Origin: Actinomycetes bacterium
GTDB taxonomy: Bacteria; Actinomycetota; Actinomycetes; DATJPE01
Reading direction: 5' to 3'
Assembly (NCBI GenBank): GCA_035506535.1
Contig: DATJPE010000006.1
Location: forward strand, 1 to 33,938
DNA length: 33,938 bases
The first letter of the stretch is position 1. Each line of letters starts with the position of its first letter. The notes beneath the pieces were generated by a model. The model made no database searches. It was not told the DNA's origin and was given only the letters and a program-made list of their open reading frames with translations. Positions 1 through 33,938 of the stretch are shown here, one piece after another. Made by a program: the position numbers and the translations under genes.

Positions 1-42
1 GATCGGCCCGATACATGTAGCCGATGATCTCCGTAGCGTTCA
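1..42 (-). CDS. Unidentified protein, N-terminal 14 residues only
   Basis: An ATG at 42-40 on the minus strand opens a frame that runs off the left edge, reading MNATEIIGYMYRAD. A clear Shine-Dalgarno AGGAG lies 8 bases upstream, and a promoter with recognisable -35 and -10 boxes lies further up at 74-103. Together these make a real gene start likely although only 14 residues are visible. I do not recognise the family with confidence. Its place inside the tRNA-bounded element suggests an accessory gene. Confidence 0.5.
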
Positions 43-73
43 TGGCAGTCTCTCCTAAGTAGGATGTGTCACG

Positions 74-103
74 AGGCTACGCAACCCTTCTCAATCGAGT
101 CAA
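74..103 (-). promoter_or_regulatory. Promoter of the left-edge gene
   Basis: Reading the minus strand, TTGACT (103-98) and TAGCCT (79-74) are separated by 18 bases, close to the sigma-70/SigA consensus. The expected start point would give a leader of about 25 bases carrying the AGGAG ribosome-binding site of the gene starting at 42. It is the clearest two-box promoter I found in the window. Confidence 0.45.
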
Positions 104-257
104 GTAGGCTCGTGCTACGATCTTACTTTGAGTCCGCAGGCAGTCCGCACGCTCACTGACAGTGGGTGACAGCCGATGACACCGACAGGAGAGGGCGTCC
201 ATACGGGACAACGGGTCCCGGCGCGATTCACCGCATGGCCCGATATGCTCGAGACGT

Positions 258-300
258 ATTCCTAAACCGTGTGTCGGAGGTTCGAATCCTCTCGGGGGCA
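258..300 (+). other. 3' fragment of tRNA-Arg(CCU), probable attachment site
   Basis: The segment carries the anticodon loop TTCCTAA (anticodon CCT), variable region, T arm GGAGG-TTCGAAT-CCTCT and acceptor 3' strand CGGGGGC with discriminator A at 300. The 5' half is missing: no GCCCCCG acceptor strand or D arm lies at the expected distance upstream, and two pairs of the anticodon stem are lost. A 3'-half tRNA copy is the usual scar left by tyrosine-recombinase elements that integrate at tRNA 3' ends. The base after the discriminator is not CCA. The tRNA identity rests on the anticodon; the role as an attachment site is inference. Confidence 0.7.
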
Positions 301-408
301 CGAGCGTCGGAGCCGTGACCGGCGCCGGGCTCGCTCGGGGCACGCGAGGCTGATCGAGCGCGGTGACGGAGGGTCCTGCGACAGGAGTACTCGCACGGGA
401 GGGCTTCG

Positions 409-639
409 GTGCTGGAACGGATCTGGGAGCGCATCCGGCAGCGGCCGGTCAACTCCCTGCTGGCCGGCTGCTCGTGGCTCGGCGTGGGTCTGCTGGTGGC
501 CGCCTGGCTTGGCAGCGGTGGGTCCGACAAGCGCGCGCTCGCCGCCTGGGGCGCGGCACTGGCCGTGTTCGGCCTCGTCGGGGGCCTCATGCTTGCCACG
601 ATCGACGCGTCACGACGGCGCAGGCGCCCGAAGCCTTGA
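409..639 (+). CDS. Small two-helix membrane protein
   Basis: A 76-residue protein starting at GTG 409, chosen because GGGAGGG lies 5 bases upstream. It has two hydrophobic segments (about residues 17-35 and 44-63) separated by a short polar loop with GGSDKR, and a basic tail ending RRRRRPKP, which predicts a cytoplasmic C-terminus by the positive-inside rule. I do not recognise a family. It is the first chromosomal gene after the tRNA scar; the 195 bases between it and the next locus hold nothing I can identify. Confidence 0.6.
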   Translation: MLERIWERIRQRPVNSLLAGCSWLGVGLLVAAWLGSGGSDKRALAAWGAALAVFGLVGGLMLATIDASRRRRRPKP

Positions 640-834
640 GGAATCCTGGGCGGCGAGCCTCGCGCGGCGCAGCCACCGGAAACACGAGGTCGCGCCGGTC
701 AGCAGCCGGAGTTCGTAGCGGGTCACGGGCCGCCCCGCGATGCTCGCACGGGAGGTTGTGAGGTAGGACTCTGCTGGCGCACAGGTCCTCGGGCGCACGC
801 TGGTCGTTGAAGCCCGCACGAGACGAGGTCTGCC

Positions 835-1138
835 ATGAAGCGTGTCGTGATCCTGGCTGCCGGAACCGCGGGCACCATGGCCGCGAACAAGCTGCGTCGC
901 CGTCTCGACCGCGACGAGTGGATGATCACCGTGGTCGACCAGGACGGCGACCACCTGTACCAACCGGGGCTGCTCATGCTGGCCTTCGGCCAGTAAATGC
1001 CTGGGAGCTGATCCGCCGCCGTCAGCAGTTCATGCCAGAGGGTGTCGACCTCGCGACGGGACGATCGACCGGGTCGACACCGGGTCGCAGCTCGTCGCGC
1101 TGGTCGACGGGCGAGAGCTGCCGTACGACTACCTGCCA
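835..1138 (+). pseudogene. Decayed sulfide:quinone oxidoreductase (N-terminal remnant)
   Basis: Starts at ATG 835 with MKRVVILAAGTAGTMAANKL, the FAD-binding start of SQR-like flavoproteins, but the first glycine of the GxGxxG motif is Ala. The frame stops at 994-996 after 53 residues. One base lost near 995 would explain this, because homologous sequence resumes in another frame as NAWELIRRRQQFMPEGVDLATG. A second one-base loss near 1060 moves the frame again to IDRVDTGSQLVALVDGRELPYDYL. The remaining roughly three quarters of a normal SQR of about 390 residues is absent, and sequence passes straight into a TusE/DsrC-like region. The enzyme oxidises sulfide to polysulfide at the membrane; this copy cannot be active. 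Damage is read directly; the parent family is by recognition. Confidence 0.75.
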
Positions 1139-1424
1139 GATCCACGACGACGACGAGGGATTCCTGACCGAGTACGACGGGTGGGACGAGGACCTGGCCA
1201 GGGTGCTCGCCGCCCAGATCGGCATCGAGCTCACCGACGCGCACTGGAAGTGCATCCACTTCCTGCGCGACGACTACCGGGCCCAGGGTGAGACCGCGAC
1301 GACCCGGCGGGTCCAGGCCGTGGGCGGGATCCCGGTCAAGGAGCAGTTCGAGCTGTTCCCCAAGAAGCCCGCGAAGAAGATGGCCTACGTCGCCGGGCTG
1401 CCCAAGCCGCACGGCTGCGTGTGA
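1137..1424 (+). pseudogene. TusE/DsrC-family sulfur-carrier protein lacking its start
   Basis: From about 1137 the frame reads DDDEGFLTEYDGWDEDLA, then GIELTDAHWKCIHFLRDDYR, and ends AGLPKPHGCV. This is the DsrC/TusE fold with the invariant penultimate Cys on the mobile C-terminal arm. The second Cys of true DsrC, about ten residues upstream, is absent, as in TusE-type members. No ATG or GTG with a ribosome-binding site precedes the conserved part. The likely deletion that removed the SQR body also removed the TusE N-terminus, leaving a headless frame joined to SQR debris. An ATG at 1032 is in frame but would add about 35 unrelated residues and has no Shine-Dalgarno. Residual expression cannot be excluded. 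The next gene starts 14 bases after the stop. Confidence 0.7.
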
Positions 1425-1438
1425 GAGGAGCGGCTGTC

Positions 1439-1978
1439 ATGACCACCACAGACGTCACGCCCGCGATCGTCCCCAACTTCGACGACGACGAGGAGAGTGG
1501 CGGCCGAAAGCTGGCCATCATCTGCTCGAAGGGCAACCTCGACATGGCCTACCCCGGCCTGATCCTCGCCAATGCTGCTCTGGGGGAGGGCGTGCACACC
1601 GACCTCTTCTTCACGTTCTGGGGCTTCGACATGATCGTGAAGTCGCGGATGCACGACCTTCAGTTCAGCCCGGTCGGCAACTCGGCCATGCACCTGCCCA
1701 TGGGTGATGTCCGGATGCCGCAGGCCCTGGCACCGTTGCCCGGCGTGACCGGCATGGCGACGCACATGCTCAAGAAGCAGATCGCCGACCTCGGGGTCCC
1801 CGAGGTCCCGGAGTTCCTCGACCAGATCGTGGCCGCGGGCGGTCACCTCTGGGCCTGCCGGATGTCGGCGGACATGATGAAGATCGACGAGTCAGACCTT
1901 CGTGACGACGTCGCGGGGATCATCAGCGCCTCTGACTTCATCGAGAAGACCGTGGGAGCCCAGCTGCTGTTCATCTGA
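1439..1978 (+). CDS. DsrE/DsrF/DrsH-like sulfur-relay family protein
   Basis: A 179-residue protein starting at ATG 1439 (GAGAGGAG lies upstream). The core begins at KLAIICSKGNLDMAYPGLIL, followed by GVHTDLFFTFWGFDMI and near the C-terminus GGHLWACRMSADMM. The Cys residues in IICSKG and WACRMS are where DsrE-type proteins carry persulfide-relay cysteines. Family members pass sulfane sulfur between partners such as TusA, TusE/DsrC and rhodaneses, or anchor to membranes. Here the two upstream partners are broken, so the gene appears to be the intact survivor of an SQR-tusE-dsrE operon. Whether it still works alone is unknown. The 106 bases downstream hold a short hairpin and the next promoter region. 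Confidence 0.8.
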   Translation: MTTTDVTPAIVPNFDDDEESGGRKLAIICSKGNLDMAYPGLILANAALGEGVHTDLFFTFWGFDMIVKSRMHDLQFSPVGNSAMHLPMGDVRMPQALAPLPGVTGMATHMLKKQIADLGVPEVPEFLDQIVAAGGHLWACRMSADMMKIDESDLRDDVAGIISASDFIEKTVGAQLLFI

Positions 1979-1979
1979 G

Positions 1980-1994
1980 CCCTGCCGCGCAGGG
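1980..1994 (+). terminator. Short GC hairpin after the dsrE-like gene
   Basis: CCCTGC-CGC-GCAGGG begins one base after the TGA of the DsrE-like gene. The stem is only six pairs with no U tract, so termination is weakly supported. Confidence 0.22.
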
Positions 1995-2084
1995 GGAGAA
2001 CTGCAGGATTGGCGTCCGGAGACACCGCTTCGCCGCGTAGGTTGAACTGCACAACGACTCAACCACGGGCGAGGCGGGACATCG

Positions 2085-3569
2085 ATGACAGACACCACGG
2101 CCACCACATCGACGCTTCCCGAGGCGGTTGCGGTCGAGCAGCCCGGCGCGCGACGGTACGCCCGCTCGCCGCGGATCCCCCACCTGACTCCCGAGGAGCG
2201 CGCCGCTCGCGGCAAGGCCGCGCGGGCGGACGTCCCGCGATCGAGCCACGCGGTCTTCGAACCGTCGCCGACCCGCGCCGACCCGGTGGCGCTGCTGGAG
2301 CGGCAGGCGGCGACCCGGGTGCCGGACCTGGTGCCCATCCGCCACGGCCGGATGCTCGCCTCCGAGTTCGCCTTCTTCCGCGGCGCGGCCCTCATCATGG
2401 CCGAGGACCTCTCATCGACTCCTCGCTCCGGGCTGCTGACCCAACTCTGCGGGGACGCTCACCTGTCCAACTTCGGCATGTTCGCGTCTCCCGAGCGCCG
2501 CATGGTCTTCGACATCAACGACTTCGACGAGACGCTGCCCGGGCCGTGGGAGTGGGACGTCAAGCGGCTGGCCGCCAGCTTCGTCATCGCCGGGCGGGAC
2601 AGAGAGTTCACCCAGCAGGAGATCTCCATCGCCGTGCTGGAGGCGGTCAGCTCCTACCGCACGGCTATGCAGCAGTTCGCTGCCCAGCCGAACCTCACCG
2701 TCTGGTACGCCCGTCTGGACATCGAGGACCTGATGGCCTCGATCAAGGCGGAGGCGGTCAACACCCGTGGCGTGAAGATGACGGAGGAGGTCATCGCCAA
2801 GGCGCGTACGCGCGACAGCATGCGGGCCTTCTCCAAGCTGACCGAGGTGGTCGACGGCCAGCGGCGCATCCTCAGCGACCCCCCGTTGATCGTCCCGGTC
2901 GCGGACCTGTACCCGGACATGGAGCGGGACGAGGTCATCGAGCAGCTCAGGTCGCTGCTGCGTAGCTACCAGCGCACCCTCACCAACGAGCGGCGCTCCC
3001 TGTTCCAGCAGTTCCACTTCGTCGACCTCGCGCGCAAGGTGGTGGGCGTCGGCAGCGTGGGCACGCGCGCGTGGGTGGCCTTCTTCACTGGTCGCGACAG
3101 CGACGACCCCCTGTTCCTGCAGGTCAAGGAGGCGCCGCCCTCGGTGCTCGAGTCCTACCTCGGGCCCAGCGAGTACTCCAACTGCGGCCAGCGGGTGGTC
3201 TCCGGACAGCGTCTGATGCAGTCGGTGAGCGACCTGATGCTCGGCTGGCAGCGGGTCAAGGGGGTCGACGGGGTGGAGCGGGACTACTACGTTCGCCAGC
3301 TCTACGACGGCAAGGGCTCCATCCCGATCGAGCGGCTGCTCCCCCGAGGGCTGGCCATCTATGGCAAGGTCTGCGGCTGGACGCTCGCGCGGGCGCACGC
3401 CCGGACCGGTGACCGGATCGCGATCGCTGCCTATCTCGGGACGGGTTCGACCTTCGACCGGGCGATCTGCGACTTCGCGTTCGCCTACGCCGAGCAGAAC
3501 GCCAAGGACTACGCAGCGCTCAAGGCCGCCGTGGACTCGGGCCGGGTCCAGGCGGTCATGGGTCTGTAG
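2085..3569 (+). CDS. DUF2252 family protein
   Basis: A 494-residue protein with the hallmarks of DUF2252: the early PHLTPEERAARGKAARADVPRSSHA segment, FAFFRGAALIMAEDL, GDAHLSNFGMFASPERRMVFDINDFDETLPGPWEWDVKRLAAS, and a C-terminal half with FLQVKEA and YYVRQLYDGKGS. The GDAHLSNFG...FDINDFDE pattern resembles the catalytic HxDxxxxN and DxD region of kinase-like (APH/HipA-like) folds, but no substrate is established for the family as far as I know. No signal peptide or membrane segment is seen. The ATG is the first in frame with the conserved N-terminal region. The D-2-hydroxyacid dehydrogenase begins 9 bases after its stop, so the two are probably co-transcribed. Confidence 0.85.
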   Translation: MTDTTATTSTLPEAVAVEQPGARRYARSPRIPHLTPEERAARGKAARADVPRSSHAVFEPSPTRADPVALLERQAATRVPDLVPIRHGRMLASEFAFFRGAALIMAEDLSSTPRSGLLTQLCGDAHLSNFGMFASPERRMVFDINDFDETLPGPWEWDVKRLAASFVIAGRDREFTQQEISIAVLEAVSSYRTAMQQFAAQPNLTVWYARLDIEDLMASIKAEAVNTRGVKMTEEVIAKARTRDSMRAFSKLTEVVDGQRRILSDPPLIVPVADLYPDMERDEVIEQLRSLLRSYQRTLTNERRSLFQQFHFVDLARKVVGVGSVGTRAWVAFFTGRDSDDPLFLQVKEAPPSVLESYLGPSEYSNCGQRVVSGQRLMQSVSDLMLGWQRVKGVDGVERDYYVRQLYDGKGSIPIERLLPRGLAIYGKVCGWTLARAHARTGDRIAIAAYLGTGSTFDRAICDFAFAYAEQNAKDYAALKAAVDSGRVQAVMGL

Positions 3570-3578
3570 GGCGCGCCC

Positions 3579-4541
3579 GTGGTCGACGTCGTCGTCCTCG
3601 ACGACTGGCAGGACGTCGCCCGCTCCTTCGCGGCGTGGGCGCGGCTGTCTGACCGGGCGCGAGTGCACTTCCGGCACGACCACCTCTTCGACCCAGACGT
3701 GCTGGTGGAGGAGCTGCACCACGCCGCTGTGGTCGTCGCCATGCGGGAGCGGACGGCCTTTCCCTCTAGCGTGCTCGAGCGCCTGCCCCAGCTGAGGCTG
3801 CTCGTCACCGCCGGCATGGGCAACGCCGCCATCGACCTGGAGGCGGCGGCGGCGCTCGGCATCACCGTGTCCGGCACGGCGATGCGCACCCCGCCGACGG
3901 CGGAGCTCACCTGGGGGCTGATCCTCGCCGCCCTCCGCCACATCCCGGAGGAGCACCAGCGCGTCCGCGACGGGCTCTGGCAGGGCAGTGTCGGCACCGA
4001 CCTGGCCGAGCGCCGGCTGGGCCTCATCGGCCTCGGTCGCCTGGGCGGACGGGTGGCCCGTGTGGGGCTGGCCTTCGACATGGACGTCGTCGCCTGGAGC
4101 CAGAACCTCACCCAGGAGCGCGCCGACGAGGTCGGCGTGGGCTACGTCGACCTCGACGAGCTCCTGGCGACGTCCGACATCGTGTCCCTTCACCTTCGGC
4201 TCTCGCCACGCACCCGTGGGCTGTTGGGCGACCGGGAGCTGCGGCTGATGAAGCCGACCGCGCTGCTGGTCAACACCAGCCGCGGGCCCCTCGTCGACGA
4301 GGACGCCCTCGTCGCCGCCCTGGCCGAGGGCCGTCTGCGCGGCGCGGCGCTCGACGTCTTCGACGAGGAACCGCTACCCCCGGGGCATCGGCTGCGGACC
4401 GCTCCCCGGGTCCTGCACACCCCCCACCTCGGGTACGTCACCGAGGCGTCGTACGAGCGCATCTACGGCGACGTCGTCGAGGACATCGAGGCCTGGCTGG
4501 ACGGAGCCCCCATCCGTGTCCTCGCCCCGGCTCCGGACTGA
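3579..4541 (+). CDS. D-isomer-specific 2-hydroxyacid dehydrogenase
   Basis: A 320-residue NAD-dependent oxidoreductase that should interconvert a 2-oxoacid and a D-2-hydroxyacid. The Rossmann signature GLIGLGRLGGRVARVGLAFDMDVVAWS sits mid-protein. The catalytic Arg is in LLVNTSRGPLVDEDALVAAL, the Glu in ALDVFDEEPLP, and the His in LHTPHLGYVTEASYE. Start GTG 3579 gives MVDVVVLDDWQDVA, a usual N-terminus for this branch, and lies 9 bases after the DUF2252 stop. The ribosome-binding site is weak, suggesting coupling to the upstream gene. Substrate is not predictable; the length is typical of the phosphoglycerate-dehydrogenase-like group without the regulatory ACT domain, so it is unlikely to be the main serine-pathway SerA. 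Confidence 0.87.
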   Translation: MVDVVVLDDWQDVARSFAAWARLSDRARVHFRHDHLFDPDVLVEELHHAAVVVAMRERTAFPSSVLERLPQLRLLVTAGMGNAAIDLEAAAALGITVSGTAMRTPPTAELTWGLILAALRHIPEEHQRVRDGLWQGSVGTDLAERRLGLIGLGRLGGRVARVGLAFDMDVVAWSQNLTQERADEVGVGYVDLDELLATSDIVSLHLRLSPRTRGLLGDRELRLMKPTALLVNTSRGPLVDEDALVAALAEGRLRGAALDVFDEEPLPPGHRLRTAPRVLHTPHLGYVTEASYERIYGDVVEDIEAWLDGAPIRVLAPAPD

Positions 4542-4723
4542 TCCACAGCGACGATCCGCACTCGACTGGTCACGCTGCGCAGGAACTTTCGGCCCGCCCG
4601 GCGCGTCATGCTCTCGGGGTTTGGGTGAGTCGCCCCGCCCGGGTCACGATGGCGTCCTCTGCCGGGGGGGCCACGGGGGCCGCGAGGGTTCCCGGGCCAT
4701 GGTCACGTTGCTCGGAGCCGTCA

Positions 4724-6628
4724 ATGCCCACCGTTCGTCTCATCGCCGCTGGTGCCGTCGCGCTCGTCGGGGCGCTGGTCCTGGCACCGCTCGGCAGCGC
4801 CGACGCCGCCGCCACCTCCACGCTGCCCGCAGGGTTCGCGACGTACGTGCGCAGCGACCTCAGCCCCGAGCAGTGGTCGCTCACGGCGACGCATGCCGAG
4901 GCCGCCTGGACCAAGGCGACCGGCTCCGGCGTCGTCGTCGCGGTCATCGACAGCGGGGTCGACGCGAGCAACCCTGACCTGTCGGGTCAGTTCGTGGCCG
5001 GGGCGCACCTGGCCGACGACGGCGTGACGATCGCCAGCGGGAGCGCCACCGACCAGCTCGGGCACGGCACCCACGTCGCCGGGATCATCGCGGCCAAGCG
5101 CGACGGGCACGGGATCACCGGCATCGCGCCCGACGCGAAGATCATGCCGATCAATGTCGACTCCCCGTTCCTCACCGGCACGGCCGTCGGCAACGCCATC
5201 CGCTGGGCGGTCGACCACAACGCCAAGGTGGTCAACCTCTCGCTCGGCTTCTCGGACATGAAGCTCTACGACTCCGACGTCACCCCGATCTGCTCGGCGG
5301 CCGCCTATGCCGAGTCGCACAAGGTCGTGGTGGTGGCCGCCGCGGGCAACGACGGGGAGGGCGACAACTTCCCCCAGGCACCCGCCGCCTGCGGGACGGT
5401 GCTCTCGGTGACCGACCTCGACAGCACCATGCACGTCACGTCGTACTCCTCCTTCGACGGCTCCGTGGCTCTCGCGGCGCCCGGGGACCAGATCTACTCG
5501 ACGGTCCCCTCGTTCGTCTCGACGACGGACTACGCGGTCATGTCCGGGACGTCGATGGCCTCGCCGTTCGTGGCCGGAGTCGCGGCCCTCGTCCTGCAGC
5601 AGCACCCGACGTGGACCCCGGCGCAGGTGCGTTCCCGGTTGGAGAGCACCGCCGAGGACCTCGGCCCGACCGGCTTCGACCCGCGCTACGGCTACGGAGC
5701 CGTCGACCCGGCAGCCGCGGTCGGCGCCACCGCCCCGCCCCCCGCGGCCACGCCCGCCCTCACCGCGAACGCGTTCGGCTTCGGCAACCACTACGACAGC
5801 GCCGGCAACCTGGTCATCAACGAGACGCTGGTCAGCTGGATCCCCGACCCGACCGCGACGGTGACCGGCTACACCGTGACGGCGTACACGCCCTCCGGCA
5901 CGACGGTGAAGACCCTCCCCGCGACGGCGGTGCGGTGGGAGGCGCCGTACACCATCGGCGGGTACGTCGTGACCGCCCAGACCGCCGCAGGACCGATCGT
6001 CGCCCCCCCGGTGTGGTACAGCCTGGCCGAGCAGACACCCCCGAGCAGCTTCCAGGTCAAGGCGCTGCAGACGGTCAGGGCCACCTGGAACAGCAAGGCC
6101 GGCGTGGTCGTCAGCTGGACCAACCCGGCCGCGAACAAGGGGCACGCGGACGGCGTCTTCATCCAGCTCGACGGCCAGATCGTGGGGCAGCACAACGGGA
6201 CGATGCCCACCCACCTCACCATCCCGGCCGCGCACGTCCCCCCCGGTGACCTCACCGTGGACGTCTTCGTGCAGTCCAGCGTCGACGGCACCATCGCGGC
6301 CTCGCACACCAGGCTCTCGGCGCGCGTTCCCTTCTCGGCGACCGGGACGCGGATCGGCAGCTCGCGCTACCGCGTGACCCTGCAGCTCGCGCCCAGCTGG
6401 GGGCGCAAGGCCTGCCACTCGGTGCACTGCAACGGCGTGGCGGTGCACGTGGTCAGTGTCGGACGGACGTACGGGGACTACCTCGACGAGCTGGGACAGG
6501 CCGTGGTGACCGTCCGCAACAAGGCGCACCTGACCAAGCTGACGGTCCGCGTGGTGAGCGTCTCGTCGAAGTACCGCAAGCTCGACATGACGTCGCTGAA
6601 GGTGGTGCTCCCGCCGCTCAAGGGCTAG
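4724..6628 (+). CDS. Secreted subtilisin-like serine protease (S8 family)
   Basis: The start is ATG 4724 because CGGAG lies 7 bases upstream and a signal peptide begins there (MPTVRL, hydrophobic run to LGSADAAA, cleavage near residue 30). An upstream in-frame GTG at 4625 would bury the signal. The catalytic triad is Asp76 (VIDSGVD), His114 (GHGTHVAG) and Ser277 (SGTSMASPFVAG), with oxyanion-hole Asn209 (AAGND). No long propeptide is seen. Residues from about 340 to 634 form beta-rich fibronectin-type-III-like repeats with a Cys-x4-Cys pair (KACHSVHC) near the end. There is no LPxTG sorting motif or C-terminal membrane anchor, so it is probably released. Its 3' end overlaps the convergent TetR gene by 11 bases. 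The 182 bases upstream hold no clear promoter. Confidence 0.88.
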   Translation: MPTVRLIAAGAVALVGALVLAPLGSADAAATSTLPAGFATYVRSDLSPEQWSLTATHAEAAWTKATGSGVVVAVIDSGVDASNPDLSGQFVAGAHLADDGVTIASGSATDQLGHGTHVAGIIAAKRDGHGITGIAPDAKIMPINVDSPFLTGTAVGNAIRWAVDHNAKVVNLSLGFSDMKLYDSDVTPICSAAAYAESHKVVVVAAAGNDGEGDNFPQAPAACGTVLSVTDLDSTMHVTSYSSFDGSVALAAPGDQIYSTVPSFVSTTDYAVMSGTSMASPFVAGVAALVLQQHPTWTPAQVRSRLESTAEDLGPTGFDPRYGYGAVDPAAAVGATAPPPAATPALTANAFGFGNHYDSAGNLVINETLVSWIPDPTATVTGYTVTAYTPSGTTVKTLPATAVRWEAPYTIGGYVVTAQTAAGPIVAPPVWYSLAEQTPPSSFQVKALQTVRATWNSKAGVVVSWTNPAANKGHADGVFIQLDGQIVGQHNGTMPTHLTIPAAHVPPGDLTVDVFVQSSVDGTIAASHTRLSARVPFSATGTRIGSSRYRVTLQLAPSWGRKACHSVHCNGVAVHVVSVGRTYGDYLDELGQAVVTVRNKAHLTKLTVRVVSVSSKYRKLDMTSLKVVLPPLKG

Positions 6629-7220
6629 GCGTGCCAAGGCTTCCCGTCACGTAGTGCTGGACGGCCGGCCCGACGGCCGCGACCAGTGCCTCGGTGCTGG
6701 CCTCGGCGACCGCCGGCATCCGCAGGGCGTACCGCCCGAGCACGAGCCCGCCGATCTGCGTGCCGATCAACGTGGCGCGCAGCGCTGCCTCGTCCTCTTC
6801 GACGACGTCTCGCAGCGCCGCGAGGAAGGTCCGTCCGAGGACCTGGCGCAGTATCTCGGCGGCGTGCTGGTGGGACAGGCCGGTGCGCAGCAGGGCGAGG
6901 AGACGAGCGCGGTTCTCGGGCGCGGCCTCCCAGACCCCGAGCACGCGGCGCACCAGTTCCACCCCCAGGCGCTCACGGTCGGCGGGCAGGTTCGCGAACA
7001 CCTCGGCCGGGTCGACGGGCGGGACGAGCACCTCGGCGAGCAGGCCGTCCTTGGTGCCGAAGTAGTGGTGGACGAGCGCCGGGTCGACCTGCGCGCGCCG
7101 GGCGACGCCACGGACCGTTGTTCGCTCGAAGCCCTGCTCGGCGAAGAGGTCTCGGGCGGCGGCGAGGATCGCGGCCCGCGCATCGGGGCTGCCGAGCGGA
7201 CGCCGACCGCGGGGCGGCAC
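6618..7220 (-). CDS. TetR family regulator of the ABC operon
   Basis: A 200-residue protein starting at GTG 7220, which shares its first G with the TAG stop of the upstream ATPase gene, so it is translationally coupled. The N-terminal helix-turn-helix reads AAILAAARDLFAEQGFERTTVRGVARRAQVDPALVHHYFGTKDGLLAEV, diagnostic of TetR. The C-terminal part with VLGRYALRMP resembles the ligand domain common in actinobacterial TetR proteins. As last gene of a four-gene operon it probably represses its own operon through a site upstream of the permease gene (see 10006-10021). The ligand is unknown; it is likely a substrate of the exporter. Confidence 0.85.
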   Translation of the reverse strand: MPPRGRRPLGSPDARAAILAAARDLFAEQGFERTTVRGVARRAQVDPALVHHYFGTKDGLLAEVLVPPVDPAEVFANLPADRERLGVELVRRVLGVWEAAPENRARLLALLRTGLSHQHAAEILRQVLGRTFLAALRDVVEEDEAALRATLIGTQIGGLVLGRYALRMPAVAEASTEALVAAVGPAVQHYVTGSLGTPSP

Positions 7221-8095
7221 TACTCGCCCTCCGAGCCGGAGCGGGCCAGCACCAGCATCCGCTCCTCGATGGTCGCCGGCACCGCGCGAAGGTCGGCCAC
7301 GAGGCCGGCGGCGGCCAGCACCCGTGACACGGCGACGAGGTCGCCGTCGACGACTCGTACGTCCCGCCCGGAGAGCATGACCGGCATCCCCGCGCCGTCG
7401 AGGGCGGCGAAGGCGGCCGCCCAGTCCTCGGTGCGGACCGCGAGCGCGGTCGTCGACCCGATGATGTCGCTCTCCTGCCCGGCCGCCACGAGCCGTGCCC
7501 GCGACATCAGCAGCAGCCGGTCGCACTGCGCCGCCTCGCGCATGTAGTGCGTCGTCACGAGCACTCCGACTCCGGCGTCTGCCTGCGCGCGTACCGTGTC
7601 CCACAGCGCCGCCCGCGCGAGGGCGTCCACGCCGGAGGTGGGCTCGTCGAGGACGAGGACCTCCGGGGAGTGGGCGAGCGCGGCCACGAACGCCAGCTCC
7701 CGCTGCACTCCCAGCGAGAGCTCTCGGACCAGCCGGTCGGCGTACGGCGCGAGCGTCGACGGCAGGTGCGGGGAGGAGCCGTACGCCTGGGCGCTGAAGG
7801 CGAGGTTCTCGCGCGCCGTGAGCTCGGGGTAGAGGCCCAGCCCCTGCGGGACGTACCCGAGTCGCTTGCGCCGTCGCCGGTCGGGTGTCCCTCCGAGCAT
7901 CTCGACGTCGCCACCGCTGGTCGGGATGAGCCCGAGAAGCATGCGGATCAGCGTCGTCTTGCCGGCCCCGTTGGCGCCCAGCAGCCCGACCACCTCGCCG
8001 GCCTCGACATGCATGCTGACGTCGTCGACGGCCACGAAAGCGCCGAAGCATCGGGTCACCGACCGTGCGCGCAGCAGCGCCGCCCGCTCAGCCAC
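7220..8095 (-). CDS. ABC transporter ATP-binding protein (first of two)
   Basis: A 291-residue ATPase with Walker A GANGAGKTT, signature LSLGVQRELAF, Walker B VLVLDEPTSGVD and switch His in VTTHYMREA, as in DrrA/CcmA-like drug-export subunits. The start is GTG 8095 (VAERAALLRARSV), overlapping the end of the preceding ATPase gene by 8 bases; the longer frame upstream is out-of-frame coding sequence of that gene. The C-terminal part after the ATPase fold (about residues 220-291) is the short regulatory tail found in DrrA-type subunits. It works with the permease encoded at 8915-9973. Paired with the next gene it resembles a split form of the YbhF double ATPase. Confidence 0.87.
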   Translation of the reverse strand: MAERAALLRARSVTRCFGAFVAVDDVSMHVEAGEVVGLLGANGAGKTTLIRMLLGLIPTSGGDVEMLGGTPDRRRRKRLGYVPQGLGLYPELTARENLAFSAQAYGSSPHLPSTLAPYADRLVRELSLGVQRELAFVAALAHSPEVLVLDEPTSGVDALARAALWDTVRAQADAGVGVLVTTHYMREAAQCDRLLLMSRARLVAAGQESDIIGSTTALAVRTEDWAAAFAALDGAGMPVMLSGRDVRVVDGDLVAVSRVLAAAGLVADLRAVPATIEERMLVLARSGSEGE

Positions 8096-8918
8096 GACCG
8101 CCCCGCCGCAGCATCGAGAGGGCGACGACGACGTCCTCCAGGTCCGGTGAGACGGCGACCGCATCCGCCGCGGGGACCGGCTGGTCCCCACCCTCGGGCC
8201 AGTACTCGTGGTAGGTCCTGCCCCGCCGCCACGCCCAGGCGGGGCGGACCGGACGCTCCGTGACCGTGACCCTGCCGGGAAGCGACCCGAGCACGTCCGA
8301 GGGGGTCCCCGCGGCCAGGGTGACGCCCCCGTCCAGGGCGAGCAGCGTGCCCGCCCGCTCGCCCTCGTCGAGGTAGGTGGTCGACATCGCCACCGCGCAG
8401 CCGCCCGCGGCCGCCTCGGAGACCAGGCGCCACAGCTCGACCCGGCTCACCGGGTCCACGCCCGTGCTGGGCTCGTCGAGGACGAGGACCTCGGGTCGGT
8501 GCAGCACGGCCATGCAGAAGCCGAGCTTGCGGCGCATCCCTCCGGACAGAAGGGCGGCGGGCCGGTCCGCGACCGCCGCGAGGTCGGCCCGGTCCAGCAG
8601 CTCGTCCCGTCGCCGGAGCAGTGCCTCACCGCGCAGCCCGTAGATCCCGCCGACGAAGTCCATGTTCTGGCGTACGGTCAGCGCGGCCCAGCTGCCGCTG
8701 CCGGCGGTGAGGTAGCCGATCCGCTCGGGGGCAGGCAGCTCCACCTCGCCGGAGGTGAGCCGGACCTCCCCCACCAGGCAGCGCAGGAGCGTGGTCTTGC
8801 CGGCCCCGTCACCTCCGACGACCGCGGCGACGGTGCCCGGTTCGACCTCCAGGCTCACGCCGTCGAGCGCGACGGTGTCCCCGAAGCGCACGACGGCCGA
8901 GCGCAGGGCGGATGTCAT
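8088..8918 (-). CDS. ABC transporter ATP-binding protein (second of two)
   Basis: A 276-residue ATPase with Walker A GGDGAGKTT, signature LSGGMRRKLGF and Walker B VLVLDEPSTGVD. The switch position reads STTYLDE, with Tyr where a His is usual (the sister subunit has TTHYMRE), so this site may be catalytically weak. ATG 8918 overlaps the permease stop as ATGA. The C-terminal tail is rich in W and Y (RPAWAWRRGRTYHEYWPEGGD) and is unlike the sister subunit. Two unequal ATPases with a single permease suggest a heterodimeric motor on a permease homodimer, an inference from gene content. Confidence 0.85.
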   Translation of the reverse strand: MTSALRSAVVRFGDTVALDGVSLEVEPGTVAAVVGGDGAGKTTLLRCLVGEVRLTSGEVELPAPERIGYLTAGSGSWAALTVRQNMDFVGGIYGLRGEALLRRRDELLDRADLAAVADRPAALLSGGMRRKLGFCMAVLHRPEVLVLDEPSTGVDPVSRVELWRLVSEAAAGGCAVAMSTTYLDEGERAGTLLALDGGVTLAAGTPSDVLGSLPGRVTVTERPVRPAWAWRRGRTYHEYWPEGGDQPVPAADAVAVSPDLEDVVVALSMLRRGGRG

Positions 8919-9973
8919 GCGCCCGCCGGGGCCGACTCGCCGACCGCCGGCCGGTGCCGGTGCCGTCGGGCCGGCGCGAGGTCGCGCCGGAAGCGCAGCG
9001 TGGCGCCGGTGAAGACCACGACGGCCATGACGGTGAGCACGAGGAAGGGCAGCCACAACGAGGCGAGTGACGCCCCCTGGAGCATCACCCCGCGCGAGAT
9101 CATCGTGAAGTAGGTGAGCGGCAGCAGGTAGCCGATCCAGCGCACACCGGCTGCCATGGCGTCCAGCGGGAAGATCATCCCCGAGAGCAGGATCTGGGGC
9201 AGCAGGAAGAAGAACGCCGTCTGGATGGCCTGGCCGGCAGTCTGCGAGATCGTCGAGATGAACACCCCGAGACCGAGCACCACGAACAGGAAGAGCGCCG
9301 ACCCCGCGGCGAACACCGCGACGTTGCCGTTGAAGGGCACGTGGAACAGCCCGATGCCGAGGACGGTGACGATGGTCAGGTCGACGGCGGCCACCACGAA
9401 GTAGGGCGCGATCTTGCCGAGGATGACCTGGCTCGGGGGGATCGGCATGACGGCGAGCTGCTCCAGGGTGCCCATCTCGCGCTCCCGGACCAGCCCGATG
9501 CTCGTGACGATCGTGCCGATGAAGGTGAGGATCAGCCCGATGATCGCCGGGACCATCACCCACGAGGTCTTCAGGTCCGGGTTGAAGAGGATCTCGGCCC
9601 TGACCGCCGACCCCGCTTTGTTCAGCACGGACACCGTCGACTGCGCCGCGAACAGGTTCGACCCGTCGACCAGCGCGGTCACGGGCTCCTCGCCGGTGAC
9701 GAACGCGACGTCGACCTGGTTGTCGCGCAGGAGGTCCTCGGCGTGCGCCCGGTCCTGGCCGGGCTCGACGACCTCGACGTGGAAGAACGGCGGCAGCGTG
9801 CTCGCAACCTGCTCGGCATTCGGCCCGACCACGGCCGCATCGACGTGGGAGACGTAGAAGTTGGCGGCGTAGCCGAAGATCACCAGCAGGAGCAGGGGCA
9901 TGGCGACCAGCAGGCCGAGGGTGCGCCGGTCCCGGCGCAGCTCGCGGAACTCCTTGACGATCATCGCGCGCAT
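8915..9973 (-). CDS. ABC-2 type permease (YbhS/YbhR-like)
   Basis: A 352-residue membrane protein: an N-terminal helix (LGLLVAMPLLLLVIFGYAANFYV), a large extracytoplasmic loop of about 130 residues, then five hydrophobic segments from VPAIIGLILTFIGTIV onward. The REMGTLEQLAVMPI motif is typical of the ABC2_membrane_3 family. It should export drugs, lipids or similar hydrophobic molecules using the two ATPases encoded next. The first ATG (9973) is followed by another at 9964; neither has a good Shine-Dalgarno, so the start is uncertain by three residues. It is the first gene of the operon permease-ATPase-ATPase-TetR, all overlapping. Confidence 0.87.
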   Translation of the reverse strand: MRAMIVKEFRELRRDRRTLGLLVAMPLLLLVIFGYAANFYVSHVDAAVVGPNAEQVASTLPPFFHVEVVEPGQDRAHAEDLLRDNQVDVAFVTGEEPVTALVDGSNLFAAQSTVSVLNKAGSAVRAEILFNPDLKTSWVMVPAIIGLILTFIGTIVTSIGLVREREMGTLEQLAVMPIPPSQVILGKIAPYFVVAAVDLTIVTVLGIGLFHVPFNGNVAVFAAGSALFLFVVLGLGVFISTISQTAGQAIQTAFFFLLPQILLSGMIFPLDAMAAGVRWIGYLLPLTYFTMISRGVMLQGASLASLWLPFLVLTVMAVVVFTGATLRFRRDLAPARRHRHRPAVGESAPAGA

Positions 9974-10005
9974 GCCGGGGACGCTAGCAACGGCTCGCCG
10001 GCTAA

Positions 10006-10021
10006 ATCAACGCTTGTTCAA
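10006..10021. promoter_or_regulatory. Possible TetR operator before the export operon
   Basis: ATCAAC-GCTT-GTTCAA is an imperfect inverted repeat (4 of 6 arm positions) about 33 bases upstream of the permease start, in an AT-richer patch of the 73-base gap after efeO. The position suits a binding site for the operon's own TetR protein. The symmetry is modest, so this is tentative. Confidence 0.3.
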
Positions 10022-10046
10022 TTCGGACACGGACGGCTCGACCGCG

Positions 10047-10904
10047 CTAGACGACCAGCGCCGCCACCTGCGAGAGCGGCTCGGCCAGCGCGTCGACCTG
10101 CTGGGCGAGGCGGCGTCGGGCAGCCGCGTCGACCGCGGTGTAGGGCTGCCAACCGGAGCCGCTGCGGTACGCCGCCAGCGAGCGCGCCGCCTCTGCGAAA
10201 CGCTTCCGCACCGTCGTGGCGAGCTGCGGATCCTTGGCCGCGAGCAGCGGCTCGACGAGGGTGAAGGCCTCTTGGGAGCCGGCCAGGTTGGCGGCGAAGT
10301 CCGACAGGTCGGTGTGGCTGTAGCGGTCCTCCTCGCCGGTGACCTTGCTCCTCGCGATCTCGTCCAGCAGTGACGTGGCGCCGTTCGCGAGCTGGGCCGG
10401 CTGGTAGGACTCGGTCACGACCAGCGCGCGCAGCCGGGCGATGTCGGCGTCGAGCCGGTTCGCCAGCGACGTGGCCCCGCGGGTCGTGCCAGCGACCCAG
10501 AGAAGCTGCTCGAGCCGGTGGAACCCGGTCCAGTCCCGGGGACTCGCGACGTCGTCGATCCGGGCGTCGATCGCGGGGTCGAGGTCGCCGAAGCTCTCGG
10601 CCACCGGCTCGATCGTCTCGTAGTGGTAGCGGGCCGGCGCGTACAGCGCCTTGGCCCGGGCCAGGTCTCCGGCCCGCACCGCGTCGGTGAACCGCCTGCT
10701 GGCGGTGCTGAGCTCGGCGACCTGGTGGACCACCCAGGAGTGGTAGGCCGCCGTCGCCGCGGCGGCCGCCGCGGAGTCGGCCGAAGCGGCGAGGGCCGCC
10801 GACGACGAGCGCGGCTGGGCGGACCCACTGGCCCCGCAGGCGGCAAGCGCACTCGAGGCCACCACCGCGCTGATGACCACCGTCACCGACCTGCGACTAC
10901 GCAT
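10047..10904 (-). CDS. efeO: EfeO-type iron-uptake lipoprotein (imelysin/M75 family)
   Basis: A 285-residue protein with a lipoprotein signal (RSRRSVTVVISAVVASSALAACG; lipid-anchored Cys after LAA). The M75 domain follows: YAPARYHYETIEPVAESFGDLDPAIDARIDDV, then WTGFHRLEQLLW with the HxxE metal-binding motif. EfeO binds iron outside the membrane and passes it to the EfeU permease, with peroxidase EfeB. Neither EfeU nor EfeB is nearby, and the usual N-terminal cupredoxin domain is absent. ATG 10904 is chosen because GGAGG lies 8 bases upstream; the GTG at 10913 overlaps that site. An iron box at 10921-10939 sits directly upstream, implying repression by DtxR/IdeR when iron is plentiful. Confidence 0.85.
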   Translation of the reverse strand: MRSRRSVTVVISAVVASSALAACGASGSAQPRSSSAALAASADSAAAAAATAAYHSWVVHQVAELSTASRRFTDAVRAGDLARAKALYAPARYHYETIEPVAESFGDLDPAIDARIDDVASPRDWTGFHRLEQLLWVAGTTRGATSLANRLDADIARLRALVVTESYQPAQLANGATSLLDEIARSKVTGEEDRYSHTDLSDFAANLAGSQEAFTLVEPLLAAKDPQLATTVRKRFAEAARSLAAYRSGSGWQPYTAVDAAARRRLAQQVDALAEPLSQVAALVV

Positions 10905-10920
10905 GGGGCTCACCTCCAGA

Positions 10921-10939
10921 TTAGGTGAGCCTTACCTTA
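10921..10939. promoter_or_regulatory. DtxR/IdeR iron box upstream of efeO
   Basis: TTAGGTGAGCCTTACCTTA matches the 19-bp DtxR/IdeR consensus (TTAGGTTAGSCTAACCTAA) at 16 of 19 positions and lies 16 bases before the efeO start codon. It occupies nearly all of the space between efeO and the TAG of the gene upstream, where a bound repressor would block efeO transcription. A DtxR-family gene lies at 12629-13321. Confidence 0.72.
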
Positions 10940-10940
10940 C

Positions 10941-11441
10941 CTAGGGCGTGATCGTCAGGCTGAACGGGGCCGACGTCGCCAGGACCGTGGACCCGTCGAC
11001 GGCCTGGATGACGAAGACGCCGCTGCGACCCAGCTCGAGGGTCAGGCGGTAGGCGCCGGCTCGGCCGACCTGGGTCGTGGCCAACGGGCCGGCGCCCTGC
11101 CGGGAGACGGTCAGGGTGGTCCCCGGCGCCACGCCCGTGGCGACGCCGGAGATCACGATCGGCGCGAACCTCCCGGCGCTCGGCGGGGTGGCTGTCACCG
11201 TGATCGCCCCGGTGGACACCAGCTGGCCGCCCGCCGAGGCGACCGGGCTTCCTGGTCGCTGGGTGGGCGAGCCGGCCACGGCCGACGAGGCGACCGGGCT
11301 CGCCGAGGGGGCCACGGACACCGGACCCGACGGGGCGGCCGAGCCGCCCCCGGACTGACCACCGGAGAGCAGCCAGCCGATCGCGCCGCCCAGCACCAGC
11401 GCCGCGGTCAGCGCCACGGCCGCCTCGCCGGCACGGTTCAC
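10941..11441 (-). CDS. Exported or membrane-anchored hypothetical protein
   Basis: A 166-residue protein starting at GTG 11441, with GAGG 5 bases upstream. An N-terminal hydrophobic segment (AAVALTAALVLGGAIGWLL) serves as signal or anchor. A low-complexity Gly/Ser/Pro/Ala linker (about residues 28-78) follows, then a small beta-rich domain with ITVTATPPSAGRFAPIVISGVATGVAPGTTLTVSR and a C-terminal VFVIQAVDGSTVLATSAPFSLTI, reminiscent of Ig-like or bacterial surface beta-sandwich folds. I do not recognise a named family. It lies 46 bases after the NlpC/P60 gene on the same strand and may be co-expressed, which hints at a cell-envelope role. Confidence 0.65.
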   Translation of the reverse strand: MNRAGEAAVALTAALVLGGAIGWLLSGGQSGGGSAAPSGPVSVAPSASPVASSAVAGSPTQRPGSPVASAGGQLVSTGAITVTATPPSAGRFAPIVISGVATGVAPGTTLTVSRQGAGPLATTQVGRAGAYRLTLELGRSGVFVIQAVDGSTVLATSAPFSLTITP

Positions 11442-11487
11442 GTCGACCTCACGGCGACGACGCTAGCCGCCCGAACTCGGGCGTCGG

Positions 11488-12306
11488 TCAGAGGACCCGG
11501 CCGAACCAGACCGCGCTGGTCCATAGCCGCTCGTAACCGGTCCGGCGACCGGGGTGGCTGGCGTGGTAGAGCCCGTCGTGACCGGCCCAGATGCCCACGT
11601 GGAAGACGTGGCTGCCGCTGTGGAAGAAGATCAGGTCCCCCGGGCGGGCCTGGGAGCGGCTGATGTGCCGGACCAGGGAGTACTGCCGGGCCGCGCTGTG
11701 CGGCAGGCCGACGCCCAGCTTGGCGAAGACGTAGCGCGTATAGCCGGAGCAGTCGAAGCCTCGCGGCGTCGTGCCGCCGAAGCGGTACGGACCGCCGATG
11801 TACTTGCGAGCCGTCCGGATGATGTTGGCGGGGGACAGCCGGGTGGCTCGCGCCTTGGCGCGGGCCACCGAGAAGCGGTAGGCGACGTGCCAGGTGCCGA
11901 CGTCGACGACACCGTTGACCTGGACATGGCCCCACTTCTGGACCTTGCGCACCTTGGCCCTGGTCGCGGCGCCGAAGCGGCCGTCGACGCGGACGCCGAC
12001 GTAACCCTGCAGCTTGCGGACAGCGGACCCCTTGGAGCCGTAGCGCAGCGTGGGATGGGTACGCGCGAACGCCCTGGCCGCGGCATCGGCAGCCACCACC
12101 GCGCCGGTGGGGTTGGCGGCCTGACCCGCGGGGCGGACCGGGACGGCGGCGGCGGGAGACGCCGTCGCCAACGTGCCGGTCACGGCCGTCAGCGCGACCA
12201 CGGACAGCGCGGTCGCGGCGAGCCGGCGAACTCGACGCGACGTCGGCTGCGATGGCTGAGAGAACTGCGATGTCTGGGGGGCCTCGTCAGGGCGCAGGGC
12301 GGCCAC
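11488..12306 (-). CDS. Secreted NlpC/P60 peptidoglycan hydrolase
   Basis: A 272-residue protein starting at GTG 12306. Twin arginines plus a hydrophobic stretch (about residues 24-54) form the signal peptide. A peptidoglycan-binding-like region follows (LRYGSKGSAVRKLQGYVGVRVDGRFGAATRAKVRKVQ, about 88-124). The C-terminal NlpC/P60 domain has catalytic Cys186 in GFDCSGYT, His236 in HVFHVGIW, and a further His in YHASH. Such enzymes cut peptide cross-links in peptidoglycan during growth or spore wake-up. A ydaO-type c-di-AMP riboswitch covers its leader, and AAGGA 5 bases before the GTG abuts the aptamer's last stem, so translation may be ligand-controlled. Confidence 0.9.
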   Translation of the reverse strand: MAALRPDEAPQTSQFSQPSQPTSRRVRRLAATALSVVALTAVTGTLATASPAAAVPVRPAGQAANPTGAVVAADAAARAFARTHPTLRYGSKGSAVRKLQGYVGVRVDGRFGAATRAKVRKVQKWGHVQVNGVVDVGTWHVAYRFSVARAKARATRLSPANIIRTARKYIGGPYRFGGTTPRGFDCSGYTRYVFAKLGVGLPHSAARQYSLVRHISRSQARPGDLIFFHSGSHVFHVGIWAGHDGLYHASHPGRRTGYERLWTSAVWFGRVL

Positions 12307-12312
12307 AGGGGT

Positions 12313-12462
12313 CCTTCTCCGGACGCCTGCGGGGTCAGCTGTCGGGTTCGGACCGGAGAATGGCCCGGCCGCACGGATGCGGCTTCACCCCTAGGCTCGA
12401 GCGACGCTGCTCGGGCCGTCGTACGGGTGGGTCCCCCACTCCTGCCCAACGGATCGGTCCGC
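12313..12462 (-). ncRNA. ydaO/yuaA c-di-AMP riboswitch
   Basis: On the minus strand the leader reads GGGGGACCCA, later TAGGGGTGAA, then CCGAACCCGACAGCTGACC and CGCAGGCG. These are the invariant blocks of the ydaO class in the right order. A perfect 8-bp stem TTCTCCGG/CCGGAGAA (12360-12353 with 12322-12315) frames the CCGAACCC...GGCG core, and a variable hairpin GCCGCA-TCCG-TGCGGC precedes it. In actinobacteria this RNA commonly controls cell-wall hydrolases, which fits the NlpC/P60 gene starting 7 bases downstream. No space remains for a terminator between aptamer and start codon, so control may be translational. The outer limit is approximate. Confidence 0.88.
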
Positions 12463-12536
12463 ACGTGGCCGGCAGTGGGGGCAGGACTCGGCGGCCACCA
12501 CCAGCACCCCGGTCCTTGCGATGCCGAGGCGTGGTG

Positions 12537-12542
12537 AGGCTA
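12537..12542 (-). promoter_or_regulatory. Candidate -10 box for the riboswitch transcript
   Basis: TAGCCT on the minus strand, about 75 bases before the first conserved riboswitch block, would give a leader near 225 bases. No convincing -35 box is seen. Confidence 0.3.
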
Positions 12543-12628
12543 GCCGAAACCAGGACGAAATTCCTAGTTCGACGCGTGTTCACCACGCTGCGCAGGGCGA
12601 CAGTTCACCCGCACGGCCGCATCCGCGG

Positions 12629-13321
12629 CTACGCGGAGGCGGCGGCCACGAAGATGTGCGACCCGGTCCCGGGGTCGACCTCGACGTACTCCGACAGTGA
12701 CCCCACCAGCAGCCCGCCACCGGCGGAGGCGCGGACGGCGACGTTGTGCCCCGGGCGTACGCCCGCCCGCCGTAGCCGAGCCATCAGGGCCGCGTCGGTC
12801 TGGACCGGCTCGCCGATGCGGCGGACGGCGACCCGGCGCGACTGCTCACCGGCCACGTCGGTGAGCGTGCTCAGCGGCTCGTCAGTCTCGGGAGGGTGCT
12901 CCTCCCCCAGCTCCTCCAGGCCCGGGATCGGGTTGCCGTACGGCGAGGTCGTCGGGTGGTGCAGCAGCTCGAGCAGGCGCCGCTCGACCTCCTCGCTCAT
13001 CACGTGCTCCCAGCGGCAGGCCTCCGGGTGCACGTCCTCCCAGTCGAGCCCGATCACGTCGACCAGCAGGCACTCGGCGAGGCGGTGCTTGCGCATGACC
13101 CGGGTAGCGAGGACCCGCCCCTTCTCGCTGAGCTGGAGATGGCGGTCCCCCTCGACGCTGACCAGACCGTCGCGCTCCATCCGGGCCACGGTCTGGCTCA
13201 CGGTCGGGCCGGTCTGGCCCAATCGCTCGGCGATCCGGGCGCGCAGCGGCGTGATGCCCTCCTCCTCCAGCTCGAAGATCGTGCGGAGGTACATCTCCGT
13301 GGTGTCGATGAGGTCGTTCAC
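12629..13321 (-). CDS. dtxR: DtxR/IdeR family metal-dependent repressor
   Basis: A 230-residue regulator. With GTG 13321 as start, the metal ligands fall exactly at DtxR numbering: Met10 (DTTEM), His79 and Glu83 (HRLAE), His98, Cys102, Glu105 and His106 (HPEACRWEH). Both metal sites are therefore intact. A helix-turn-helix lies at about 28-50 ([25 protein letters not shown]). The C-terminal SH3-like domain ([20 protein letters not shown]...GTGSHIFVA) completes the full-length form. It should repress iron-uptake genes with Fe(II), and an iron box lies 1.7 kb away upstream of efeO. Mn-specific MntR is less likely because of Cys102 and the SH3 domain. Confidence 0.9.
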
Positions 13322-13460
13322 GCGCGCTGGACTCCTCGGACGGGCGGGGCGACACCTCATCCTCCCACCGCACACACCCGGCGCGCGCCTCGGTGCTCGC
13401 TGCGGCAGGCGGCCAGCGCTCACCTGGGTGGCTCGCCGCGCGCGGGGTCACAGCCGCGGC

Positions 13461-13466
13461 TAGCGT
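13461..13466 (+). promoter_or_regulatory. Leaderless-type -10 box of the photolyase gene
   Basis: TAGCGT ends exactly 7 bases before GTG 13474, and no Shine-Dalgarno is present. This placement puts the transcription start at or beside the start codon. Confidence 0.5.
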
Positions 13467-13473
13467 CCGGGCC

Positions 13474-14850
13474 GTGACCTCGGTCTGGTGGCTGCGCCGT
13501 GACCTGCGCCTGGCGGACAACCCCGCCCTGCTCGCCGCGGCGGCCGAGGGCGCGGACGCCGTCGTCGCCCTCTTCGTGGTGGATCCCGCGTTGTGGGGTC
13601 CCGCGGGGCCGGTGCGGCGCGCATACCTGCAGGCCTCGCTGCGCGCCCTGGACGCGGCCCTCGGGGGGGCGCTGCTCGTGCTGGCTGGCGACCCGGAGGC
13701 GGTGGTGCCCCGAGTCGCCGCCACCGCCGGCGCCACCGGCGTCCACGTCGCCGCCGACTTCGGCCCGTACGGCGCGCGGCGCGACCTCGCCGTCGAGCGC
13801 GCCCTGGCCGCCAACGGGCGGCGCCTCGTGCGCACCGGCAGCCCCTACGCCGTCGCGCCCCCACGGCTGCGGACCGCCGGCGGGCAGCCGTTCCGTGTCT
13901 TCACTCCCTTCTACCGAGCGTGGTGCGCGCACGGCTGGCGCGCCCCTGCCGCGGACCCGTCCGCGTCGCTGCGCTTCGTGCGCCCTCCCGGCGACTCGGA
14001 CTGGCCACCTCGGAAGGACGTACCGGGAGTGCGTCTGCCCGCCGCGGGTGAGCAGGCGGCCCTCGCCCGATGGGCCGACTTCCGTGGCGGAGGGCTGGCC
14101 GGCTACGCCCAGCTGCGCGACCGGGCGGACCTGGCCGGGACCTCGGCGCTGTCGGCCGCACTGCGCTGGGGGGAGATCCACCCGAGGACCCTGCTCGCCG
14201 ACCTCGGCGACCAGCGTGGCCACGAGCGCTTCCGCGCCGAGCTCGCCTGGCGGGAGTTCCACGCTCACGTCCTCGCCGCCGAGCCACGCTCGGCGCGCGA
14301 GGACCTGCGGCCGGAGATGGGCCGCATGGAGTACGCCCGCGGGCCTGACGCCGACGCGGCGTTCGCCGCGTGGGCGGAGGGACGTACCGGCTTCCCCTTC
14401 GTCGACGCGGGGATGCGCCAGCTGCGCCGAGAGGGCTGGATGCACAACCGGGTGCGCATGGTGGTCGCCTCCTTCCTCGTCAAGGACCTCCACCAGTCAT
14501 GGCAGCGCGGGGCCCGCGAGTTCATGCGCTGGCTGCGCGACGGCGACCTCGCCTCCAACCAGCTGTCGTGGCAGTGGGTCGCCGGGTCGGGCACCGACGC
14601 GGCGCCGTATTTCCGGGTGTTCAACCCCGTCCTGCAGGGGCGTCGGCACGATCCGGAGGGTGACTACGTCCGTCGCTACGTCCCCGAGCTCGGCGACGTC
14701 CCGGGGAGCGCCGTCCACGAACCGTGGCTGCTGCCCGGGGGCGTACCGCCCGGCTATCCCGAGCGCGTCGTCGACCACGCGGCGGAACGCGAGGAGGCCC
14801 TCGCCCGCTTCGACGCGGTACGCCGCCGGGAGCCCCGCGCATCGGGATGA
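13474..14850 (+). CDS. phr: Deoxyribodipyrimidine photolyase
   Basis: A 458-residue FAD photolyase that splits UV-induced cyclobutane pyrimidine dimers with light. The N-terminal antenna domain opens WWLRRDLRLADNPALL. The catalytic domain has ELAWREFHAHVL, TGFPFVDAGMRQLRREGWMHNRVRMVVASFLVKDL, WQRGAREFMRWLRDGDLASNQLSWQWVAGSGTDAAPYFRVFNP and the electron-transfer Trp residues of these blocks. Their conservation favours class I CPD photolyase over cryptochrome. GTG 13474 is chosen because the conserved N-terminus begins there and a -10 box sits 7 bases before it. The gene is divergent from dtxR and is followed after 50 bases by the ParA-like gene, so the UdgX operon may be read from the same promoter. 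Confidence 0.92.
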   Translation: MTSVWWLRRDLRLADNPALLAAAAEGADAVVALFVVDPALWGPAGPVRRAYLQASLRALDAALGGALLVLAGDPEAVVPRVAATAGATGVHVAADFGPYGARRDLAVERALAANGRRLVRTGSPYAVAPPRLRTAGGQPFRVFTPFYRAWCAHGWRAPAADPSASLRFVRPPGDSDWPPRKDVPGVRLPAAGEQAALARWADFRGGGLAGYAQLRDRADLAGTSALSAALRWGEIHPRTLLADLGDQRGHERFRAELAWREFHAHVLAAEPRSAREDLRPEMGRMEYARGPDADAAFAAWAEGRTGFPFVDAGMRQLRREGWMHNRVRMVVASFLVKDLHQSWQRGAREFMRWLRDGDLASNQLSWQWVAGSGTDAAPYFRVFNPVLQGRRHDPEGDYVRRYVPELGDVPGSAVHEPWLLPGGVPPGYPERVVDHAAEREEALARFDAVRRREPRASG

Positions 14851-14900
14851 GTTCACGACCGCGGGCGCTGGTCTGAGCCGACGTACGGCAGACTCACGCC

Positions 14901-15713
14901 GTGCTCGTGGTCAGCGTGGTCAGCCTGAAGGGCGGGGTGGGCAAGACCTCCGTCACGCTCGGGCTGGCCGGCGCGGCCTGGGAGCGCGGCGCCTCGGTCC
15001 TCGTGCTCGACCTCGACCCGCAGGGCAACGCCACGACGGTGCTCGACCCGCTGGAGGTCCGCTTCTCGGCCTCCGACGTGCTGGCGGACCCGCGCGCCGA
15101 GCTGCTCGCCCACGCGATCGCGCAGAGCGGCTGGGGACCGTCGGTCGCGGTGGTGGCGGCGGACTCGCTGCTGGAACGGCACAACGCCCTCGCCGGGCGC
15201 GACTCGACGCTGCACCTGCGCATCGCCTTGTCGGGTCTGTCCGGGTGGGACGTCGTCCTCATCGACACGCCCCCCTCGCTGGCCGGGCTGACGCGCAACG
15301 CCCTCGTCGCCGCGAACTTCGCCCTCGTCGTCACCGAGCCCTCGCTGTTCGCGCTGCAGGGTGCGCAGGCGGCGCTGGAGGCGATCGACGTCGTGCGAGG
15401 GGACAACCTGCGGCTGCGGCCGGCCGGCATCGTCGTGAACAAGGTGCGCGGCCAGTCGACCGAGCACCGGTACCGCCTGGAGGAGCTGCGTACGGCCTAC
15501 GGCGACCTCGTGCTGCACCCGCCGCTGCCCGACCGAGCAGCGATCCAGCAGGCGGAGGGCGCGTGCGTCCCCGTCCAGGCATGGCGGTCGCCGGGGGCGC
15601 GGGAGCTGGCGGACGCCTTCGACGACCTCTTCGACCAGGTGATGGCGCTGCCCTCCGCCGAGCTGGGCCCGCTGCTCGGACGTGACCGCTCCACGCGCGA
15701 GGAGTCCCGATGA
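14901..15713 (+). CDS. ParA/MinD-like ATPase
   Basis: A 270-residue protein beginning at GTG 14901 with MLVVSVVSLKGGVGKTSVTLGLAGAA: the deviant Walker A motif with signature Lys10 and Lys15. LVLDLDPQGNATT (A' motif) and DVVLIDTPPSL (Walker B) follow, all typical of ParA. There is no N-terminal helix-turn-helix, so it is the short ParA type. ParA proteins bind DNA nonspecifically as ATP dimers and are released by a small partner. Here the partner candidate is the ribbon-helix-helix protein whose ATG overlaps the stop codon (ATGA). The chromosomal parAB near the replication origin is normally elsewhere and beside gid/rnpA genes; this copy sits between DNA-repair genes. Its job is unknown. Confidence 0.85.
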   Translation: MLVVSVVSLKGGVGKTSVTLGLAGAAWERGASVLVLDLDPQGNATTVLDPLEVRFSASDVLADPRAELLAHAIAQSGWGPSVAVVAADSLLERHNALAGRDSTLHLRIALSGLSGWDVVLIDTPPSLAGLTRNALVAANFALVVTEPSLFALQGAQAALEAIDVVRGDNLRLRPAGIVVNKVRGQSTEHRYRLEELRTAYGDLVLHPPLPDRAAIQQAEGACVPVQAWRSPGARELADAFDDLFDQVMALPSAELGPLLGRDRSTREESR

Positions 15714-16063
15714 CCAACCCGACACCGAGGGCCGCACTGTCGCGCACCGGCTCGGGGGTGACGCGACCGCCGTTGCCCCGGCCGGTGCACCCCGAGTCGA
15801 CCGCCGAGCCGCCTGCCCCGGGTGGGACCGCCCCCTCCCCACCCGCGCCCGACAAACACCAGCCGGACAAGCACCAGCCCGACGCACGCAAGACCAAGAA
15901 GGGGCACAAGGGCCACCACAGGGCACCCGACGCCGAGACCGTGGAGGTCCGGGTCCTCCTGCGCAAGCCCGCCCGCCGCGCGCTCAAGGACGCCGCGCGA
16001 GAGCGGGACACATCGCCCGAGGAGCTGGCCGCCCTGGTCCTCGAGGCCTGGCTCGAACGGTGA
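15710..16063 (+). CDS. Ribbon-helix-helix protein, possible ParA partner
   Basis: A 117-residue protein with two parts. The first 75 residues are disordered, rich in Pro, Lys and His, with a short repeat (DKHQPDKHQPDARKTKKGHKGHH). The last 40 residues form a ribbon-helix-helix fold like CopG/Arc: beta strand VEVRVLLRK, helix ARRALKDAARER, then SPEELAALVLEAWLER. Plasmid ParA systems often use such proteins as centromere-binding partners, the disordered N-terminal arm stimulating the ATPase. Overlap with the ParA gene at ATGA and with udgX at GTGA supports a joint function. The fold is recognised by pattern; the partner role is inference. Confidence 0.72.
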   Translation: MTNPTPRAALSRTGSGVTRPPLPRPVHPESTAEPPAPGGTAPSPPAPDKHQPDKHQPDARKTKKGHKGHHRAPDAETVEVRVLLRKPARRALKDAARERDTSPEELAALVLEAWLER

Positions 16064-16701
16064 ACGCCGAGCCGCCGCCGGGCGCGTCCCTGACGGGCCT
16101 GCGCGAGGCGGCGCGCACGTGCACCGCGTGCGAGCTCTTCGAGGGCACGACGCAGACGGTGTTCTCGGTGGGGTCGGCGACGGCCCGGCTGGCCCTCGTC
16201 GGCGAGCAGCCGGGAGACGTGGAGGACCGGCGGGGAATCCCGTTCGTCGGCCCCGCCGGACAGGTGCTGGACCGGGCCCTGGGCGAGGTGGGGATCGAGC
16301 GCGGTCAGACGTACGTCACCAACGCGGTCAAGCACTTCCGATTCAGCCAGGACGCCCCGGGCCGTCGACGCATCCACCAGACTCCCGAGCTTCGGCACCT
16401 CACCTCGTGCAAGCCGTGGCTGGTCGCCGAGCTCGCCCTCGTCGACCCCGAGGTGGTGGTGCTGCTCGGCGCGACGGCCGCCAAGTCGCTCCTCGGCCCG
16501 GACTTCCGCGTCACCCGCTCCCGCGGCGTGCTGCTGCCCCGAGCCGGGCGGGCCGACGAGCCGGCCGCCGTCCACGCGGGGTGGCTGCTCGCGACGATCC
16601 ACCCCTCGGCCGTGCTGCGCGCCGACGACCCAGACGTGGCGTACGCCGGCTTCGTCGCCGACCTCCGCGTGGCGATCGGCGCGCTGAGCCCCGCCGCATG
16701 A
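16060..16701 (+). CDS. udgX: UdgX uracil-DNA crosslinking glycosylase-like protein
   Basis: A 213-residue member of the uracil-DNA glycosylase superfamily. It has the UdgX motif GEQPGDVED (48-56), PFVGPAGQVLDRAL, TNAVKHFRF and the distinctive insert loop GRRRIH, whose His106 corresponds to the His that covalently bonds the deoxyribose after uracil removal in mycobacterial UdgX. The final motif is HPSAVLR. Cys21, Cys24 and Cys117 are candidate [4Fe-4S] ligands; I do not see the fourth for certain. GTG 16060 overlaps the previous stop as GTGA. It ends 8 bases from the convergent MFS gene. Confidence 0.9.
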   Translation: MNAEPPPGASLTGLREAARTCTACELFEGTTQTVFSVGSATARLALVGEQPGDVEDRRGIPFVGPAGQVLDRALGEVGIERGQTYVTNAVKHFRFSQDAPGRRRIHQTPELRHLTSCKPWLVAELALVDPEVVVLLGATAAKSLLGPDFRVTRSRGVLLPRAGRADEPAAVHAGWLLATIHPSAVLRADDPDVAYAGFVADLRVAIGALSPAA

Positions 16702-16709
16702 GTCCTCTG

Positions 16710-18020
16710 TCAGGGCTCGGGGTGCCGGCCGTCATAGTGGGCGAAGCGTGGGAAGAGGGCGGTAAGCAGGCCGATCCCGGCCACGCACAGCAGCCCACCG
16801 CTGACGATGGAGACCCGCTCACCGAACAGCGCCGCCACCGCACCGGACTCGACGTCCCCGAGCCGGGGGCCGCCGGCGACCACGACGACGAACACCCCCT
16901 GCAGGCGTCCACGAAGCGCGTCGGGGGTCGCCACCTGCAGGATCGTCGACCGGAACACCGCGCTCACCATGTCCGCGCAGCCCGCCACCGCCAGGAGCAG
17001 CAGGCCGACCCACAGTGTCGAGGTGAGTCCGAAGACGGCGATCGCGAAGCCCCACACCGTGATCGCCACGAGCACCGCCCGGCCCTGCCAGCGCACCCCG
17101 GGCAGCCGCCCCGAGAAGAGGGCGCCGAGTAGCGCACCGACCGCGGGCGCCGCCGACAGCAGACCGACGACTCCCGCGCCGCCGCCGTAGAACTCCCCCG
17201 CCACGGCGGGGAACAGCGCTCGCGGCATCCCGAAGACCATCGCGACGATGTCGACGAGGAAGGACATGAGCAGGTTCGTCCGCGTGCGCAGGAACCGCAG
17301 CCCCTCCAACACCGACGCGAGGCCCGCCCGCCCGCGTGCCGATGCCGGTGACTCGCCCTCCGCGACGAGGGGTGGGACCGGCGGCAGCCGCCACGCGGCG
17401 TAGACCGCGACGAGATAGGTCACGACGTCGACGCCGTACGCGACGCGCACCCCTCCCGTGGCCCCGATCAGCACACCGCCCAGCAGGGGCCCGACGGTCA
17501 ACCCGAGGTTCATCGTCACCTGCGACAGCGCGTTGGCCGCGGGCAGCTGGTCGAGGCCGACGAGGCGGGGGATGATCGCGTTGCGCGCAGGGTTGTTCAC
17601 GGCGAAGAAGCCGGACTGGAAGGCGATGATCACGTAGAGGAGCCACACCGAGTCCGTGCCCGCGGTGGCCTGCACGAACAGCACCACCGACAGCAGCATC
17701 AGCCCGACCTGGGTGATGAGGATCAGCCGCCGCCGCTCCACGGCGTCAGCGATCGCGCCCCCGTACAGCCCGAACACCACGAGCGGCACGAGCGCGAACG
17801 CGCCGATCAGCCCGACGTGGAACGACGACTGCGTGATGGCGTACACCTGGATGGCCACCGCGACGACGGTCATCTGCTGGCCGATGACCGACACGCTCGT
17901 GCCCAGCCACAATCGGCGGTAGGGCGCGGAGATCCGCAGCGGGGTGACGTCGGCGACCACGCCGGCGAGCCACCCCGGTCCCCGCCCCTCCTGGCGTTCT
18001 CCCTCGGTGGCCTCGCTCAC
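16710..18020 (-). CDS. MFS transporter, MFS_3 (enterobactin exporter-like) family
   Basis: A 436-residue protein with twelve predicted hydrophobic segments, starting SVIGQQMTVVAVAIQVYAIT and with the short loop YGGAIADAVERRRLILITQ between helices 2 and 3, as in EntS/MFS_3 proteins. A central charged loop (PLVAEGESPASARGRAGLASVLEGLRFLRTRTNLL) separates the halves, and the conserved TPDALRGRLQG follows in the second half. It probably exports a drug or other small molecule. GTG 18020 overlaps the pdxH stop as GTGA, indicating coupling with the upstream gene. No link to siderophores is visible beyond family resemblance. Confidence 0.85.
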   Translation of the reverse strand: MSEATEGERQEGRGPGWLAGVVADVTPLRISAPYRRLWLGTSVSVIGQQMTVVAVAIQVYAITQSSFHVGLIGAFALVPLVVFGLYGGAIADAVERRRLILITQVGLMLLSVVLFVQATAGTDSVWLLYVIIAFQSGFFAVNNPARNAIIPRLVGLDQLPAANALSQVTMNLGLTVGPLLGGVLIGATGGVRVAYGVDVVTYLVAVYAAWRLPPVPPLVAEGESPASARGRAGLASVLEGLRFLRTRTNLLMSFLVDIVAMVFGMPRALFPAVAGEFYGGGAGVVGLLSAAPAVGALLGALFSGRLPGVRWQGRAVLVAITVWGFAIAVFGLTSTLWVGLLLLAVAGCADMVSAVFRSTILQVATPDALRGRLQGVFVVVVAGGPRLGDVESGAVAALFGERVSIVSGGLLCVAGIGLLTALFPRFAHYDGRHPEP

Positions 18021-18682
18021 GGTGCGAGCCGCTCGACGACCCAGGTCGTCGCGGTACGCCGGTAGCGCAACCGGTCGTGCATGCGGTCCGGGCGGCCTTG
18101 CCAGAACTCGACCACCTCGGGGGTCACGCGCAACCCGCCCCACCGATCGGGAGCGGGCACGCGGGTGCCTTCGGGGAAGCGGGCGGCCGCCTCCGCCCAA
18201 CGCCGCTCGAGGTCCTCCCGGCCGGGGACGACCGTGGACTGGGGGCTCGCCCACGCCCCGATCTGTGAGCCCCAGGGGCGGGTGTCGAAGTAGGCCTGGG
18301 TCTCCTCGCGGGAGACCGGGGACGCCGAGCCCTCGACGCGGACCTGACGGCCGATCGCGTACCACGGCAGGACCAGCGCCACCCGTGGCTCGTGGGCGAT
18401 GGACCGGCCCTTGTGGGAGTCGAGGTTGGTGTAGAACACCAGCCCGTCAGGGTCGAGGCCCTTGAGGAGCACGATGCGCGCGCTCGGCCGGCCGTCGGGA
18501 TCGACCGTGGCGACCACCATCGCGTTGGGCTCCGGGATCCGCGACGCCACCGCGTCGTCGAGCCAGCGGGCGAGCTGGTCGAGCGGGTCCGCAGCCAGGT
18601 CGCCCTCGCTCAGGCCGCGGTCGGCGTAGGCGATCCGCAGCGCCGCCAGGTCGACGGCGGGGCCGGGAGCGGCGTTGGTCAC
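18017..18682 (-). CDS. pdxH: Pyridoxamine/pyridoxine 5'-phosphate oxidase
   Basis: An FMN enzyme that oxidises PNP or PMP to pyridoxal 5'-phosphate. Motifs are AMVVATVDPDGRPSARIVLLKGLDPDGLVFYTNLDSHKGRSI (FMN phosphate binding), RQVRVEGSASPVS, and the C-terminal dimerisation block DRWGGLRVTPEVVEFWQGRPDRMHDRLRYRR. The length of 221 residues is normal. I take GTG 18682 as start because GGAGG lies 9 bases before it; the ATG at 18691 is preceded by that same GGAGG with no spacing and would add MKV. It is divergent from the citrate synthase gene; the nearby serC product needs PLP. Confidence 0.92.
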   Translation of the reverse strand: MTNAAPGPAVDLAALRIAYADRGLSEGDLAADPLDQLARWLDDAVASRIPEPNAMVVATVDPDGRPSARIVLLKGLDPDGLVFYTNLDSHKGRSIAHEPRVALVLPWYAIGRQVRVEGSASPVSREETQAYFDTRPWGSQIGAWASPQSTVVPGREDLERRWAEAAARFPEGTRVPAPDRWGGLRVTPEVVEFWQGRPDRMHDRLRYRRTATTWVVERLAP

Positions 18683-18691
18683 AACCTTCAT

Positions 18692-18728
18692 CCTCCCTCA
18701 GTCGGGTGGGGCAGGATGCTGAGGGAGG
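18692..18728. promoter_or_regulatory. Inverted repeat between pdxH and citrate synthase
   Basis: CCTCCCTCAG (18692-18701) and CTGAGGGAGG (18719-18728) form a perfect 10-bp dyad around a 17-base spacer in the divergent intergenic region. The left arm doubles as the pdxH ribosome-binding site. It may be an operator or an RNA hairpin masking that site; equally, purine-rich arms may have arisen by chance. Confidence 0.4.
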
Positions 18729-18796
18729 CCGACGCGCTCGCTGGTCCGACCGCGCTGGAGGAGTCCCCGTCCGCGGGGCGCACGAGGGAGCACGTC

Positions 18797-22201
<3,405 letters not shown>

Positions 22202-22224
<23 letters not shown>

Positions 22225-23392
22225 CGCCGAGCCGGACCTCCAGCGCCGGACGCAGCCGCCACTGGCCGGTCAGGGCCGTGTACTCCGCGACCTGGGCGGG
22301 CGTCGGTGCAGCACCGGTGCGTACCGCCCGGATGAGGACGTTGCGCGGGGTGTGCCTCGACGCCACGAACTCCACGACGTCGACCCGGTAGCCGGACAGG
22401 CGCAGGATCGCGGCCCGGAGCGCGTCGGTCAGCACGTCCGCGAACCGCTCGCGCAGGATCGCGTGCCGCGCGATCGCTCCGTAGGGCTCCGGAGCGGCAG
22501 CGGCCCCACCGGCCGCCGTCAGCTGCCGCTGCACGTCGTGGTGGCAGCAGGGGGCCGCGAGCACCAGCGGTGCCCGCCACCCGATGGCGCGCGCCAGCGC
22601 GTCGTCGGTCGCGGTGTCGCAGGCGTGCAGGGCGAGCACCACGTCGGGGGGCCACCCGAGCGGCACGTCCTCGATCCGGCCCTCGACGAACTCGGCGGCG
22701 TCGGCCCAGCCGAGCCGTCGCGCCGCTTCGGTGTTGTGCGCGCGAGCCTGGGCCTTCGCGTCGACCCCGGTGACGTGGACGTCCCAGCCTCGGTTGCGTG
22801 ACAGGTGGGCGTACGTCGCGAGCGTCAGCGCCGCGTTGCCGCAGCCGAGGTCCACGACGCGAAGCGGTCGGCCGGCTGCCGGCAGGCCCGGGACGTCGTC
22901 GAGCACCGGGTCGAGCGCGCGCAGGAACGCCTCCACCTGGCGCCTCTTGTCCGCCCCGGCTCCGATCGCCGTGAACAGCGGGTCGTCGGGGGCGAGCAGG
23001 GTTCGTCCGACTCGGTCGTGCTCGGTCAGCTGCGTGCGGGTGGCCGGAGAGCGATGCACCTGCGCCTCGCCCTTCTTCGTCACCCGCAGCTGGACGGTCT
23101 CGCCCGTGGTCTGCACGTGCCAGCTGCCGTATGCCTGCCCGAGAGCCGCGTCCACGGCGGCGGCCGCGTCCTCGCCGTACGGCACGTGCTCGGTTCGGGT
23201 CTGCGTTCCGTCCCAGCGAGTCAGCAGCAGCCGACGCCCGGCCTTGATATCCACTGGCCGCAGCTCGAGACGCTGGTCCTGCGGGGGCGCGGCCCCGCGC
23301 CGGCGCCCGGTCGCCACGGCGCGGACGAGGCGGTCGGGGTCGACGAGGTCCGCGCGCAGGCTCGCCAGGGCGTCCGCCAGGTTCTCGGGCAC
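22202..23392 (-). CDS. SAM-dependent methyltransferase (Methyltransf_32-like)
   Basis: A 396-residue protein. The N-terminal 150 residues (RLELRPVDIKAGRRLLLTRWDGTQTRTEHV...ETVQLRVTKKGEAQVHRS) form a substrate-binding part. The methyltransferase domain starts LRVVDLGCGNAALTLATYAHL (SAM motif I), then VTGVDAKAQARAHNTEAA and PDVVLALHACDTATDDALARAI. LVLAAPCCHHDVQRQL is a conserved Cys-Cys-His-His signature of this family, which is related to rRNA/tRNA-type methyltransferases. Substrate unknown. GTG 23392 begins 3 bases after a tiny upstream gene on the same strand, suggesting a shared transcript. Confidence 0.8.
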
Positions 23393-23395
23393 GGC

Positions 23396-23482
23396 TCAGC
23401 GGACCAGCGAGCCCACGACCACCAGCACGACGAGCAGGACGAGCGCGCCGAGCACGACCCACTGCCTCGTGCGCGCGTCCAC
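23396..23482 (-). CDS. 28-residue single-helix membrane peptide
   Basis: A short frame starts at GTG 23482 and encodes a basic N-terminus (VDARTRQ), one strongly hydrophobic helix (WVVLGALVLLVVLVVVGSLV) and a final Arg. A TACCCT box lies 6 bases before the start codon and there is no Shine-Dalgarno, matching the leaderless pattern of neighbouring genes. The stop is followed 3 bases later by the methyltransferase start, so it would be first in that operon. It is too short for routine gene finders; similar one-helix peptides are common in actinomycetes. Function unknown. Confidence 0.5.
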   Translation of the reverse strand: MDARTRQWVVLGALVLLVVLVVVGSLVR

Positions 23483-23488
23483 CTGGGG

Positions 23489-23494
23489 AGGGTA
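23489..23494 (-). promoter_or_regulatory. -10 box of the membrane-peptide gene
   Basis: TACCCT on the minus strand ends 6 bases before GTG 23482, back to back with the promoter of the DUF2530 gene. Confidence 0.38.
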
Positions 23495-23523
23495 CGCCGC
23501 CGAGCGCGCCGCCCCGGGCGCCG

Positions 23524-23529
23524 TAGCCT
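23524..23529 (+). promoter_or_regulatory. -10 box of the DUF2530 gene
   Basis: TAGCCT ends 8 bases before GTG 23538; there is no Shine-Dalgarno, so a leaderless or near-leaderless transcript is expected. Confidence 0.42.
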
Positions 23530-23537
23530 GCTCTCCC

Positions 23538-24002
23538 GTGGCCCCACCCGACGCAGACCAGCCGCCCGCGGACGCTGGTCAGCAGGCCGCGGACGCCGGT
23601 CCGCAGGCCGCGGACGCTGGTCAGCAGGCCGCGGACGCCGGTCCGCAAGCCGCGGACGCCGGTCAGCAGGCAGCGCCCCGGCCGGTCGACCCGCTGGACG
23701 TCGACGGCGTCGTGCCGATCCTCGTCGGGATCCTGGCCTGGGTGATCGCCCTCGTGGTCCTCGCCGTCATCGGGGTGCGCGGGCAGCCACTGTGGGTGTG
23801 CGCCGTCGGCGCGCTGCTGGGTGTGATCGGGATGCCGTACCTGCTGCGTCGCCGCGCGGTCTACCGGGCGAGCCGGGCCGCCCGCCCCGCCGCGGGCTCG
23901 GCGCCCTCGAGCCGCTCGGGGCACGTCAGTCACCCCACGACCCCCGCTGACCCCACGACCCCCGCTGACCCCACGACCTCCGGCGGAGCTCCGCCGGCGT
24001 AG
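23538..24002 (+). CDS. DUF2530 membrane protein with repeat-containing N-terminus
   Basis: A 154-residue protein. Residues 11-45 are five heptads of ADAGQQA/ADAGPQA encoded by a 21-bp tandem repeat. The DUF2530 core follows: PLDVDGVVPILVGILAWVIALVVLAVIGVRGQPLWVCAVGALLGVIGMPYLLRRRAVYR, two membrane helices with the usual DVDG start and RRRA end. The tail contains three PTTPAD/PTTS repeats. The family has no assigned function; it is found across actinobacteria, often close to DUF3027 as here. Repeats at both ends lie outside the conserved domain and probably vary between strains. Confidence 0.82.
   Translation: MAPPDADQPPADAGQQAADAGPQAADAGQQAADAGPQAADAGQQAAPRPVDPLDVDGVVPILVGILAWVIALVVLAVIGVRGQPLWVCAVGALLGVIGMPYLLRRRAVYRASRAARPAAGSAPSSRSGHVSHPTTPADPTTPADPTTSGGAPPA
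23568..23672 (+). repeat. 21-bp tandem repeat, five copies
   Basis: Units alternate between GCGGACGCTGGTCAGCAGGC-type and GCGGACGCCGGTCCGCAGGC-type, so the array is best read as a 42-bp duplication of a 21-bp unit. It stays in frame and encodes the ADAG(Q/P)QA heptads of the DUF2530 protein. Replication slippage is the likely origin. Confidence 0.9.
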
Positions 24003-24012
24003 CCGTCCCACC

Positions 24013-24085
24013 CCCCCGCCACTAGTGGCGGGATACGCGTCACTGCCGGGGCGGCGAGTGACGGAGAGGCCGCCACATGTGGGGG
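24013..24085. repeat. Structured intergenic repeat, copy 1
   Basis: The left arm contains the perfect palindrome CCCGCCACTAGTGGCGGG (24015-24032). The middle has CGTCACT...AGTGACG, an inner hairpin. The right arm CCGCCACATGTGGGGG (24070-24085) pairs back with the left arm except at the centre and one bulge. The same architecture and much of the same sequence recur at 30178-30247. It fills the gap between the convergent DUF2530 and DUF3027 genes, ending one base from the DUF3027 stop. Confidence 0.72.
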
Positions 24086-24086
24086 C

Positions 24087-24860
24087 TCAGCTGTGGCCGA
24101 GGTCGTCGTAGCCGTAGTCGTCGACCACGGGGGCGGCGGCCTCACCCGCCCGGCCACGGGAGCGGACCGCCGCCGCCGCGCCTTCGGAGTGCGCGCCGCA
24201 GCCGTGGTCCACGCTCACCACGATCCCGTCGCTCGGGGACCACTCGTTCGCGCACACGCCGAACACCCGCCCCATGGCCCCGCCGAGGTGCACGAGGAAG
24301 CCGCAGGTCTCGCACGTCGCGGGCGCGGCCTCGGCCAGCTCGGCACCCGGCCCGCCGCGGCCGTTGATCCAGCGGTCCGCCGCCTCGTCCCGCCCCTCGG
24401 GGGACAGCACGCGATGGCGGCCGAGGCCGAGCTCGACCACGACCTCGAGCACGTCGGGCTCGTCGTCGGCCCGGACGAGATACCCCGGGACCAGGCGAGG
24501 GTCGTCCGGCGAGGACGGCAGCAGGTCGCCGGGGCCGAGGTCGTCGGGGCGCAGGCGCTCGGCCCAGGGCACCCAGGGCGGCGCCAGCAGGGCGCCCTCG
24601 CCCGGGAGCTGGACCACCTCGTCGACGGTCACCGACCGGCCGCGGGAGATCCGCGACACGGTGACCGCCCAGACCCAGCCGCGGTAGCCCGGTGCCAGCG
24701 AGGCGAAGCGGTGGGTCAGCACCCGCTCGGCGTCGGGCTCCAGGGTCCACCCCAGGTGCTCACCGACCAGGCCGGCGCCCGCCTCCTCGACGGCGGCGGC
24801 CCGGGCGAGGTCCACCGAGGCCACCAACGTGGCGTCCGGCTTGGTCGCGAGCGCAGCCAC
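24087..24860 (-). CDS. DUF3027 family protein
   Basis: A 257-residue protein starting at GTG 24860, four bases after the cold-shock gene's stop. Conserved DUF3027 segments are AAVEEAGAGLVGEHLGW, ALAPGYRGWVWAVTVSR-like (here SLAPGYRGWVWAVTVSRI), LLAPPWVPWAERLRPDDLGPGDLLP and a zinc-finger-like ATCETCGFLVHLGGAMGRVFGVCANEWSPSDGIVVSVDHGCGAHSE, with Cys pairs CxxC, C and C plus His. The four cysteines suggest a metal site. The family is actinobacterial with no proven function. The probable operon with a cold-shock protein hints at nucleic-acid work. Confidence 0.85.
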   Translation of the reverse strand: MAALATKPDATLVASVDLARAAAVEEAGAGLVGEHLGWTLEPDAERVLTHRFASLAPGYRGWVWAVTVSRISRGRSVTVDEVVQLPGEGALLAPPWVPWAERLRPDDLGPGDLLPSSPDDPRLVPGYLVRADDEPDVLEVVVELGLGRHRVLSPEGRDEAADRWINGRGGPGAELAEAAPATCETCGFLVHLGGAMGRVFGVCANEWSPSDGIVVSVDHGCGAHSEGAAAAVRSRGRAGEAAAPVVDDYGYDDLGHS

Positions 24861-24864
24861 CGGG

Positions 24865-25242
24865 TCAGCCCTCCAGCTGGTCGGCGACGGCTCGCAGCAT
24901 CTTGGCGACCTTCGCGGTGTCCGCCGGGTACTTGCCGCGGCGCAGGCTGTTGCCGACCCCGTCGAGGACCTTGATGAGGTCCTCCACGACGACGGTCATG
25001 TCCTCGGCCGGTCGGCGCTTCGCGGCCGCGACCGAGGGCAGCGGGTCGAGCAGCACGACCGACAGGGCCTGCTCGCCGCGGCGCCCCTCGGCGACCCCGA
25101 ACTCGACACGGGAGCCCGGCTTGAGCGACTCGACGCCCGCGGGCAGCGCGGAGGCGTGGACGAACACATCGCCCCCGTCGTCGCGGGAGAGGAAGCCGAA
25201 GCCCTTCTCCGTGTCGTACCACTTGACCTTGCCGGTGGGCAC
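24865..25242 (-). CDS. Cold-shock-domain protein with C-terminal extension
   Basis: A 125-residue protein. Residues 1-66 are a cold-shock domain starting PTGKVKWYDTEKGFGFLSRDDGGDVFVHASAL, with the RNP1 (KGFGFL) and RNP2 (DVFVH) nucleic-acid-binding motifs. The remaining 55 or so residues (AEDMTVVVEDLIKVLDGVGNSLRRGKYPADTAKVAKMLRAVADQLEG) form a helical extension found in long actinobacterial members. GTG 25242 gives the standard N-terminus and has GAGG 6 bases upstream; the ATG at 25257 would add MTRSA. It probably acts as an RNA/ssDNA chaperone and leads an operon with DUF3027. Confidence 0.88.
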   Translation of the reverse strand: MPTGKVKWYDTEKGFGFLSRDDGGDVFVHASALPAGVESLKPGSRVEFGVAEGRRGEQALSVVLLDPLPSVAAAKRRPAEDMTVVVEDLIKVLDGVGNSLRRGKYPADTAKVAKMLRAVADQLEG

Positions 25243-25397
25243 CGCAGACCTCGTCATTCCACAGGGGGTGGTGGGCCGGTACGCCCGATGGGCAGCCGGC
25301 CGCAGCCTCGAAGGGGCCGCACCGAGATGGTAGTGGGGCACGGCCCGCGCGGGCGTACCCGTTCTCGGCCGGCGGAACCCGCCCCGCTCCCGAGGGG

Positions 25398-25403
25398 TAG
25401 CGT
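25398..25403 (+). promoter_or_regulatory. Leaderless-type -10 box of the helicase-associated gene
   Basis: TAGCGT ends 7 bases before ATG 25411, with no Shine-Dalgarno between. Confidence 0.48.
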
Positions 25404-25410
25404 CGAGCGG

Positions 25411-27735
25411 ATGACCACCGGTGAGCCGCCCGAGGCGCGCCGCGCTCAGGCCAGCCTGGCCGAGAGCGTGCGCTCGCTCGACGACGCCGCTTTGGCCCGC
25501 CTGCTCACCGCCCGCCCCGACCTGCTGCACCCGGTGCCGTCGGACCTGGCCGCACTCGCCGCGCGAGCCGTCACCCCGTCCTCGGTCAGCCGGGCGCTGG
25601 ATCGCCTGGACGCCTGGACGCTCGCCGTCGCCGAGGCGGTCGTCGTGCTGCCCCCGCCGGTCGCTCCCGCGTCGGTCCTCGCCGTGCTCCCCGGCGCGAG
25701 CCTGGACGACGTCGACCGGGCGGTCACCACGCTGCGCGAGCAGGCCCTGCTGTGGGGGCCGCACGAGGACCTGCGGCTGCCGCGCAGCGTGGTCGACGCG
25801 TTCGGCTCGACCCCCGCCGGTCTCGGGCCGTCCTTCGCCGCCCGCCCCGCGGTCGCCACGCTCGTCGCCGACCGGGAGCGCCTCTCCGCGCTGCTCTCGC
25901 AGGCCCCGGAGGGGGCGCTGCAGGCGCTCGACCTGCTCGTCTGGGGACCCCCGAGCGGCCGGGTGGACAACGCCGAGCGGGCGGTCGACCCGGCCAGTGC
26001 CCGCACCCCGATCGAGTGGCTGCTGGCGCACGGCCTGCTCGTGCCCACCGGGCCGGACGCCGTGGTCCTGCCGCGCGAGATCGCCCTGGCCCTGCGGGGT
26101 GCGCTCTACCGCGAGAGCCCGCTCGCCCCGCCGCCGGCCGCGACGCTCACCCACCGCCCGGCCGACGTGGACCGGACCGCGGCGGGGCAGGCGTTCGCGT
26201 TCGTCCGCCTCGTCGAGGCGCTGCTCGAGGCCTGGGGCATGGACCCGCCCCCGGTCCTGCGCGCCGGGGGCCTCGGCGTGCGCGAGCTTCGCCGTACTGC
26301 CGCCGCCCTCGACGTCGACGAGCGCACCGCCGGGCTGGTCGCGGAGACGGCGTACGTCTGCGGGCTGCTCGCCCCCGACGGGGAGTCCCCCGAGCGATTC
26401 GCGCCGACCCCCGAGTACGACCGCTGGCTGGCCACGGACAGCGCCGACCGGTGGGCGAGCCTCGTCGCCGGTTGGCTGGCCACCACGCGGGTGGCCGGCT
26501 GGGTCGGCGAGCGGGACGAACGGGACCGGCCGCTCGCGGCACTCGGGCCGGACCTCGACCGCGGCGCGGCGCCGGGCCTGCGGATGGCGGTCGTCGAGGA
26601 GCTGGCGCAGCTGCCCCCGGGAGCGGCGGAGACGACCGCGTCGATCGAGGCGCGCGTGGCGTGGCGGCGCCCCCGGCGGGCCGCTCGGCTGCGACCGGCG
26701 CTGGTCGGCTGGACCGTCGATGAGGCCGAGCGACTCGGGGTGACCGGGCGCGGCGCGCTCTCCGAAGCGGCGCGTGTGCTGCTGCACGAGGGCCCGGAAG
26801 CGGCTGCCGACGTCCTGGAGCCGTTGCTGCCGGAGCCCCTCGACCACGTGCTCCTGCAGGCCGACCTCACCGCGGTCGCCCCCGGCCCGCTGGAGTCCTC
26901 CCTCGCCGCCGAGCTGGCCCTCATGGCCGACGTCGAGTCGACGGGGGGCGCGACCGTCTACCGGTTCACCCCGGCGTCCGTGCGGCGCGCGCTCGACGCC
27001 GGACGCGCCGCCTCCGACGTCCACGCCTTCCTCAGCGCCCGCTCCCGCACCCCGGTGCCGCAGCCTCTCGCCTATCTCGTCGACGACGTGGCCCGCCGGC
27101 ACGGCATCATGCGGGTCGGTACGGCACGGGCGTACGTGCGCTGCGACGACCTCGCGGTGCTGGACGAGGTGATGGCCGACCGGCGGGCCGATCGGCTGCG
27201 GCTGCGCCGCCTCGCGCCGACCGTGCTGGTCGCGGCGGTGACCCCCGACGAGCTGCTCGCAGGCCTGCGGGAGATGGGCTACGCCCCGGCGGCGGAGTCC
27301 GACACCGGGACGGTCGTCGTCCGCCGACCGGACCAGCACCGCACCCCTCCGCGCCGCCGACCCGCGCCGGTGGGCGCCGAGCCGCCGCCGCCGTCGGAGG
27401 TGCTCGTCGTCGCGGCCGTACGCGCGCTGCGGGCCGGCGACCGCGCGACGACCGCCCCGCGCGGGCCGGTCGTCGGACCGGCGCTGGGCGGCGTGCTGCC
27501 GCGCACGCCCGCCGCGCAGACCTTGGCGCTGCTGCGCGACGCCCTCGCCGACGAGCGGCCGCTGTGGATCGGCTACGTCGACTCCGACGGCGGCGTCAGC
27601 GAGCGGGTGATCGATCCGGTCCGCCTCTCCGGAGGTTCCCTCACCGCCTTCGACCACCGTACCGGCGAGCTGCGCACCTTCCCGGTGCACCGGATCACCG
27701 GCGCCGCGACCATCGACGAGGACGCCCCGCCCTGA
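25411..27735 (+). CDS. Helicase-associated (Helicase_C_3) protein with WYL-like C-terminus
   Basis: A 774-residue protein of the family usually annotated as helicase C-terminal-domain or helicase-associated protein, related to mycobacterial Rv0862c. The N-terminal half has winged-helix-like repeats (SLDDAALARLLTARPDLL, RALDRLDAWTLAVAEAVV, LLWGP...LPRSVVDAF). Residues about 480-630 are the XPB/Ssl2-like Helicase_C_3 region (LDHVLLQADLTAVAPGPLE-type strand). The last 60 residues are WYL-like: PLWIGYVDSDGGVSERVIDPVRLSGGSLTAFDHRTGELRTFPVHRITGA. No Walker motifs are present, so it is not itself a helicase. It is close to the XPB gene on the same strand, suggesting a DNA-repair partnership; the mechanism is unknown. 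Confidence 0.85.
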   Translation: MTTGEPPEARRAQASLAESVRSLDDAALARLLTARPDLLHPVPSDLAALAARAVTPSSVSRALDRLDAWTLAVAEAVVVLPPPVAPASVLAVLPGASLDDVDRAVTTLREQALLWGPHEDLRLPRSVVDAFGSTPAGLGPSFAARPAVATLVADRERLSALLSQAPEGALQALDLLVWGPPSGRVDNAERAVDPASARTPIEWLLAHGLLVPTGPDAVVLPREIALALRGALYRESPLAPPPAATLTHRPADVDRTAAGQAFAFVRLVEALLEAWGMDPPPVLRAGGLGVRELRRTAAALDVDERTAGLVAETAYVCGLLAPDGESPERFAPTPEYDRWLATDSADRWASLVAGWLATTRVAGWVGERDERDRPLAALGPDLDRGAAPGLRMAVVEELAQLPPGAAETTASIEARVAWRRPRRAARLRPALVGWTVDEAERLGVTGRGALSEAARVLLHEGPEAAADVLEPLLPEPLDHVLLQADLTAVAPGPLESSLAAELALMADVESTGGATVYRFTPASVRRALDAGRAASDVHAFLSARSRTPVPQPLAYLVDDVARRHGIMRVGTARAYVRCDDLAVLDEVMADRRADRLRLRRLAPTVLVAAVTPDELLAGLREMGYAPAAESDTGTVVVRRPDQHRTPPRRRPAPVGAEPPPPSEVLVVAAVRALRAGDRATTAPRGPVVGPALGGVLPRTPAAQTLALLRDALADERPLWIGYVDSDGGVSERVIDPVRLSGGSLTAFDHRTGELRTFPVHRITGAATIDEDAPP

Positions 27736-27757
27736 CCGTCCGCAGCCCGAGCGGGGG

Positions 27758-27825
27758 CGGCGGTCAGGACCCGTGCGTCAACGGCGGTGAGGACGCCTGC
27801 GTCTCCGGCGGTCAGGACGAGCGCG
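27758..27825. repeat. 24-bp imperfect tandem repeat, nearly three copies
   Basis: CGGCGGTCAGGACCCGTGCG begins the first unit (27758-27781); units two (27782-27805) and three (27806-27825, partial) differ at a few bases. The array lies in the gap between the convergent helicase-associated and lipoprotein genes, and the third unit contains the lipoprotein stop codon. Tandem duplication of that gene's last codons is the simplest origin. Confidence 0.6.
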
Positions 27826-28348
27826 CGGACGCGATCATCGAGGCGACGCCGGACGGCAGGCTCGACGGGACCGACGAGGGCAGGCCGGAGGGCACCGTGG
27901 AGGCGGGGGCCGAGGCGCCGGCGAGGCCCGTGCAGTTCTTCATCGTCCAGATGACGATGTTCCCGATCGCCTTCTGCGCGTCCGCGGAGATCGAGGGCGC
28001 CTTGGCGGTCCCCACCTGCCCCGCCGCCGTGCGATAAGCGTCCGCAAGGGTCTTCACGTCGTCCTTGATCTCGGCAGGTGCCGACGCCTGCAGCTGGTCG
28101 GCGAACTGCCGCAGCTTGGTGGCCGCGTCAGACATGGTGCCGGCGCTCGCGAGGCCGTTGCCCGCGGTCTCGAAGACACGGCAGAACGCGGCAGCGCCGG
28201 CCGCTCCCACGGAGGCCTGGCTGGCCGAGGGTGCGGCCGAGGCGGCCGACGAGGCGGACGAGCCGCCTCCGCTGCTGCTGCTCCCGCAGGCGGTCGTCGC
28301 CAGGGCGACCACCACGAGGGCCGGGGCGAGGGCGTGAGACGTGCGCAT
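27812..28348 (-). CDS. Small secreted lipoprotein
   Basis: A 178-residue protein starting at ATG 28348. The lipobox is LATTACGSS (lipid-anchored Cys21), followed by a Ser/Gly/Ala linker. The mature domain (about 54-143) is alpha-helical: FCRVFETAGNGLASAGTMSDAATKLRQFADQLQASAPAEIKDDVKTLADAYRTAAG...IGNIVIWTMKNC. Two Cys at its ends (FCRVF and KNC) could form a disulfide. The C-terminal 35 residues are Pro/Ser repeats (VPSGLPSSVPSSLPSG). Such helical lipoproteins are common in actinomycetes and have no assigned function. It is divergent from the XPB gene. Confidence 0.72.
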   Translation of the reverse strand: MRTSHALAPALVVVALATTACGSSSSGGGSSASSAASAAPSASQASVGAAGAAAFCRVFETAGNGLASAGTMSDAATKLRQFADQLQASAPAEIKDDVKTLADAYRTAAGQVGTAKAPSISADAQKAIGNIVIWTMKNCTGLAGASAPASTVPSGLPSSVPSSLPSGVASMIASARSS

Positions 28349-28510
28349 GGGGGGAGTCTCGCAGCGCCCGCGAGGGACGCGACAGTGAGGATGCCCTAAC
28401 GGGAGATGTGGCTTGCTGCTGGCCCGGCGCCGGCGCGAGTTGGGTGATGTCGGCGGACCGGGGGAGACTGTGGGCTCGGTGCCCGGCAGGGCGTGAGCAG
28501 GGGAGGGCGT

Positions 28511-30172
28511 GTGGGCGACGGACCGTTGATCGTCCAGTCGGACAAGACGCTGCTGCTCGAGGTCGACCACGCCGACGCCGACGCCTGCCGCCGCGCCATC
28601 GCCCCCTTCGCCGAGCTGGAGCGGGCGCCGGAGCACGTCCACACCTATCGGCTGACCCCGCTCGGCCTGTGGAACGCGCGCGCCGCGGGCCACGACGCCG
28701 AGCAGGTCATCGACGCGCTGCTGACGTACAGCAGGTACGCCGTGCCGCACGCGCTGCTCGTCGACCTCGCCGAGACCATGGACCGCTACGGCCGGCTCAC
28801 CTTGCTCAACCACCCGACGCACGGGCTGGTCCTGGAGTCCAGGGACCGCCCGGTCCTCGAGGAGGTGCTGCGGTCGGCGAAGGTGCGGCCGCTGGTCGGT
28901 GCCCGCATCGACGACGACACGGTCGTGGTGCACCCGAGCGAGCGGGGCCACCTCAAGCAGGTCCTGCTCAAGCTGGGCTGGCCGGCCGAGGACATGGCCG
29001 GCTACGTCGACGGCGAGGCGCACCCGATCATGCTGCGCGAACAGGGCTGGACGCTGCGCCCGTACCAGCTGGAGGCGGCGGAGGGCTTCTGGCACGGCGG
29101 CTCCGGCGTCGTCGTGCTGCCCTGCGGCGCCGGCAAGACGATCGTGGGCGCCGCGGCGATGGCGCGCGCGCAGGCGACGACGCTGATCCTCGTCACCAAC
29201 ACCGTCGCCGCCCGGCAGTGGAAGGCCGAGCTGCTGCGGCGGACCACGCTAACCGAGGACGAGATCGGCGAGTACTCGGGGTCGCGCAAGCAGATCAGGC
29301 CGGTGACGATCGCGACGTACCAGGTCATGACCACCCGCCGCAAAGGCGTGTACGCGCACCTGGAGCTCTTCGACGAGCGCGACTGGGGGCTGATCATCTA
29401 CGACGAGGTGCACCTGCTGCCGGCGCCGATCTTCCGGTTCACCGCGGACATCCAGTCCCGGCGCCGGCTCGGCCTGACCGCGACCCTGGTGCGCGAGGAC
29501 GGCCGCGAGGGCGACGTGTTCTCCCTCATCGGGCCGAAGCGCTACGACGCCCCGTGGAAGGACATCGAGGCCCAGGGCTGGATCGCCCCCGCCGACTGCG
29601 TCGAGGTGCGGGTGACGCTCACCGACCACGAGCGGCTCGTCTACGCCACGGCCGAGCCGGAGGAGCGCTACCGGCTGTGCGCGACCGCACGGTCCAAGCG
29701 CGACGTGGTCCGCCGGCTGCTGGAGCGCCATCCCGGCGAGCAGGTACTCGTCATCGGCCAGTACATCGACCAGCTCGACGACCTGGGCGCCGACCTCGAC
29801 GCCCCGGTGCTCAAGGGCGAGACCACCGTGCGGGAGCGGGAGCGGCTGTTCGAGGAGTTCCGGACCGGGCAGCTGCAGACCCTGGTCGTCAGCAAGGTGG
29901 CCAACTTCTCGGTGGACCTGCCCGAGGCGGCGGTCGCGATCCAGGTGTCCGGCACGTTCGGGTCCCGGCAGGAGGAGGCGCAGCGGCTCGGCCGCGTGCT
30001 GCGGCCCAAGTCCGACGGGCGTACCGCCCGCTTCTACACCGTCGTGTCCCGCGACACCGTCGACGCCGACTTCGCCGCGCACCGGCAGCGCTTCCTCGCC
30101 GAGCAGGGCTACGCCTACCGCATCGTCGACGCCGACGACCTCGGTTCCCTCGACCAGGCGCCCGGAGTCTGA
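28511..30172 (+). CDS. XPB-type DNA repair helicase
   Basis: A 553-residue superfamily 2 helicase, very close to mycobacterial XPB (Rv0861c) by recognisable sequence: the N-terminal DGPLIVQSDKTLLLEVDH, damage-recognition-like region, then Walker A LPCGAGKT, DEVH box (IIYDEVHLLPAP), LGLTATLVREDGREGDV (the RED motif of XPB) and motif VI QRLGRVLRPK. It unwinds 3'-5' with ATP. In bacteria its part in repair is not as clear as in eukaryotic TFIIH. GTG 28511 is preceded by GGGAGG at 5 bases; the upstream GTG at 28493 lacks one. The helicase-associated gene lies 0.8 kb away with a lipoprotein gene between them. It ends 5 bases before the structured repeat at 30178. Confidence 0.93.
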   Translation: MGDGPLIVQSDKTLLLEVDHADADACRRAIAPFAELERAPEHVHTYRLTPLGLWNARAAGHDAEQVIDALLTYSRYAVPHALLVDLAETMDRYGRLTLLNHPTHGLVLESRDRPVLEEVLRSAKVRPLVGARIDDDTVVVHPSERGHLKQVLLKLGWPAEDMAGYVDGEAHPIMLREQGWTLRPYQLEAAEGFWHGGSGVVVLPCGAGKTIVGAAAMARAQATTLILVTNTVAARQWKAELLRRTTLTEDEIGEYSGSRKQIRPVTIATYQVMTTRRKGVYAHLELFDERDWGLIIYDEVHLLPAPIFRFTADIQSRRRLGLTATLVREDGREGDVFSLIGPKRYDAPWKDIEAQGWIAPADCVEVRVTLTDHERLVYATAEPEERYRLCATARSKRDVVRRLLERHPGEQVLVIGQYIDQLDDLGADLDAPVLKGETTVRERERLFEEFRTGQLQTLVVSKVANFSVDLPEAAVAIQVSGTFGSRQEEAQRLGRVLRPKSDGRTARFYTVVSRDTVDADFAAHRQRFLAEQGYAYRIVDADDLGSLDQAPGV

Positions 30173-30177
30173 CCTAT

Positions 30178-30247
30178 CCCCCACTTGTGGCGGGATCTAC
30201 GTCTCTCGTGGCTCGTCGAGTGACGGTCAGCCCGCCACAGGTGGGGG
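30178..30247. repeat. Structured intergenic repeat, copy 2
   Basis: CCCCCACTTGTGGCGGG (30178-30194) is mirrored by CCCGCCACAGGTGGGGG (30231-30247), pairing at 16 of 17 positions. Between them an inner hairpin CGTCTCTCG...CGAGTGACG (30200-30225) has one mismatch. Copy 1 at 24013-24085 shares CCACT(A/T)GTGGCGGGAT and CGAGTGACGG plus the right arm. It lies between the 3' ends of the XPB and DUF4031 genes, and the last six codons and stop of the latter fall within it. Confidence 0.75.
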
Positions 30248-31015
30248 TGGTTCGGCGGCGAGGACGATCCGCCGGGCGATCGCCGGTACGTCTGCCGAGT
30301 CAACGTCGACGACGAGGTCGGCAACAGCCTCGAACCAGTGCCCGCGCTGCTCGTCCTGTCGCTGGAAGAACTCCGCAGGGTCACCGTCGAGCCAGGGACG
30401 CCCGGCCCCCGACCCGACCCGGCGGACCAGCGTCTCGACGCTCGCCCGCAGGTAGACGACGTACGCCTCTCGCAACAGGGCTCGGCCGTCGACCCGCTCC
30501 ACGACCGAGGCGGCGGCCCCGGCCACGAACGGGCCGGGTCGGTCGAGGATGACACGCAGGCACTCCACCTCGGCGTCGTGCAGGCCGTCCCAGCCGAGGA
30601 TCGTGGCGGCCTCGGCCAGCGGATGGCCGGTGACCTCGGCGAGCACCACGTCGTTGTCGACCAGCGCCCACCCGGTCTGCTCCACGACGGCATCGCCCAC
30701 GGTGGTCTTGCCGGCACCCATGAGGCCGACGAGCATCACCTTGGGGGCCGGCCGTGGAGCCGTACGCCGCCGGCGAAGCCCCGCGGCCGTCAACCGGGCG
30801 AGGAGCTCGCGACCCGTGACCACCGTCGCGCCCGCGTCGACGCAGCGCGGCAGGTACTCCTCGGGCACGTCGTAGTGGTCGCCGCCGAATCCCCGCCGAG
30901 GGATGTCGAGCCGCTCGGCGAACGCGTGCAGCTCCCGCATGCTGACGTCGCTCGTGAGGTGCGCCCACAGCCGACCCCGCCACGGCCAGACCGCCTGGTC
31001 GACGAGGATCGCCAC
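30227..31015 (-). CDS. DUF4031 domain fused to a shikimate-kinase-like P-loop kinase
   Basis: A 262-residue two-domain protein. Residues 1-80 are DUF4031: VAILVDQAVWPWRGRLWAHLTSDVSMRELHAFAERLDIPRRGFGGDHYDVPEEYLPRCVDAGATVVTGRELLARL. Residues about 90-255 resemble shikimate/gluconate kinases: Walker A GLMGAGKTTVG, VDNDVVLAEVTGHPLAEAATILGWDGLHDAEVECL, YLRASVETLVRRVG and RPWLDGDPAEFFQRQDEQRGHWFEAVADLVVDV. The Gly-Gly-Gly substrate loop of true shikimate kinases reads GAAAS, so another substrate is likely. The start is GTG 31015, 7 bases after a TAGGGT box. The C-terminal PPPVAG is coded by the repeat at 30178-30247. Confidence 0.8.
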   Translation of the reverse strand: MAILVDQAVWPWRGRLWAHLTSDVSMRELHAFAERLDIPRRGFGGDHYDVPEEYLPRCVDAGATVVTGRELLARLTAAGLRRRRTAPRPAPKVMLVGLMGAGKTTVGDAVVEQTGWALVDNDVVLAEVTGHPLAEAATILGWDGLHDAEVECLRVILDRPGPFVAGAAASVVERVDGRALLREAYVVYLRASVETLVRRVGSGAGRPWLDGDPAEFFQRQDEQRGHWFEAVADLVVDVDSADVPAIARRIVLAAEPPPPVAG

Positions 31016-31022
31016 CTCACCG

Positions 31023-31028
31023 ACCCTA
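31023..31028 (-). promoter_or_regulatory. Leaderless-type -10 box of the DUF4031-kinase gene
   Basis: TAGGGT on the minus strand ends 7 bases before GTG 31015, the spacing also seen at photolyase, serC and the helicase-associated gene. Confidence 0.45.
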
Positions 31029-31126
31029 GATCCTCGCCGATGCCGCACCCCGACCCTGCCTCGACTCACCCGACGTCCGAGCCACCTCCGCGCGGGCCGC
31101 GGTCGGGGAGTCGGCGGAGAGCGGGG

Positions 31127-31528
31127 TCACCTCACGCCGGCGAAGAAGTGCCGCAGCGGTTCGGGTCCGTCGGTCGCGGGATCGACCACAGTCGCGACGT
31201 CGCGCAGCCGGGCGGCCGACCCCGCGGAGTTGCTCACCACGAGGACCGGCCCCGGATGCCGGGCCGCCAGCAGCACGAAGTCCCCGTCGCCGCTCACCAG
31301 CACGAGCGGGTCCGGCCCGGGGAGGTAGGCCTGGGCCAGCACGACGTCGGCCCGCTGCCAGCCGGCCTCCTCCACCAGCCGCGCTCCGGCCGGCCACGAC
31401 GTACGGGCCAGCGCCTTCGCCCGACCCGCCACGACGATGTCACCGGGGTCGTCCAGCTCGGCCAGCACGGAGAGGAACACCCGCAGCCGCGACGGCTCGA
31501 CGTTGTCGGCGTCGACCAGCACCTGCAC
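31127..31528 (-). CDS. NYN/PIN-like domain protein (putative RNase)
   Basis: A 133-residue protein with the NYN-type PIN fold: N-terminal strand and acid in VQVLVDADNVEPSRLRVFLSVLAEL, then RADVVLAQAYLPGPDPLVLVSGDGDFVLLAARHPG, where Asp and the GDGDF motif supply metal-binding acids. Such domains are usually metal-dependent RNases acting on RNA processing or decay. It is short but complete for a stand-alone NYN protein. GTG 31528 is chosen because the core strand starts at once; no strong ribosome-binding site is seen. It is divergent from the HelD gene, which starts 160 bases away. Confidence 0.72.
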   Translation of the reverse strand: MQVLVDADNVEPSRLRVFLSVLAELDDPGDIVVAGRAKALARTSWPAGARLVEEAGWQRADVVLAQAYLPGPDPLVLVSGDGDFVLLAARHPGPVLVVSNSAGSAARLRDVATVVDPATDGPEPLRHFFAGVR

Positions 31529-31688
31529 ACCCCGATCGTCTCGCGCCGCGCCCTGGTGTCCACGCAGCGGCGGCCCTAGGCCCACGGCGCGGCCGAACTC
31601 GCTGGGACGATGCAGCCCGGAGGCGCTAGCCTGCGGGGCCCCCCAAAACCCCCTCGCCGCCACCTCCCAGACACGGAGGCGCTTCGTC

Positions 31689-33704
31689 GTGCCCGACACC
31701 GACCCCACGCTGGAGGGTGAGCGCGCCCGGTTGGAGGCGGCGCGCGCGGACCTGGCGGCGATGCGGCAGCGGACCGCCGAGCTGGAGGTGCGGGGCGGCG
31801 ACGCCGTGTCGGCGGCCTACCTGGCCGCGACGCTCTACCACCGGACCCGTGCCCTCGAGGACGACTCCAGCACGCCGCTGTTCTTCGGGCGTATCGACAT
31901 GGACGGCGGGCCGACCCCTGGCCGGTGGTACGTCGGCCGCCGCCACGTGCACGACGCCCACGGCAACCCGGTCGTCGTCGACTGGCGGGCCGACGTGTCG
32001 CGCGCCTTCTACCGGGCCACCCACACCGAGCCCATGCACGTCTCGATGCGTCGCCGGTTCGGTTTCGAGCACGGCCGGATGACGGCGTACGAGGACGAGC
32101 ACCTCCTCGACCGGGCCGAGCACGAGCGGCGCAGCGCCATCCTCACCGCCGAGATCGAGCGACCCCGAACCGGGCCGATGCGCGACATCGTCGCGACCAT
32201 CCAGCCCGAGCAGGACCTCCTGGTCCGCACCGACCTCTCCCGCAGCGTGTGCGTCCAGGGCGCTCCGGGAACCGGCAAGACGGCGGTCGGGCTGCACCGG
32301 GCAGCCTGGCTGCTGTACGCCCACCGGGACCGCCTGCGCCGCAGCGGCGTGCTCGTCGTCGGGCCCAACCGCGCGTTCCTGCACTACATCGGGGAGGTGC
32401 TCCCCGCACTCGGCGAGGTCGAGGTCGCCCAGGCGACGGTCGAGGAGCTCCTCGGCGGGGTGCCGGTGCGTGCGGTCGATCCGGTCGAGGTGGCGACGCT
32501 GAAGGGCGACGCCCGGATGGCCGAGATCCTGCGCCGCGCGGTCTGGGGCTCGCTGCGCGCGCCGACCGAGGCGTTGGTGGTGCCGCTGGGGTCACGTCGC
32601 TGGCGGGTACCGGCGTACGTCGTCGCCGACGCGGTCGCCGCCCTGCGCGAGCGCGGGATGCGCTACGCCGCCGGCCGGGCGGCCCTGCCCCAGCGCCTCG
32701 CCCACGAGGTGCTGCTCCTCATGGAGCGGGAGGGCGTGACCACCGACGATCGGGTCCAGGACCAGGTCGCGCGCTCCCGCGCCGTCCGCGCGTACGTCGA
32801 CACGGTCTGGCCGGCTCTCGACCCGGTCCGCCTGCTCCTGCGACTGCTCGGGGAACCAGCGACCCTGGCGGCGGCGGCCGACGGGATCCTGGCCGAGGAC
32901 GAGCAGCGCCTGCTGACCTGGCCCCGACCCGCTCGCGGGCCGGCGAGCGCCCCCTGGTCCGCCGCGGACACGGTGCTGGTCGACGAGCTGCGCGACCTGC
33001 TCGAGCGGACGCCCAGCCTCGGCCACGTCGTCCTGGACGAGGCCCAGGACCTCTCCCCGATGCAGCTGCGCGCCGTGGGACGCCGCTGCTCCACCGGTTC
33101 GGCGACCGTGCTCGGGGACATCGCGCAGGGCACCACGCCCTGGTCGACCCCGTCGTGGGAGGCGGCCCTGACCCACCTGGGCAAGGCGGACGCCCACCTC
33201 GAGGTGCTCGCCCGCGGCTACCGCGTCCCGGCCGCCGTCATCGACTTCGCGGCTCGCCTGCTCCCCGCCACGGCGCCCGAGCTCACGCCGCCCGTCTCCG
33301 TGCGCGAGGACCCGGGGCTGCTCGTCGTCGAGCGCACGCCCACGGGCGCCCAAGCCGCCGGCGGGGCGGTCCGGCGCGCCCTCGCCTTCCTCGACCGGGA
33401 GGGCTCGGTGGGCATGATCGCGGCCGACCATCGGATCGGGGACGTCGCGGCCGAGCTCGCGCGGACCGGGACGCCGTACACGTTGCTCGGCGACGACGAC
33501 GAGACCGATTCCCGCCTGACGCTGGTGCCCGCGTCGCTGGCCAAGGGCCTGGAGTTCGACTGGGTCGTGGTGCTCGAGCCCGCCCAGATCGTCGCCGCGG
33601 AGCCGCGCGGCCTGCGGCGCCTGTACGTCGTCTTGACCCGGGCCGTCTCGGGCCTGGCTGTCGTCCACGCCGACGACCTGCCCGCGCTCCTGGTCCGCGA
33701 CTGA
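31689..33704 (+). CDS. helD: HelD-type RNA polymerase-recycling helicase (UvrD-like)
   Basis: A 671-residue UvrD/Rep-like ATPase. GTG 31689 follows GGAGG at 8 bases. An N-terminal coiled coil (PTLEGERARLEAARADLAAMRQRTAELE) is the arm that enters the RNA polymerase secondary channel in HelD proteins. FFGRIDMDGG...WYVGRRHVHDAHGNPVVVDWRADVSRAFYRAT is the HelD signature region. Walker A GAPGTGKT is at 191-198, with motif II VVLDEAQDLSPMQL further on. The final domain has ASLAKGLEFDWVVVLEP and LYVVLTRAV. HelD releases stalled RNA polymerase; the actinobacterial relative HelR protects against rifamycins. I cannot separate HelD from HelR by eye, and the rifamycin-associated element is not seen upstream. 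A TAGCCT box lies about 55 bases before the start. Confidence 0.87.
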   Translation: MPDTDPTLEGERARLEAARADLAAMRQRTAELEVRGGDAVSAAYLAATLYHRTRALEDDSSTPLFFGRIDMDGGPTPGRWYVGRRHVHDAHGNPVVVDWRADVSRAFYRATHTEPMHVSMRRRFGFEHGRMTAYEDEHLLDRAEHERRSAILTAEIERPRTGPMRDIVATIQPEQDLLVRTDLSRSVCVQGAPGTGKTAVGLHRAAWLLYAHRDRLRRSGVLVVGPNRAFLHYIGEVLPALGEVEVAQATVEELLGGVPVRAVDPVEVATLKGDARMAEILRRAVWGSLRAPTEALVVPLGSRRWRVPAYVVADAVAALRERGMRYAAGRAALPQRLAHEVLLLMEREGVTTDDRVQDQVARSRAVRAYVDTVWPALDPVRLLLRLLGEPATLAAAADGILAEDEQRLLTWPRPARGPASAPWSAADTVLVDELRDLLERTPSLGHVVLDEAQDLSPMQLRAVGRRCSTGSATVLGDIAQGTTPWSTPSWEAALTHLGKADAHLEVLARGYRVPAAVIDFAARLLPATAPELTPPVSVREDPGLLVVERTPTGAQAAGGAVRRALAFLDREGSVGMIAADHRIGDVAAELARTGTPYTLLGDDDETDSRLTLVPASLAKGLEFDWVVVLEPAQIVAAEPRGLRRLYVVLTRAVSGLAVVHADDLPALLVRD

Positions 33705-33744
33705 CCCGAGCCGCCACGGCCCCGTGGACCGGGCAGGCACGCGA

Positions 33745-33784
33745 GAAGGGGCGGCCGCTCCCTTGCGGGAGGGGCCGCCCCTTC
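33745..33784 (+). terminator. Strong hairpin terminator after helD
   Basis: GAAGGGGCGGCC (33745-33756) pairs perfectly with GGCCGCCCCTTC (33773-33784), and CTCCC/GGGAG extends the stem around a TTGC loop with one mismatch. It lies 41 bases after the helD stop. There is no long U tract, as is usual for actinomycete terminators. Confidence 0.75.
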
Positions 33785-33918
33785 GTCGATGCTCGGACTA
33801 GACGGTATGGGCTGACCGCTCGCTGAGTGGTTGCGGGCCGGGGCCTCGCTCACAAGATTCGTGGGTTGCCGAGTAGGGGCTGCCTGCTCGGCCTATCCGA
33901 CACTTGTGGGAGGCCCCG

Positions 33919-33938
33919 GTGTTCATTGAGCGTACGAG
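33919..33938 (+). CDS. Gene start at right edge, possibly IS1634-type transposase
   Basis: GTG 33919 follows GGGAGG at 5 bases and reads VFIERT before the window ends. The opening resembles the M(F/Y)(I/V)ER start of IS1634-family transposases, and the 130 bases after the terminator are less GC-rich than the genes before. Six residues cannot establish a family, so only the gene start is well supported. Confidence 0.4.

Follow-up and report, generated by a model that had tools for sequence, protein, structure and literature searches.

The DNA analysed here (the window) is the whole of contig C6, 33,938 bp in length, from a draft genome of 3.35 Mb in 102 contigs that is 96.5% complete. At 0.8–1.4 kb from the left end of the contig lies a locus composed of a remnant of a type III sulfide:quinone reductase (SQR) gene, a deletion, a beheaded TusE/DsrC-like gene and an intact DsrE2-like gene. 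The coordinates of these features are collected in Table 1. A small membrane-like frame at 410–638 had no good match in the loci of relatives among the matches listed.

Table 1. Features at the left end of the window.
Feature	Position	Strand	Basis or remark
43-bp copy of the 3' part of tRNA-Arg(CCT) (att); element end to the left, chromosome to the right	259..301	+	identical to the 3' part of the tRNA
Open frame of TusE with out-of-frame SQR sequence; possible chimera (predicted)	807..1424	+	
First frame of the SQR remnant: 53 aa of the N-terminal, FAD-binding part	835..993	+	NF049943 match; ATG at 835, last codon (Gln) ends at 993
First one-base frame shift and resulting TAA stop	994..996	+	
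SQR remnant, second frame	996..1061	+	
SQR remnant, third frame; second one-base shift at about 1058–1061	1058..1135	+	
Deletion junction	1135..1140	.	comparison with relatives; ~0.98 kb missing
TusE/DsrC-like gene without native start and first ~10 codons; C-terminal GLPKPHGCV, last Cys kept	1137..1424	+	profile matches
DsrE2-like sulfur carrier gene, intact	1421..1978	+	Pfam PF13686

The att copy upstream of the locus has its counterpart on contig C71, where an intact tRNA-Arg(CCT) gene is located at 1092–1166 (G000:C71:1-1166, locus L025). Next to the tRNA, C71:1-861 encodes a tyrosine-type integrase with its catalytic domain split over two frames at profile position 109. The frame break lies near 600–700 of C71. 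This split may mean that the element can no longer move, or that the end of the contig is badly sequenced. With att copies at both ends and an integrase beside the intact tRNA, the arrangement is that of a tRNA-integrated element known from its two ends. Positions 1–258 of the window are most likely the far end of this element, and the sequence from 302 onwards would be old chromosome. Of the relatives' 80 loci, 30 were scanned, and none of these contains a tRNA-Arg.

The 53-residue product of the first SQR frame matches the NCBIfam model of type III SQR, NF049943, from profile positions 1 to 51 of 406 (E 1.1e-19). At 70.6 bits it falls short of the curated cut-off of 525 bits, which is set over the full profile; in the genome search the remnant scored 67.6 bits with one stop inside. 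Likeness to the SQRs of this model lies in that match, and the difference from them in what follows: positions 835–1135 hold only the first quarter of SQR (~24% of the gene), spread over three frames, and a Gly of the FAD motif is changed. The original prediction had described two one-base frame shifts near 995 and 1060, a Gly-to-Ala change in the FAD motif and a deletion of about three quarters of the gene, and each of these was borne out. The shifts were placed at 994–996 and 1058–1061. Gly8, the first Gly of the FAD-binding GxGxxG start, is conserved in 99% of 72 relatives and is Ala here, so the intact motif of a functional type III SQR is missing. Pro50, conserved in 100% of the relatives, is likewise Ala. 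The cysteines of the central and C-terminal parts of the enzyme, presumably its redox cysteines, are gone with the deleted part. One-base shifts, a substitution in the FAD motif and a deletion thus occur together within the 300 bp of the remnant. With these disabling lesions in the window and intact orthologues in the relatives, SQR bears the marks of a pseudogene.

Since NF049943 is titled as a "selenoprotein subtype", selenocysteine recoding was considered and rejected: all 72 SQR frames of the relatives run 409–440 codons to their first stop, giving no sign of recoding, and the stop in the window is TAA. A full-text literature search found no paper on sulfide quinone oxidoreductase as a selenoprotein in Actinobacteria.

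The TusE/DsrC-like gene reads from 1140 (profile match from 1137) to a stop ending at 1424. Despite its missing start, the product passes the cut-off of TIGR03342 (74.8 bits against 53.5, E 6.2e-21); it also matches PF04358 (E 1.3e-28), and the profile match extends from position 6 through the end. It shares the conserved C-terminal Cys with the TusE/DsrC/DsvC family of sulfur relay proteins, and unlike members of that family it is without a native start and a complete N-terminus. The TusE proteins of the relatives carry ~10 residues (such as MPVxxIxGR) ahead of the point where the window's TusE begins, which agrees with the earlier reading of a deletion that runs into TusE/DsrC and removes its start. 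Immediately downstream, the DsrE-like gene that had been described as intact does have a complete frame (1421–1978). Its product scores 105.9 against Pfam PF13686, over the cut-off of 25, but only 110.8 bits against the DsrE2 equivalog NF047629, below the curated cut-off of 210, and for that reason it is named DsrE2-like.

The missing length was gauged in relatives, counting from the codon that corresponds to the final SQR codon (1133–1135) up to the TusE codon at 1140. In 58 of 71 relatives SQR lies directly before TusE, and the missing stretch measures 938–1055 bp with a median of 985. The other 13 have a longer SQR-TusE spacing, against which the loss would amount to ~1.4–1.7 kb (1390–1741 bp); the examples read (L038, L044, L093 and L045) hold a DUF1641-like frame there, a name given by reading rather than from a family scan. 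In a tree of TusE, DsrE2 and the SQR pieces, the window falls among the direct-type relatives with weak support, which makes ~0.98 kb the better estimate. Measured against the relatives, the loss takes in the TusE start and ~10 codons.

An intact SQR-TusE-DsrE2 cluster was readily found in relatives. When named genomes were searched with the DsrE2 protein, the best 80 of 400 related stretches were kept, and 72 of these have an SQR start before TusE. In a set of 60 relatives, none is closer to the window's organism than membership of one class. The SQR frame is uninterrupted and ends normally in all 72. One relative (L080) has a full SQR gene with matches to solved SQRs, among them 8dhk and 6oi5. 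Another, L074, looked like a damaged SQR locus, an appearance explained by a run of N over its SQR start. The eight loci without an SQR start are L041, L042, L055, L066, L092, L097, L058 and L114. The first three retain the 3' part of SQR and are cut by contig ends, L066, L092 and L097 have too little upstream DNA for the presence of SQR to be judged, and L058 and L114 are without SQR. A second sample, partly overlapping the first, comprised 393 genomes of the class. DsrE2 was present in 30 of them (E <= 1e-40) and SQR in 32 (E <= 1e-60); 28 of the 30 DsrE2 genomes carry an SQR orthologue, on the same contig in 26 cases and on different contigs in G020 and G042. The two DsrE2 genomes without SQR are that of the window and G015, which is 78% complete and is the source of L058. 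From these comparisons, the usual cluster order is SQR-(DUF1641)-TusE-DsrE2, and because this order is conserved among relatives, the arrangement in the window is not a matter of chance. A full-text literature search found no paper on sulfide quinone with TusE and DsrE2 or with DUF1641.

Of the two SQR-less loci, L114 is among the closest known counterparts of the window's locus. In L114 (Streptosporangiaceae bacterium NEAU-GS5), with features spanning ~4687–5525, SQR is gone, the N-terminus of TusE is cut and DsrE2 is intact, as in the window. The cut in TusE is deeper, with the match starting only at residue 27 of the TusE piece in the window; unlike the window, a permease-like fragment adjoins and no in-frame start precedes 4861. 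L114 is apparently an independent, parallel loss of SQR. In L058 (G015:C380), a TusE-DsrE2 pair stands without SQR, and a frame upstream on the other strand was read as CoA-disulfide-reductase-like, an arrangement suggesting that TusE and DsrE2 can work with a different partner.

No intact SQR exists elsewhere in the assembly at E <= 1e-60. The best candidate for a second SQR, a flavoprotein on contig C16, was rejected as a paralogue with only ~31% identity to the SQRs of relatives; its structure matches are to solved SQRs and flavocytochrome c sulfide dehydrogenases. More distant flavoproteins are also present in the genome. The assembly holds no second DsrC-family gene, the TusE of the window being the only one. 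A DUF1641 gene on G000:C30 (L118) is followed by frames that read as hydrogenase small-subunit-like and large-subunit-like. It was not counted as a member of the sulfur cluster, as it sits beside the hydrogenase small-subunit-like frame and away from sulfur genes. These frames raise the prospect that the organism may use hydrogen.

The extent of the decay was assessed at columns conserved in at least 90% of the 72 relatives. Changes in the window affect 2 of 27 such columns in the SQR remnant (Gly8 and Pro50), 1 of 42 for TusE and 3 of 91 for DsrE2. Identity of the SQR remnant to its relatives is lower than the identities of TusE and DsrE2 predict, with 3 of 72 relatives lower still. The remnant is nonetheless close to its relatives and aligns with them throughout, so the decay looks recent. 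The high GC3 of the three SQR pieces (0.89, 0.77 and 0.96, compared to 0.98 for TusE and 0.90 for DsrE2), together with the mild excess of divergence, points only weakly to decay beyond the visible lesions. Judged by these sequences, the decay would be young or its extra divergence hardly measurable. The original prediction had spoken of an operon in decay; this is strictly borne out only for SQR and the TusE start, as the body of TusE and DsrE2 show no decay.

Taken together, the locus is very probably a recently formed pseudogene derived from an ancestral SQR-TusE-DsrE2 cluster by a ~1-kb deletion plus small lesions. Decay of SQR and the beheading of TusE draw good support from the intact clusters of relatives and from the lack of an intact copy elsewhere in the assembly. 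The ancestral state would have been a cluster of the kind common in Actinomycetes. The deletion would have removed the opening codons of TusE together with the final three quarters of SQR, and the remaining SQR start would have gained two one-base losses and the FAD-motif substitution. SQR may have been lost when it was no longer needed, leaving a TusE that would either not be expressed or be translated, with poor initiation, as a chimera, and a DsrE2 that may be usable alone.

It is unlikely, though worth weighing, that the locus is instead an artefact of assembly or sequencing near a contig end and that the organism really carries SQR, TusE and DsrE2 in an undamaged cluster. Nearly all relatives have such an undamaged cluster. 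The window spans an entire contig with the locus near its left end, and the integrase near the end of C71 is also frameshifted, so that poor local sequence at contig ends is conceivable. Such an error would have to account for three kinds of lesion, including a ~1-kb loss, in a stretch that is otherwise intact; on either side, DsrE2 and DUF2252 have complete frames. Moreover, a Pfam scan of 19 other frames of the window matched 17 to families in one frame (2/2, 10/10 and 5/7), and the two without a match include one that was wrongly picked, indicating that base errors are infrequent in this contig.

The TusE frame itself is open from 762 to 1421, with the nearest upstream stop at 759 and in-frame starts at ATG 1032, GTG 918 and TTG 807, so a longer chimera could be read from any of the three. 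The TusE product might then be a chimera or might not be made at all. That a new functional gene has arisen, with TusE extended at its N-terminus by out-of-frame SQR sequence from ATG 1032 or upstream, is unlikely. The open frame and the conserved TusE body (a single changed column) speak for it, but by eye no convincing ribosome-binding site precedes 1032, 918 or 807, an open frame of such length is estimated to be not unusual in G+C-rich DNA, and the lost N-terminal segment of TusE is similar among relatives. Improbable, too, is a living chimera in which TusE, with its SQR-derived out-of-frame N-terminus, would act with DsrE2 in SQR-independent sulfur transfer. The suggestion that decay followed integration of a nearby element is right as to the element, and its att copy lies only ~530 bp upstream of the SQR start, but the insertion is very unlikely to have caused the decay: both the SQR start and the preceding 530 bp belong to the chromosomal flank of the att copy, the lesions lie more than 530 bp from that copy, and the deletion is internal to the cluster, away from the element border.

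Read as a recently formed pseudogene, the locus is an ordinary case of pseudogenisation, in which the enzyme is known, the cluster is conserved and the neighboring gene is clipped; it adds a further example and changes no general idea. If the sequence is right, it shows the loss of SQR cleanly, the sulfur carriers having stayed behind, and the genome would probably be unable to oxidise sulfide via the usual actinobacterial type III SQR. That the carriers can persist once the enzyme is gone is suggested by the loss in L114 and by the natural TusE-DsrE2 pair without SQR in L058.
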